A stretch of DNA of 64,000 bases from contig JAUHYD010000010.1 of assembly GCA_030426665.1 (NCBI GenBank), positions 123,115 through 187,114 on the forward strand. The letters are read 5' to 3'. Position 1 is the stretch's first letter, and the number at the start of each line of letters is the position of its first letter. Under the pieces are notes generated by a model. That model did no database searches, was not told the origin of the DNA, and saw only the letters and a list, made by a program, of their open reading frames with translations. The DNA comes from Bacteroidia bacterium. Lineage in GTDB: Bacteria; Bacteroidota; Bacteroidia; Chitinophagales; Chitinophagaceae. Positions 1-64,000 of the stretch are shown piece after piece. A program made the position numbers and the translations under genes.

Positions 1-3000
1 TTGCAACAACGCTATAAACACCCGTCACTGTCTGACTACCAAAACTGATAGCAGCTCCTGTTCCTGCAACAGGGCTGCCGACAGCCGTACCTCCTCTATA
101 TAGTTGGTAGTCGATTCCGGTTGATGAATTATTCAAGCCCACTGCTACTCCACCCGCTCCTTCGCAAGCTGTTCCTCCGCCGGTTACAGTAAAGACAGTT
201 GGTAATGGATTAACAATCAGCACTGCACTATCGGCCATTGCCTGCTCACAAGATGTCGTTGAATTTATTGCCAATACGGTATATGTGCCGGCAGCAGTCA
301 CAATCCCAAAATCAAAGGACGAGCCTGTACCCGCAACAGGACTACCAACCGTAGTTGCACCTCTATATAACTGGTATTCTATGCCAACATCAGAACCGTC
401 CATACCTACGGGCAACCCTGTAGCACCCGTACATATCTCACCACCACCGGTCACACTATGAACGGCAGGCAGAGGCAGAATTGTCACCGTCGCACTTAAT
501 GACATCGCCTGTTCACAAGAGAGACTACTTGTAGCAAGCACTGAATATGTTCCTGCTGCAGTATGCAACCCAAAAGTTATCGCACTTCCTGTACCGGAAA
601 CCGCACTCCCAACAGTTGACGCACCGTTATACAACTGATAAGATGCACCACTCTCGGAACCACTCAAGCCTATAGAAACTCCGGTACCACCTGAGCAATA
701 ACTTCCGCCACCTGTTACATTATATGCTACCGGCAATGGATTAATCACGATTACTGCACTATCAGACATATCACTGGTACAACCAGTCGTTGTGTCTGTT
801 GCAAGTACTGTGTAGGTACCGGATGTTGTTTGGTTACCGAAACTGATAGCAGCTCCGGTTCCTGCAACTGTACTTCCTGTCACAGAAGAACCATTGTATA
901 ATTGATAACTAATACCTGTAGACGATGAAGACAACCCAACCACGACACCACTACCACCTGAGCAATAACTACCACCTCCTGTTACCGCATATATTGTCGG
1001 AGCTGTGTATATTCCAACTGTTGCAGTACTGCTCATGTCGTTAGTACAAGCTGTAGTTGCATTTGTTGCCAGTACAGAATATGTTCCTATCGCTGTCTGT
1101 AGTCCAAAACTAATTGCAGCTCCTGTTCCTGCTACAGGACTACCTATTGCAGACGAACCGTTATATAATTGATAATTGACGCCAGACTCTGAATTGGACA
1201 AACCTACCGCAACGCCGGAACCGTCCGAACAATAATTACCGCCACCTGTTACCGTATAAACTACCGGTAATACATTTATAATAATGGTAGCACTATCGGC
1301 CATTGCATTTGTGCAAGAGGTTGTTGTGTTCGTTGCCAATACCGTATAAGTTCCTGATACTGTCTGACTACCAAAACTGATTGCCGATCCTGTTCCAGAC
1401 ACCGGACTACCTACAGATGTTGCACCTCTATATAATTGATATTCGATACCTGATTCTGAATTATCCAAACCTACGGCGACACCTCCGGCGCCAACACAAG
1501 CCATGCCACCACCGGTTACATTATATACATTCGGCAAAGGATCAACAATCAACACAGCACTGTCCGCCATTGATTGCTGACAGGTAGTAGACGTATTCGT
1601 TGCCAAAATTGTATATGTGCCTGCCACGTCGAAGACACCAAAATCAAGAGACGAACCTGTGCCGGCAACGGGGCTGCCTATCGTAGTCGCACCTCTATAC
1701 AACTGATAGTTGATTCCTGTTTCAGAACCATCGATACCAATGTGTACACCAGTTGCTCCACTACAAATCTCACCGCCACCGGTTGCATTGTATACGGTCG
1801 GCAACGCCAAAATAGTTACAGTCGCGCTTGAAGACATAGCCTGCTCACAAGTAAGACTGCTTGTAGCAAGTACTGTATAAGTACCCGCCGCTGTTTGCAA
1901 ACCGAAAGATATAGCACTTCCTGTTCCTGAGACTGAACTGCCCACAGTTGACGCACCATTATACAATTGATATGTTGCCCCACTCTCGGAACCACTCAAT
2001 CCTATAGTGACACCGGTACCACCTGAGCAATAACTTCCGCCTCCTGTCACATTATAAACTACCGGTAGTGGATTAATCACAACAACAGCACTACCGGACA
2101 TATCGCTGGTACAACTTGTTGCCGTATCAGTCGCCAGCACTGTGTACGTACCTGATGCCGTTTGGCTACCAAAACTAATTGAAGAACCTGTACCGGCAAC
2201 GGCACTTCCTGTCACCGACGAGCCATTGTATAACTGATAGCTAATGCCGGTTGTTGATGATGACAGCCCTACAGCAACACCACTACCTCCCGAGCAGTAA
2301 CTTCCACCACCCGTTACGGCAAATGCAGTTGGTGCGGTGTATATTCCGACAACGGCTGTACTGCTCATATCATTCGTACATGCAGTCGTGGCATTAGTTG
2401 CTAGTACAGAGTATGTTCCTGTTACGGTTTGAAGACCGAAACTTATCGCCGCTCCTGTACCTGCAACAGGACCACCTACAGTTGACGAACCATTATACAA
2501 CTGATAGTCGACGCCAGACTCCGAATTTGACAAACCGACAGCAACTCCTGAACCATCAGAACAATAATTACCACCACCTGTTACCGAATAAACAACCGGC
2601 AATACATTAATTAATACCGTTGCACTATCTGCCATTGCACTTGTACAAGATGTTGCCGTGTTGGTTGCTACAACTGTGTAGACACCTGAAACCGTTTGAC
2701 TGCCAAAACTGATGGCTGCACCTGTACCTGCGACAGGGCTACCAATCGATGTTGCGCCACGATATAATTGATAATCGATTCCCGTTGCTGAATTATCTAA
2801 ACCAACAGCAACACCACCTGCACCCTCACATGCAACACCACCGCCTGTTACATTAAATACTGTCGGAAGTAGATTTACAATCAACACAGCACTATCTGCC
2901 ATTCCTTGTTCGCAAGTAGTAGAAGTGTTCGTAGCCAATACTGTATAGGTGCCGGCTACGGTAAAAGCTCCAAAATCAAGAGATGACCCGGTACCAGCTA

Positions 3001-6000
3001 CAGGACTACCGACGGACGTAGCACCTCTATACAACTGATAATTGATTCCTGTTGCAGAACCATCAAGTCCGACATGCAACCCGGTCGCTCCTGAGCAAAT
3101 AGAACCGCCTCCTGTTACATTGTATACTGTCGGCAACGCTAATATTGTTACAGTAGCGCTTGAAGACATAGCCTGTTCGCATGAAAGGCTACTGGTAGCA
3201 AGTACTGAATACGTTCCTGCGGCGGTCTGCAGGCCAAAAGAGATAGCACTTCCCGTTCCTGAGACAGCACTTCCTACGGCAGACGCTCCATTATATAATT
3301 GATATGACGCACCGCTCTCTGAACCACTCAAACCTATAGCGACGCCGGCACCACCTGAACAGTAACTTCCTCCACCGGTCACGTTATATACGACCGGCAA
3401 CGGATTAATCACAACAACCGCACTTCCCGACATTTCGCTGGTGCAGCTTGTGGTCGTATCCGTCGCTTGCACGGTGTACGTACCAGATGCCGTCTGACTA
3501 CCAAAACTTAATGACGATCCGGTGCCGGCAACCGCACTACCCGTTACAGACGAACCATTGTATAATTGATAACTAATACCAGTGGACGATGACGACAACC
3601 CTACAGCAACACCACTGCCTCCGGAACAATAGCTACCACCGCCCGTTACAGCAAATGCAGTTGGCGCAGTGTGTATTCCAACAATCGCTGTACCACTCAT
3701 ATCACTTGTACAAGCTGTAGAGCCATCTGTTGCTAATACAGAGTACGTCCCTGTTACCGTTTGAAGACCAAAGCTAATGGCTGCTCCTGTACCCGCAACG
3801 GGGCTACCTACTGTAGACGAACCGTTGTATAGTTGATAATTTATACCTGTCGCTGAATTCGACAAACCTACCGCAACTCCCGAACCATCTGAACAATAAT
3901 TGCCACCACCTGTTACCGTATAAACATCCGGTAACACATTTATAATCACCGTTGCACTATCAGACATCGCTGTTGTGCAACTTGTTGATGAAGTTGTTGC
4001 TAATACCGTATATACACCAGATACCGTTTGACTACCAAAGCTAATAGCGACACCTGTACCCGTAACAGGACTACCAACTGAAGTAGCACCGCGATATAAT
4101 TGATAATCGACACCGGTTGCAGAACTGTCTAACCCAACTGCTACTCCTCCCGCACCCTCACATGCTACTCCACCACCTGTAACATTAAATACAACTGGCA
4201 ATGAATTTACATTAAGCACTGCACTATCCGCCATTGCCTGCTCGCAAGTAGTGGACGAATTGGTCGCTAACACAGAATATGTACCTGCTACGCTAAATAC
4301 ACCAAAGTCAAGAGAAGAGCCTGTTCCGGCAACAGGACTTCCAACCGTCGATGCACCATTGTATAATTGATAATTAATTCCAGACGCAGAGCCGTCAAGC
4401 CCAATATGCAGACCAGATGCTCCGGTGCAAATATCACCACCTCCGGTAACGTTATAAACGGTTGGCAAAGCTAATATGGTTACTGTTGCACTTGAGGACA
4501 TTGCCTGTTCACAAGTCAAGCTAGTTGTCGCGAGAACAGAGTATGTTCCGGCTGCTGTCTGAAGGCCGAAGGATATGGAACTACCTGTCCCGGACACTCC
4601 ACTTCCTACGGTTGATGCTCCATTATACAATTGATAGGTTGTTCCACTTTCAGAACTACTCAAACCTATTGCAACTCCGGTACCACCGGAACAGTAACTA
4701 CCACCTCCGGTTACACTATAAACAACGGGCAACGGATTAATCACAATAACCGCATTGCCGGTCATATCAGAAGTACAACCTGTGGTGGTGTCAGTCGCCT
4801 GTACCGTATAAGTACCGGAAGCAGTCTGGCTACCGAAGCTAATTGACGCTCCTGTTCCATCAACCGCACTTCCCGTAAGAGACGAACCATTGTATAGTTG
4901 ATAACGGATGCCGGTAGCCGTTGAAGCCAAACCTACTGTAACGCCACTTCCACCGGAACAGTAGCTACCACCTCCGGTTACTGCATAGGCAGCCGGCACT
5001 GTATATATTCCAACAGTTGCGGTACTACTCATGTCATTAGTACAAGCAGTAGTCGCATTCGTAGCTAAAACTGAATAAGTACCTATTGCGGTTTGCAGCC
5101 CAAAGCTAAATGACGCACCGGTTCCGGCAACCGGACTACCTACCGAAGAAGACCCATTATATAATTGGTAATTGACGCCTGTCTCTGAATTCGACAGACC
5201 TACCGCAACTCCGGAGCCGTATGAACAATAATTACCACCACCCGTTACTGAATAAACAACGGGCAATGCATTAATGATAACAGCCGCACTACTTGACATT
5301 GCGCTTGTACACCCTGTTGTTGTGTCGGTTGCCAATACGGAATATACACCTGACACCGTCTGACTACCGAAACTAATTGCTGTATCTATACCTGCAATCG
5401 GAGCACCAACAGTTGTGGCACCTCTATATAGCTGGTAAGTAAATCCTAATGACGAACTGTCTAATCCAACAACAACGCCGCCTGCACCAACGCAAGCAGA
5501 GCCACCACCGGTCACATTGAATGCAATTGGCAATGGATTTACAATCAATATTGCACTATCTGCCATTCCCTGCTCACAAGTTGTCGACGCATTTGTCGCC
5601 AAAACAGTATAGGTACCAGCGACCGTCACTGTACCAAAATCGATAGCTGAACCTGTCCCAGACACCGGACTACCGACAGTCGTTGCACCTCGGTACAATT
5701 GATAATTAATTCCTGTTTCAGATCCGTCAAGTCCTACATGCAGACCGGTAGCACCTGAACATATTGCGCCTCCGCCAGTTACATTGTAAACTGTGGGCAA
5801 TGGCAATATGGTCACTACTGCACTGTCATGCATAGTAATGGCACACGAAGCCCCGTTATTTGCAACCACTGTGTAAGTTCCGGCAGCAGTTTGCAAACCA
5901 AAATTGAGCGCAGAACCGGTACCCGTAATAGCACTACCCACCGTAGACGAACCATTAAACAACTGATAACCCACACCTATATCAGACGAACTAAGACCGA

Positions 6001-6336
6001 TAGCAACACCTGTACCGCCGGAGCAATAGTCACCACCTCCAGTTACAGAGTAGTATGCCGGTGCACCACTAAGAGAAATTGTTGTTGTGCCTGACATATC
6101 GTTGACACACGTAGTAGTCGCATTTGTCGCAGAAACAGAATATGTTCCTACCAGTGTCTGCAATCCAAAATTAAATGCAGCACCTGTACCTGCTACAGGA
6201 GAACCTTGTGGCGATCCGTTGTGGTACAACTGATAATTCACCCCTGTTTCCGAGCCATCAACACCAACCAGTAGACCTGTTCCACCGGAACAATACGTCC
6301 CACCACCTGTAATACCATATACGGTTGGCAAGGGGT
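1..6336 (-). repeat. Tandem about 89-aa repeats (about 24 units) with a 5-unit, 1332 bp higher-order period
   Basis: Repeated VYNVTGGGxYCSGGTGVxIGLSGSExGVxYQLYNGxxxVGSxVAGTGxxxxFGxQTxAGTYxVLATNxxxxCxxxMSSSAxVxI. Higher-order anchors at 492, 1824, 3156, 4488 and 5820, each exactly 1332 bp apart. Confidence 0.9.
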
Positions 6337-9300
6337 TAACAGTAACGGAAGACGATGTAACTTCTGCACTATTACACCCTGCTCCTGTATAAGATACATT
6401 CAAGCTATAAACGCCGCTGGCAGTTGTCGCCGGCACCGTATATGTTTGAGTCGCCGAAGAGGTAGTGGAACTATAACTATCCGGTCCACTCCAGTTATAG
6501 GAAACTAACGTACCAGAACCAGAGGCACCTGAACCGGTCAACGTCAACACATCCCCTTCGCATAATGTTGCAGGTGTTGCAGAAATGCTGGTGATTGTCG
6601 GCAATGCGTTAACGGTAACTGCTGTAGATGTTGCAGCAACAGAACTTTCGCAACCGACACCGGAATAAGTTACACTGACAGAATATACACCACTTGCTGA
6701 AACAGTACCAGGTGTAAATGTTACCGTATCAACGGTTGTCGTTGTACTAAAGCTGTTCGGACCTGTCCAATTGTAAGTTAAAAGTGTATCACCACCAGTT
6801 ACACTGCCTGCAGAAAGCGTTAAATCTGTCCCCAGACATAATACTCCCGGCGACGCAGTAATTCCGGAAACCGTGGGCAATGCATTAACAGTTAAAGCGG
6901 GAGAGGTAACGGCATTTGCGCTCGAACATCCGGCTCCGGCATAGGTAACATTAACAGAATAGTTGCCACTCGCAGCAGTTGTTGTTGCGGTAAATGCAAC
7001 CGTAGCTACAGACGAAGTAGTGGAATAGCCATTTGGACCTGACCAATTATAAGAAACAAGAGACCCGGGTCCACTAACACTTCCTGCCGCCAATGTCACG
7101 GAATTTCCAACACACACTTTATACGGCGTCGAAGTAATACCGGAAACAGTTGGCGCGGCATTTACTGTAACCGCCGGAGAGGTAACGGCTTCGGCACTGG
7201 TACAACCCGTACCGGAATAAGTCACACTGACACTATAGTTTCCACTGGCTGCAGTTGTTGTTGGCGTATATACAACACTTCCGGTTCCTGTTGTACTGCT
7301 ATAGCCGTTCGGCCCGCTCCAATTATACGAAATAAAAGATACGGAACCTGTAACACTACCGGCGGTCAATGTCAACGAAGTGCCCACACACAAATTATTA
7401 GTAGAGGAAGTGACACTCGCAATGGTTGGCAAAGAATTTATTGTCACACCAGGAGATGTTACAGCCGCAGCACTCGTACAACCGGTACCGGAATAAGTTA
7501 CAGTTACGCTGTAATTACCGCTGGCAGCAGTTGTTGTAGGTGTAAATGTTATACTGTTGACAGAGGTAGTTGCGCTATAGCCATTAGGACCTGTCCAGTT
7601 GTAAGAACTTACAGTACCTGAACCCGTTACACTGCCCGCCGTGAGTGTCAACGGAGTACCGACACACATATTATTTGATGATGCAGTTATGCTCGCTACC
7701 GTTGGCAGTGCATTCACCGTAACTGCAGGAGAGGTCACTGCAACTGCACTCGTGCAGTTCATACCGGCATAGGTAACACTTACCGAGTAATCTCCACTTG
7801 CCGCAGTTGTGGTAGGTGTAAATGTTACACTATTAACTGCTGTCGTTGTACTAAACCCATTCGGACCGGTCCAATTGTATGAACTGATACTTCCGGCACC
7901 GGTAACACTACCTGCAGTAAGTGTCAATGAATTACCCGCACAAATGTTATTTGAAGACGAAGTAATGCCGGCAATCGTCGGCAAGGCGTTCACTGTCACC
8001 GCCGGTGAAGTCACCGCCTGCGCACTGGTACAACCACTACCCGCATAGGTAATACTAACACTGTAATTACCACTTGCTGCAGTAGTTGTGGGCGTAAATG
8101 CTACCGAATTAACCGACGTTGTGGCGCTATAGCCGTTTGGTCCTGTCCAGTTATAGGAAACAACCGACCCTGAGCCCGTAACACTACCTGCAGTCAGCGT
8201 CAACTCGGTACCTATACAAATGACATTTGAAGAGGCCGTTATTCCAGCAATCGTTGGCAATGCATTCACCGTAACTACCGGAGAAGTTACAACAGGAGTA
8301 CTACTACACCCTGTTACAGAATAGGTCACGCTCAACGTATAGTTGCCGCTGGCAGCTGTCGTTGTCGGCGTAAATGTTACACTATTAACCGATGTTGTTG
8401 CGCTGTAACCATTGGGACCACTCCAAATGTAAGCACTTACCGGACCTGTAACCGTTCCAGCTGTTAGCGTCAACGAAGTTCCTACGCACAAGTTATATGT
8501 AGAAGTGGTAATATCTGCTACTGACGGAACTGCATTCACAGTAACGGCCGGAGAAGTTATCGCGTCCGCACTCGTACAGCCGGTTCCGGCATAGGTGACG
8601 CTAACAGTATAGTTGCCACTCGCAGCTGTTGTAGTCGGCGTAAATGTTGCGCTATTCACAGACGTTGTCGTGCTATACCCGTTCGGACCTGACCAGTTAT
8701 AAGAAACTAACGATATTGAACCAGTCGTGCTACCCGCCGTAAGCGTCAACGGTGTACCAACACATAAATAATCCGAAGAAGGTGTAATACCAGTTATAGT
8801 CGGCAATGCATTTACTGTAACTGCGGGAGAAGTAACAGCCGCCGCACTCGTACAACCACTACCGGAATATGTCACAGTTACACTATAGTTTCCACTTGCC
8901 GCAGTTGTTGTTGGTGTAAAGGTCACACTATTCACAGACGTAGTTTCGCTGTAACCATTCGGTCCTGTCCAGTTGTATGAACTTATTGTACCTGACCCGG
9001 TAACACTTCCTGCCGTCAAGGTAAGCGATGTTCCAACGCACATACTTACAGTAGAAGGTGTAATATCAGATACAGTTGGTACAGCATTTACCGTAACTGC
9101 AGGCGACGTTACCGCATCGGCACTTGTACAACCGGTTCCGGTGTAAGTCACATTTACAGTATAATTACCACTTGCCGCGGTTGTTGTCGGTGTAAATGTT
9201 ACGCTATTTACCGAAGTTGTCGTACTAAAGCCATTCGGACCTGTCCAGTTATATGAACTGATACTTCCTGAACCCGTTACACTACCGGCGGTAAGCGTCA

Positions 9301-12300
9301 AAGAGGAACCAACACAAATATCATTAGAAGATGTCGTAATTCCGGCAATTGTTGGCAATGCATTTACAGTAACTGCAGGGCTGGTTACTGCCTTCGCACT
9401 CGTACAGCCACTACCGGAGTAAGTAACACTTACACTATAGTTTCCGCTCGCAGCAGTAGTAGTAGGTGTAAACGCAACCGAGTTACTTGCGGTCGTTGTA
9501 CTATAGCCGTTCGGACCTGTCCAATTGTAAGACACAACAGAGCCCGTACCACTTACACTACCAGCTGTGAGTGTCATCTCAGTACCGATACAGTAGTTAT
9601 TCGGCGAGGCTGTTATTCCCGAAACCGTAGGTACTGCATTCACAGTAACCGCCGGCGAAGTAACAACAGGCGTGCTGCTACAACCGGTAACAGAATAAGC
9701 AACACTCAATGTATAGTTGCCACTTGATGCTGTATTTGTCGGTGTAAATGTTACGCTATTCACAGCTGTTGTCGCACTATAACCATTAGGTCCGCTCCAA
9801 TGATACTCATTGATGGTACCGGTTGTAGTTCCGGCTGTCAACGTCAGGGAAGCACCAATACATAGTTCATTATCTGACGCAGTTATATCTGCCACCGTTG
9901 GCGTCGCATTTACAGTTACAGCCGGAGAGGTAACAGCATCGGCACTCGTACATCCGGTTCCTGCATAAGTAACACTAACAGTATAGTTGCCGCTGGCAGC
10001 TGTAGTAGTCGGTGTAAATGTTGCGCTGTTCACAGCTGTTGTCGTGCTATACCCATTGGGCCCTGACCAGTTATAAGAGACCAACGATATTGAACCCGTA
10101 GTGCTACCTGCGGTAAATGTCAATGGTGTACCGACGCACAAATTAGTAGAAGAAGGAATTATACCCGCTATTGTTGGTAATGCGTTGACTGTAACCGCAG
10201 GTGAAGTAACTGCTGCCGCACTCGTACATCCACTACCCAAGTAAGATACCGTAACGCTATAATTTCCGCTTGCTGCCGTTGTCGTCGGGGTAAAGGTCAC
10301 GCTATTAACAGACGTCGTTTCACTGTAACCATTCGGACCTGTCCAGTTGTATGAACTGATTGTACCTGACCCCGTAACGCTTCCTGCCGTCAGGGTCAGC
10401 GAAGCACCAACACACATACTTACTGTAGAAGGTGTAATATCTGATACAGTCGGTACAGCATTTACCGTAACAGCAGGGCTGGTTACCGCATCCGCACTTG
10501 TACAACCGGTTCCGGTATATGTTACATTGACAGTATAGTTACCACTTGCTGCAGTTGTTGTTGGGGTAAAGGTTACGCTGTTTACTGATGTTGTTGTGCT
10601 AAAGCCATTCGGACCCGTCCAATTGTAAGAACTGATACTTCCTGAACCCGTTACACTACCTGCGGTCAACGTCAATGATGTGCCGATACAAACAGTATTC
10701 GAAGAAGCTGTGATGCCTGCAATAGTCGGCAATGCATTTACTGTAACAGCAGGACTGGTTACGGCCTTCGCACTCGTACAGCCACTACCTGAATAGGTTA
10801 CACTTACACTATAGTTACCACTCGCAGCAGTTGTTGTAGGTGTAAACGCAACCGAGTTACTTGCGGTCGTTGTACTATAGCCGTTCGGACCTGTCCAATT
10901 GTAAGACACAACAGAGCCTGTGCCACTTACACTACCAGCTGTAAGTGTCATCTCAGTACCGATACAGTAATTATTTGGCGAGGCTGTTATTCCCGAAACC
11001 GTAGGTATTGCATTCACAGTAACCGCCGGCGAAGTAACAACAGGCGTGCTGCTACAGCCGGTAACAGAATAAGCAACACTCAATGTATAGTTGCCACTTG
11101 ATGCTGTATTTGTTGGTGTAAAGGTTACGCTATTCACAGCTGTAGTCGCACTATAACCATTAGGCCCACTCCAATGATACTCATTGACAGTACCGGTTGT
11201 AGTACCAGCTGTCAAAGTCAGGGAAGCACCAATACACAGTTCATTATCTGACGCAGTAATATCTGCAACAGTTGGCGTTGCATTTACCGTCACTGCAGGA
11301 GAGGTAACCGCATCGGCACTCGTACAACCGGTTCCTGCATAAGTTACACTAACAGTATAGTTGCCGCTGGCAGCAGTCGTAGTCGGTGTAAATGTTGCGC
11401 TATTAACAGACGTTGTCGTGCTATACCCATTGGGCCCTGACCAGTTATAAGACACCAACGATATTGAACCCGTAGTGCTACCCGCGGTAAATGTCAATGG
11501 AGTACCAACACACAAATTAGTAGACGAAGGGGTTATGCCCGCAATTGTTGGTAATGCGTTTACTGTAACCGCAGGTGAAGTAACTGCTGCCGCACTCGTA
11601 CATCCACTGCCCAAATAAGATACCGTAACACTATAATTTCCGCTTGCTGCCGTTGTCGTCGGGGTAAAGGTCACGCTATTAACAGACGTCGTTTCACTGT
11701 AACCATTCGGACCTGTCCAGTTGTATGAACTGATTGTACCTGACCCCGTAACGCTTCCTGCCGTCAGGGTCAGCGAAGCACCAACACACATACTTACTGT
11801 AGAAGGTGTAATATCTGATACAGTCGGTACAGCATTTACCGTAACAGCAGGGCTGGTTACCGCATCCGCACTTGTACAACCGGTTCCGGTATATGTTACA
11901 TTGACAGTATAGTTACCACTTGCTGCAGTTGTTGTTGGGGTAAAGGTTACGCTGTTTACTGATGTTGTTGTGCTAAAGCCATTCGGACCCGTCCAATTGT
12001 AAGAACTGATACTTCCTGAACCCGTTACACTACCTGCGGTCAACGTCAATGATGTGCCGATACAAACAGTATTCGAAGAAGCTGTGATGCCTGCAATAGT
12101 CGGCAATGCATTTACTGTAACAGCAGGACTGGTTACGGCCTTCGCACTCGTACAGCCACTACCTGAATAGGTTACACTTACACTATAGTTACCACTCGCA
12201 GCAGTTGTTGTAGGTGTAAACGCAACCGAGTTACTTGCGGTCGTTGTACTATAGCCGTTCGGACCTGTCCAATTGTAAGACACAACAGAGCCTGTGCCAC

Positions 12301-15300
12301 TTACACTACCAGCTGTAAGTGTCATCTCAGTACCGATACAGTAATTATTTGGCGAGGCTGTTATTCCCGAAACCGTAGGTATTGCATTCACAGTAACCGC
12401 CGGCGAAGTAACAACAGGCGTGCTGCTACAACCGGTAACAGAATAAGCAACACTCAATGTATAGTTGCCACTTGATGCTGTATTTGTTGGTGTAAAGGTT
12501 ACGCTATTCACAGCAGTGGTTGCACTATAACCATTAGGTCCGCTCCAATGATACTCATTGACTGTACCGGTAGTAGTTCCGGCAGTCAACGTCAGGGAAG
12601 CACCTATACACAATTCATTTTCAGAAGCAGTAATATCTGCAACAGTTGGCGTTGCATTAACCGTCACTGCAGGCGAGGTAACCGCATCTGCACTCGTACA
12701 ACCACTCCCGGCATAAGTTACGCTAACAGTATAATTGCCGCTCGCAGCTGTGGTAGTTGGCGTAAACGTTGCGCTATTCACAGATGTTGTCGTACTATAC
12801 CCGTTAGGCCCTGACCAATTATATGACACCAATGCAATAGAACCAGTAGCACTGCCGGCGTTCAGCGTCAATGGAGCGCCGATACATAAACTGTTAGATG
12901 ATGGCGTAATACTTGCTACCGTCGGAAGTGCATTCACAGTAACTGCAGGCGAAGTAACCGCTACAGAACTCGTACATCCGCTACCAGAATAAGTAACCGA
13001 CACACTATAGTTTCCGCTTGCTGCTGTAGTAGTAGGGGTAAATGCTACGGTATTCACACTTGTTGTAGTACTAAACCCATCTGGTCCTGTCCAATTATAA
13101 GAAGTCAAAGTACCGGAACCGGAAACACTTCCGGCAGTTAACGTTAGTGAAGTACCAACGCACAAACTCACATTAGAAGGCGTTATGCTTGCTACGGTCG
13201 GTAGCGCATTAACTGTAACTGCGGGTGACGTTACAGCTGTAACGTCACTACAACCGGTACCACTGAACGTTACTCCAACCGTATAATTCCCACTGGCGGC
13301 TGTCGTCGTTGGCGTAAATGTTACATTGTTTACTGTAGTGGTTGCGCTGTAACCGTTAGGCCCTGACCATATATACCCCGTTACTGCTCCGGGTCCGGTC
13401 ACACTACCTGCAGTTAGTGTCAACGAACTCCCAACGCATAAGTCATTAGTCGATGGTGTAATACCGGAAATTGTCGGCAACACGTTCACAGACACAGCAG
13501 GAGACGTAACAGCCTGCGCGCTCGTACAGCCAGAACCGGAGTACGTAACACTGACACTGTAATTACCGCTAGCAGCAGTCGTTGTAGGTGTAAAGACAAC
13601 CGAATTCGCAGCACTTGTTGTACTAAACCCGTTTGGTCCCGTCCAGTTATAAGACACCAATGAACCTGTTCCGGATACACTACCGGCAGTTAAAGTCAGA
13701 TCACTACCCAAACAAATATTCGTAGATGAAGGCGTAATGCCTGACACCGTTGGAAGTACATTCACCGTAACCGCGGGCGACGTAACAACTGTATTGCTAC
13801 TACAACCCTCGCCCGCATAAGTAACGCTAACGCTATAATTTCCGCTGGCTGCTGTTGTTGTCGGCGTAAATGCTACAGACCCGCCTGATGTGGTAGTACT
13901 AAAACTATTCGGTCCTGTCCAATTGTAGGAACTAACCGTTCCTGAACCTGTTACACTGCCAGCGGTCAATGTCAATTCTGTACCAACACATAACTCATTG
14001 GTCGATGTCGTTATTCCTGAAATAGTCGGTACAGCATTTACCGTTACTGCAGGAGAGGTCACAGCAGCAGCACTTGTACAACCAGTACCTGTATAGGTAA
14101 CTGTTACACTGTAGTTTCCACTCGCAGCAGTAGTCGTCGGAGTAAATGCTACAGAGCTAACAGTAGTCGTTGTGCTAAATCCATTAGGACCCGTCCAGTT
14201 GTAAGAGCTAACGGTCCCTGAACCTGTCACACCACTTGCTGTCAATGTCAATTCTGTTCCGATACACAAATTTGTTGCCGAAGGTGTAATACTCGATATC
14301 GCCGGCATAGTATTTACGGTTACTGATGGCGACGTCACAGCGTGCGTACTCGTACAACCTGATCCCGAATAGGAAACACTTACAGAGTAATTTCCACTTG
14401 CAGCCGTAGTTGTTGGTGTAAAAGCCACATTGTTTACCGAGGTCGTTGTACTGTATCCGTTAGGCCCTGTCCAGTTATATGAGCCAACACTACCCGTGCC
14501 CGACACACTTCCTGCTGTTAACGAAAGTTCCGTACCTACGCACAATTCAGATGGACTTGGCGTAATTGACGAAATCGTAGGCAATACATTTACTGTAACC
14601 GCCGGCGCAGTGACTGCCTCAGCGCTTGAACACCCCTCACCGGCATAAGTAACACTCACAGAGTAGCTTCCGCTGGCTGCGGTAGTGGTGGGTGTAAATA
14701 CGGTAGAATACGAGGACGACGTTGTACTAAACCCATTAGGACCTGTCCAGTTATAGGAAATAAATGCTACGGAACCTGTAACACTTCCGGCAGATAAAGT
14801 AAGCGGTGTCCCTAAGCACAAAAGCGTATCAGACGGAGTAATTCCCGAAATCGTCGGCACTGCATTCACTGTAACTGCTGGCGAAGTAATTGCAGATGCA
14901 CTTGTACATCCGGTACCTGTATAGGTAACGCTAACGGTATAAGTACCACTGGCAGCCGTTGTTGTCGGCGTATACGTCACTGCGTTAGTCGCCGAGGTAG
15001 TGCTGTAACCGTTCGGGCCGGACCAGTTATATGAATTGAGCGAGCCCGCTCCGGATACGCTTCCTGCAGTAAATGTCATGGACGTACCTACGCAAATATT
15101 GGTCGCTGAAGGAGTGATACTTGCAACAGTCGGCAACGCGTTTACTGTAACCGACGGGGAGGTAACAGCTGACGTACTCGTACAACCAACGGCAGTATCA
15201 TTTACCACGACAGTATAGTTTCCGGTTGCGGCAGTTGTTGTTGGGGTAAACGCCACGTTATTTACCGTAGACGTCGCACTATAACCATTTGGCCCGGTCC

Positions 15301-18300
15301 ATGTATACGACCCTACAAGACCGGTCACACTACCGGCTGTCAAAGTCAGGGACGTGCCAACACATAAGTTTGTCGACGAGGGCGTAATGCTCGATACGGT
15401 AGGTAGCGTATTAACCGTAACAGCTTTTGTCGAATAGCATCCGGTAGTGGTAAGCTTGTAAGTAATGGTTGCCGTGCCGCCGCTTTCGCCGGATACAATT
15501 CCTGATGATGAACCGACACTTGCGACCGCAACATTGCTGCTTATCCATGTACCACCGGCGGTAACATCCGACAATGTTGTGGTACCCCCTGCACATATCA
15601 CCGTATCACCTGTTACCGGAGCAGTACCGGGACTGACAACAACTTTTGTATAAGCAGTATCGCTGATTGACGACGTTCCACATGAATTAATGAATCTGTA
15701 ATACGTCGTTGTAGTAATGGCAGCAGGCATTACATATGATGAGCTGGTCGCACCTGATATAGAAGTCCAACTTGCACTATCTGTTGAGTACATCCATTGT
15801 ATATCCTCCCCGGCGGTAATGCCACTTGCCTGTATAGTGGTCGCACCTGATACGCAGAAAGAATCTGTCTCCGGCGCTATCGTTCCGGCTGATATACTCG
15901 AGCAGACGCCTAGTTCATCTGCCCCCATAGTCGGGTTTGTAGTGTCTCTGGTTACACCATCAAAATCTTCTGTGATTGAAATCGGAGTTCCTGCGTTAAG
16001 TGCCAGATTACTATACGTCGACACAAGGTGAAGGTCTGTTGGAGAAACAAAAGTCGCAGGTGTGCTGATACAATGTACATTCTTCCCATAATAGGATTGC
16101 AGCGAAGAAACGGTTGCCCTGTCTCCACCAACATAAGCCATAACATTGGTACCGGATGCGTAATAATTGTTGTAATCCATCTCGGCAAACCGTGCGCTAA
16201 TTGCAGTAATATACAATGCCCAACCCTTGTCTGCTATAGTACCAGTATTATCATAACTATTGACAAATATATTGTTCCTGAGGTCTAAGTTATTGCCCGA
16301 GGTGTTTGTGTAAAAACATGCAGACCCGGTAGCAGTGTTATACCCTGCAAAGGAACTGTTCATGTGAACAGTATTGTTGTAAATCTTCACAAAACCGGAA
16401 TAGCTTTCAATGTCCAGACCTATCGGGAAATACGTTATAGACGTATACGAGCGACACTTGATGTCGGATATCATATTGTTAGCTATCAGCAAATTACTAG
16501 CGTTAGAATTTGTACGAACAATGATACCTCTTGCACCACCGCCTACACCAGCTGTATAGCTGTTGCCTATATCCTGAATTGTATTTCGCTCTATGATACC
16601 GTTAAGACAATAGGAACCATAGTAGATGCCACAGTTCGAAGAGTAATTAGTCCCTGTATAGCTTGAGTTTACTGCCTTGATAGTGTTCTGTGTGATGTGG
16701 GCGCCTCTAACATAGCTGTTGAAGTATATACCACACGCATGATTAGCACTCGATGTGACACCTATATTTTGAATTGTGTTACCGGAAATAATGGGATTGT
16801 TTACGTTAAACATCATGATGCAACGATAGCCGATATTATCTGTTGCACTATAAATCGAAGGACCAAAAGTATTGTTTGCAATGGTCCAATCATCCAGCCC
16901 ACCAGCAGATGTGTTGGTGGTACCCGAGGCATACAAACCATAAAAACATTTTTTTATCGTGTTCCCCTGGATGGTAATAGTATCATTATCCATACTACTT
17001 GTGGTAGTCGGCGAAGACCCATTATCACGGGCTGACAGGATACCATAATTTGCAGTACTATTAGACCCTCCTTCAATATTCAGATTCTTGACCGTTACAT
17101 GTCTGCAGCCAGACCCGGCAGCGGTTGAACTCGCTAACCAGACATTTGCAAAGGTTGAGAATGAGTTACTGTGCAAAGTCAAGCTACTACCACCACTGTT
17201 TCTTCCGTCAATGATTACATACCGTGCATTCAGTAATTTTATCATTGCACTTACCCCGATTGGTCCCTGTATTGTTACATTGGTCGAGTCAGCAGGCCTG
17301 ATCGTCAGCGTATTGGTTGCGCTCGCAAAAGGGTTGTTGGTAATGGTAATAGGAAATGTTTCTGCAGCAAATGTGGTATTCGTCAGATTAAAAACTACAG
17401 GCCCTGAAAGACAACCGGCGTTGTATGCTGCAACGGCTGCGGTAAGTGTTGTATAATCTCCACCCATACCGACAGTATAAGTACCGCCAAAGTCGTTTAA
17501 TACAGTGTACGAATTAGGTGTATCAGGAGGCGAGGTAATTGTGTTGACATCCGTTGCTGTAAACCCTTCAGCAGGAACAGAAGCTATATACCCGTTACTG
17601 TCTTGCGCAACCACGTAATAAGAAACGGTATCCCCTAATGAAAGGCCTCCCATATCAGCAGCGGAAACTGTAAAACTCCATGAACCCGAAGTGGTGCTAC
17701 CTCCTACTCTGGTTCCTGACCGACTGAACCACGTTCCTGTTCCTTTCCTGTAATATACCTTTGGCCTTAAAATACTGGTATCGGGAATCCCCCCGATGTC
17801 AGAGATGGTGGCAGTGAACACACGATTTCCGGTACCACAAGCGCTTAGCAAATCGGGAAAGCTAATGACTGGTGGTGTATTGTCATTTGGAGTTCCGTCA
17901 AACTCATCAGCACCAATATCATATGCATATCCACCACCATTTACAGAACCGGATGGCCCTGGACGACTATCTCCATCAATATCGGTAGGCACCTCTGAAA
18001 TACTTGTACCGTGAGACTCGACATCGTTGCTGGTAGTACCCATGTTGATGTGTAGATTACCGGTATCTGAATTTGTGAACGTGACCGTTGAACCCGAATA
18101 GGAATATTCATCGCAACTCGAGTTAGTCTTCCAAGCTGCAAATGTCATATCCGTATTAGCCCACTGACCGACTTCACCGGCATTCGCAGCGGTTAAAATA
18201 TTGTAATCCGATGCTCCGGCAGCCCACCCTGTCGCGGTACCGGAAGCTCCCAGGCCGTTGGCAATAGCATAATGGCTGCCGCCGCCACCGCTACGCATGT

Positions 18301-21300
18301 TCATGAATATATTGTTTCTGATATCAACCGGAGTTGTTGCCGCTGCCGAATAATTCCCTCTCAAAAAACATGCTGTTCGCGCACCACCCGACGCCACAGT
18401 ACCCTCAATCAAAACGCTGTTATTAAAAATCTTATGAAGAGCAGAAGAAGAAGTATTCCCCTGCATAATGCCTGTAAAAGATGTATTGGATGTCTGGTCT
18501 TTTCCCAAAGCAATCATATTGTTCGCGATTGTTACATCGGTATCCGGATTATAGCTAAATATCCCAATTGCTCTCGCAGGGTTGGTTACCGAAGTATAAG
18601 TGCTCGCACTCTGTAATCCGTATATTCTATTCCTTAGAATCGATCCACTAACAGATGCGGTGTATAATATCCCTACGACATTTGTCGGATAAGCTGATGA
18701 GTATGTATTAGCCAAACTGTCAATAACGTTATCCGTAACTTCTGCAGTCCCGGTACCACCTCTGTAAACTATACCCACCAAGCCCGCCAAGGTAGAAAGT
18801 GCAGTATAACGTGTTGAAGAATGAAGATTGGATACTCTGTTACCAATAATTCTACCTGAAGACGTACCAGTAGCGTATATCCCAATTAATCTGGACCCTG
18901 TACCGTATCCATCTGCCGTTACATTTGCAATTACATTACCTGATACTTCCGGACTGACATCAGTAGCCGAAGAAATATTGGTGTAGATCATGTACAAATA
19001 CTGGCTACCTGTCGATGCTGTAGCTGAATGAATACTATTTGCGGTTGTTGTGCTACCGATAGTGTTATCTATTATTGTGGTCGTAGCCGTACTTGCCGCA
19101 TAGATTCCAAGTATCCCCACACCTATTGACGTGGTAGAACCGTTAAGGGTTATCGAGCCAATAGTATTATTACGGATATCCACCGTTGCCGGTAGCGGCG
19201 CAGTTGTAGCGATTCCATAAACACCATAGCTACCATTTACACTATTTGTTACGCTTATTGAACCAGTCCCCGTCGTCGCACCTATTACGTTTCCTGTAGT
19301 AGTACCGATATTGACGCTTCCGTTGTTAACATAAATTCCTACAAGACGCCCGTTAGAGGATGTATAATCTATAAGAGAGACAGTATTACCCTGAATATTT
19401 GAAGGAGTTGAATAAGTGCCATTAAATAGAACCCCATAAAATATAGTATTGGTGGAACTAGTCATCGTATACGTCCCGGTCCCTGCCCCGGAATTCCCTC
19501 CGATGAAGTTATCTGAAATCAGAAAATCGTTACCCGACACGGTATTATCTATAAATATACCGACAACAGCCTGATTGCTGTTGAATACCCTCGCATCAGT
19601 CTGGAATATCTTATTGCCTGTTATTGTCCAACCCGTATTTCCACCACCAATATATATTCCGTTTGTAGCTTCTGTGGTGTCATAAAAGTTATATATATTA
19701 TTGTTAGAAATAATATTTCCGTTATTATCTTTCCCGGATGTGCCCAAAGCATAAATACAGTTACGTGGGAATCCTGATGCATCATGGATATCGCAACTAT
19801 CGATAACGTTATCATTATTTCCGGACGACACAGATGTTCCGGCAAACCTTATCACGCCTCCTGTGCTTGTCGCACAGGCGCCTTCGAGTATTATATGCTC
19901 GACACGGTTATTGGTTGCATCATCAATAAACTGGATGGTTGTCGCTTCTGCTGCAGTACTATTGTTGGCTAATGTCAGCGCTTTCGTGGTACCTGTAGAG
20001 CCAACTCTTCCATCTATTACCACATAATTTGCACCGACCAAATTAATCATCGGACCATCAGTGGTTGCAGTTACGGTCATTGTTCCCTGAGGCCTTATTG
20101 TCAAAGTCCTTGAGGCGTCTCCACAAATGAATTTGCCAATATTAATAGGGTAACTCTCGCCTGTATAAGTGGTTTGGAGCTCCAGTGCAAGGTCCCCTCC
20201 AATACCAACAGTGTTAATAGCGGTAATTGCTTCGGCAATTGTTGAATAATCACCTGTCGGACCCACTGTCTTCACTCCGGTAAGCGCACAAGCCGTAGTA
20301 GAAATAGAATCATTTAACGGGCTACTTGTCCTGTACTGCGGACCTCCCGTACATTCAGAGTTGTAAGCATACACCCAGAACCAATAAGGCGAGTCATCAG
20401 TTAAACCGGTATTGGTGAAGGTTGTATAGTCGCCAAACGACACAATAACACCACCTAAGGCCTCATCACCAGGCGTATAGGTAACGCCATTAGTTGGTGG
20501 GTCCGGCGCAGTATCAGTAGTTGTTCTAACCACCAGATATCCATCTGCCTCATACGCAGGCGAAAAGGCCCCGCTGATGGTAAATAGAGTAGATGATAAG
20601 CTAAGGGCAGTAGGCTGATTAACCGGTGTAGAACAAGTGGGCTGATCAATAATGGTTATTGTATAATCTCTCGCACCGCCATAAGTTATAGACGTGTTCG
20701 GACAACCTGGAATGCTTGGATATGTTAATCCCCCACAGCAAGCAATATAGTTACCGACTATCCGCATACGGTAGGTTCCTGGGGTAGCAGTAGATGGGAT
20801 AGAGATTGTGATATTTTCTTCAGTAGAAGGTATTGTCGCCAAACCTCCGACGGTTTCGTCGGGAGAAGCAAACGAACCATCCCCATTGTAATCAATCCAA
20901 ACCTGAAAAGAATAATTGGTGTAGTAACTCGGTGTGGTATTAATGGTAGCCGTATAAGCAACACCGCGGTAAACAATAACAGACTCCGACGCAGATAAGT
21001 CCATATAGTTTGACGAACAAGTAGTAGAGGGGTCTGTAATGGCACCTATGGCACCAACCAACGACTTGATACTTGAATTCATGGGATAAGACGCACAATT
21101 CGCTAAAAACGAAGGCGTACAACTTGCGTCAGCAAAATAAGTAGCTGTCACTACATTAGATACAGAGGTAGTACTACTGTTTGCACAAGTAACATTGCAT
21201 CTAAAATCAGTCGACTCCGTTATGCCAGTGAAATCATATATGGCGGTAGTAGCACCCGAAATATCGCTCCAGGCCGAAGCTCCGGCGGTTGAGGACTGCC

Positions 21301-22543
21301 ATTGAAACTCAATATCACCGGCAACCTCATATCCCGAAAGCGTAAGGGTAAATGGAGTGGAAGTGATACCTGCGTACGGCAGCAAACTAGCTGTGCCTGC
21401 TGTTGGAGAACCCGAGCAGGCCGAAACACCATATCCGAAAACCGGCAAATATTTGTACCCTTCTAAACCGCCACCACTAACTATGATACTCTCGTTATAG
21501 GGGCCTGATGCCGTTGGCAAAAAACGAACATATAACGGCACCGATGTAAAAGAGGGCACGGTAAATGAATAAGTCTCAGCCGTATCATACCAGGTAGTAC
21601 CATCAAATGAAAACTCAAAATTATCCGAGGTCGCGTTTATCGTTATAGGGCTGGACGCCATATAAGTTCCCGTGATTGAAAACACCTGTGCTGCAGAGGT
21701 GTCGCCCACGGCAACATAACTATAAGAAATCGACGAGGGCGTAGATACGACTGTTGGTCCGTAAATAATCACATAGCCATCTCCACTATTTACGCCCGCT
21801 GTCGCGGTTACAGAACTCACACCTGCCCCACCATAGTAGGAAGAGCCGCCACCGCCACCGCCATACGCGCCGGAACCGCCACCATAATAACCGCCGCCAC
21901 CGCCGCCACTACCATTAGTAGTGTACGGACCACCGCCATATCCAAATCCTCCGTCAGGAACTGACAGATAACCTGTCGCTCCGAATCCACCCTCAGACTG
22001 AGTTCCACCCGTTCCTGCCAAGGTAGTGCTCAATGTATCACAAGTCTTCCCTGTACTACCTGTTAGTCCTCCCGCTGCACCACCATTATTGATGGCGCCA
22101 CCGCAATACCTTCCGCCCCCGCCGCCGCCGCCGCCTACTATTATTCTGTTCGCTAATGTGGCACCACCGGTACGAATGTCCGTAGAGCCACCTCCGCCGC
22201 CGCCATATGTTCGTCCGTCACCGCCATATGCGCCACCTCCGGAGTTAGTACCACCATACTTTATTGTTCCTGTATTATTTCCATCAGCGCCTTTCCCTCC
22301 AACGTATATACTAAATACTTGTCCCGGCGTAACAGTCAACGTCGCCTCCACTTTACCACCCAAGCCTCCGGGGGAGTTGCCATAACTTTTTCCGCCTTCT
22401 GCTCCGCACACTTCAACTCCTACCGATGTTACCCCCGGTGGCACCACATAAGTCTGTACCGATCCGGTGTAACTATACACCGTCTGTGCTATTCCCGAAA
22501 AGCCAAGCAAAATCGCGCCTAAAACACTAAATAACTTCTTCAT
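1..22543 (-). CDS. Giant secreted multidomain repeat protein (adhesin-like), C-terminus outside the window
   Basis: ATG at 22543 gives MKKLFSVLGAILLGFSGIAQTVYSYTGSVQTYVVPPGVTSVGVEVCGAEGGKSYG (signal peptide). The same frame is still open at base 2 (...AISFGSQTVTGVYSVVA). No in-frame stop seen in the parts translated. Absent from the ORF track because no stop lies in the window. Confidence 0.93.
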   Translation of the reverse strand, partial: MKKLFSVLGAILLGFSGIAQTVYSYTGSVQTYVVPPGVTSVGVEVCGAEGGKSYGNSPGGLGGKVEATLTVTPGQVFSIYVGGKGADGNNTGTIKYGGTNSGGGAYGGDGRTYGGGGGGSTDIRTGGATLANRIIVGGGGGGGGRYCGGAINNGGAAGGLTGSTGKTCDTLSTTLAGTGGTQSEGGFGATGYLSVPDGGFGYGGGPYTTNGSGGGGGGYYGGGSGAYGGGGGGSSYYGGAGVSSVTATAGVNSGDGYVIIYGPTVVSTPSSISYSYVAVGDTSAAQVFSITGTYMASSPITINATSDNFEFSFDGTTWYDTAETYSFTVPSFTSVPLYVRFLPTASGPYNESIIVSGGGLEGYKYLPVFGYGVSACSGSPTAGTASLLPYAGITSTPFTLTLSGYEVAGDIEFQWQSSTAGASAWSDISGATTAIYDFTGITESTDFRCNVTCANSSTTSVSNVVTATYFADASCTPSFLANCASYPMNSSIKSLVGAIGAITDPSTTCSSNYMDLSASESVIVYRGVAYTATINTTPSYYTNYSFQVWIDYNGDGSFASPDETVGGLATIPSTEENITISIPSTATPGTYRMRIVGNYIACCGGLTYPSIPGCPNTSITYGGARDYTITIIDQPTCSTPVNQPTALSLSSTLFTISGAFSPAYEADGYLVVRTTTDTAPDPPTNGVTYTPGDEALGGVIVSFGDYTTFTNTGLTDDSPYWFWVYAYNSECTGGPQYRTSSPLNDSISTTACALTGVKTVGPTGDYSTIAEAITAINTVGIGGDLALELQTTYTGESYPINIGKFICGDASRTLTIRPQGTMTVTATTDGPMINLVGANYVVIDGRVGSTGTTKALTLANNSTAAEATTIQFIDDATNNRVEHIILEGACATSTGGVIRFAGTSVSSGNNDNVIDSCDIHDASGFPRNCIYALGTSGKDNNGNIISNNNIYNFYDTTEATNGIYIGGGNTGWTITGNKIFQTDARVFNSNQAVVGIFIDNTVSGNDFLISDNFIGGNSGAGTGTYTMTSSTNTIFYGVLFNGTYSTPSNIQGNTVSLIDYTSSNGRLVGIYVNNGSVNIGTTTGNVIGATTGTGSISVTNSVNGSYGVYGIATTAPLPATVDIRNNTIGSITLNGSTTSIGVGILGIYAASTATTTIIDNTIGSTTTANSIHSATASTGSQYLYMIYTNISSATDVSPEVSGNVIANVTADGYGTGSRLIGIYATGTSSGRIIGNRVSNLHSSTRYTALSTLAGLVGIVYRGGTGTAEVTDNVIDSLANTYSSAYPTNVVGILYTASVSGSILRNRIYGLQSASTYTSVTNPARAIGIFSYNPDTDVTIANNMIALGKDQTSNTSFTGIMQGNTSSSALHKIFNNSVLIEGTVASGGARTACFLRGNYSAAATTPVDIRNNIFMNMRSGGGGSHYAIANGLGASGTATGWAAGASDYNILTAANAGEVGQWANTDMTFAAWKTNSSCDEYSYSGSTVTFTNSDTGNLHINMGTTSNDVESHGTSISEVPTDIDGDSRPGPSGSVNGGGYAYDIGADEFDGTPNDNTPPVISFPDLLSACGTGNRVFTATISDIGGIPDTSILRPKVYYRKGTGTWFSRSGTRVGGSTTSGSWSFTVSAADMGGLSLGDTVSYYVVAQDSNGYIASVPAEGFTATDVNTITSPPDTPNSYTVLNDFGGTYTVGMGGDYTTLTAAVAAYNAGCLSGPVVFNLTNTTFAAETFPITITNNPFASATNTLTIRPADSTNVTIQGPIGVSAMIKLLNARYVIIDGRNSGGSSLTLHSNSFSTFANVWLASSTAAGSGCRHVTVKNLNIEGGSNSTANYGILSARDNGSSPTTTSSMDNDTITIQGNTIKKCFYGLYASGTTNTSAGGLDDWTIANNTFGPSIYSATDNIGYRCIMMFNVNNPIISGNTIQNIGVTSSANHACGIYFNSYVRGAHITQNTIKAVNSSYTGTNYSSNCGIYYGSYCLNGIIERNTIQDIGNSYTAGVGGGARGIIVRTNSNASNLLIANNMISDIKCRSYTSITYFPIGLDIESYSGFVKIYNNTVHMNSSFAGYNTATGSACFYTNTSGNNLDLRNNIFVNSYDNTGTIADKGWALYITAISARFAEMDYNNYYASGTNVMAYVGGDRATVSSLQSYYGKNVHCISTPATFVSPTDLHLVSTYSNLALNAGTPISITEDFDGVTRDTTNPTMGADELGVCSSISAGTIAPETDSFCVSGATTIQASGITAGEDIQWMYSTDSASWTSISGATSSSYVMPAAITTTTYYRFINSCGTSSISDTAYTKVVVSPGTAPVTGDTVICAGGTTTLSDVTAGGTWISSNVAVASVGSSSGIVSGESGGTATITYKLTTTGCYSTKAVTVNTLPTVSSITPSSTNLCVGTSLTLTAGSVTGLVGSYTWTGPNGYSATSTVNNVAFTPTTTAATGNYTVVVNDTAVGCTSTSAVTSPSVTVNALPTVASITPSATNICVGTSMTFTAGSVSGAGSLNSYNWSGPNGYSTTSATNAVTYTPTTTAASGTYTVSVTYTGTGCTSASAITSPAVTVNAVPTISGITPSDTLLCLGTPLTLSAGSVTGSVAFISYNWTGPNGFSTTSSSYSTVFTPTTTAASGSYSVSVTYAGEGCSSAEAVTAPAVTVNVLPTISSITPSPSELCVGTELSLTAGSVSGTGSVGSYNWTGPNGYSTTTSVNNVAFTPTTTAASGNYSVSVSYSGSGCTSTHAVTSPSVTVNTMPAISSITPSATNLCIGTELTLTASGVTGSGTVSSYNWTGPNGFSTTTTVSSVAFTPTTTAASGNYSVTVTYTGTGCTSAAAVTSPAVTVNAVPTISGITTSTNELCVGTELTLTAGSVTGSGTVSSYNWTGPNSFSTTTSGGSVAFTPTTTAASGNYSVSVTYAGEGCSSNTVVTSPAVTVNVLPTVSGITPSSTNICLGSDLTLTAGSVSGTGSLVSYNWTGPNGFSTTSAANSVVFTPTTTAASGNYSVSVTYSGSGCTSAQAVTSPAVSVNVLPTISGITPSTNDLCVGSSLTLTAGSVTGPGAVTGYIWSGPNGYSATTTVNNVTFTPTTTAASGNYTVGVTFSGTGCSDVTAVTSPAVTVNALPTVASITPSNVSLCVGTSLTLTAGSVSGSGTLTSYNWTGPDGFSTTTSVNTVAFTPTTTAASGNYSVSVTYSGSGCTSSVAVTSPAVTVNALPTVASITPSSNSLCIGAPLTLNAGSATGSIALVSYNWSGPNGYSTTTSVNSATFTPTTTAASGNYTVSVTYAGSGCTSADAVTSPAVTVNATPTVADITASENELCIGASLTLTAGTTTGTVNEYHWSGPNGYSATTAVNSVTFTPTNTASSGNYTLSVAYSVTGCSSTPVVTSPAVTVNAIPTVSGITASPNNYCIGTEMTLTAGSVSGTGSVVSYNWTGPNGYSTTTASNSVAFTPTTTAASGNYSVSVTYSGSGCTSAKAVTSPAVTVNALPTIAGITASSNTVCIGTSLTLTAGSVTGSGSISSYNWTGPNGFSTTTSVNSVTFTPTTTAASGNYTVNVTYTGTGCTSADAVTSPAVTVNAVPTVSDITPSTVSMCVGASLTLTAGSVTGSGTISSYNWTGPNGYSETTSVNSVTFTPTTTAASGNYSVTVSYLGSGCTSAAAVTSPAVTVNALPTIAGITPSSTNLCVGTPLTFTAGSTTGSISLVSYNWSGPNGYSTTTSVNSATFTPTTTAASGNYTVSVTYAGTGCTSADAVTSPAVTVNATPTVADITASDNELCIGASLTLTAGTTTGTVNEYHWSGPNGYSATTAVNSVTFTPTNTASSGNYTLSVAYSVTGCSSTPVVTSPAVTVNAIPTVSGITASPNNYCIGTEMTLTAGSVSGTGSVVSYNWTGPNGYSTTTASNSVAFTPTTTAASGNYSVSVTYSGSGCTSAKAVTSPAVTVNALPTIAGITASSNTVCIGTSLTLTAGSVTGSGSISSYNWTGPNGFSTTTSVNSVTFTPTTTAASGNYTVNVTYTGTGCTSADAVTSPAVTVNAVPTVSDITPSTVSMCVGASLTLTAGSVTGSGTISSYNWTGPNGYSETTSVNSVTFTPTTTAASGNYSVTVSYLGSGCTSAAAVTSPAVTVNALPTIAGIIPSSTNLCVGTPLTFTAGSTTGSISLVSYNWSGPNGYSTTTAVNSATFTPTTTAASGNYTVSVTYAGTGCTSADAVTSPAVTVNATPTVADITASDNELCIGASLTLTAGTTTGTINEYHWSGPNGYSATTAVNSVTFTPTNTASSGNYTLSVAYSVTGCSSTPVVTSPAVTVNAVPTVSGITASPNNYCIGTEMTLTAGSVSGTGSVVSYNWTGPNGYSTTTASNSVAFTPTTTAASGNYSVSVTYSGSGCTSAKAVTSPAVTVNALPTIAGITTSSNDICVGSSLTLTAGSVTGSGSISSYNWTGPNGFSTTTSVNSVTFTPTTTAASGNYTVNVTYTGTGCTSADAVTSPAVTVNAVPTVSDITPSTVSMCVGTSLTLTAGSVTGSGTISSYNWTGPNGYSETTSVNSVTFTPTTTAASGNYSVTVTYSGSGCTSAAAVTSPAVTVNALPTITGITPSSDYLCVGTPLTLTAGSTTGSISLVSYNWSGPNGYSTTTSVNSATFTPTTTAASGNYTVSVTYAGTGCTSADAITSPAVTVNAVPSVADITTSTYNLCVGTSLTLTAGTVTGPVSAYIWSGPNGYSATTSVNSVTFTPTTTAASGNYTLSVTYSVTGCSSTPVVTSPVVTVNALPTIAGITASSNVICIGTELTLTAGSVTGSGSVVSYNWTGPNGYSATTSVNSVAFTPTTTAASGNYSVSITYAGSGCTSAQAVTSPAVTVNALPTIAGITSSSNNICAGNSLTLTAGSVTGAGSISSYNWTGPNGFSTTTAVNSVTFTPTTTAASGDYSVSVTYAGMNCTSAVAVTSPAVTVNALPTVASITASSNNMCVGTPLTLTAGSVTGSGTVSSYNWTGPNGYSATTSVNSITFTPTTTAASGNYSVTVTYSGTGCTSAAAVTSPGVTINSLPTIASVTSSTNNLCVGTSLTLTAGSVTGSVSFISYNWSGPNGYSSTTGTGSVVYTPTTTAASGNYSVSVTYSGTGCTSAEAVTSPAVTVNAAPTVSGITSTPYKVCVGNSVTLAAGSVSGPGSLVSYNWSGPNGYSTTSSVATVAFTATTTAASGNYSVNVTYAGAGCSSANAVTSPALTVNALPTVSGITASPGVLCLGTDLTLSAGSVTGGDTLLTYNWTGPNSFSTTTTVDTVTFTPGTVSASGVYSVSVTYSGVGCESSVAATSTAVTVNALPTITSISATPATLCEGDVLTLTGSGASGSGTLVSYNWSGPDSYSSTTSSATQTYTVPATTASGVYSLNVSYTGAGCNSAEVTSSSVTVNPLPTVYGITGGGTYCSGGTGLLVGVDGSETGVNYQLYHNGSPQGSPVAGTGAAFNFGLQTLVGTYSVSATNATTTCVNDMSGTTTISLSGAPAYYSVTGGGDYCSGGTGVAIGLSSSDIGVGYQLFNGSSTVGSAITGTGSALNFGLQTAAGTYTVVANNGASCAITMHDSAVVTILPLPTVYNVTGGGAICSGATGLHVGLDGSETGINYQLYRGATTVGSPVSGTGSAIDFGTVTVAGTYTVLATNASTTCEQGMADSAILIVNPLPIAFNVTGGGSACVGAGGVVVGLDSSSLGFTYQLYRGATTVGAPIAGIDTAISFGSQTVSGVYSVLATDTTTGCTSAMSSSAAVIINALPVVYSVTGGGNYCSYGSGVAVGLSNSETGVNYQLYNGSSSVGSPVAGTGASFSFGLQTAIGTYSVLATNATTACTNDMSSTATVGIYTVPAAYAVTGGGSYCSGGSGVTVGLASTATGIRYQLYNGSSLTGSAVDGTGASISFGSQTASGTYTVQATDTTTGCTSDMTGNAVIVINPLPVVYSVTGGGSYCSGGTGVAIGLSSSESGTTYQLYNGASTVGSGVSGTGSSISFGLQTAAGTYSVLATTSLTCEQAMSSSATVTILALPTVYNVTGGGDICTGASGLHIGLDGSASGINYQLYNGASTVGSPVAGTGSSLDFGVFSVAGTYSVLATNSSTTCEQAMADSAVLNVNSLPVVFNVTGGGVACEGAGGVAVGLDSSATGVDYQLYRGATSVGSPVTGTGVAISFGSQTVSGVYTVLATTSSTSCTTAMSDSATVIINVLPDVYTVTGGGNYCSDGSGVAVGLSNSATGINYQLYNGSSTVGSPVAGTGAAISFGLQTVTGTYSVLATDGSTACTSDMSGTAIVGIHTAPTAFAVTGGGSYCSGGSGVAVGLSSSSTGISYQLYNGSSVTGSAVAGTGSSLSFGSQTASGTYTVQATDTTTSCTSEMSGSAVVVINPLPVVYNVTGGGSYCSGGAGVAIGLSGSESGASYQLYNGASAVGSAVSGTGSAISFGLQTAAGTYSVLATSSLSCEQAMSSSATVTILALPTVYNVTGGGSICSGATGLHVGLDGSATGINYQLYRGATSVGSPVAGTGSSLDFGAFTVAGTYTVLATNTSTTCEQGMADSAVLIVNLLPTVFNVTGGGVACEGAGGVAVGLDNSATGIDYQLYRGATSIGSPVAGTGAAISFGSQTVSGVYTVVATNTATSCTSAMADSATVLINVLPVVYSVTGGGNYCSDGSGVAVGLSNSESGVDYQLYNGSSTVGGPVAGTGAAISFGLQTVTGTYSVLATNATTACTNDMSSTAVVGIYTAPTAFAVTGGGSYCSGGSGVAVGLSSSTTGISYQLYNGSSVTGSAVAGTGSSISFGSQTASGTYTVLATDTATSCTSDMSGSAVVVINPLPVVYNVTGGGSYCSGGTGVTIGLSGSESGATYQLYNGASTVGSSVSGTGSAISFGLQTAAGTYTVLATSSLTCEQAMSSSATVTILALPTVYNATGGGEICSGATGVHIGIDGSETGINYQLYRGATTIGSPVAGTGSSLDFGVFDVAGTYTILATNTSTTCQQSMADSAVLIVDPLPNVYNVTGGGMACVGAGGVAVGLDNSESGIEYQLYRGATSVGSPVSGTGSAISFGSQTVSGTYTVLATNTTTSCTNAMADSATIIINVLPVVYTVTGGGNYCSDGSGVAVGLSNSESGVNYQLYNGSSAIGSPVAGTGAAISFGLQTAIGTYSVLATNATTACTNDMSSTATVGIYTAPTIYAVTGGGSYCSGGSGVVVGLSSSSTGISYQLYNGSSVTGSTVAGTGAAISFGNQTTSGTYTVLATDTTTGCTSDMSDSAVIVINPLPVAYNVTGGGSYCSGGTGVSIGLSGSESGASYQLYNGASTVGSAVSGTGSAITFGLHTAAGTYSVLATSSLSCEQAMSLSATVTILPLPAVHSVTGGGEICTGATGLPVGMDGSDVGIEYQLYRGATTVGSPVAGTGSSFDFGIVTAAGTYTVLAINSTTSCEQAMADSAVLIVNPLPTVFTVTGGGTACEGAGGVAVGLNNSSTGIDYQLYRGGTAVGSPVAGTGAAISFGSQTVTGVYSVVA
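10257..11056 (-). repeat. About 800 bp block apparently identical to 11631-12430
   Basis: Read side by side at offset 1374. First mismatches at 10256 (g/a) and 11057 (g/a). The ORF track independently shows identical antisense ORFs at 10320/11694 and 10347/11721. Confidence 0.9.
11631..12430 (-). repeat. Second copy of the about 800 bp identical block
   Basis: See 10257-11056; offset 1374 bp. Confidence 0.9.
15900..17470 (-). other. Beta-helix-like module 2 in the giant protein
   Basis: Starts TYTVGMGGDYTTLTAAVAAYNAGCLSGPVVFNL, then NNTIQDIGNSY / NNMISDIK / NNTVHMN repeats, closing with TNPTMGADELG near 15.9 kb. Confidence 0.6.
17880..20290 (-). other. Beta-helix-like module 1 in the giant protein
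   Basis: Asn/Thr/Ile-rich short repeats (N-N-x-I pattern) closing with YAYDIGADEFDG near 17.9 kb, typical of right-handed parallel beta-helix regions. Confidence 0.55.
20750..21100 (-). other. GEVED-like domain in the giant protein
   Basis: Translation VIVYRGVAYTATINTTPSYYTNYSFQVWIDYNGDGSFASPDETVGGLATIPSTEENITISIPSTATPGTYRMRIVGNY matches the WIDYNxDGxF...E pattern of GEVED domains. Confidence 0.7.
21780..22400 (-). other. Glycine-rich N-terminal domain of the giant protein
   Basis: Translation contains YGGGGGGSTDIRTGGATLANRIIVGGGGGGGGRYCGGAINNGG and GGGGGGGYYGGGSGAYGGGGGGSSYYGG; resembles the Gly_rich family found in bacterial surface proteins and ALK/LTK-type glycine-rich domains. Confidence 0.65.
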
Positions 22544-22882
22544 ATATATCCAGCCCAAAAATTAATGCAATAAAATTCCAGTTTGGCAGATGAGCCAATT
22601 CAGATAGGTCTAAGTTAAAGTTAACAATGTACGCCAATTTTAACAAAAAATTGAGACATCTTATCCTAACGATAAACAATAATTTTAAAACATATTTGAG
22701 AGAACCACAACCGAGCGGAGGAGGACAGAACATGCAACACAATGACATGCGACCGACACAGTGCCGGACATTTCAAAACCTAACTCGAAAAGAAAAACTT
22801 AAAAGACGATTAAATCCGAATTACCTAATTACACTCAGATAACTAGTACGTGGACAAGAAAATATATAAAAATCACCCGGTT

Positions 22883-23431
22883 TTATTCGTACGCTTTTAA
22901 CTGCTTGATAGCAAGTAGCGCGCCAGCCAATAATACAGGTTCCTTTTCGGTGAACTCTGCTATATTCACCGGCACGTCGCTGGTGTCCGCACCGGTCCAT
23001 TTTATCAGCTTGTTCTCGCTGAAATAATATTTATTAATGTCCAGCATAGTTTTAGAGTCATCGTACCACATGCTATCTCCCATCGACTTAGCGACTTCCT
23101 CTGTGTAAGTAGTTGGCAGATTGTATATATAGTCTCTGCTTTCTACAAATATCAACATGCCGTCGTCAAAATAATAGCTGATAAAATTCCTACTCTTCTC
23201 TCCAAAATGCTGGGTCAATATTTTACGAACCTCGTCGTCCCTGTAATATCCTGTAATGGCGCCATTTTCGGGCGACACGATGTCGTCTACCTGACGCATT
23301 GTATATTCCTTGAGCTCATCATTTGTAGCAGCTACCTCCTTCCGAATAGAATCTATAATTTCCTTTTGATTCTTTTTACATGCAGAAATAAATAGCCCGA
23401 ATACTATAACAATAGTTATTAGTTTCTTCAT
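22883..23431 (-). CDS. Predicted lipoprotein, unknown function
   Basis: MKKLITIVIVFGLFISACKKNQ: signal peptide with lipobox-like ISAC; 182 aa ORF. Confidence 0.8.
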   Translation of the reverse strand: MKKLITIVIVFGLFISACKKNQKEIIDSIRKEVAATNDELKEYTMRQVDDIVSPENGAITGYYRDDEVRKILTQHFGEKSRNFISYYFDDGMLIFVESRDYIYNLPTTYTEEVAKSMGDSMWYDDSKTMLDINKYYFSENKLIKWTGADTSDVPVNIAEFTEKEPVLLAGALLAIKQLKAYE

Positions 23432-23449
23432 AGAGAATATGTTTTGGTA

Positions 23450-24160
23450 CTAAACCCCGGCCGCGCTAATTTCTTTCACCTGCCCGTGCTCAATCTTTAC
23501 CACCCTGGCGGGATACTTTTGAATGATTGTATAATCATGCGTAGCCATTATGAACGCCGTCTGAAAATCACGACAAATATTGAACAACAACTGCATTATT
23601 TCGTCGGTAGTTTCGGGGTCTAAGTTACCCGTAGGCTCATCGGCTAATATCAGCATCGGGTTATTCAGCAGTGCACGTGCTATGTCAACACGCTGTTGCT
23701 CACCACCCGACATTTCATAAGGCATATTACTGCTCTTGTTTTTCAGACCAACCTTGGTTAGCACGTTCTCTATTTTCTCTTTCATCATCACTTTATCCTT
23801 CCAACCCGTTGCTTTCAAAACAAATTCAAGATTATCATATACACTTCTATCTGTCAGTAGTTTAAAGTCCTGAAAAACGATTCCTAAATTGCGTCTTAAC
23901 AATGGAATCTTTTGCCAGGTAAGATCTTTTAGGTTAAACCCGGCCACATTACCTTCCCCTTCTTTTAGATATAAATCACCGTACAACGTCTTTAAAAGAC
24001 TAGACTTTCCGGTTCCTGTTTTACCAATCAAATATATAAACTCACCTTTTCCAACCTCAAGGTTCACATTATTTAATACTAAGCTATTTCCCTGAAAAAT
24101 ATTAGCCTGTAAAAGCGTAACAATTCCGGTTGACTCTAATTTTATTGACTCCATATGCAC
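23450..24160 (-). CDS. ftsE: ABC transporter ATP-binding protein, FtsE-like
   Basis: Walker [10 protein letters not shown], signature MSGGEQQR, Walker [14 protein letters not shown], FtsE-like [16 protein letters not shown]. Confidence 0.8.
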
Positions 24161-24423
24161 CTTAATTTACACAAAGATATAAGTGTTATCCTTAACAAAA
24201 AGAAAAAAGGCAGGAACCACTCCTATCTGCTCCATTGTCAAATAATACAAGTGGCAAATCACCATCAAAACAAGGCAGAGGGCATTTAACGAATTTACAT
24301 TATGCCCATTTTGTCATTGACTCCGGCCTAATATGGCGCTCAATGACAGATTCTCTGCCAATATTACAGAAAAAATAAAATGGCATATTCATTGAGATAA
24401 CAATAGTAAATACAAAATTAATT

Positions 24424-26328
24424 ATGGCAAAGATTATTGGAATTGACTTAGGAACCACAAACTCATGCGTATCTGTAATGGAAGGTAATGAGCCGGTGGT
24501 AATAGCAAATGATGAAGGTCGCCGTACCACTCCGTCGGTTGTTGCCTTCCTTAAAAATGGTGAGCGTAAAGTAGGAGACTCGGCAAAACGTCAGGCAATT
24601 ACAAACCCACACAACACGATACAATCCATCAAGCGATTTATGGGTCGTAGGTATGACGAAGTAACAAATGAAATCTCACATTTTACTTACAAACTAACTA
24701 AAGGAGATAATAATACTCCCCGCGTAGACATTGATGGCAGGCTTTACACGCCACAAGAGATATCTGCAATGATTCTTCAGAAAATGAAGAAAACAGCAGA
24801 AGATTTTCTGGGATATGAGGTAAAAGAAGCTGTTGTTACTGTACCGGCATACTTTAATGATGCACAAAGGCAGGCAACAAAAGAAGCCGGAGAAATCGCA
24901 GGATTGAACATCCGTCGTATAATCAATGAGCCCACAGCTGCGGCTCTTGCGTACGGAATGGACAAGCAAAATGCCGACAGTAAAATTGCGGTATTCGACC
25001 TTGGTGGCGGAACGTTTGACGTATCTGTACTGGAATTGGGAGACGGTGTATTCGAGGTAAAATCAACTAATGGTGATACACACCTTGGAGGAGATGACTT
25101 TGATAAGGTGATTATGGACTGGTTAGTAGCTGAGTTTCAGAAGGACGAGTCTATGGACCTTCGTAAAGACCCTATGGCATGGCAGCGTCTTAAGGAAGCT
25201 GCTGAAAAAGCTAAAATAGAATTATCCTCTTCTCAGGAAACAGAAATTAACCTACCTTATATCACAGCAATCGACGGTGCTCCGAAACACCTGGTACGCA
25301 AGCTTACTCGTTCTAAATTTGAACAATTAGCCGACAACCTTGTTGAGCGTACATTGGAACCATGCAGAAAGGCATTAAAAGATGCAGGAATCTCGGCAGC
25401 GGATATTGATGAAGTTATCCTTGTAGGTGGTTCTACACGTATACCGAAAGTACAGGAAGTAGTTGAGAAGTTCTTCGGTAAAAAACCACATAAAGGTGTG
25501 AATCCTGATGAGGTAGTAGCAATCGGTGCTGCAATCCAGGGTGGTGTATTGACAGGAGATGTAAAAGATGTACTGCTTCTTGACGTAACGCCACTGTCTC
25601 TTGGTATTGAAACTATGGGTGGTGTTATGACACGATTGATTGAGTCAAACACTACTATCCCGACAAAGAAAAGCGAGACATTCTCAACGGCGAGCGACAA
25701 CCAGCCAAGCGTAGAAATAAACGTGCTGCAAGGAGAACGCCCGATGGCTAAAGACAACAAGAACCTCGGTAAGTTCATCCTGGACGGAATACCACCTGCA
25801 CCTCGCGGTGTGCCTCAGGTAGAAGTTGTGTTCGATATTGATGCAAATGGTATCCTGCATGTAACAGCAAGAGATAAGGGAACCGGTAAGCAACAAAACA
25901 TCAGAATTGAAGCCGGTAGCGGACTGAATAAAGAGGAAATAGAAAGAATGAAGAATGAGGCAAAAGCCAATGAAGAAGAAGACAAGAAAGTACGTGAGCG
26001 AGTTGAGAAGCTGAATAAAGCAGATGGTCTGATTTTTAATACAGAAAAACAACTTAAAGACTACGGCGATAAGATTCCGGCAGAAAAGAAAACTGCAATA
26101 GAAGCGGCAATGGAAGAGCTGAAAACAGCACAAAAAGCAGAAGACCTGAGTGGCATTGATGCTGCTGAAGAAAAGTTAAATGCCGCATGGATGGCCGCCA
26201 GCGAAGATATGTACAAGGCAGGTCAGGACGGTGCTGCACCGGACGGCGCTAGCCAGCAGTCAACTGAAAACGCTTCTGCATCTGATGAAGGTGAAGTTGC
26301 CGACGCTGAGTATGAAGAAGTAAAGTAA
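24424..26328 (+). CDS. dnaK: Molecular chaperone DnaK (Hsp70)
   Basis: [33 protein letters not shown]-type motif, [11 protein letters not shown]; full length 634 aa with acidic C-terminus. Confidence 0.98.
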
Positions 26329-26360
26329 GTGTTTCAAAATCATATTTTTGAACGCAAGTA

Positions 26361-26404
26361 AAAAAGAGAATGACCGGCCTGGTGCCGGTCATTCTCTTTT
26401 TTTT
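26361..26404 (+). terminator. Rho-independent terminator downstream of dnaK
   Basis: aaagagaatgaccggc-ctggt-gccggtcattctctttttttt perfect stem plus T run. Confidence 0.9.
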
Positions 26405-26460
26405 ATAGACATTTCAGATAAAAACAATCATTTGCAACGAAACATTCATTCCTTGAAATA

Positions 26461-26513
26461 AAAAAACGCATGATCCGGAAATGGAGTTTATATGACTCCA
26501 GCAGACAATGCGT
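26461..26513 (-). terminator. Possible terminator for the small minus-strand ORF
   Basis: On minus strand acgcat...ggagt-catataa-actcc...atgcgt followed by a T run. Confidence 0.4.
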
Positions 26514-26609
26514 CAGGTAACAAAACAAAATGTAAAAATCAACTAAGCCGGGAACTCGCTTACATGGGTACGACACCAAACATATTGGTACAGCTAAAAC
26601 AGGTCGCTC

Positions 26610-26774
26610 TTAGTGAACATATACCGGCTTAAAGCTCTTTGTCTTCTTGAAAGTTAATGGACTTTCAGAAATTCTCTCGGTGCTCTTTTTCAGCTTCTTT
26701 GCTTGCTTTTGCGACTTTACAAATAAATGTACAGGTAGTGCGTCTACGTCGAAGTTTCTATTGATTGAATTCAT
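26610..26774 (-). CDS. Small basic protein, 54 aa, unknown function
   Basis: MNSINRNFDVDALPVHLFVKSQKQAKKLKKSTERISESPLTFKKTKSFKPVYVH*, read codon by codon. Below the 60 aa cutoff of the supplied track. Followed by a terminator-like hairpin on the same strand. Confidence 0.45.
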   Translation of the reverse strand: MNSINRNFDVDALPVHLFVKSQKQAKKLKKSTERISESPLTFKKTKSFKPVYVH

Positions 26775-27213
26775 TGGTTATTGTTTTGTTAACCAAAAAT
26801 ATCAATTAACAACAAGACAACAAAATAATTATCACATATTTTTTGTAGATATTTTTATCTAATTGATTTTAAGCATATAGCATAATAATTGCAGAAGTTG
26901 AGCAAAAACCGATTTTAGGCCAAAATAACAAGTAGTGTTAACAAAGTAAAAATAATCGTCAAAAACTATTCATTAACATTTGGCACATAGTGTGCTATTG
27001 GGCAGGCATTTTATAATAGCTATTAATTGACATGAACGGCATGCAATAAACCAGACTAAGTCCGGACAACTGGTAAACCACTAAAGTGAATAAATGACAA
27101 TGCTCATTAAGCAATACCTTTCAGTCCTGCTCATCAATCGCGGGACGAAAATAACACAAATGATACCTGCTAACGTAAGACTAAAAAGCAAAAAGATAAC
27201 TTGTAACCATGAA

Positions 27214-27248
27214 CAAAAAAGCTGTTACGGAATTCCGTAACAGCTTTC
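27214..27248 (-). terminator. Rho-independent terminator downstream of the 819 aa secreted protein
   Basis: Palindrome aaagctgttacggaattccgtaacagcttt with T run in minus orientation. Confidence 0.85.
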
Positions 27249-27273
27249 TCAATTCTATTTACTTATTTGCGAG

Positions 27274-29733
27274 TTACTTTTTCACAAATTTCCTGGTAGC
27301 AATTAGTCCTCCCGACTCTGTCTCAAATTTCACAAAATACATTCCGGGCAACAAAAGGCTTACATCAATGTGATCAACCTTTACCCCTTCAATAATAGAC
27401 CGTCCATCTATTCCCCAAACAGATACGAGCAAATTATCAGGTGCATTAATGAACAACTCGTTAGATACAGGATTCGGATAAACGCTGATTGAGGCCCCAT
27501 TTTCAAGTTCATTAACACCAACTGTAAACTTGTACCAATCAGTCTTCTTAGAGCAGCCCAGACCGTCAGTTACCTCTACAAGATACTTTTCATTCTTATA
27601 AGGAACCGCAAATGTGCTGTTTGTTGCACCGGGAATTGCACCGGCTGTACTGTCGTACCACTGGTACGCAGCATATATAGTTCCCGTGCTCAGTTGATTC
27701 AGCGACCAATCGTAAGTAATGCTAGGCGTTGGAAGTGGGTTAACGGTCACAATAGCATTTACAGAACACCCAAACACCTTATAAGTAACTACTGCCGTAT
27801 CCGGGAAGTGCCCTTCTAAATTTCCGGTTACAGAATCTACATCGGCAACATAATCGTTGCTAGTACTCCATCGGCCACCTGCTGCTGCGTTAGACAATAC
27901 TACTTCCACCCCATTACAAATAGAGAGTGGTCCACCTATCGGCGGCAATGGTGGTATTACATGCATAAGTAACGTTGTAGCGCAACCTGTTGGCAATTGA
28001 TAGCCAATAAATGTGATACCGGTCGAAAGTCCTGTTACTCGTCCGGAAAACGTATCCACAGACGCAACTGCAGGATTACCACTTTCCCATGTACCACCTC
28101 CAACAATATCTGTCAATACAGTCTCGGAACCAACGCATACCGTGTCATATCCCAATATCGGAGCCATAGGATGCACTGTAACATCCGCAAACACCTGACA
28201 ACCCGACATATTAGTATACGTAATAGTAACTGCACCCATATTTATACCGCTTACCACACCAGTGGACATATTAACAGTGGCAATAGTCGTGTCACTACTT
28301 GTCCAGGTGCCACCCAAATCAATGCTGCCCAACGTAGTTGTTTGTCCATAACAGGTACTGAACACCCCTGAAATTGGGTTCGGTGCACTTAGTATCGTTA
28401 ATAGCCTCGACGCAGGCAAACAACCTGCAGTTGTGTAGCTTACATATACTGTTCCTCCGGCCACACCTGTCAAAATACCTGTAGTGGCATCAATCGTTGC
28501 TTTTGAAGCGTCACTTGTACTCCATACACCACCGGGAACAGAATTTGCCATAGCAATTGTATTTCCGGCACATACACCGGCAGGTCCGGTAATAGCTCCG
28601 GGCGCCAGATTAACATTCATCAGGAAGGTAGTATAACAACCGGTACCTAAAACATAGGTAATTGTCGCAGAACCGGTACTATATCCGGTTACTATACCGG
28701 ACACGTAGTCAACGGATGCTACAGTAGGGTTGCCGCTTATCCAGTTCCCGCCCGGCGTCGCATCTGTTAATGCTGTAACACCACCGATACACACATTGTG
28801 ACTGCCACTTATAGGCGCAGGGTTCGGAGTTACGTTAACTATTTTTGTTTGAAAACAACCCGTTGCAGGCATAATATAAGATATTCTTGAAGTACCAACA
28901 GAGAAAGCAGAAACCACTCCGGTGGAAGAACCTATAGTTGCCACGGAAGGTACAGTACTACTCCAGGTTCCACCGGGAGTGGTACTCGCCAATGAAAGAG
29001 TCGCACCTTCACAAACTGAAACTGAAGTACCAGAAGGAGATATCGCTGCGGGTACGTCATGCACATTCAATAGCGCCGTCACATAACACCCACCCAATGT
29101 ATAGGTAATTGTCGTACTACCACTCCTGGTAGCGCTGCCTGAACCCGTAGTAACAGTTCCGGTAGATGCATCGATAGTTGCAACAGACGTATTAGAACTT
29201 GTCCAAACGCCACCCGGAAACGGATTCGAAAGACCTCTGGTGTCACCCATACACATATTAATAGGTGTTGCAGGCGCTATCGGCGGTGGACTGATTCTAA
29301 CTAACTGTGTAGAAGAGCTGACAAATGAACCGGTAACACCACCACACCCCGGCGTACCACTCGCCCAATCAACTACACAAAAATAATAGTACTCACCACC
29401 GGAACTCACCATCGGAGTATAAGTAAGTGTGCCTGTAGCAGCGGTTGCTGCGGTAAACGTATCCAGGGAACTAACAAGTGTCGTCGAAGATGTTATTGCG
29501 GTTGTGTTTGTAGCATTGTAGTACCATGACACATGACAGGGAGTTCCGTAAGATGCACCGGTCCCCGAACTGCAGGTAGTGTATTGATAAGTCAGTGCCC
29601 CAATCGAGCTACCTACGCAATATGTCCCTCCTCCACTAAAAGATGCCGTTCCATTTGGCTGATAGGTTGTTTGTGCTGTTGCGCCAAGTCCGACTAAACC
29701 AGTCAATAATAATAATAATATTCTTTTCATCAA
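27274..29733 (-). CDS. Secreted Big2-like repeat protein with T9SS C-terminal sorting domain
   Basis: Signal peptide MMKRILLLLLTGLVGLGATAQ; repeats ITGPAGVCAGNTIAMANSVPGGVWSTSDASKATIDATTGILTG; C-term SISVYPNPVSNELFI...LLPGMYFVKFETESGGLIATRKFVKK. Confidence 0.9.
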   Translation of the reverse strand: MMKRILLLLLTGLVGLGATAQTTYQPNGTASFSGGGTYCVGSSIGALTYQYTTCSSGTGASYGTPCHVSWYYNATNTTAITSSTTLVSSLDTFTAATAATGTLTYTPMVSSGGEYYYFCVVDWASGTPGCGGVTGSFVSSSTQLVRISPPPIAPATPINMCMGDTRGLSNPFPGGVWTSSNTSVATIDASTGTVTTGSGSATRSGSTTITYTLGGCYVTALLNVHDVPAAISPSGTSVSVCEGATLSLASTTPGGTWSSTVPSVATIGSSTGVVSAFSVGTSRISYIMPATGCFQTKIVNVTPNPAPISGSHNVCIGGVTALTDATPGGNWISGNPTVASVDYVSGIVTGYSTGSATITYVLGTGCYTTFLMNVNLAPGAITGPAGVCAGNTIAMANSVPGGVWSTSDASKATIDATTGILTGVAGGTVYVSYTTAGCLPASRLLTILSAPNPISGVFSTCYGQTTTLGSIDLGGTWTSSDTTIATVNMSTGVVSGINMGAVTITYTNMSGCQVFADVTVHPMAPILGYDTVCVGSETVLTDIVGGGTWESGNPAVASVDTFSGRVTGLSTGITFIGYQLPTGCATTLLMHVIPPLPPIGGPLSICNGVEVVLSNAAAGGRWSTSNDYVADVDSVTGNLEGHFPDTAVVTYKVFGCSVNAIVTVNPLPTPSITYDWSLNQLSTGTIYAAYQWYDSTAGAIPGATNSTFAVPYKNEKYLVEVTDGLGCSKKTDWYKFTVGVNELENGASISVYPNPVSNELFINAPDNLLVSVWGIDGRSIIEGVKVDHIDVSLLLPGMYFVKFETESGGLIATRKFVKK

Positions 29734-29823
29734 CCTTAGTATAAAATGTTTACAACTCGTTTGCTCTAAATCCGTTTTATTAACTACTCTTTGTGTTCCG
29801 AAAATTCAAAACCTCTACTCAGT

Positions 29824-32436
29824 TTACTCTTTTATGAGCTTTTCCACAGCGATGCGCATACCATCCTGACTATATATACTTACCGTATAAATACCCGATG
29901 GAAGTTCGGAAATATCAATAGATGTAACACCGCTCTGCTCAATTACACTTTTTCCATCCATCCCGGCAATAACTACATCCACATCAACATCCGTCAGAAC
30001 GGAAAAATAATTCGATGCCGGATTCGGCACCAATTTAACCACACTGTTGCCGCCAACATTACTTACGCTCATTGCTGTGTTGTATGGAATATGCGAAGAC
30101 TCTCCAACGCATCCTACATCGTCGGTAACCACAACCCAATAACTACCGTTGTAAATTCCGGCAGTCTTGAATATAGTCGCTCCTACAACCTCACCAAAAA
30201 GACTATGATACCATTGATAGGAAGCATATCCCGCACCCGTAGAAAATGTATTGGTAGGACCATTAAATGTTACAACCGGCGTAGGAAGCGGATTAATTGT
30301 AAATACGCGAGTGATAGAACAAGTTGTAGGTAACGTATAACGTATAGTCGCAGTTCCCGCTCCAACCGCAGTAATTATTCCAGACGTATTACCAATTGTC
30401 GCTTTACTGGTTGTCAGGGAACTCCAAACACCGCCAAAATCAGCGTCGTACAAAGTATCAATATCTCCTACACAAAAAGTACTTCTACCTATAATGGGCG
30501 CAGGAACCGCATCTACTGTGATTGTAGTAGAAACAGTACAACCTGCATGTGTTGAATACTCTATAACCGCAACATCCGTCGCAATACCGGAGACCACACC
30601 GGTCACAGGATTAATAGATGCAGAACCCGGATTCAGACTGGTCCAGGTACCGCCGGACTCAGCGTTTGCTAATGTTATAGTACCGCCGGGGCAAACACTG
30701 GTCGGCCCGGTGATAGCAGGAGGTAGGTCAACTACATTGACCACCTTTGACATCATGCAGCCACCCGGCATCGTATAATTAATAATACTAGCCCCAAGCG
30801 ACAATCCTGTTATTACACCTGACCCTGACAATACCGTAGCCACACCGGGATATGCACTCGACCATGTACCGCCCAATACGCTGTCGGCAAAAGTTGTTAC
30901 ACCTCCTATACAAACAGTATCAGACCCTACAATTGAGTCCGGAGCTGCGTATACGGTAACCGCAAGCGTTGCAGGTCCGCAACCATTAGTGTATGAAACG
31001 ACTGTAGTACCACCTGCCAATCCAACAAGTGTACCACCCGGTGTGATTGTTGCCACACCGAGAACAGAAGTACTCCATGTACCTCCAGGAAATGAATTTG
31101 ACAGGCTAACACTGCTACCACCGGCACATATCGGAGTCATTCCCGTTATAGGTGGTGGCAAAGGGCTTATTGTCAATACCTTTGTGGTTATACAGCCAAC
31201 TGCCGACGTATACGTTACTGTCGCCGTACCTGACGCAATACCAGTAACAACACCGGTCGTTGGTCCTGTAGTTGTAGCAGAAGCTGTGGTTGATGGGGAA
31301 ACACTCCAGGTACCTCCCGAAAAAGCATTAGAAAGAGAAACGGTTGCTCCGCCTTCACAAACGGTATCTTCTGAAACTATTGCCGGTGGCAGCGGGTTGA
31401 CAGTAATGGACTTAATCGCACTACCGCAAATATTTCGATATTCAATCGTATCTACTCCCAGACTTAATCCGGAAACGACACCGGAGAGACTACCCACCGA
31501 TGCGATACTGGTATTTAAGCTACTCCAGGTACCGCCGGTAGCGGTATTCGCAAGCGTTGTTGTCCCACCAATACAAACATTAGATGAACCCGTGATTGCT
31601 GTTGGCGCTGCATGAACAGTAACAACCATAGTTGCCGGAGATACGCAAGATGTAGTATACGAGATTGTAGCAGTACCGGCTGATAATCCGGTAATAAAAC
31701 CAGAGGACGCAACGGACACCACCAAGGGGTCAGCGGTGCTCCATGTACCACTTGATGTTGCACTGGTATAAAGTTCCGCAGCACCGATACAGATTTCCGG
31801 CTGTCCAACAATCGCCGCAGGAGCTCCGCAGCCGTAAGTAACTGATATGTCATCAATCGCAGCCGGTGGATTTAAACCAATTGTATTATCATTCTGCCAA
31901 GTAAAAATCAATCGAAAAGTAGTTCCCGCAAGCGATGATGGCAAAGGAACTGTAGCCGAAGTATAGGCACCTGTTAAAGATGGCTGCGACCAAACAAGCG
32001 CCGCTCCGGTTATTGTCGTACTCGGAGTAGCAGGCACATTCATAGCAGGAGTTACTGAAGTAGGTGCCGTATAAACCAGCAACCTGTCTGTTCCTGTTTG
32101 CCCCTGACCTTTCCATTGAAAACGCAACACAATACCTACCGAACCGGATGGAATCGTAATGTCTCTGTAAAAGTGACTTGTACTGGCAACGGTCGTTGTA
32201 TAATCGTAAGCAGAACCGGAAGACGAAATATGTGCACCCAACGCACCCGCAAACGGAGGTGCATTATTAGTAAGTACCCACGCATTATTGGCGGAATTTA
32301 CGGTAACCCAGCCATTAGCTGCAAACGTGCCACCTGCTTCAAAGCCACCGTCAAAAGCCGGATCTACTGCAATTATTTGAGCCTTTGACCCAATACTGAT
32401 TACGAGTGTTAAAAGCAGAACTGATAGTATCCTCAT
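29824..32436 (-). CDS. Secreted Big2-like repeat protein with T9SS C-terminal sorting domain
   Basis: Signal peptide MRILSVLLLTLVISIGSKAQ; about 7-8 Big2-like repeats; C-term VKLVPNPASNYFSV...LPSGIYTVSIYSQDGMRIAVEKLIKE. Confidence 0.9.
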   Translation of the reverse strand: MRILSVLLLTLVISIGSKAQIIAVDPAFDGGFEAGGTFAANGWVTVNSANNAWVLTNNAPPFAGALGAHISSSGSAYDYTTTVASTSHFYRDITIPSGSVGIVLRFQWKGQGQTGTDRLLVYTAPTSVTPAMNVPATPSTTITGAALVWSQPSLTGAYTSATVPLPSSLAGTTFRLIFTWQNDNTIGLNPPAAIDDISVTYGCGAPAAIVGQPEICIGAAELYTSATSSGTWSTADPLVVSVASSGFITGLSAGTATISYTTSCVSPATMVVTVHAAPTAITGSSNVCIGGTTTLANTATGGTWSSLNTSIASVGSLSGVVSGLSLGVDTIEYRNICGSAIKSITVNPLPPAIVSEDTVCEGGATVSLSNAFSGGTWSVSPSTTASATTTGPTTGVVTGIASGTATVTYTSAVGCITTKVLTISPLPPPITGMTPICAGGSSVSLSNSFPGGTWSTSVLGVATITPGGTLVGLAGGTTVVSYTNGCGPATLAVTVYAAPDSIVGSDTVCIGGVTTFADSVLGGTWSSAYPGVATVLSGSGVITGLSLGASIINYTMPGGCMMSKVVNVVDLPPAITGPTSVCPGGTITLANAESGGTWTSLNPGSASINPVTGVVSGIATDVAVIEYSTHAGCTVSTTITVDAVPAPIIGRSTFCVGDIDTLYDADFGGVWSSLTTSKATIGNTSGIITAVGAGTATIRYTLPTTCSITRVFTINPLPTPVVTFNGPTNTFSTGAGYASYQWYHSLFGEVVGATIFKTAGIYNGSYWVVVTDDVGCVGESSHIPYNTAMSVSNVGGNSVVKLVPNPASNYFSVLTDVDVDVVIAGMDGKSVIEQSGVTSIDISELPSGIYTVSIYSQDGMRIAVEKLIKE

Positions 32437-32487
32437 AAGTATGCTGTTATACTGTTTTTGTTTCTTAATTTTTATCGTTTACTGTTG

Positions 32488-34254
32488 TTACTCCTTCACA
32501 AGCTTTTCTACCAAAATGCGTTCTCCTGACTTCGTATATACGTTAACAACGTAAATACCGGCAGACAAGCTGTGCAGATTAATCTGAGAAGCCCCATTAT
32601 ATTCACCCACAACTTTGCCGTCCAAACTACTAATCACTGCATCAACAGGAACAGGGCTTTCGATGTGTAAAACGCCATTTGTCGGATTGGGGAACAACCT
32701 TACCGAAATATTATTGATGGAAGAAACCCCAACGCTTACTATACTCACAGGGTATCCCGTTGAAAACGCGATACAACCCGCCAAATCAACCACTCTAACA
32801 CGATAATTCCCTGCAGTGGTGGGCACAAAAGAAGCGGACGTTGCACCCGGAATAGCAACGGTATTCAGAAACCACTGGTAACCGGCGTAAATATTCGAAG
32901 TACTCAAAACGAAGCCGGAATAGGATACAACAGGGATTGGGTAATCATTAACCTCTACGACAACTTCCTTTGAAGTGGCGGTACAGGTTCCGGCGGTCAC
33001 AGTTACCATACATCTATATACTCCTGATACTGATGCCAAATGAGTATTAGACAAAGCACCGGGAATATCTACGCCATCTTTCTGCCACTGAAAGCCCAAT
33101 CCTGAAGTAATGCCGTTAGTATTTACTTCTAACGTACCATTGTCTCCCATACATAGCAATAAAGAGTCCTCCGGCGTTACCGCAGGAGTGTCCAGCATCA
33201 CCGTTGGCGTAGCAACGCCGGTCATATCCGTACAACCATTGGCGTCCGTAATCTCAACGGCATAATTACCGGTATTTCTGCTGATGTATGCTGTATCAGT
33301 GGCGCCGGCAATAGGAGTACTACCATCGTACCATTGATATGTGTTTCCTGCAGCAACCGGTGCATAAAGTATCACGCTATCCGCATTGCAAAAAGCTGTG
33401 GAAGTATACGTCAACAGATAAGTAGGAGGGTTGGGCAAAATTGTTGCCAGAGCGGTTGTCTTAATAGTACACCCGCTGGTATCAGTAACGGCGAGCGTAT
33501 ATGTTGCACTTGACGGCAACCCCGTTGATATTGTAGGACTTGCTTCTGTAGAAGTATATCCCAGAGGACCTGTCCATTGATAGCCCGCTATTTCACCGGT
33601 TGCAGAACCGGACAAAGAAAATGCAGCATTAGGACAGGGAGCCACTGCCGGGCCACTAGCCATAACGCCGGAAACATAAGGACAATTGTAAGTAATTCTT
33701 AGATATGGAGCATGAAACCCGGTAGTAGTTGCTGTTCCGGTTTCCCCGGTCATAGTATATTGTCTGAAAGTTCGGGTCGTCCATACTACGGTAATCACCG
33801 AACCTAAATTTGCGTCAACAAAATTTTCAGCACGTACATCAGAGGGGAAAGTCTTATTCCCAACCGGAGTGCCATATGCGTCTTCATACAAGGTATCCAG
33901 ACTGGCGGGGTCCATGGCGGCATACAATGGACCTGCAGTCGTAATCGAAGACAAATCTCCTACATAGCCACAAGTAGTCCAACCGGATCCACCTCCCGCA
34001 CTTACCGACTCAAGATTAAAGTTCAACTCTACGCTCGTCACAACTGCAGTAGCAGGTATCGAGCTCAAATCGAATACCGCATAACCGCGCCTGAAAATTG
34101 AAGATTGAATAACGTTGTCTGTTCTGGTGGTATTTGTACTGTTTCCCGTTACATACGAACCTACTGTACTAGCTGCATATATATCAACAGTGTTCTGACC
34201 AAAAGCCAATATTGAAGTACATGCCGCAATAAGGAATAGTAATGTTTTCTTCAT
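32488..34254 (-). CDS. Secreted Ig-like protein with T9SS C-terminal sorting domain
   Basis: Likely start is the internal Met at 34254 (MKKTLLFLIAACTSILAFGQ); the track start at 34323 adds 23 residues before the signal peptide. C-term VRLFPNPTNGVLHIES...LSAGIYVVNVYTKSGERILVEKLVKE. Confidence 0.88.
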   Translation of the reverse strand: MKKTLLFLIAACTSILAFGQNTVDIYAASTVGSYVTGNSTNTTRTDNVIQSSIFRRGYAVFDLSSIPATAVVTSVELNFNLESVSAGGGSGWTTCGYVGDLSSITTAGPLYAAMDPASLDTLYEDAYGTPVGNKTFPSDVRAENFVDANLGSVITVVWTTRTFRQYTMTGETGTATTTGFHAPYLRITYNCPYVSGVMASGPAVAPCPNAAFSLSGSATGEIAGYQWTGPLGYTSTEASPTISTGLPSSATYTLAVTDTSGCTIKTTALATILPNPPTYLLTYTSTAFCNADSVILYAPVAAGNTYQWYDGSTPIAGATDTAYISRNTGNYAVEITDANGCTDMTGVATPTVMLDTPAVTPEDSLLLCMGDNGTLEVNTNGITSGLGFQWQKDGVDIPGALSNTHLASVSGVYRCMVTVTAGTCTATSKEVVVEVNDYPIPVVSYSGFVLSTSNIYAGYQWFLNTVAIPGATSASFVPTTAGNYRVRVVDLAGCIAFSTGYPVSIVSVGVSSINNISVRLFPNPTNGVLHIESPVPVDAVISSLDGKVVGEYNGASQINLHSLSAGIYVVNVYTKSGERILVEKLVKE

Positions 34255-34706
34255 AAATTGAAATGTTAGAAAATGTTTTCTACTGTTTAATATTATCTGC
34301 CAGAAAATCGACGGTTTATACAAAACATCAATATCCTACGTTTATCAACGTACAATCCTGATAGACACAACTGTATTCATGTTACGCAAATTAATACTAA
34401 TTTAGTCAGAAACAAAAACAAATCAGCTAATTTTTGTTTCACAACGACAACCAGTTCTAACAACGTATCACCTTTGCTCTGAGGGTATTTGCCTTCCATC
34501 AAAAAGCAGATAGTCTGTGCAATAACTCCTGTTATATTGGCGTCAAATGCTCGTATTTTGTTAGCAAGGGGCAACAAATATCTAATTATATTATCTCACC
34601 TGTTCACGTAACATTACCGCAAAACGCAAAAAACACACGAACAGAATTTCTGTTTGTCGCAATCTCCAAAGTGATGATAATTCGATGGTAATGAAGTTCG
34701 ATTTTG

Positions 34707-34714
34707 TACCTTTG
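34707..34714 (+). promoter_or_regulatory. Bacteroidetes-type -7 box TACCTTTG upstream of the SCO-family gene
   Basis: Matches TAnnTTTG; ATG starts 5 nt later at 34719. No clear -33 element seen. Confidence 0.5.
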
Positions 34715-34718
34715 AACC

Positions 34719-35366
34719 ATGAAAAAGAACAAGATAACGGTATTCCTGGTTTCATTTTTTATTTTGCTGGGAGTATCATTTTTGGGGTATTACTATAAAG
34801 TAAGCGGAGAACAAAAAAAAGCATCGGCACTACCCATAATCGGCAACGACCAAAATCATCATATTTCACCATTTTCCTTTACAAATCAGGATGGCAAGAC
34901 CATCACAAATGCTGACATCAAGAATAAAATTGTTGTTGTTGAGTACTTTTTTGCAACCTGTAAGGGTATATGTCCGAAAATGAATGCGAATCTCTCAAAA
35001 GTATATGAGGCGTTCAAAGGAAACAAAGATGTAATGTTTTTATCTCATTCTGTAGACCCACTTAAAGACACAGTTGAAGCGCTTAAGGCCTATAGTCTTC
35101 GCTTTGATGCGGACCCTACCCAATGGATGTTCCTGACCGGAGACAAAAAGGAGCTCTATGACATGGCTCGCTATAGCTACCTCATTAGCGCCGATGATGA
35201 CACCGCAGGGCTAAGTGTAGATCAGGATTTCATTCACGACAAGCATTATGTATTGGTAGACCCCGAGGGGAGAGTACGAGGGTTCTATGATGGACTTTCG
35301 GACGAAGATATTGCCAAAATAACAAGCGACATTAAGACACTTATCGAAGAAAAGCACAAACAATAA
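34719..35366 (+). CDS. SCO1/SenC family protein (copper chaperone/thioredoxin-like)
   Basis: FSFTNQDGKTITNADIKNKIVVVEYFFATCKGICPKMNANLSKVYEAF with CxxxC, conserved downstream His (DFIHDKHYVLVDPEG). Confidence 0.9.
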   Translation: MKKNKITVFLVSFFILLGVSFLGYYYKVSGEQKKASALPIIGNDQNHHISPFSFTNQDGKTITNADIKNKIVVVEYFFATCKGICPKMNANLSKVYEAFKGNKDVMFLSHSVDPLKDTVEALKAYSLRFDADPTQWMFLTGDKKELYDMARYSYLISADDDTAGLSVDQDFIHDKHYVLVDPEGRVRGFYDGLSDEDIAKITSDIKTLIEEKHKQ

Positions 35367-35389
35367 ATACTCATTTCTAAAACGGCATT

Positions 35390-36268
35390 TTGATTTATTT
35401 TGTTGCAACCATTCTTTTGAATGTAGTCGTGCTTTCCATCTTAAAGTCGTTTCCTAAGTTCGGGATTAACGCCATTCAGGCGGTTTCGTTCAATTATCTT
35501 GCTTGCGTATTGGCCGGGTCCACATTGATGGACAGTACCCCTTTTTCTCCTGCTACGTTGCGCGCCCAATGGCTACCATGGGCAGTAGTACAGGGGTTTC
35601 TGTTAATTTCACTATTTAATTTGATGGCCTATACGGCAAAAAGAAACGGAATGACCGCTACGGCTATCGCAGCAAGGCTGTCGCTGGTCATACCGGTATG
35701 TCTTTCGGTAGTACTCTACAGCGAGCACCTGTCGGTTTGGCATATTGTTGGCATTATAATAGCCATCCCTGCCATCTACCTATCATCTGTAAACAAAAAA
35801 ACCGATAAAGTAGCCGGTAGTCTGCTGCCTATCATTGTCCTTTTTGCAGGCAGTGGACTATTGGACACCCTGGTGAATTACACGCAATTCACATTTCTAC
35901 GTACACACCAGGAAATGGCCGGATACACGGTTATTTCCTTTGCAATTGCCGGACTACTCGGAATGACACACCTAACGGTATTATTTGCGACCGGGAAACA
36001 ACAGTTTCAAGTCAAAAACCTATTGGCAGGTATATGCCTGGGTGTCCCGAACTTCTTCTCTATTTACTTTTTGGTACTGACGCTCAACAGTGGCATGCTG
36101 CAAAGTTCTGCGACAATTCCATTACTTAATATCACTGTTGTTGTCGCCTCAACCATCTGGGCAATATTTTTCTTCAAAGAGCCAACGAGTCGCCTCAAAA
36201 TAATGGGAATTGCCCTTGCCGTAGTAGCTATAATGCTAATATGGCTGGGTGGCAGTCAACATGCCTGA
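35390..36268 (+). CDS. DMT/EamA-like transporter
   Basis: Multi-TM 292 aa ORF with SVVLYSEHLSVWHIVGIIIAIPAIYLS and TIWAIFFFKEPTSRLKIMGIALAVVAIMLIWL; apparent TTG start. Confidence 0.75.
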   Translation: MIYFVATILLNVVVLSILKSFPKFGINAIQAVSFNYLACVLAGSTLMDSTPFSPATLRAQWLPWAVVQGFLLISLFNLMAYTAKRNGMTATAIAARLSLVIPVCLSVVLYSEHLSVWHIVGIIIAIPAIYLSSVNKKTDKVAGSLLPIIVLFAGSGLLDTLVNYTQFTFLRTHQEMAGYTVISFAIAGLLGMTHLTVLFATGKQQFQVKNLLAGICLGVPNFFSIYFLVLTLNSGMLQSSATIPLLNITVVVASTIWAIFFFKEPTSRLKIMGIALAVVAIMLIWLGGSQHA

Positions 36269-36275
36269 GCATAAA

Positions 36276-36310
36276 TAAAAAAGAGAGCACCGGTCGGAAG
36301 CTCTCTTATT
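36276..36310. terminator. Hairpin between convergent genes, possibly bidirectional
   Basis: aagagagc-accggtcggaa-gctctctt with A run upstream. Confidence 0.7.
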
Positions 36311-36333
36311 CACGATATATTTCGCAGTACCAA

Positions 36334-37191
36334 TTACCCCAAATACACTTTGAGGGCATTGCTGTACCGCGCCTTTTGCAAGCGCTTAATAGCTCTTTCT
36401 TTGATTTGGCGAATACGCTCTTTCGTAAGATCATATTTATCGCCTATCTCTTCAATGCTGGGTCCGGCATCGCCTTCCAAACCAAAATAGGCTGCCAATA
36501 TTTCAGCTTCTCTCTGACTCAACGACTTAAGAATTCGGCGAATTTCGTTGCGTAAGGAATCCTTCATCACATCATTATCGGTATCGCTGCTTCCTTCCAG
36601 CAAATCACCCATGGCCACATCTTCTGCTTCGTGTACAGGTGCATCCAGAGATGTATGACGGGTGTTACTGGTAAATATATTTGTAACTTCAGTTTCACTC
36701 ATCTCAAGAATGTCTGCCAGCTCTTCAGTTGATGGCTCACGTTCATTCTCCTGTTCAAAAGCAATAAATGCTTTATTGGCTTTATTATAAGTACCTATTT
36801 TGTTTTGTGGCAAACGCACTAGCCTACCCTGTTCAGCCAAAGCCTGTAAAATTGACTGACGTATCCACCAAACCGCATAAGAAATAAACTTAAAACCCTT
36901 TGTTTCGTCAAAGCGCTGTGCAGCTTTGATAAGACCAAGGTTACCTTCGTTTATCAAATCGCTTAATGAAAGCCCCTGATGTTGGTACTGCTTAGCCACC
37001 GATACTACAAACCTGAGGTTGGACTTAACCAATTTCTCCAATGCACGCTGGTCGCCCATGTGTATCTTCTGGGCAAGCGTAGTCTCTTCCTCAGGGGTAA
37101 TCATAGAAATTTTACTTATCTCTTGTAAGTATTTCTCTACCGCCTGTGAATCCCGGTTTGTAATCTGAGTGGCAATCTTTAACTGCCTCAT
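36334..37191 (-). CDS. rpoD: Primary RNA polymerase sigma factor RpoD/SigA
   Basis: NLRFVVSVAKQYQHQGLSLSDLINEGNLGLIKAAQRFDETKGFKFISYAVWWIRQSILQAL and region 4 YDLTKERIRQIKERAIKRLQ; short (285 aa) Bacteroidetes form. Confidence 0.95.
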   Translation of the reverse strand: MRQLKIATQITNRDSQAVEKYLQEISKISMITPEEETTLAQKIHMGDQRALEKLVKSNLRFVVSVAKQYQHQGLSLSDLINEGNLGLIKAAQRFDETKGFKFISYAVWWIRQSILQALAEQGRLVRLPQNKIGTYNKANKAFIAFEQENEREPSTEELADILEMSETEVTNIFTSNTRHTSLDAPVHEAEDVAMGDLLEGSSDTDNDVMKDSLRNEIRRILKSLSQREAEILAAYFGLEGDAGPSIEEIGDKYDLTKERIRQIKERAIKRLQKARYSNALKVYLG

Positions 37192-37527
37192 AGTGTTATT
37201 GCTTTATATGTTCTGTTATTTAAACTTTGCTGAATCACGACATTCTTCAATCCATCAACTCCCGACTCCTGTAAAAGTAGGCGTCTTTAAACCTTCAAAT
37301 GTTTGATATTCAACCAAGTTTTGTCTCACTTACAACGCTCAAAATACGTTCCACATTTCACAAATTACATTAACCAAAGTGTTAATCTATATATAAAATG
37401 ACTGAAAAGTAACGCTGGATTGACTTCCGTCAGTTATGAATATTTTTTATACAGGTATCATTAAAATTTTCTTTTATCCTGTATGACTTAATTTCGGTAC
37501 AAAATTATACCAATATGTCAAAAATGC

Positions 37528-37535
37528 TACCTTTG
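37528..37535 (+). promoter_or_regulatory. -7 box TACCTTTG upstream of the acyl-CoA dehydrogenase gene
   Basis: Matches TAnnTTTG 31 nt before ATG at 37566. Confidence 0.5.
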
Positions 37536-37565
37536 CGCCTCTATTCACATCAACTTTAACAAAAC

Positions 37566-38744
37566 ATGGAAAAGGATTTGTATCAGCATCCGGACTATTA
37601 CCTCATTGACGAACTACTTACTGAAGAGCAATTACTTATAAGAGACTCGGTTAGAGCATTTGTAAAAAAAGAAATATCCCCTATCATAGAAGAGAGCGCC
37701 CAAAACGCAACCTTTCCAAAGCAAATAATTAAAGGATTGGGAGAACAGGGCTGTTTTGGCCCATTTGTCCCACAGAAATATGGCGGTGCCGGACTCGACT
37801 ATATCACGTACGGTATAATGATGCAGGAGTTAGAACGCGGGGATTCAGGTATTCGTTCCACAGCATCGGTACAAGGTTCGCTGGTAATGTTCCCTATATA
37901 TAAATTTGGCACAGAAGAACAGAAAATGAAATTTCTGCCAAAATTGGCGACCGGAGAAATGATGGGGTGTTTTGGACTTACTGAACCCGATCATGGTTCA
38001 AACCCTGCGGGGATGCTAAGCAACTTCAAGGACGCCGGTGACCACGTGATACTCAATGGATCTAAAATGTGGATTTCAAATGCCCCGTTTGCAGATATAG
38101 CTGTAGTTTGGGCTAAAGATGAATCCGGTGACATCAGGGGAATGATTCTGGAAAGAGGCATGGAAGGTTTTTCAACACCCGAAACGCATGGCAAGTGGTC
38201 GCTTAGAGCTTCCGCAACCGGCGAGTTGGTGTTTGACAATGTAAAAGTGCCAAAGGAAAATATCTTTCCCGAAATTAAAGGGCTAAAAGGTCCGCTTACT
38301 TGTTTATCCAGTGCACGTTACGGTATTGCATGGGGTGCGCTCGGCTGTGCGATGGACTGCTATGACACAGCGCTTCGGTACGCGCAACAGCGCATACAGT
38401 TTGGCAGACCCATTGCGGGTTTCCAGCTTACGCAGAAAAAGCTGGCGGAAATGATTACCGAAATAACTAAGAGTCAGTTAATGAACTGGCGCTTAGGAGT
38501 GCTTCGCAATGAGGACAGAGCTACACCAGCGCAAATATCCATGGCAAAACGTAATAGCTGTGATATTGCGTTAAAAGTTTCAAGAGAAGCACGGCAGATA
38601 CTGGGAGGAATGGGCATCACCGGTGAGTTTAGCATTATGCGACATATGATGAATCTGGAATCTGTGGTTACGTATGAAGGCACTCATGATATTCACCTGT
38701 TGATAACAGGAATGGACGTCACCGGCATTAATGCATTCAGCTAA
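37566..38744 (+). CDS. Acyl-CoA dehydrogenase, glutaryl-CoA dehydrogenase-like
   Basis: SVQGSLVMFPIYKFGTEEQKMKFLPKLATGEMMGCFGLTEPDHGSNPAGM and MMNLESVVTYEGTHDIHLLITG motifs. Confidence 0.9.
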   Translation: MEKDLYQHPDYYLIDELLTEEQLLIRDSVRAFVKKEISPIIEESAQNATFPKQIIKGLGEQGCFGPFVPQKYGGAGLDYITYGIMMQELERGDSGIRSTASVQGSLVMFPIYKFGTEEQKMKFLPKLATGEMMGCFGLTEPDHGSNPAGMLSNFKDAGDHVILNGSKMWISNAPFADIAVVWAKDESGDIRGMILERGMEGFSTPETHGKWSLRASATGELVFDNVKVPKENIFPEIKGLKGPLTCLSSARYGIAWGALGCAMDCYDTALRYAQQRIQFGRPIAGFQLTQKKLAEMITEITKSQLMNWRLGVLRNEDRATPAQISMAKRNSCDIALKVSREARQILGGMGITGEFSIMRHMMNLESVVTYEGTHDIHLLITGMDVTGINAFS

Positions 38745-38797
38745 TACTTATCGGGCTTCTTTGCCTGACCAGCTATTGGATAAATTCGGTAGAAACA

Positions 38798-39085
38798 TCA
38801 GCTAAATACTCTTTGGGTGCTTTTCCCAAGTGTAGTTATCGCTATTTCTTTATTGTCGCTATTGTAGGTAATAAGCCCTAAATCCTCCAAAAAGCTGAGG
38901 TAAAAGTCGAGGTTAGCACGGTTCTCAATTTCAATTTCTGAAAGTATTGCATCGTAACAGTCGCAATATGGTTTATTCTCGACAATGCAGTGCGCCTTGA
39001 TAGTGGTGTGTAAACAATTGAATATACTCATAAAAGTGCTTTTTATTTCTCGATACTTACAGACTATTACCAAGGGGCCAAACAC
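38798..39085 (-). CDS. Hypothetical protein (95 aa; Met at residue 19 is an alternative start)
   Basis: Intergenic ORF with protein-like composition, ...NRANLDFYLSFLEDLGLITYNSDNKEIAITTLGKSTQRVFS (winged-helix-like C-term, inference). Confidence 0.55.
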   Translation of the reverse strand: MFGPLVIVCKYREIKSTFMSIFNCLHTTIKAHCIVENKPYCDCYDAILSEIEIENRANLDFYLSFLEDLGLITYNSDNKEIAITTLGKSTQRVFS

Positions 39086-39314
39086 TCATAACAAAGTTAA
39101 CAAATAGTTATCTTATATATAATATTTTATTTAAAAAATTATTAGTTCATCGTTTCTATTGCAACTACGAATAAAAACTGGCTTCGGTTTTATTTTTTGC
39201 AGATAATTTCAAATTTTACTTTCCGTTACATTTACGCACCATTTCCTATGGTATGTCTGTGGAATACCTTTTATTTGCGTGCACTAATTCAATTTAGCAC
39301 AAGATTCCTTAACT

Positions 39315-39995
39315 ATGAGTTCTGTTAGAAAATATGCAGTAATCGTCGCCGGAGGGAAAGGCGTTCGGATGGGAACCGATATTCCCAAACAGTTTCTTCC
39401 ACTACTGGGCGTACCTATGTTATGCCATTGTATTCAAGCCTTCATACACACCTACCGAGACATAAACATCATATTAGTTGCTCCAGAAAGTCAACTACAT
39501 AGTACCGAAACAATTGTCAAGTCGTACGTGGGGCCTCTGCACCTGACCTCGGTAGCGGGCGGTGAAACCAGGTTTCATAGCGTGCAAAACGGTTTGCGAA
39601 AAATAGAAAAGAAAGGCATTGTGTTTGTTCACGATGGTGTTCGTCCACTAGTTTCGGCAAACTTGATCAAGCGGTGCTATAAACAAGCCCTGGAGCTGGG
39701 AAGTGCCATACCCGTTATACAATGTACTGATAGCTTAAGGGTTGTTAACGAAGACGGACTGTCATCTCCTTTGAATCGGGAACAAGTAAGGCTGGTCCAA
39801 ACGCCCCAAACATTCCTTACAGATATTATACTTCCCGCATTTGACCAGGAGTATAATGTTAACTTTACCGACGAAGCAACAGTTGTTGAGGCAACCGGCC
39901 AGAGCATCCACCTTATTGAGGGAGAGCGAGACAATATCAAGATAACGAATCCCGGTGATATGCTAATCGCAGACACACTATTAAAATCAAGTTAG
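39315..39995 (+). CDS. ispD: 2-C-methyl-D-erythritol 4-phosphate cytidylyltransferase
   Basis: YAVIVAGGKGVRMGTDIPKQFLPLLGVPMLCHCI, VFVHDGVRPLVS, LVQTPQTF, TDEATVVEATGQSIHLIEGERDNIKITNPGDM. Confidence 0.95.
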   Translation: MSSVRKYAVIVAGGKGVRMGTDIPKQFLPLLGVPMLCHCIQAFIHTYRDINIILVAPESQLHSTETIVKSYVGPLHLTSVAGGETRFHSVQNGLRKIEKKGIVFVHDGVRPLVSANLIKRCYKQALELGSAIPVIQCTDSLRVVNEDGLSSPLNREQVRLVQTPQTFLTDIILPAFDQEYNVNFTDEATVVEATGQSIHLIEGERDNIKITNPGDMLIADTLLKSS

Positions 39996-39999
39996 CAAT

Positions 40000-40938
40000 A
40001 TGCATACGCCGCTGAGAGTACATACAGCACTAAGCATATTTTTACTAACCCTATCTGCATCATTGAATGCGCAAACTCATGACATCCCTGATTCTAGCAT
40101 TTTCAGCCAACCCATTGCGCTTGATACCTTTACAATAAAGGCAGGGTTTGACATTAATGCTTTTATTAGGCGAGTGAAGAAGGACACAACATTTTATAAA
40201 GCCTTCCGGACGCTACACCTTAAAAAGTATTACGGAAAATACGACATCGTTATCATAGATAATCATGGAAAAACTATTGCCGGAGAGCAAAGCAATATCC
40301 GTCAGCTAATAGATGACAATTGCAGAAAAACTATCTTTTTACAGAAAAACTCGTTTGGCAATTACTATAAACGTTCGGGGAAGTACAGATATTATACATC
40401 TGCCCTTTTTGCCCACCTGTTCCTAACCGAGGACACAGTATGCAACGAAGACGATATTGTTTCAGGAAAATTTCAGGATAAAGGCACGGGGCGGCTGGAG
40501 AAAAGTAAATACGAACTTAAACAGCTGATATTTAACCCAGGAGCAAAAATAAGCGGGATTCCCTTCATCGGCGACAGGGCATCCATTTTTGAGCCGGACG
40601 AAGCTATGAAATACAACTTCAGCGTAAAGTCTGACTCCATCGGCAATGAGCCTTGTTACCTTTTCAGGATTACACCAAAAGAAGACTACAAACGCAAAAC
40701 CATTTACAACGAAATGACTACATGGTTTCGCAAATCAGACTACAGCATACTCGCCAGAAATTACTCTTTATCTTATAGTACAATTGTTTATGATTTCGAC
40801 GTCACCATGAGAGTTAAAACAACAGTAGCTGGTGGTAAACGTGTACCCTCTGATATTTTCTATGATGGCAATTGGCACATATTCGGTAAAAAAAGAGAAC
40901 GAGTTAAGTTTAATATAACATTCGATTTCGACCATTAG
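40000..40938 (+). CDS. Secreted hypothetical protein
   Basis: Signal peptide MHTPLRVHTALSIFLLTLSASLNAQ; 4 nt after the ispD stop (likely co-transcribed). Confidence 0.8.
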   Translation: MHTPLRVHTALSIFLLTLSASLNAQTHDIPDSSIFSQPIALDTFTIKAGFDINAFIRRVKKDTTFYKAFRTLHLKKYYGKYDIVIIDNHGKTIAGEQSNIRQLIDDNCRKTIFLQKNSFGNYYKRSGKYRYYTSALFAHLFLTEDTVCNEDDIVSGKFQDKGTGRLEKSKYELKQLIFNPGAKISGIPFIGDRASIFEPDEAMKYNFSVKSDSIGNEPCYLFRITPKEDYKRKTIYNEMTTWFRKSDYSILARNYSLSYSTIVYDFDVTMRVKTTVAGGKRVPSDIFYDGNWHIFGKKRERVKFNITFDFDH

Positions 40939-41001
40939 TATGCACAACTAAATGATACTGTTAAATTCTGTGCGATATGATACAGATACTCCTAAACTCA
41001 G

Positions 41002-41009
41002 TATTTTTG
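41002..41009 (+). promoter_or_regulatory. -7 box TATTTTTG upstream of the BI-1 family gene
   Basis: Matches TAnnTTTG 21 nt before ATG at 41030. Confidence 0.45.
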
Positions 41010-41029
41010 TGCAATAATTAATATTAGTT

Positions 41030-41803
41030 ATGGATAATTACAATCAGCAGAAATTTTCGGGTTACAGTGTTGTCGAAAACAGCAAAGTTAGAGCTGACAG
41101 CGCCGTATCCAAGAAATTTATGTCATCGGTTTTTGCCTGGATGTTTCTCGCATTAGGTTTGTCGGCAATCATATCCGTTGTGTTTTCCAATTTATTTTTG
41201 AGCGACCCGGCCTATCTGCAATACTTCTACAACATTACCGAAAGCGGTGCCAGACCCAGCATTATTGGGTGGGTTACCATTGCATCACCATTGGTATTCG
41301 TGCTTACCATGAGCTTTGCTTTTGCTAGACTTTCGGCAAGGGCCCTTACGTTGTTATTTATCCTTTATGCAGTGGTTAATGGTATCAGCTTCAGTTTTAT
41401 TATGCTGACTTTCACAGCCGGTTCTATCATCGGTTGTTTTGCTTCTGCATCGGCTATGTTTGGTATAATGGCATTGATGGGCTACACAACCGACAAAGAC
41501 CTTACATCATTCGGCTCCATTCTTTCGATGGGCTTGGTGGGAATGTTGGTTGCTATTATGGTAAACATGTTTATCGGAAGCGAAATGCTTGACTACATCA
41601 TAAGCATGGTCGGCGTTGCTGTATTTACAGGACTAACAGCCTATGACGTACAGAAACTGAAGCGCATAAGTGCAGGTATTGAATACAATGGCACTCCGGC
41701 AAGCGACACCCGAAAGATAGCAATAATGGGAGCCCTGACGCTTTACTTAGACTTTGCAAACTTATTCCTGATGCTGCTGCGTTTGTTCGGGAACAGAAAA
41801 TAA
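41030..41803 (+). CDS. Bax inhibitor-1/YccA family membrane protein
   Basis: Seven-TM pattern, FAWMFLALGLSAIIS and GLTAYDVQKLKRI...GALTLYLDFANLFLMLLRLFG. Confidence 0.93.
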   Translation: MDNYNQQKFSGYSVVENSKVRADSAVSKKFMSSVFAWMFLALGLSAIISVVFSNLFLSDPAYLQYFYNITESGARPSIIGWVTIASPLVFVLTMSFAFARLSARALTLLFILYAVVNGISFSFIMLTFTAGSIIGCFASASAMFGIMALMGYTTDKDLTSFGSILSMGLVGMLVAIMVNMFIGSEMLDYIISMVGVAVFTGLTAYDVQKLKRISAGIEYNGTPASDTRKIAIMGALTLYLDFANLFLMLLRLFGNRK

Positions 41804-42121
41804 GCAATAAGAGTTCAAGGCGCTTTTTCTACAATCCTTTCTCCGGGAACGTTGACTTATTGTCGGAACGACACTGAAGTGTTACAATCTGTATCTGGCA
41901 TTCGATTGACTCAAATGAATGTCTATTGCATTTATATATTTTCCGGTAAATAAATATGCCGATTCAAGTCAGAGTTAACAGGCGTAGCTATTTCTTCCAA
42001 TAGCAGAACCGAAAAAGGAAAAGCAAATAATATCAGTGATTGAATTTCAATACTTAGAAACCAGTATATATAACAGTATGCAATTTGCCTTTCAGCATGA
42101 CAACTGCATGAAGGTAATTAG

Positions 42122-42370
42122 TTAGAACAACTTACAGACTTCCTTAATCTTTATGCCGTTTTCCTCATGCTCGAAAGATTCATCTTCACACAAAGACTTT
42201 GCACCATCCCGAGTATCAGTTATCTCATAGCCTTTTGTGATACTGTCCGGCAAACCGGGAGCCCCGGAGTAGGTGATAGCACACTCACATCTATATTTTT
42301 TAACACAGGAATTCAGCGACAGAATACCAACAAGTGCCAATATCAGGAATAAGGAACTGCGTAATTTCAT
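42122..42370 (-). CDS. Predicted lipoprotein, 82 aa
   Basis: MKLRSSLFLILALVGILSLNSCVKKYRCEC: signal peptide plus LNSC lipobox. Confidence 0.7.
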   Translation of the reverse strand: MKLRSSLFLILALVGILSLNSCVKKYRCECAITYSGAPGLPDSITKGYEITDTRDGAKSLCEDESFEHEENGIKIKEVCKLF

Positions 42371-42493
42371 GTAATAAACCTATTTAGGGTTGAAGTTAAG
42401 GTGGCAGTTTTACAATTCAAAATTTATTGCATCTAAAAGTTTCAGGAACCTATCCGGCTGAATGTCATAAACACAAAACACAATTACCAATAA

Positions 42494-44446
42494 TTACTGA
42501 TAGCTGCCAAGGAATTTGTAATTGCCAATTATCAGATTCACATCTGTACCGGGAGTATATTGCTGTGCGTAAAGTCTGTTCAAGGTGAGTTTCACTTCAT
42601 CAGCAGGCTCATAGTCACTCAGCAGATTGAAGGGAGGAATAACGCCTTTACGAATAGCAGGTAACGGCTCCTGATTCGGACATTCTGCATAACCAACCCA
42701 TGTTAGCTTACCAAAAAGCACGCGGAGACACCTTGAGAAAAATTTCCCGGGACTCTTGACTGCAAACACTAAAATCGGAAACAGCAACAAAAAAATGAGG
42801 CTCGCCGCTATATCCACTACTCGTTTGTTTCTCATCTGGGCAAAGCCTGCCAGATTATAACGTCGGTCAATTGTATATATATCTCCGGAAGTCGCGCTGG
42901 AATTACTACCAACGAAACTCTCCCTGCCCGGCAAATGAATTTTGTATTCGTATTCGCCTCCACACTTTTTCATTTGCTCAAAAACATTTTCGTACGACAA
43001 ACCGTTGATACAAAAAATCACTTCATTCACACTCGTTACATACAGCAACTGTTTCATCTCCGCCATCGGAGCTAAAGCGCTCCCCTTTTCTGCTACCGGA
43101 CTTATTCTACCGGACAACTCAGGTGCATAGTTAACTTGGCGCAATCGTTCTGCAGTCTTAGAAAACGCCTGCTCGTCAGCCACAATTACCGCCTTGTGGG
43201 GTAGCGTGTCGTAGGGAATTATCCGAAGAACCCCGAACCGGTACAACAACTCGTGCAGGCCCAACAGGATGACGGTACCTACAAAGCCGGAGAAAATGAT
43301 GATTGCTCTGGAGTAACGGTACTCCGGAGGCAGCAGACCATAATAGGCCAGAATGATAATAGTCCCGAATATCATACCCCGTGTAACTTTCAACGCGCGG
43401 TAGGGTTGGTCATAAGCACTGTTAAAATACAGTGACAACAACCACAAAGCGATATATGCAGGGAATGTCGCATACAGCACAGAAGCGTCAATAGGAGCAA
43501 TATTCTTTATTTCGCTGACCCAGAAATTCTTTATACCAATGAGTGTCGCCAGTAGTATTATCGCATCGAAAAGCGGCATATGCAATACCTTTAGCAACCG
43601 CTTCACCGTACCCAATATTGCCCGCAACACAATCCCCGCATTAATAAACAAAATAAACAAACCAGCCTGTTGTTTTGTATAGTGTTTCTTCACAAAAGTC
43701 ACCAGGGCTTCGTTGAATATACGGACATACGAAAGCGTCATCTTTCTTGTACTTTCTCCTTTGTAGTGTATCAATTCGGTTTCGGGAAAGTATATGTTCT
43801 TGTATCCTGCTTTCTGTATCCTATATGATAAATCTACATCCTCGCAATACATAAAATAATCCTCATCGAACGGACCGCCTGCATCAACCATTGCTTTTCT
43901 ACGAACCGTCATACAACAACCTGACAATACATCTACTTCTGCCGTCTGGTGTTCGCCCACATGAACGGCATAGTATTTATTAATGTAAGGCGACTTACTA
44001 AACAACTTATTGATACCTGTTGTTTTGAAAATAGCCACAGACAACGATGGAAATGATTTTTTCGAATCAGGAGCAAACTGCCCCTTCCCATCTATCAACC
44101 TCGGACCAATGCCCCCCACATCTGGATGGTCATCCATGTATTTAAGCGTCTTATGCAAGAACGATTCCGGCATAACCGTATCAGGATTCAGAAAAAGTAT
44201 ATACTCTCCCTTGGCTAATGCCACTGCCTGATTATTTGCTTTTGAAAATCCTCTGTTATCAGAATTGGCAACGACCGTTACTTCCGGAAATCGCTCCCGT
44301 ATCAATTCACAACTACCATCTGAGGAATTATTGTCAACGACTATAACCTCCATGTCAATCCCCGCCCCTGCTCGTAAGACAGAGTGCAGACATAACTCAA
44401 GGAAATACTTGACATTATAGTTAACAATAATTACAGAAATCTTCAT
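42494..44446 (-). CDS. GT2 glycosyltransferase fused to membrane/sugar-transferase-like C-terminal region
   Basis: N-term KISVIIVNYNVKYFLELCLHSVL...VVDNNSSDGS...FLNPDTVMP; C-term MRNKRVVDIAASLIFLLLFPILVFAVKSPGKFF resembles the membrane start of bacterial sugar transferases. Confidence 0.85.
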   Translation of the reverse strand: MKISVIIVNYNVKYFLELCLHSVLRAGAGIDMEVIVVDNNSSDGSCELIRERFPEVTVVANSDNRGFSKANNQAVALAKGEYILFLNPDTVMPESFLHKTLKYMDDHPDVGGIGPRLIDGKGQFAPDSKKSFPSLSVAIFKTTGINKLFSKSPYINKYYAVHVGEHQTAEVDVLSGCCMTVRRKAMVDAGGPFDEDYFMYCEDVDLSYRIQKAGYKNIYFPETELIHYKGESTRKMTLSYVRIFNEALVTFVKKHYTKQQAGLFILFINAGIVLRAILGTVKRLLKVLHMPLFDAIILLATLIGIKNFWVSEIKNIAPIDASVLYATFPAYIALWLLSLYFNSAYDQPYRALKVTRGMIFGTIIILAYYGLLPPEYRYSRAIIIFSGFVGTVILLGLHELLYRFGVLRIIPYDTLPHKAVIVADEQAFSKTAERLRQVNYAPELSGRISPVAEKGSALAPMAEMKQLLYVTSVNEVIFCINGLSYENVFEQMKKCGGEYEYKIHLPGRESFVGSNSSATSGDIYTIDRRYNLAGFAQMRNKRVVDIAASLIFLLLFPILVFAVKSPGKFFSRCLRVLFGKLTWVGYAECPNQEPLPAIRKGVIPPFNLLSDYEPADEVKLTLNRLYAQQYTPGTDVNLIIGNYKFLGSYQ

Positions 44447-44660
44447 AAGAAGTTAGCCTAGATTCACCATTTTTGTGATTCCTTATTAGTTGCAGTAGTC
44501 TTCTCGTGCAATTTTCGAGCCAAACCCAATAAGTATGCAAATAACGAAAAAACACAGCAATTGATTGCATTTCAGCAGCCTAAATTAATCAGGGCAAGGA
44601 AGTGGCATTTTGCCCGACACCCAAAAATCGCTTCAAAAATTAAATATTAACTTTAGCGCA

Positions 44661-45200
44661 ATGAAAAAATTCATGCGGTTTGGACTAATACTTATTGGAG
44701 CTGTAATGGCCCTTATCCTGGCATTGTCATTTTACGAACCACAAGACGTATCTTTTACTCGATCAGTTGCCATACACGCTCCCACATCAATGGTCTTTGA
44801 AGAAATAAGAAATTTCGACCATTGGAACAACTGGAATACATTTCTACATAATGACAGTTTGACGGAGATAACCTACGCAGGTCAGTCAGGGGCTGTTGGA
44901 AGTAAATATAAATGGCATGGAGATGAGCGGCGAACCGGAACCGGTTCATTAACGTGCACAGATGTAACAAAAAACACATTCAGTTATATGTTTGAAGTAA
45001 CTGAACCAGGTGAGTTTGTCGGCGATGGGACATTCCGGCTGTCTGATTCTACAGACTTTACAATAGTTTCCTGGACGTTTCACAAACACTTCCCGTTCTT
45101 AGCCAATGCAACATTAATTGTATTTGACCTTGAAAAGTATTTTGCAGACGACTTCAACAAAAGCCTCGAAAATCTGAAGTCACTAACTGAGAAGACATAA
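44661..45200 (+). CDS. SRPBCC/polyketide-cyclase-like protein with N-terminal TM
   Basis: Likely start MKKFMRFGLILIGAVMALILAL (internal Met of the track ORF at 44610); SVAIHAPTSMVFEEIRNFDHWNNWNTF motif. Confidence 0.8.
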   Translation: MKKFMRFGLILIGAVMALILALSFYEPQDVSFTRSVAIHAPTSMVFEEIRNFDHWNNWNTFLHNDSLTEITYAGQSGAVGSKYKWHGDERRTGTGSLTCTDVTKNTFSYMFEVTEPGEFVGDGTFRLSDSTDFTIVSWTFHKHFPFLANATLIVFDLEKYFADDFNKSLENLKSLTEKT

Positions 45201-45472
45201 TAGCGCCATAGATATTTACAAAACCGAAAAATACTCTTCCCAATACATTTTTAAGCACTAAACTCCTGGCAAACAATCCCCGACCGGGAGCGAGAATATT
45301 TGTATTTATTCCTAACAAAATGTTGAATAAAAACGCCCATTTCAGGGGTACCATCGAGTACTTATAATAAAACTGCCAACATTATTAACAATGAGTAATA
45401 AGCAATTTATATATTGAGTTTAATTACAATTTTAAGGTTATTTAAATAAACAGATTATAGCATAATTTTAGT

Positions 45473-45480
45473 TATTTTTG
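45473..45480 (+). promoter_or_regulatory. -7 box TATTTTTG upstream of the 3173 aa protein gene
   Basis: Matches TAnnTTTG 53 nt before ATG at 45534. Confidence 0.45.
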
Positions 45481-45533
45481 AAGATTATTCCAACTACCCA
45501 AAAACACAACTTTTTTTAGTCATATTTATAATT

Positions 45534-48500
45534 ATGAAACGCCTTTATTTATATACTATTTTATCGGTGCTCTTTGCACTAAATAGCAACGCACAGATTT
45601 CTATTTCGCTGGCAACAGGAGGCTCTCCTGTTGTACCTGCAGGCTGGGTGCTTGGGGGCTCGGCAAGTGTTTCCGGCACGCACGTGCAGCTTACGCCGCC
45701 ATCGGGTGGCCAGGCAGGTCGGGTATACTATGGCACACCTCAAACTGTCGGCTCTTGCGGTGCATTCACTGTTGAGTTTGAATTTCAGGTTATTCCGAGC
45801 GGAGCATCATGGGCTATTGCCGACGGGCTTGCCTTCTGGATTGTAAACCCATTGAGTGGGTTTATCGGTGGGGGAGGAATCGGGATGCCGACAAACCCTA
45901 ATGGTTTGGTACTGATGCTGGACAATTACAACAACGACGGTGTTGCGAATGACCCATTGGTTTCGCTGCTCGGTTACCCCGCTGGATTTACCGGAACTTA
46001 TGTAGAAGGTTCAGCTACCAATCGTCTCGATGTAATGCCGAATCAATACTTTGTGTGGGACGGCGGATGGCACCACGTAAAGCTGACTTATGCAGGCGGA
46101 AATATAAAGGTTTATTTCAACCATAGTTCTATTCCGAATATGACCGGATTTTTCCCTTTAACGACTACCGGTTACTTCGGGTTTTGCGGCTCAACAGGTG
46201 GAGCATGGAGCACACAAAGCGTAAGAAACGTATACATATACTCTGATAACGTGAGTGAGATTTCCGGACCTGACGTTGTATGTATGGGCACGACGGCTAC
46301 GTTTACAGACTCAGCAGCTGGGGGTACGTGGAGCAGTAGTGCGACCGGGGTTGGTACAATTGATGCCACCTCCGGTGTATTTACTCCAATCTCTCCGGGC
46401 GTTACTACGCTTAATTATTCCTACACAGCTTCGACAGCAACATGTAGTGCCACTAAAACTGTTACAGTAAATGCAACAAGCCTATCGTCAAGCACTGGAT
46501 CATCTTCCATTTGCTCCAGTTCATTAGATACATTTACTAACAGTATATCAGGTGGTACATGGAGCTCAAGTGATACTCATATTGCGACTATTGGCAGTAC
46601 CACAGGTATTCTCGACCCAGACAGAGCGGGTACCGTCACGGTCACTTATACGCTCCCCTCCGGATGCACTACTGAAAGTACTGTGACTATTAACACTGCA
46701 CCTCCCGAATTGTCGATACTACCGTCCCCGGCTACGGTTTGCGATGACGACACTTTATCGCTGACGGCTATTAACGCTACGACATATAACCTTATCCCCC
46801 CCCAAAGTTGGGAACATGGAGTTCCAACAACATCGGGAATACCGGTAGATATGTGGAGTTACACCGGTTCTTCTCCGAGCTTCTGGTATCAGGTGGACGG
46901 AGCAACTGCCGCAACACCTTCCACGGGAGGATCTGCGTCAGGAACTTATATAGCAGATTTTAATTGCCGTAGTTTGTCTTCGGGAACTTCCGGGTATCTC
47001 ACGTCCCCATCCTTCAGTATGGTTGGCGTATCTTCCGCTACCCTGTCTTTGTGGGTTTATAGAGACGTATCGGCATACAATACAACCGCTTACAACTCTG
47101 AAGCGCTAACAGTTCAAATAACATCTTCTGTAGGAGGAACCGTAACTTTGGGAAGCATTCCCAGACGAGGAGGCGCACCTATTACCGGTTCCTTTAGTGG
47201 CACATCAACTACGGGCACATCGGGCTGGTTTCAGTACACCTGTGCAATACCGTCCGGTTTCACCAGTGCCAATAACCAAATATACATATCTGCTCTTAGC
47301 AGGAACGGAAACAACATTTACCTGGATAGTGTCACCATCACCGGAACAATAGGAGACCCTACATGGTCACCTTCTACTTGGCTTTACACAAACCCTGCGA
47401 CAACTACAGCCTACACCGGCTCAGCATTAAACCCCGTTTATATGCACCCGACGGGCATAACAACGCCTACAACTATAACTTATACCGCATCATTGACTAA
47501 TGGCACCTGCTCTTCAACAGGAACCAGCACAGTAACTATGAACCCAAACCCTGCAGCGATAACAGGACCGGGACTTACCTGCATCGGAGGCACGGTAACA
47601 CTGAGTAGTGCTACTTCCGGAGGCGTATGGACAAGCAGTACACCTTCAGTAGCATCTGTCGGCTCATCATCAGGTATTGTTACCGGTACGACTGCCGGAA
47701 CCTCAACCATTTGTTATGGGTTCGGAGGATGTACAACGTGCACGGTGGTTACGGTAGTCACTTCACCAGCAGCCAACTCCGGAATACCAATTGCGTGCCA
47801 GGGCTCCACAACAACACTTTCCAATTCCGTAGGCGGAGGTACCTGGAGTAGTTCCTATCCTGCCGTAGGTAGCGTAGATGCAGCAACCGGAGTAGTAACG
47901 GGCATCACCATAGGAACAACAATTATCACTTACGGAATTGCAACGTGTTATGCGACTACAATGGTCACTGTCAATCCTGTACCTGATACAATTACCGGAT
48001 CAGCAAGCCTGTGTATCGGAGCAACTACGGCTTTGTCCAGCGCCACTCCAGGTGGCTTGTGGACAAGTAGCAGTCCTGGCACCGCCTCAGTTGGCGTGTT
48101 ATCGGGTATAGTAACAGGAATGAGCGCAGGTACAGCTACAATCAGCTATCGTGTTGCAGGTTGCTCAGTCACAAAAGTTGTAACGGTAGTTACCGCGGCG
48201 ACACCGATAGTAGGACCTACGAGTATATGTGTAGGCTCAACAATGACACAAACTAACTCAACAAGTGGCGGCACATGGACCAGTAGCACACCATCAATTG
48301 CTACAATTGGTTCTTCATCCGGTATTGTTACCGGTGTCGCAACAGGAACTGCAACGATAACTTATGTTGTGAGTGCAGGTTGCACAACAACAAGGGTCAT
48401 TACGATAACCGCTGCACCACCTGCAATTACCGGGACTATGTCTATGTGTATAGGTGGCAGTACTACACTCAGCCACAGTACTATTGGCGGAACCTGGACA

Positions 48501-51500
48501 TCAAGTGCTACCGGCATAACAACCGTAGGGTTTGGTTCCGGAGTCGTAACAAGCGTGGGTGGTGCTGGAACCTCTACTATAACATATACGTTGCCCGGCG
48601 GCTGCATTACTACGGCTATCGTAACTGTAAATGCAGGACCGGCAGCGATTGCCGGCAGTGTTCCTTTTTGTGAGGGTGGTTCAATAACTCTGAGCAGTAC
48701 CACCTCCGGTGGTACCTGGAGCTCTTCCGCTCCCGGAGTTGCAACGGTCTCAAGTTCGGGAGTCGTTAGTGGATTAACTGCAGGTACCGCAACTATGTGC
48801 TATGCCGTTTCCGGATGTACTACCTGCACTGTTATTACGGTAAATCCACAGCCGGCAGCAATTTCAGGCGCATCCACTGTCTGCGTTGGAAGTGACATTG
48901 TACTTACAGATGCCACACCGCTAGGAACATGGAGCAGTTCTGACATCACCGTTGCAACTGTAACAAGTAGCGGTACTGTAACAGGTGCCGGTGCAGGTAC
49001 TGCCACTATCTCGTATGCATTACCTACTGGTTGCTTCGTCACAAAAACAATAACCGTGAATGCCAGCCCGGCCACTATCGCGGGAGGCACAGGACTTTGT
49101 GTAGGCACTACTACGTCGTTAACAAGCACCACACCAAGCGGGACCTGGAGCACCAGCGACCCATCCGTAGCAAGTATTTTAAGTCCGGGCCTGATTGGAG
49201 GTGTATCTCCCGGTACTGCAACCATATGCTATGCGGTTGCCGGATGCGCTACATGTGTTGTTGTTACTGTGTACGCAGTACCTTCGGCCATCAGTGGTGC
49301 TGACAATGTGTGCAGTGGGCAGAATATCACCTTGACTAACAGTGCTTCGGGCGGTGTATGGACAAGCAGCGCACCTTCTGTTGCATCAATCGACGCAGGT
49401 AGCGGACTGGTAACAGGTGGTATACCGGGCACAACAACAATTACATATTCTCTCGGTTTCGGCTGCGTGTCAACAAAAGTTATTACAGTAAATCCGCTAC
49501 CCGGATCGATTGGCGGGACGCTTGCGCTCTGTCAGGGCACTCCGACTACTTTGACCTGCACCCCTTCCGGCGGAATTTGGTTCAGCTCTGACGTGGCTGT
49601 AGCAACTGTAGGTGTAAGTACCGGAAACGTTACTACCGGCTCAACACCCGGAACCACAACAATATCTTACACATTGCCAACAGGATGTTATAGCACGGCT
49701 ATATTGACTGTCAACACACTGCCGGCTCCGATAACCGGAGTCACAAATATGTGTGTAGGGGCAAGTACCACATTAAGTACAACTACACCGGGTTGCACCT
49801 GGAGCTCCAGCAGCGGCAACGCTACCGTTGGATTTACAACCGGTGTAGTGACAGGAGTATTTACCGGCACCGCGACCATTACTACAGCAGTCCCCGGTAC
49901 GGGTTGCTCACGTAGCACTGTTGTACTTGTAAACGGATTACCAACAGGTATCGGTGGATCTCTGGAAATATGTGAAGGTGAAACGAGCTCACTTTCAGGA
50001 GCACCTTCGGGAGGAACATGGATGAGTGTTACTCCATCAACTGCCACCATTTCTGCCGGCTCAGGGATATTGAGCGGTCTTTCTGCCGGCACCACCGACA
50101 TCGTTTATACGCTTCCTACAACTTGTTCCAGAACAGTAACCGCAACTGTGAACCCATTGCCCAACCCAATAACGGGAACAGCAACTGTTTGTATGGGACA
50201 ATCAACAACACTGAGCAGTACTACGGGCGGTGGCACTTGGAGCAGCAGTACCACCTCTGTGGCAACTATCAGCAGTGGTGGTGTAGTAACAGGTGTAAAC
50301 GGAGGCTCCGGCTCTATGACTGCAACGATCACTTACACACTTCCTACAGGCTGCTATACAACACGGACAGTTACCGTATATAACCTGCCGGGAATAATCA
50401 CCGGAAACCCGAATGTGTGCGAAGGACTAACAACAACGTTAGGATGTACCCCGTCAGGTGGTACCTGGGCTACAAGTACGTCTTCTGTTGCTACAATAGG
50501 CTCTACAACAGGCATTGTAACCGGTGTATCTTCAACTGCACCGGGCACGGCAACTATCACTTATACAGTTGGCACAGGCTGCTACAATACAACGACAGTT
50601 ACCGTACATCCGCTGCCAAACACAATAACGGGCACCCCCACGACGTGTGTGGGTTCAACAACAACTTTAAGCAACGCTACTCCTTTCGGCACATGGAGTT
50701 CTGACGCCGCAGGTATCGCGTCAGTAGGTGCTGCAACAGGAATAGTGACAGGAAATAGTGCAGGGACTGCTACAATAAGTTACACGCTTGCTACTGGTTG
50801 CAGGACCACTCAGGTTGTAACAATCTATGCACTACCAGCGCCTATTACAGGCGTCTTGCAGGCTTGCGTTGGACTTACCACTCCGCTCAGCACAACAACA
50901 CCGGGAGGAACCTGGGTCAGCAGTGCACCCGCTAATGCTTCCGTTGATGCAACTACAGGCGTTGTGACAGGCGTAGCAGCAGGCACAACAGCTACAATAA
51001 CTTATTCGCTGGGTACAGGATGCTCAACCACTGCAGTCGTATCTGTTAATACGCCTCCCTTGCCGGTTACCGGTCCGGATGAAGTATGTGTCGGGCAAAC
51101 AATTACAATGAGTAATGCTTCGCCGTTCGGAACATGGAGTAATACGCCGCTGGCGATAGCAACAGTTAATCCGACAACAGGTGTAGTAACAGGAATTACT
51201 GCAGGCACAGCTTACATCAGCTACACAATCCCTACAGGATGCTATCAGGTAAAGATGGTTACCGTACATGCACTGCCAACTGCCATAACCGGACCAACAG
51301 AAGTTTGTGAACAATCTTCTGTGACGCTTAGCAGCACCCCGACAGGTGGATCCTGGGGAACAACAACGCCATCATTAGTGACAGTAAACCCAACTACGGG
51401 AAGCGTGTTCGGAGACAATGCCGGTGTTGCAACAATCGTTTACACCCAGGGCATTGGTTGTCAGACTTCCAGAACTATTACAGTCAATCCACAACCGGCA

Positions 51501-54500
51501 GCAATTACCGGAAACCTTGGAGTCTGTATTGGTTTCACAAGTCTGTTGGCAAATGCAAGTCCGGGCGGCACTTGGAGCAGCGGCACTCCCTCTGTCGGAA
51601 CTATTGACGGCTCTGGGTTAGTGACAAGTGTATCTGTTGGCACAACACCTGTTACTTACACGACACCAATGACAGGTTGTACAAGAGTCGCGGAGGTAAC
51701 TGTTAACCCTTTACCGGGTCCTGTAACGGGTAGCGACGGTTTCTGTAACCTGAGCTCTACAACTTATATGAGTTCACCGGCAGGCGGCACATGGAGCACT
51801 TCAAACGTAAGCGTACTGACTATCAATCCGACAACAGGCGTTGCCACTGGCGTAACAGTCGATACGGCCGATGTTATTTACACCTTGCCTACAGGCTGTA
51901 CTTCATCCAAAAGCGTATTCCTGATATTGGCACCCTACCCGATTACGGGCCCCGACAGACTGTGCGAAGGCCAAACCGATACTCTTAGGAACGCAGTGGG
52001 TGGCGGTGTATGGAGCAGTAGTAATACTGCCATCGTCCCGATAGATGTAATGACTGCAGAAGTAACCGGTCTTGTTCAGGGTACTGCCAACATCACTTAT
52101 GTCTTGTCGACAGGATGTGCTTCGGTACAGTACATGACCGTCAACCCTATTCCTGTAGGTATTACCGGCTCACGAGAAGTATGTGAGGGACTGACAACTA
52201 CTTTGTCAAATATCACTTCAGGGGGCACATGGAGCAGCTACAACACAGGTGTCGCAACCATAGGTTCACTATCAGGTGTTGTGACGGGCATTTCAGGCGG
52301 TGCTACCGGCGACACAACTACTGTAAGCTATTCACTGGGAACCGGCTGTAACGCAAAAACAATAGTAACTGTTAATCCACTACCTCCGGCCATAACCGGC
52401 ACCTTGCAAGTCTGTGAAGGCCTGTCAACAACGTTGTCCAACAGCTATTCAGGGGGCGTATGGAACAGTTCTAACCCTTCTGTTGCCGACATTAACGCAA
52501 GTACGGGGGTAATGACAGGATTGTATACGGGTACAGCATTGATCAGTTATACTTTACCTACGAGCTGCCTGATAACGCAGGAAGTCACCGTAAACCCGCT
52601 TCCGTCCGGAACCTCGGGACTGACGGATATATGTGTAGACGGAACAACAGTACTTACTAATGCTACGCCCGGCGGCACCTGGGAGAGCAGCGATACTGCA
52701 ATTGCTATCGTTGATGCATCCGGATTGGTTACTGGCAGATCCGCAGGAAACGTGGTAATATCCTATGTACTGCCTACAGGATGTATAGCAACCTGGCCGA
52801 TGACCATCAATGCAAACCCTGACCCGATTACCGGCTCATTGTCGGTATGTGCCGGCTTTGCAACAAATCTGTATAGCGGTCCGGCAGGTGGCACATGGAG
52901 CGCAGGTCCTTCAGGAGCTTCGTTTGGCTACATTAATCCGATTACCGGTGTTGTGAGTGGCATTATGGCCGGCAACATCCCAATCACCTACTCGCTTAGT
53001 TCGGGTTGTCTGGTAACGGACACAGTAACTGTCATAACATTACCTTCCGTCATAAGCGGCGTTCCGCGCGTATGTGTTAATGATACGACGGTCATGATCA
53101 ACTCTGCACCCGGCGGAGTATGGAGCATCAGCAATGCAAATGCAACAATCAATCCTGCCACAGGCGAAGTTGTCGGTGTAACGGCAGGAACATCAGTTGT
53201 CACCTATACGGTTGGCACCGGCTGTTTCAATGTTCATACAATTACCGTTAATCCGCTACCTGCAGTAATCACAGGCCCTTCACAAGTGTGCGAAAATGCA
53301 ACTATTATGCTATCGAGTGCCAGTTTGGGCGGCATTTGGTCGACAAGCTCCACGCCAATAGCTACTGTAGACTATATATCAGGTCTTGTCACAGGCGGTA
53401 TGGCTGGCACAGTCAATATTACATATTCATTCGGGGGAACCGGTTGTAAACGTGTTAAACCAATAACCGTAAACCAAACACCATACCCGATATTGGGCAA
53501 CCCACACATCTGTATAGGTTCCTCTAATACATTTACGGATACCCTTCCCGGAGGCATTTGGTACAGCGGCAACCCATCTGTGGCTAACATCAATCCGTCT
53601 ACAGGTCTTGCTGTTTCAGTGTCACTAGGCACAACCACTGTTAGCTATCGATTGCCGACAACAGGCTGTCAGGCTACAAGGCAGGTGACCGTACAGCCTC
53701 TGCCGGTTGTCTATGATGTACAAGCGATCGGCGATACCAGCTATTGCGCTGGCGGAGATGGCGTGGCTATTGGCTTGAGTGGCTCTCAACCCGGTGTCAG
53801 CTATGTACTGTATCATGGTAGTACAGCAACCGGCTATCGCTCCGGAACCGGTATGCCGATTAACTTCGGAATGCACACCGCCGCAGGAACATACAGTGTT
53901 CAGGCAACTAATGTAACAAGCGGCTGCATGAAGGATATGAACGGAAGCATCACAGTTGTCATCACACCTCTGGCTGCTCCCGGCGTATCTATTGCTGCGT
54001 CGCCTTACGACAGTCTATGCCCGGGAGAAAGTCTTGTAGTAAGTCCTGTTGCAGTAAATGGCGGTTCAGCGCCAACTTACCTATGGAAGGTGAATGGTGT
54101 TAATGTAAGTACCGCAACATCATATTCTTTTGTACCTGCACCGGACGATATTGTGACTGTGATAATGACAAGCGACGAAGAGTGTATATCGGCACCTACC
54201 GCAATTGCCAACAAGACTATCCGGGTGTTGCCATTCGAGACACCAATTGCAGGAATAGTGACAACACCGGACGATACTGTTTGCCAGTTTAACCCGACAA
54301 CATTTACAGCGGCACCTTCGTTTGGTGGTTCTCATCCTACGTACTACTGGAATGTGAACGGCGCAGCGGTTGGCACAGGCAGCAGTTATACGTATAACCC
54401 TGTTGATGGCGATATTGTTAACTGCAAAATGATTAGTAATTATCGTTGTCGCCTGTCAGATACAGTACTTAGTGGCAATGTTGTGATGAGCGTAGACTCG

Positions 54501-55055
54501 GTACTTATTCCTACTGTAGTGGTGTACCCTGAACCCGGATTTACAGTAGAAGACGGGAAGCCGGTAACATTGCACACAACTGTTACTAACGGGGGAGCAA
54601 ACCCCCAATATCAGTGGAAGGTAAACGGATACCCTGTTGCCGGCGCTACTGCCGACACCTATACCGCTGTATTTAACGACTATGATTCTGTAACATGCCA
54701 GATAGTTAGCAGTGGCGTATGCCATAATATCGGCACTTCAAATTGGGTATTTATTTCCGTAGCACCTACTGCTGTCGGGCAAACCGGTATCAACAGCAAT
54801 ATTGTTGTAACACCGAACCCGACAAAAGGAATGCTGACACTTACAGGAAACTGGGGCAATACTTCCACAGATCAGGTCAGCATAGAAGTAACAAATATGC
54901 TCGGCCAGATTGTTTACAGAAATATAATCAAGACACAGCAGGGCAAATTAGATGCGGTAATTACGCTGGACAATATGCTTGCAAACGGAATGTATATTCT
55001 GACGTTGAAAGGTGATGCAGCACAACAATCTTTCCACTTTGTACTGGAGCGGTAA
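45534..55055 (+). CDS. 3173 aa secreted protein: L-type-lectin-like N-terminus, about 30 Big2-like repeats, T9SS C-terminal sorting domain
   Basis: Signal peptide MKRLYLYTILSVLFALNSNAQ; AFTVEFEFQVIPSGASWAIADGLAFWIV...GLVLMLDNYNNDG lectin-like; repeats ITGxxxVCxGxTTTLSxxTxGGTWSSSxxxVATIxxxTGVVTGxxAGTATITYTLPTGC; C-term VVTPNPTKGMLTLTG...NGMYILTLKGDAAQQSFHFVLER. Confidence 0.93.
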   Translation: MKRLYLYTILSVLFALNSNAQISISLATGGSPVVPAGWVLGGSASVSGTHVQLTPPSGGQAGRVYYGTPQTVGSCGAFTVEFEFQVIPSGASWAIADGLAFWIVNPLSGFIGGGGIGMPTNPNGLVLMLDNYNNDGVANDPLVSLLGYPAGFTGTYVEGSATNRLDVMPNQYFVWDGGWHHVKLTYAGGNIKVYFNHSSIPNMTGFFPLTTTGYFGFCGSTGGAWSTQSVRNVYIYSDNVSEISGPDVVCMGTTATFTDSAAGGTWSSSATGVGTIDATSGVFTPISPGVTTLNYSYTASTATCSATKTVTVNATSLSSSTGSSSICSSSLDTFTNSISGGTWSSSDTHIATIGSTTGILDPDRAGTVTVTYTLPSGCTTESTVTINTAPPELSILPSPATVCDDDTLSLTAINATTYNLIPPQSWEHGVPTTSGIPVDMWSYTGSSPSFWYQVDGATAATPSTGGSASGTYIADFNCRSLSSGTSGYLTSPSFSMVGVSSATLSLWVYRDVSAYNTTAYNSEALTVQITSSVGGTVTLGSIPRRGGAPITGSFSGTSTTGTSGWFQYTCAIPSGFTSANNQIYISALSRNGNNIYLDSVTITGTIGDPTWSPSTWLYTNPATTTAYTGSALNPVYMHPTGITTPTTITYTASLTNGTCSSTGTSTVTMNPNPAAITGPGLTCIGGTVTLSSATSGGVWTSSTPSVASVGSSSGIVTGTTAGTSTICYGFGGCTTCTVVTVVTSPAANSGIPIACQGSTTTLSNSVGGGTWSSSYPAVGSVDAATGVVTGITIGTTIITYGIATCYATTMVTVNPVPDTITGSASLCIGATTALSSATPGGLWTSSSPGTASVGVLSGIVTGMSAGTATISYRVAGCSVTKVVTVVTAATPIVGPTSICVGSTMTQTNSTSGGTWTSSTPSIATIGSSSGIVTGVATGTATITYVVSAGCTTTRVITITAAPPAITGTMSMCIGGSTTLSHSTIGGTWTSSATGITTVGFGSGVVTSVGGAGTSTITYTLPGGCITTAIVTVNAGPAAIAGSVPFCEGGSITLSSTTSGGTWSSSAPGVATVSSSGVVSGLTAGTATMCYAVSGCTTCTVITVNPQPAAISGASTVCVGSDIVLTDATPLGTWSSSDITVATVTSSGTVTGAGAGTATISYALPTGCFVTKTITVNASPATIAGGTGLCVGTTTSLTSTTPSGTWSTSDPSVASILSPGLIGGVSPGTATICYAVAGCATCVVVTVYAVPSAISGADNVCSGQNITLTNSASGGVWTSSAPSVASIDAGSGLVTGGIPGTTTITYSLGFGCVSTKVITVNPLPGSIGGTLALCQGTPTTLTCTPSGGIWFSSDVAVATVGVSTGNVTTGSTPGTTTISYTLPTGCYSTAILTVNTLPAPITGVTNMCVGASTTLSTTTPGCTWSSSSGNATVGFTTGVVTGVFTGTATITTAVPGTGCSRSTVVLVNGLPTGIGGSLEICEGETSSLSGAPSGGTWMSVTPSTATISAGSGILSGLSAGTTDIVYTLPTTCSRTVTATVNPLPNPITGTATVCMGQSTTLSSTTGGGTWSSSTTSVATISSGGVVTGVNGGSGSMTATITYTLPTGCYTTRTVTVYNLPGIITGNPNVCEGLTTTLGCTPSGGTWATSTSSVATIGSTTGIVTGVSSTAPGTATITYTVGTGCYNTTTVTVHPLPNTITGTPTTCVGSTTTLSNATPFGTWSSDAAGIASVGAATGIVTGNSAGTATISYTLATGCRTTQVVTIYALPAPITGVLQACVGLTTPLSTTTPGGTWVSSAPANASVDATTGVVTGVAAGTTATITYSLGTGCSTTAVVSVNTPPLPVTGPDEVCVGQTITMSNASPFGTWSNTPLAIATVNPTTGVVTGITAGTAYISYTIPTGCYQVKMVTVHALPTAITGPTEVCEQSSVTLSSTPTGGSWGTTTPSLVTVNPTTGSVFGDNAGVATIVYTQGIGCQTSRTITVNPQPAAITGNLGVCIGFTSLLANASPGGTWSSGTPSVGTIDGSGLVTSVSVGTTPVTYTTPMTGCTRVAEVTVNPLPGPVTGSDGFCNLSSTTYMSSPAGGTWSTSNVSVLTINPTTGVATGVTVDTADVIYTLPTGCTSSKSVFLILAPYPITGPDRLCEGQTDTLRNAVGGGVWSSSNTAIVPIDVMTAEVTGLVQGTANITYVLSTGCASVQYMTVNPIPVGITGSREVCEGLTTTLSNITSGGTWSSYNTGVATIGSLSGVVTGISGGATGDTTTVSYSLGTGCNAKTIVTVNPLPPAITGTLQVCEGLSTTLSNSYSGGVWNSSNPSVADINASTGVMTGLYTGTALISYTLPTSCLITQEVTVNPLPSGTSGLTDICVDGTTVLTNATPGGTWESSDTAIAIVDASGLVTGRSAGNVVISYVLPTGCIATWPMTINANPDPITGSLSVCAGFATNLYSGPAGGTWSAGPSGASFGYINPITGVVSGIMAGNIPITYSLSSGCLVTDTVTVITLPSVISGVPRVCVNDTTVMINSAPGGVWSISNANATINPATGEVVGVTAGTSVVTYTVGTGCFNVHTITVNPLPAVITGPSQVCENATIMLSSASLGGIWSTSSTPIATVDYISGLVTGGMAGTVNITYSFGGTGCKRVKPITVNQTPYPILGNPHICIGSSNTFTDTLPGGIWYSGNPSVANINPSTGLAVSVSLGTTTVSYRLPTTGCQATRQVTVQPLPVVYDVQAIGDTSYCAGGDGVAIGLSGSQPGVSYVLYHGSTATGYRSGTGMPINFGMHTAAGTYSVQATNVTSGCMKDMNGSITVVITPLAAPGVSIAASPYDSLCPGESLVVSPVAVNGGSAPTYLWKVNGVNVSTATSYSFVPAPDDIVTVIMTSDEECISAPTAIANKTIRVLPFETPIAGIVTTPDDTVCQFNPTTFTAAPSFGGSHPTYYWNVNGAAVGTGSSYTYNPVDGDIVNCKMISNYRCRLSDTVLSGNVVMSVDSVLIPTVVVYPEPGFTVEDGKPVTLHTTVTNGGANPQYQWKVNGYPVAGATADTYTAVFNDYDSVTCQIVSSGVCHNIGTSNWVFISVAPTAVGQTGINSNIVVTPNPTKGMLTLTGNWGNTSTDQVSIEVTNMLGQIVYRNIIKTQQGKLDAVITLDNMLANGMYILTLKGDAAQQSFHFVLER
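46252..53700 (+). repeat. Array of about 30 Big2-like repeats (about 70-80 aa each)
   Basis: Regular (I/V)TGxxxxCxG ... GG(T/V)WSSS ... GC motif counted by eye in the 3173 aa translation; interrupted once near 46.8-47.5 kb. Confidence 0.85.
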
Positions 55056-55083
55056 TTTCAACTAAATGTTACAATAAACTTCA

Positions 55084-55117
55084 AACGGGTTGCCAATCAC
55101 CGGCAACCCGTTTTTTT
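55084..55117 (+). terminator. Rho-independent terminator downstream of the 3173 aa gene
   Basis: aacgggttgcc-aatcac-cggcaacccgttttttt. Confidence 0.9.
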
Positions 55118-55293
55118 GTGCCAAAATACGGCAACTTTCCAACCCGGAAATACATAAAATGTCAATAAAATAATGTTATTTTGATAGTTGAACATATTAT
55201 TTACTATTTTGACAAAATAGAATGTCATAAATGGTAATGAACGTGTATTGGACAATACACCTAAAAGTTGTTTGCTATTTTAAACAAAATGGT

Positions 55294-57663
55294 ATGAAGA
55301 AAATATTATTTACACTTATTTGTTGCTGTTCTTTCCTCCTGAGTGATGCCCAAATTACCCTTATAGACCCGACCGCCGGCGGAGGGTTTGAGTCCGGTAC
55401 GTTTTTTGGGGCAAATGGATGGACACTGGTTGGCTTTGGCCCCAATCGGTGGGCAATAGGAAATGGCATTGTAAACACCGGCTTAAGAAGTGCATATATC
55501 GGTAACGCTTCAACCTTTGTTGGCACAGCTACTCCTGCAATAAATCACTTTTACAGTTCCGCACCTATAAACATTCCGGCAACTGCTTCTAACATTCTGT
55601 TATCATTCAGATATGCACAACCTGTGGTAGACTTTGGCAATGATTCATTTATAGTATCTATAGGTTTTGCTTCGGACCCGACACCAGTTTCGGGAAGCAC
55701 CATTCAGCCTATGTACAACAGAGTGTACACCAATACGGCTGCTGCCTACCCGGGCTTTGTTGAGGTAGGACCCATTGATTTGTCTGTTTACAACGGAACA
55801 TCAATTCGTGTTGTGTTTACCCATGTCAACAATGGCTCGGGAGCGCAAGGCATACCCGCAGTAGATAGTATATCACTGACGTATTGTAATATAGCCGGCG
55901 TAACCGGAACCAACATGGTATGCCCTACAGACACCGTACAGTTTGCATGTTCAGCATCAGGCGGCACCTGGAGTAGCTCCAATACCGCTGTTGCTACCGT
56001 TGATGCAACTTCAGGAATCGTCACAGGTGTTGCCACCGGCACTGCGTCTATATCGTATATTCTTGGCGGCTGTTTTTCAGTGAGAAATGTTACCGTTAAC
56101 CCGCAACCATCCGCAATTTTCGGCGATATTTCACTTTGTCTGGGCGACACTGCTACACTTTATGACACAACTGTAGGCGGAGTGTGGAGCAGTTCAGACG
56201 CTGCAACAGTGCCGGTGTCATCTACAGGTTTCATTACAGGGTCAACAGTTGGTACTGCTACTATTAGTTATCGCATGCCGGCCGCTTGCTGGTCGCTCGC
56301 AGAAGTTACAGTAAACCCCTTCCCGACTGCCTTTAATGTAACGGGTGGTGGCGTGGCATGTGCATCAGGTGCAGGTGTTCCGGTTGGTGTCGACAGCTCA
56401 GAACTGGGTGTCGATTACTCGATATCTGACGGCACATCTGTCGTTGCAACATCGTCCGGAACGGGCTTTCCGTTCGACATCAGTTCAATTTCCACTGCAG
56501 GATCGTACACCGTATCAGCAGCTAACGCTACATCCGGCTGTACCAGCGATATGACAGGCAGTGTTACAGTAACTATTGGGCCGGCAGTTGTTCCGGCAGT
56601 AACGATTACACCGCCTATTACGCTGGTGTGTACCGGCGGAAGTGGCACCTACACTGCTAACCCGGTTAACGAAGGCCCTACACCTTCCTATCAATGGTAT
56701 GTAAACGGTACTGCTACCGGCACAGGAACTTCGTATAGCTACGCTCCGGTGGCTGGTGATGTTGTCTCAGTAACACTTTATCCGGGTGGCATATGTGTAT
56801 CTCCTGACTCGGCAACGGGGAACCACACACCTATTATTACCGCTTATACAGCACCTTCAGTAACGAGTGCGGTGTCTCCCGGCAATCCATCATGTACAGG
56901 TGCTGTCGTAACGATGTCGGCGGTACCGATGTTTGGTGGTAGCGCACCCACTTATATCTGGACAAAGAACGGCATCAATGTCGCAACAGGCCCTACCTAC
57001 TCGTTCCTGCCTACAGGCGGCGATGTGGTATACTGCACCATGACCAGCAATTACTCGTGTCGAACCATAGATACCGCTGTTAGCCCCAATACGCTCATGG
57101 TAACAGAGGCCGGGTCTGCCGCACCTGATGTAACTGTGTCTGCTTTCCCAACCGGAAGCATCAGCTTAGGAGACATTGTATCGTTCACGGCAACTGTAAC
57201 AGGTGGAGCACCATCTGTATCGTACCAATGGATACTAAATGGCGTTGCAATACCGGGCGCAACTGCTGCAACACATTCTGATACTACCTTTACAGATGGG
57301 GATATCGTGACCTGCGAAGTGACAAATATGGACGCATGCGCTAAATCAACGCTTAAATCTGTTTTGCTGCCGGTACCCGCAACCGGCGTGAACGGAATAG
57401 TAAAACCGACTTCACTATTTAGCCTGGCGCCTAACCCCAACCGTGGAGACTTTACAGTAACAGGCAATGCAGCTACTACTTTGCCACTAACGCTGACTGT
57501 TACTAACATGGTCGGACAAACTGTTTATACACAAACAATAGCTCCACAAGCGGGCGCTATTAACCAGCGCATATCAATCGGCAACATGCCTGTGGGCATG
57601 TACTTGCTTAGTATCAAGTCTGACTCAGTTAATGAGCTGCATAGGTTTGTGTTAACTAATTAA
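55294..57663 (+). CDS. Secreted Ig/Big2-like protein with T9SS C-terminal sorting domain
   Basis: Likely start at the internal Met MKKILFTLICCCSFLLSDAQ (track start 55231 adds 21 residues). C-term FSLAPNPNRGDFTVTG...VGMYLLSIKSDSVNELHRFVLTN. Confidence 0.9.
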   Translation: MKKILFTLICCCSFLLSDAQITLIDPTAGGGFESGTFFGANGWTLVGFGPNRWAIGNGIVNTGLRSAYIGNASTFVGTATPAINHFYSSAPINIPATASNILLSFRYAQPVVDFGNDSFIVSIGFASDPTPVSGSTIQPMYNRVYTNTAAAYPGFVEVGPIDLSVYNGTSIRVVFTHVNNGSGAQGIPAVDSISLTYCNIAGVTGTNMVCPTDTVQFACSASGGTWSSSNTAVATVDATSGIVTGVATGTASISYILGGCFSVRNVTVNPQPSAIFGDISLCLGDTATLYDTTVGGVWSSSDAATVPVSSTGFITGSTVGTATISYRMPAACWSLAEVTVNPFPTAFNVTGGGVACASGAGVPVGVDSSELGVDYSISDGTSVVATSSGTGFPFDISSISTAGSYTVSAANATSGCTSDMTGSVTVTIGPAVVPAVTITPPITLVCTGGSGTYTANPVNEGPTPSYQWYVNGTATGTGTSYSYAPVAGDVVSVTLYPGGICVSPDSATGNHTPIITAYTAPSVTSAVSPGNPSCTGAVVTMSAVPMFGGSAPTYIWTKNGINVATGPTYSFLPTGGDVVYCTMTSNYSCRTIDTAVSPNTLMVTEAGSAAPDVTVSAFPTGSISLGDIVSFTATVTGGAPSVSYQWILNGVAIPGATAATHSDTTFTDGDIVTCEVTNMDACAKSTLKSVLLPVPATGVNGIVKPTSLFSLAPNPNRGDFTVTGNAATTLPLTLTVTNMVGQTVYTQTIAPQAGAINQRISIGNMPVGMYLLSIKSDSVNELHRFVLTN

Positions 57664-57688
57664 GTTAAGAATAGTAATCAAAATATTT

Positions 57689-57716
57689 GCAAAGGCTGCA
57701 GTATGCAGCCTTTGTT
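57689..57716 (+). terminator. Hairpin downstream of the 55294-57663 gene
   Basis: caaaggctgca-gta-tgcagcctttg, weak T run after. Confidence 0.55.
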
Positions 57717-57883
57717 GTATGTAAAGAGAAGACGGTTAGCTTTTTTATAGTACTTGTCAAATTGCAAAACCGCTTCTGCCTTTCAAAACCAATCTTAATA
57801 AGCTATTGAAAAAAATAATGGAAAATTCAGACACTAATTACGCTACAATAAGCACCTGAAGTAAATAGGCAAATGATCATTGA

Positions 57884-59332
57884 CTACACTTTTGCTTCAA
57901 TTTCTTTTTCAATATACTGAACTACCCAATCGGTATTTTCAAGCTCGAGGATTTGCCTGAGAATTTTCCCTTCAGCAATTAATGACAACTCATTTATTGT
58001 GTTTACAATTCTTTTTTTGCATGACTTTAGTTCGCCTACTGTCTTTTGGGAAACCTTAATATTTCTTTTCCAATCCCCAAAATATTTAATTCCTTCCAAT
58101 ACAGCATATAAAGACGGTAAAACTATTATTAAAAACATCAAAATAGGCAAAACCAATTTGATATATAAAGTAGAAGGATTCAAAATGTGTTTAAATTCTA
58201 AAAACTCCAATACAAACTTAAAAATTACAGCAACAAAAAATGCAACCTTGACAATACTTAGAAAAACGTGTATGACTTTTTCTTTTTGTTTAAACCTATG
58301 AATCCTTTTCTTTTCATGGTAAGCAACTTGCTCCTCTGCAAGACACCATAACATTCTTTTAGCGTTTTGAAAGCTATCAATTTTAGATATCGATTTCGCT
58401 AATTGCCTTTCTATTTCAAGTATTTTCCGAAAATTGATTGACACACTTTCGTCAGTAATATCAACTTTAGATAAAGGTGTAATTGGGATTTTTGCACTTT
58501 TAAACCATATCAAACTTCTCAAATACTCGGCCTCCCTTCTACTCTCTAAGAATCTATGCTTCCATTTGTTTGCGAAGAATACCAAAAGTACAAAAGAGAG
58601 CAACAGAAAAAATATTTCAAATATTGCAAAAACAAATTTTAATGAATGCAAAATATCATGTTCGTCATTTTGGCTTTCGTGAAAAAACAACAAAGCAGAG
58701 GCAAAACAAATTACTGCCAAAACACCGGTAACTAGCCCTGTAAGCCATATTGGCTCAAAGAATCGGTTTTTGAATTTTACCGCTTGAGTATCCAACTTTC
58801 TGAATAATTCATCAGCCTCATCTACTAACATATCCGTTCCCCTGACAGCATTAATAATGTGTACCTCCTTTCCTTGAGAACGAGCATATGCCACTATATC
58901 TCCGGTACCGCCTAAGCCCGCTGCTGGCTCTCCATCCCAAACGGCAAGAACTATATCAGATTCATCAACAATCTTTTTACCAACATCAAAGTAGGCTTCA
59001 TTTCTTTGTTCCTGATTTCGAGGAATGGCATCAGAATATACCTCATACCCTCCTGGATTACCAGTCAATAGCTTTTCAAATTCGCTACGTTCTGTCGCTC
59101 TTTTAAAGTCTTTTTTATACTCATTAATATCAAATGGAACCATTATTCTTAAAGGAGCCCCGATTTTTGATACTTCCTTTGCAAATATTGTATCTGCACC
59201 TGTAGCTAACGCTGTGATGCCCAACAAATTCTTATCAAACTCCTGAAAGTAGAGCAAACTAAAGTATATACTCTTACCAACTTCTGAGATATCAAATAAA
59301 TCCCTATGCCCGGTAATGCCAATCTTTAACAT
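57884..59332 (-). CDS. SLOG-like nucleotide-sensor domain fused to a multi-TM (SLATT-like) region
   Basis: N-term MLKIGITGHRDL...ALATGADTIFAKEV...VLAVWDGEPAAGLGGTGDIVAYARSQGKEVHIINA; then hydrophobic pairs LTGLVTGVLAVICFASALLFF / IFEIFFLLLSFVLLVFFA and a second pair near the C-term. Confidence 0.7.
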   Translation of the reverse strand: MLKIGITGHRDLFDISEVGKSIYFSLLYFQEFDKNLLGITALATGADTIFAKEVSKIGAPLRIMVPFDINEYKKDFKRATERSEFEKLLTGNPGGYEVYSDAIPRNQEQRNEAYFDVGKKIVDESDIVLAVWDGEPAAGLGGTGDIVAYARSQGKEVHIINAVRGTDMLVDEADELFRKLDTQAVKFKNRFFEPIWLTGLVTGVLAVICFASALLFFHESQNDEHDILHSLKFVFAIFEIFFLLLSFVLLVFFANKWKHRFLESRREAEYLRSLIWFKSAKIPITPLSKVDITDESVSINFRKILEIERQLAKSISKIDSFQNAKRMLWCLAEEQVAYHEKKRIHRFKQKEKVIHVFLSIVKVAFFVAVIFKFVLEFLEFKHILNPSTLYIKLVLPILMFLIIVLPSLYAVLEGIKYFGDWKRNIKVSQKTVGELKSCKKRIVNTINELSLIAEGKILRQILELENTDWVVQYIEKEIEAKV

Positions 59333-59397
59333 AACAGAGATGTTTTACAGTAAATGAACATAAATCAATACACAGATAATAATTTCTGTTATTAACA

Positions 59398-60546
59398 CTA
59401 ATACTTTGTTGCATTTTTCCAATAATGACGATACTCTGCTGCAAAATCCGAAAAAGCATCATCTTTACTGTCAGATGCTGAAAACTGCAAATACCAATCA
59501 TTATGTTTGAGAGACTTAAAGTACGGATTTATTCTAATAACCCCTCCTGAATCATTGGGATCATCTGTTGCGGCTATATCGCCATCAATCAATAACCCGA
59601 TTAATGGTGGAACATTATCTGCAAAACGAACTTCAACATTTTTATTTTTAAACATTGCCGTATCGTTCTGAATTATTGAAAGTACTCCACCTATAGAGTT
59701 TGCATATGATTGCATTCTTTTGTTAATATTCCTAACAACGAAGGAATCAGGGCTATTAGGGCTAAGTAATAACAGTCTTATTTTGACACCTCTTTCTAAG
59801 GCATCTCTCAAATACTCCCGATGAATCTCTATTGTCGTCCTTAAAGTAATACCAGATACAAAAATTTCTCGTTTTGCTTTCATATATAACTCAATAGGTG
59901 GAGTCATATTATACTTACCTTCCCATTTCCTTGCTTCTATGTCTGTAAATCCGGATAATTTAATGGCATCTACGAGCCGAATCCCCCTAGGGTTTGTCTT
60001 ATTTACAACAGAATAATCCCTCAATATTGGTATTCCCAAACTTATGAAAAGCACAATACTCAACACAGTATACGTTAGTAAAGAACCGTGTATTATCTTT
60101 TTAGTTTTTATTACTCGAGTAGAAAAGGGTGGTATCGGTAGGCCTTTTACATGATTTGCCAATTGTTCAAAATACTGCTCTCCTCTGTAAAGAAATGCAT
60201 CAAACCATTGAGATGTAGACAAGTAAAGTTGAAGCCCTTTTGACAAGGCAATATTTTCAACCCTAAACACTATTATTTTCTTTCTGAAATTAGAAGCGTT
60301 GTCAATTTCATTCCTCACATTATCTGAAGCGTTTGAGTGCTTTGTCAGAATTAATACCACTACATCCGACCTTTCAATCCCATGAATGATCTCCTCCGCG
60401 TATTTACTACCCGGAGGAATATCTCGTTTATCTATAAAACAATTGATCTCATTCTCTTCAAAATACTTAACTAATTGTTTCGCCAAAACCTCATCCTTTC
60501 TGGCATAGCTTACAAATACATTGATTATTTTCGGTACATCTTTCAT
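59398..60546 (-). CDS. TIR-domain protein with TM helix and C-terminal PLD-like region
   Basis: NVFVSYARKDEVLAKQLVKYFEENEINCFIDKRDIPPGSKYAEEIIHGIERSDVVVLILTKHSNAS (TIR); TM LLTYTVLSIVLFISLGIPIL; C-term IFVSGITLRTTIEIHREYLRDALERGVKIRLLLLSPNS. Alternative upstream start at 60570. Confidence 0.75.
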   Translation of the reverse strand: MKDVPKIINVFVSYARKDEVLAKQLVKYFEENEINCFIDKRDIPPGSKYAEEIIHGIERSDVVVLILTKHSNASDNVRNEIDNASNFRKKIIVFRVENIALSKGLQLYLSTSQWFDAFLYRGEQYFEQLANHVKGLPIPPFSTRVIKTKKIIHGSLLTYTVLSIVLFISLGIPILRDYSVVNKTNPRGIRLVDAIKLSGFTDIEARKWEGKYNMTPPIELYMKAKREIFVSGITLRTTIEIHREYLRDALERGVKIRLLLLSPNSPDSFVVRNINKRMQSYANSIGGVLSIIQNDTAMFKNKNVEVRFADNVPPLIGLLIDGDIAATDDPNDSGGVIRINPYFKSLKHNDWYLQFSASDSKDDAFSDFAAEYRHYWKNATKY

Positions 60547-60989
60547 AAGAAAAAACAAAAAAGTATACAAAATTCAGAAGTGCAATTTAATACATATTTT
60601 CATTATGCTTATGGTTGCACCTAAATTCTATTGCCGCTTTTTGGTCTTGGTTTGTAACAAGTTTCAATAGCAAACATTATGGCAACAGAAAATAGGTAGA
60701 GACACTAAACCTGAGTATTATTTAACAATTCTTCAATAGGCACTGAGATGGTTTATGTTAATCAGAAAAACCACAATTGGTGTAATTATACAAAAACAGC
60801 ATAAATATGACGTTTGATGTATTTTTCACCAAAGCAATTGATTAGAATAGATGAAAACACAAATACTTTCGTGTGCTATTATTCATTATATTTAATTCTG
60901 TTCATACCCCCATTATTAAATATGGATATGTGCTGGTGTTGTAGTTTCCTGTTGCCGGAACTTTTTTAAACCTGTTTTGTTATAACATC

Positions 60990-63900
60990 ATGAACTATTA
61001 CAAAATATTCTTAGCCTCCTCTTCTGAGCTCAAAGCAGAGAGAAACGAATTTGTAGCAGGTATTCACAATCTGAACAAAGACCTAAGGGAAAAAGGTGTA
61101 GCCTTAGAAGTGGAATGGTGGGAAGATGTAGATGATGCTTTCAATACAAGCTGCAAACAGGACGACTACAATGAGTACCTGAAACTGTGCCATTTTTTCG
61201 TGATGTTGATATGGACTAAAGTGGGTAAGTTTTCTAATATAGAATATGACCTTGCTCGCAGCCTGAATAATCAAAACAACTTGCCGAGAGTTTATGTGTA
61301 TGAAAAAACTACTCCCAAAGATGGTGTTACCGATACAGATAAATACAGTAAGCAGGCATTTATGGATAAGCTAATGCTTTCTGGTCACCAACAGTTCCCG
61401 ACACAATTTGAGAGTATGGACACCGTGATAGGAAAGTTTAAAGAAAATGTTAAGCGGCTCTTTGCTGACTCATACCAATTGCAGTTTCAGCATGCATCTA
61501 CCGCTATGTTACTTTCCCCAACGGGTGTGAGTAGTCCCGAAGAATTTATGGGACGAAAAGAAGAGCTAAATACCATAGCTAAAAGGCTGACCGAAGGGCA
61601 GCGGCTGATGCTGATAAATGCAGAGGGTGGAATTGGCAAAACAACACTTGCTGCCCGATACTGGAAGGACACAGAAACGAAGTATAAAAGCCATGCATGG
61701 TTGTATTGTGAGGAAGGAATCATGAATGCGCTAAAAAGCCTCGCACCCGGCATCGGTATTGACCTTGCTGTTTATGATACGGAGCACGAGCAACAACATG
61801 CTTTAAGAATTGCACTCAGCAAATTGCAAGATGGCTTTCTGCTGGTGCTGGACAATGCAAACGACCCGGACGATGTAATTGCATTTCGGGAAGCATTTGA
61901 AGGGTGGCAATGGCATGTATTAATTACCAGCCGTTGTAATGGAATACTCCCAAAGAACGAAGAATTGCCGATAGAACATTTGCCACCGGAGTTGGCTGCT
62001 GAGTTATTTACAAAGTACTATAATGAACCGGATAACCCTGCTTTCTCTTCGCTATTAAGCAGACTCTTAGAAGCCATCAGGTACAATACATTGCTGGTAG
62101 AGGTTTTTTCTAAAAACATGGCAGAAGCGAGCCAAATGGCATACGCACCGCTGAACATGAAAACGTTTCTGGAACTGCTGGAAAAAGAGGGACTACACTT
62201 AGCAAATAATAGTTTTGAGGTAAAGAGTGAATATGGCACAAAGCGCAAAGCTGCGACGACTGATGAAATACTGAATGTATTATATGACTTTACAAAACTA
62301 AAGGAAGCAGAAAGTACCGCACTACTGAACATAAGTCTGTTGCCAGCAGTACCCTATAGATTACCTTTTCTGATAAGCCTGTTTGCGACCGTGGAAACCG
62401 AAAGAGACTATAAGAACACAATAAAAGCACTTGTAAAAACCGGCTGGCTCAGTACATCAGAAGACACCTACAGGCTAAGCCCCGTGATACAAAAGCTATT
62501 GCTAAACAAACATGCCACAACGCTTGGCAGCGATGCCTTGCCACTACTCGGACGATTAAACACCAAGCTGGAAAATGACGCATATAATCTGCTACACATT
62601 TCTCTCGCTGATGCAAAACCCTATACTGAACTCGCAACTGAGCTATACAAATGCTTGCAGAAAGACCCGAATAAAGAGTTAGCGACCTACTTACTCTCCG
62701 TAGCTATCTATTACAAAGGTATTGGTGATTTGGTGGGCGAGAAGAAATGTCTCGAGTACTTTCAGGAGGTATGCAGGTCATTATGTGGCATAGACGTCAC
62801 GTCCTTATCATACAAATATGGGTTGGCGGTTTCGTATTGTAAATTAGGAGACGTATATCAAGCAAAAGGTGATTGGAACTTGGCTTTGGAAAATTATCAG
62901 GAATACAACAGATTGGAAAAGGAGGTTTCGGATAGCAGTCCTGATACTTTGGAATACAAATATGGGTTGGCGATTTCGTATGGAAAATTAGGAGGCGTAT
63001 ATGAAGCTAAAGGAGATTGGGACACGGCTTTGGAAAATTATCAGGAATACAACAGATTGGTAAAGGAGGTTTCGGCAAGCAGTCCTGATACTTTGGAATA
63101 CAAATATGGGTTGGCGATTTCGTATGAAAAATTAGGAGGCGTATATCATCAAGCTAAAGGTGATTGGGACACGGCTTTGGAAAATTATCAGGAATACAAC
63201 AGATTGGTAAAGGAGGTTTCGGCAAGCAGTCCTGATACATTAGCATACAAATATGTGTTGGCGATTTCGTATTCTAGATTAGGAGGCGTATTTGAAGCTA
63301 AAGGAGATTGGGACACGGCTTTGGAAAATTATCAGGAATGCAACAGATTGGAAAAGGAGGTTTCGGATAGCAGTCCTGATACTTTGGAATACAAAAATGG
63401 GTTGGCGATTTCGTATCAAAATTTAGGAAACGTATATGAAGCTAAAGGAAGTTGGGATATGGCTTTGGAAAATTATCAGAAATTCAACAGATTGGTAAAG
63501 GAGGTTTCGGCAAGCAGTCCTGATACATTAGCATACAAAAATGTGTTGGCGATTTCTTATTTAAAATTAGGAAACGTATATAAAGTTAAAGGAGATTGGG
63601 ACACGGCTTTGGAAAATTATCAGCAAGACTTAAAAATATCTAAAGACATTTCGGATAGCAGTCCTGATACTTTGGAATACAAAAATGGGTTGGCGATTTC
63701 TTATCAAAATTTAGGAGGCGTATATGAAGCTAAAGGAGATTGGGACACGGCTTTGGAAAATTATCAGGAATACAACAGATTAATAAAGGAGGTTTCGGCA
63801 AGCAGTCCTGATACATTAGCATACAAAAATGGGTTGGCGAGTTCTTATCAAAATTTAGGAGCCGTATATGAAACTAAAGGAGATTGGGACACGGCTTTGG

Positions 63901-64000
63901 AAAATTATCAGCAAGAATTAAAAATATCTAAAGACATTTCGGATAGCAGTCCTGATACTTTGGAATACAAAAATGGGTTGGCGATTTCTTATCAGAATTT
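60990..64000 (+). CDS. STAND-type NTPase with DUF4062-like N-terminus and TPR array, truncated by the window end
   Basis: ATG at 60990: MNYYKIFLASSSELKAERNEFVAGIHNLNKDLREKGVALEVEWWED...; FMGRKEELNTIAKRL; P-loop LINAEGGIGKTTLA; GFLLVLDNANDPDD; then TPRs. Open to base 64000, so missing from the track. Confidence 0.88.
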   Translation, partial: MNYYKIFLASSSELKAERNEFVAGIHNLNKDLREKGVALEVEWWEDVDDAFNTSCKQDDYNEYLKLCHFFVMLIWTKVGKFSNIEYDLARSLNNQNNLPRVYVYEKTTPKDGVTDTDKYSKQAFMDKLMLSGHQQFPTQFESMDTVIGKFKENVKRLFADSYQLQFQHASTAMLLSPTGVSSPEEFMGRKEELNTIAKRLTEGQRLMLINAEGGIGKTTLAARYWKDTETKYKSHAWLYCEEGIMNALKSLAPGIGIDLAVYDTEHEQQHALRIALSKLQDGFLLVLDNANDPDDVIAFREAFEGWQWHVLITSRCNGILPKNEELPIEHLPPELAAELFTKYYNEPDNPAFSSLLSRLLEAIRYNTLLVEVFSKNMAEASQMAYAPLNMKTFLELLEKEGLHLANNSFEVKSEYGTKRKAATTDEILNVLYDFTKLKEAESTALLNISLLPAVPYRLPFLISLFATVETERDYKNTIKALVKTGWLSTSEDTYRLSPVIQKLLLNKHATTLGSDALPLLGRLNTKLENDAYNLLHISLADAKPYTELATELYKCLQKDPNKELATYLLSVAIYYKGIGDLVGEKKCLEYFQEVCRSLCGIDVTSLSYKYGLAVSYCKLGDVYQAKGDWNLALENYQEYNRLEKEVSDSSPDTLEYKYGLAISYGKLGGVYEAKGDWDTALENYQEYNRLVKEVSASSPDTLEYKYGLAISYEKLGGVYHQAKGDWDTALENYQEYNRLVKEVSASSPDTLAYKYVLAISYSRLGGVFEAKGDWDTALENYQECNRLEKEVSDSSPDTLEYKNGLAISYQNLGNVYEAKGSWDMALENYQKFNRLVKEVSASSPDTLAYKNVLAISYLKLGNVYKVKGDWDTALENYQQDLKISKDISDSSPDTLEYKNGLAISYQNLGGVYEAKGDWDTALENYQEYNRLIKEVSASSPDTLAYKNGLASSYQNLGAVYETKGDWDTALENYQQELKISKDISDSSPDTLEYKNGLAISYQN
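62812..64000 (+). repeat. Near-identical TPR units of 48 codons (144 bp), 8 complete plus a partial
   Basis: YKYGLAISYGKLGGVYEAKGDWDTALENYQEYNRLVKEVSASSPDTLE repeated; ALENYQ anchor (TTG codon) at 62886, 63030, 63177, 63321 etc.; one unit has one extra codon (GVYHQAKGDW). Confidence 0.92.

Follow-up and report, generated by a model that had tools for sequence, protein, structure and literature searches.

Among the known systems most similar to the locus presented here are the Thoeris systems, in which TIR-made signals act on effectors encoded in the same operon (PMC12847820). In type I, the TIR signal 3′cADPR is received by a SLOG sensor, while in type II His-ADPR acts on a TM-macro effector and in type IV N7-cADPR on a caspase (PMC12847820; PMC11204291). 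For SLATT domains, a role as membrane effectors under the control of ADPr derivatives has been predicted, and TIR-SLATT neighbourhoods have been reported in phages (PMC9503650; PMC7159879). In addition, a preprint reports that the DUF4062 family consists of TIR-like NADases that act in defence against phages (PMC13174449).

The locus lies in a Bacteroidia bacterium, at the right end of the window, that is, of the whole 64,000-nucleotide stretch of DNA that was analysed. The window in turn forms the right-hand end of contig C10, in a draft genome of 4.6 Mb, and the contig stops exactly at window base 64000. An earlier note made from the sequence had recognized three adjacent genes here, and all three open reading frames were confirmed, the last one being open at the window end (Table 1). 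The AT-richness claimed for this end is borne out for the SLOG and TIR genes, with GC values of 0.32-0.35 across the two and 0.43-0.52 leftward. The TIR gene is situated 65 bp upstream of the gene for a SLOG-SLATT-SLATT protein (hereafter SLOG-SLATT2), on one strand, and the two genes thus form a probable operon. We propose, with confidence that is evenly balanced, that they constitute a two-gene Thoeris-like defence unit, and that the divergent STAND gene is an independent single-gene system.

Table 1. Features of the locus (window positions).
Feature	Position	Strand	Remarks
SLOG-SLATT-SLATT (SLOG-SLATT2) gene	57884..59332	-	482 aa; ORF, AlphaFold model, fold search, hydropathy, YpsA/DUF4231/SLATT_1 matches of relatives
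TIR/SLOG-SLATT2 intergenic gap	59333..59397	-	65 bp; same strand; probable operon
TIR-TM-PLD-like gene	59398..60570	-	390 aa; ORF, TIR_2 and weak PLDc_2 match, TM, no HKD motif
Divergent TIR/STAND intergenic region	60571..60989	.	about 420 bp; promoters for both genes presumed
DUF4062/TIR-like - NB-ARC - TPR (STAND) gene	60990..64000	+	cut by contig end; remainder probably C35:2-676

The SLOG-SLATT2 protein has its SLOG domain at residues 1-160, followed by two pairs of TM helices, placed by hydropathy at 191-258 and 351-418. The Pfam scan of this protein gave nothing above cut-off, SLOG included, and SLATT_3 was matched at E=0.2 only. The AlphaFold model, built from five sequences (mean pLDDT 71, about 85 over residues 1-160), presents a Rossmann-type domain and then long helical hairpins. 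In a Foldseek comparison with the PDB, DprA, ShosA, LOG proteins and the ThsA SLOG domain with 3′cADPR (7uxs) were found near the top, with probabilities of 0.99-1.0 but a best E of 2.7e-3 and weaker values for the others; as modelled, the likeness to the 3′cADPR-binding ThsA SLOG is one of fold level only. Among the relatives, the protein of genome G638 matches the YpsA SLOG domain (E=9e-6, just under the curated cut-off), DUF4231 and SLATT_1, all below cut-off, the one from Caballeronia matches DUF4231 and SLATT_1 above cut-off, and the others give weaker matches, with three relatives holding two SLATT_1 stretches apiece. From these matches, the TM pairs and the fold it follows that the protein joins a SLOG domain of the YpsA type to a pair of 2TM SLATT modules, which agrees with the SLOG-like sensor with SLATT-like TM helices described in the earlier note. 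Residues A43, G45, D47, D126, W132 and GGT141-143, among others, are invariant in the eight SLOG relatives compared. A search of viral contigs with this protein returned none.

In the TIR protein, whose likelier ATG lies 8 codons inside the 390-aa open reading frame, Pfam TIR_2 is matched at residues 18-137 with E=8e-24, and Glu88 (in SDNVRNEID) appears to occupy the position of the catalytic Glu of bacterial TIR NADases. A single TM segment was located at 158-189 by hydropathy, immediately preceded by RVIKTKK, which favours a cytoplasmic N-terminus and hence a C-terminal domain beyond the membrane. The TIR and TM parts of the label given by the earlier note therefore hold, while the PLD-like part is weak, since PLDc_2 is matched at E=0.027 (below cut-off), DrmC at E=0.008, and the HxKx4D (HKD) motif is absent. 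No full-length relatives of the protein were found, its C-terminus had no relatives in 299 genomes of the order or in plasmids, and the whole protein had none in viral contigs. Structure prediction from the single sequence was unusably poor (mean pLDDT 35) and was discarded.

Compared with known systems, the pair shows the general Thoeris arrangement, in that a TIR gene stands beside a same-strand gene for an effector with a nucleotide-binding domain, here of the SLOG fold. It resembles type I (ThsB TIR with ThsA SIR2-SLOG) in that the TIR gene adjoins a SLOG-sensor gene of common fold, but the window protein carries four TM helices in place of SIR2, which had no match in any of the three window proteins, and the window TIR bears a TM segment and a PLD-like domain; type I was rejected on the missing SIR2 NADase domain and the TM helices found instead. 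With type II (ThsB TIR with TM-macro ThsA) it shares a TIR protein and a membrane effector with a nucleotide-binding domain (PMC11204291). There, however, the sensor is a macro domain, while in the window it is an N-terminal SLOG domain with two 2TM modules, and as none of the three proteins matches a macro domain, this type was rejected as well. Likewise, type IV, which couples TIR to a caspase-like effector, was rejected, as the stretch from 57 kb to the end of the contig contains no caspase ORF and the SLOG domain is fused to TM helices. In the TIR-caspase-SLOG operons described below, the same SLOG family also keeps TIR company, yet as a separate gene. In regard to whole-protein models of ThsB and ThcB, only the TIR part of the window protein matches (ThcB4 with 50.7 bits, where the cut-off is 220; ThsB partial); a search on type III Thoeris and ThcB gave nothing relevant in the collection of papers covered, and comparison with type III is by the ThcB4 model only. 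Lacking SIR2, macro and caspase effectors, the pair belongs to no known Thoeris type; it is Thoeris-like in its logic and falls outside each typed definition that could be applied.

The pair is also close to the predicted nucleotide-centric SLOG/SLATT conflict systems and the Firmicutes-phage TIR-SLATT neighbourhoods (PMC9503650; PMC7159879), with which it shares sensor and effector domains and the proposed logic. A SLOG domain, a SLATT 2TM domain and a neighbouring enzyme predicted to make a nucleotide signal are all present. It differs from them in that a single protein unites SLOG with two SLATT modules, in its membrane-anchored TIR and in its place on a Bacteroidota chromosome. The parts and the logic are thus already predicted, and what is new is this putative variant of the module.

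Ten SLOG-SLATT2 relatives were compared, the window included, with one of them cut by a contig end and one frameshifted. A TIR or TIR-like neighbour was found in four of the ten (window, Neptunitalea, Caballeronia plasmid, G638), and in three of the four within the window's own clade. In Neptunitalea sp. Y10 the order is TPR, TIR-TM-carboxypeptidase-regulatory-like and SLOG-SLATT2, with gaps of 8 and 28 bp, so that the TIR and SLOG-SLATT2 genes follow each other as in the window, across the 28-bp gap. On the plasmid of Caballeronia sp. SBC2 the TIR gene is found 452 bp downstream of SLOG-SLATT2, and in G638 a DUF4062 gene is found 326 bp upstream. The G638 gene (L048:142-1350) is frameshifted near its C-terminus, and this copy may be decaying. 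The remaining six (four congeners, Paraglaciecola and RYN_297, the last on a contig of 7.8 kb) have no TIR or TIR-like neighbour, and SLOG-SLATT2 may therefore work by itself or have a distant partner. The tree unites the window, Neptunitalea, G638 and RYN_297 in one clade (96/97), and a second clade (100/100) holds the four solo congeners. Across the whole tree, which has long branches, TIR linkage did not cluster significantly (257 of 500 shuffles as low). In the congener G099 (L123:4154-8704), a TIR gene was observed beside a STAND-like NTPase gene about 11 kb from SLOG-SLATT2.

TIR_2 genes are rare in these replicons, with two in this genome, one in Neptunitalea and one on the Caballeronia plasmid. 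Assuming about 4000 genes per genome (an estimate) and 313 features on the plasmid, the chance of a TIR gene adjoining the SLOG gene is about 0.001, 0.0005 and 0.006, respectively. As the window was picked for its content, the independent evidence of linkage is that of the other three loci; furthermore, clustering of defence genes inflates this evidence and can by itself bring such genes together.

Evidence for the company of TIR and this SLOG family also comes from stand-alone proteins of about 160 aa with the same SLOG domain. These adjoin TIR genes, most with a caspase gene beside them, on plasmids of Rhizobium, Bacillus subtilis, Agrobacterium, Novosphingobium and Methylorubrum and in two Bacteroidota genomes; on two Streptomyces plasmids with gene tables and SLOG relatives, no TIR is annotated. 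The pattern points to a SLOG family that acts together with TIR enzymes and with differing effectors. The TIR-caspase-SLOG operons, some with a second TIR (L030, L031, L071, L034, L027:6170-7992, L049:2027-4938), are carried by plasmids of Alphaproteobacteria and Bacillus and by Bacteroidota, and resemble type IV Thoeris with an extra SLOG gene. A different set recurring in Bacteroidota (L121:2670-7633, L122:215-7936, L029:5178-8539) comprises a patatin, a TPR-S protein and a stand-alone SLATT gene, with SLOG on the TPR-S C-terminus or in a neighbour and a TIR or TIR-STAND gene in two of the three; perhaps it is another SLOG/SLATT system. Two congeners (L119:962-1923, L120:5035-6012) also encode SLATT-like proteins of about 155 aa that stand alone, close to STAND-like NTPase genes; they adjoin an uncharacterised protein of about 150-165 aa, with no Pfam match for the one searched.

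The third gene of the locus was described in the earlier note as a STAND NTPase with an N-terminal effector-like domain and a TPR sensor, and this description stands. Pfam matches NB-ARC (E=4e-8 in one scan and 1e-8 in another) and eight TPR_12 stretches, the TPR array being built of 144-bp units. The N-terminal 165 residues gave no direct match to DUF4062, but relatives with 31-37% identity do match it, and TIR_2 as well, in most cases below cut-off, and Glu85 is invariant; by way of these relatives the N-terminus is predicted to be a DUF4062/TIR-like domain. In this it would resemble the Swarozyc/DUF4062 NADases (PMC13174449), but NB-ARC and TPR replace the C-terminal portal-binding auxiliary (HTH/winged) domain, and a Swarozyc assignment was rejected.

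The earlier note had suggested extending the locus beyond 64 kb. Although the window ends where the contig does, the TPR array recurs elsewhere in the genome only at the start of contig C35, with 91% identity, where C35:2-676 encodes 224 further residues and then a stop, beyond which lie a desaturase, sucC and, at a greater distance, lepA (names assigned by eye from the translations). The STAND gene thus probably continues onto C35, and if the join of C10 and C35 is right, the island consists of three genes with housekeeping genes after it. Matches to STAND residues 1-470 were found in 11 of 150 genomes of the family (this one included), several over the DUF4062-like part only. Two of these loci, read in detail, have no adjoining TIR or SLOG gene, and among the SLOG-SLATT2 relatives examined, none but the window has the STAND gene for a neighbour. 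Together with its divergent orientation, this makes a separate single-gene system the better reading. The earlier note had left open a new composite or several systems in an island: the second half is favoured, and while the TIR and SLOG-TM unit does recur, all three genes occur together in none of the STAND or SLOG-SLATT2 relatives checked.

How the pair might act can be outlined as follows. The membrane-anchored TIR protein, as enzyme and sensor in one, would detect infection, perhaps via its C-terminal PLD-like domain, and convert NAD+ into a signal derived from ADP-ribose. In the second protein, which would combine signal sensor and membrane effector, the SLOG domain would bind this signal, after which the four TM helices of the two SLATT modules would come together and make the inner membrane permeable, so that the cell would die or be arrested before phages are released. 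The DUF4062-NB-ARC-TPR protein would meanwhile serve as an independent sensor and NADase at the shared site. The pair is thereby a plausible, putative cell-suicide defence against phage. In its favour are the tight same-strand spacing, the recurrence in Neptunitalea, Caballeronia and G638 despite the rarity of TIR_2 genes, and the fold kinship to ThsA SLOG together with the TIR genes beside the stand-alone relatives; against it are the six relatives of ten that have no TIR neighbour, the absence of significant clustering in the tree and of a full-length TIR-TM-PLD relative, and a likeness to ThsA that is limited to fold.

Alternatively, three unrelated systems, namely a solo SLOG-SLATT2, an NAD+-depleting TIR NADase and an NLR-like NADase, could have gathered at one variable chromosomal site. 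The solo genes of the four congeners, Paraglaciecola and RYN_297, the divergent STAND gene and the absence of the island from all ten congener desaturase sites agree with such a history. However, SLOG-SLATT2 has a TIR or DUF4062 gene next to it repeatedly, and on replicons that are distant from one another, and the spacing in the window and in Neptunitalea is tight and on the same strand, so we regard it as rather unlikely. A single composite, in which the DUF4062-NB-ARC-TPR sensor feeds the TIR/SLOG pair, would account for the common site, the head-to-head arrangement, the two TIR-type domains by one SLOG sensor and the DUF4062 partner in G638, but the STAND gene stands beside no other SLOG-SLATT2 gene and its checked relatives have neither TIR nor SLOG neighbours, and this seems very improbable to us.

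The roles within the pair might also be reversed, with a SLOG enzyme that makes or removes a nucleotide and in this way controls either its own TM part or the TIR protein, NAD+ depletion by TIR being the killing step. LOG-type SLOG domains are indeed glycosidases acting on AMP-containing substrates (PMC9503650), and the GGT motif is invariant among the relatives compared. The nearest functional precedent in TIR operons is, however, a SLOG sensor (ThsA; PMC11204291), and fusion to SLATT suits an effector better than an enzyme; we hold such a reversal to be quite unlikely. Lastly, envelope-stress or developmental signalling through the two membrane proteins could be considered. The screen with defence-system models proposed in the earlier note failed to place the SLOG-SLATT2 protein, as no curated defence model matches it. 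Nevertheless, the patchy distribution, with matches in 3 of 150 genomes of the family and 4 of 299 of the order, the AT-rich island, the recombinases beside relatives and the TIR and caspase company of the SLOG family make a role outside defence very unlikely in our view.

If the Thoeris-like reading of the pair is correct, it would couple the SLOG sensor of type I Thoeris to a membrane effector and would give the computational prediction that SLATT domains are nucleotide-gated pores a small system of two genes in which it can be tested. Membrane-spanning TIR proteins whose sensor domains can be exchanged would also emerge as a possible starting point of TIR signalling in bacteria. Extending this, one may speculate, at a low level of confidence, on a further Thoeris-like class of membrane-anchored TIR receptors. 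The domains that these carry on the far side of the membrane would be exchangeable (PLD-like in the window, carboxypeptidase-regulatory-like in Neptunitalea), and their nucleotide signal would act on a membrane effector of four helices that is gated by SLOG, the TIR protein being a bacterial transmembrane receptor that reads the envelope or periplasm.

In regard to the surroundings of the island, a promoter pattern scan of the TIR/STAND intergenic region was too permissive for any site to be named. Rfam and tRNA scans of the window gave no matches, so no tRNA-linked integration site lies within it. In the genus-wide empty-site comparison, the island was absent at all ten congener sites by the same desaturase, where gene order is too variable across the genus for an empty site to be defined. 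Immediately to the left of the island (window 45534-57663), two large secreted repeat proteins of 3173 and 810 aa are encoded, with Ig-like repeats and sorting-signal-like C-termini, and a hairpin-like palindrome follows the 810-aa protein at about 57690.
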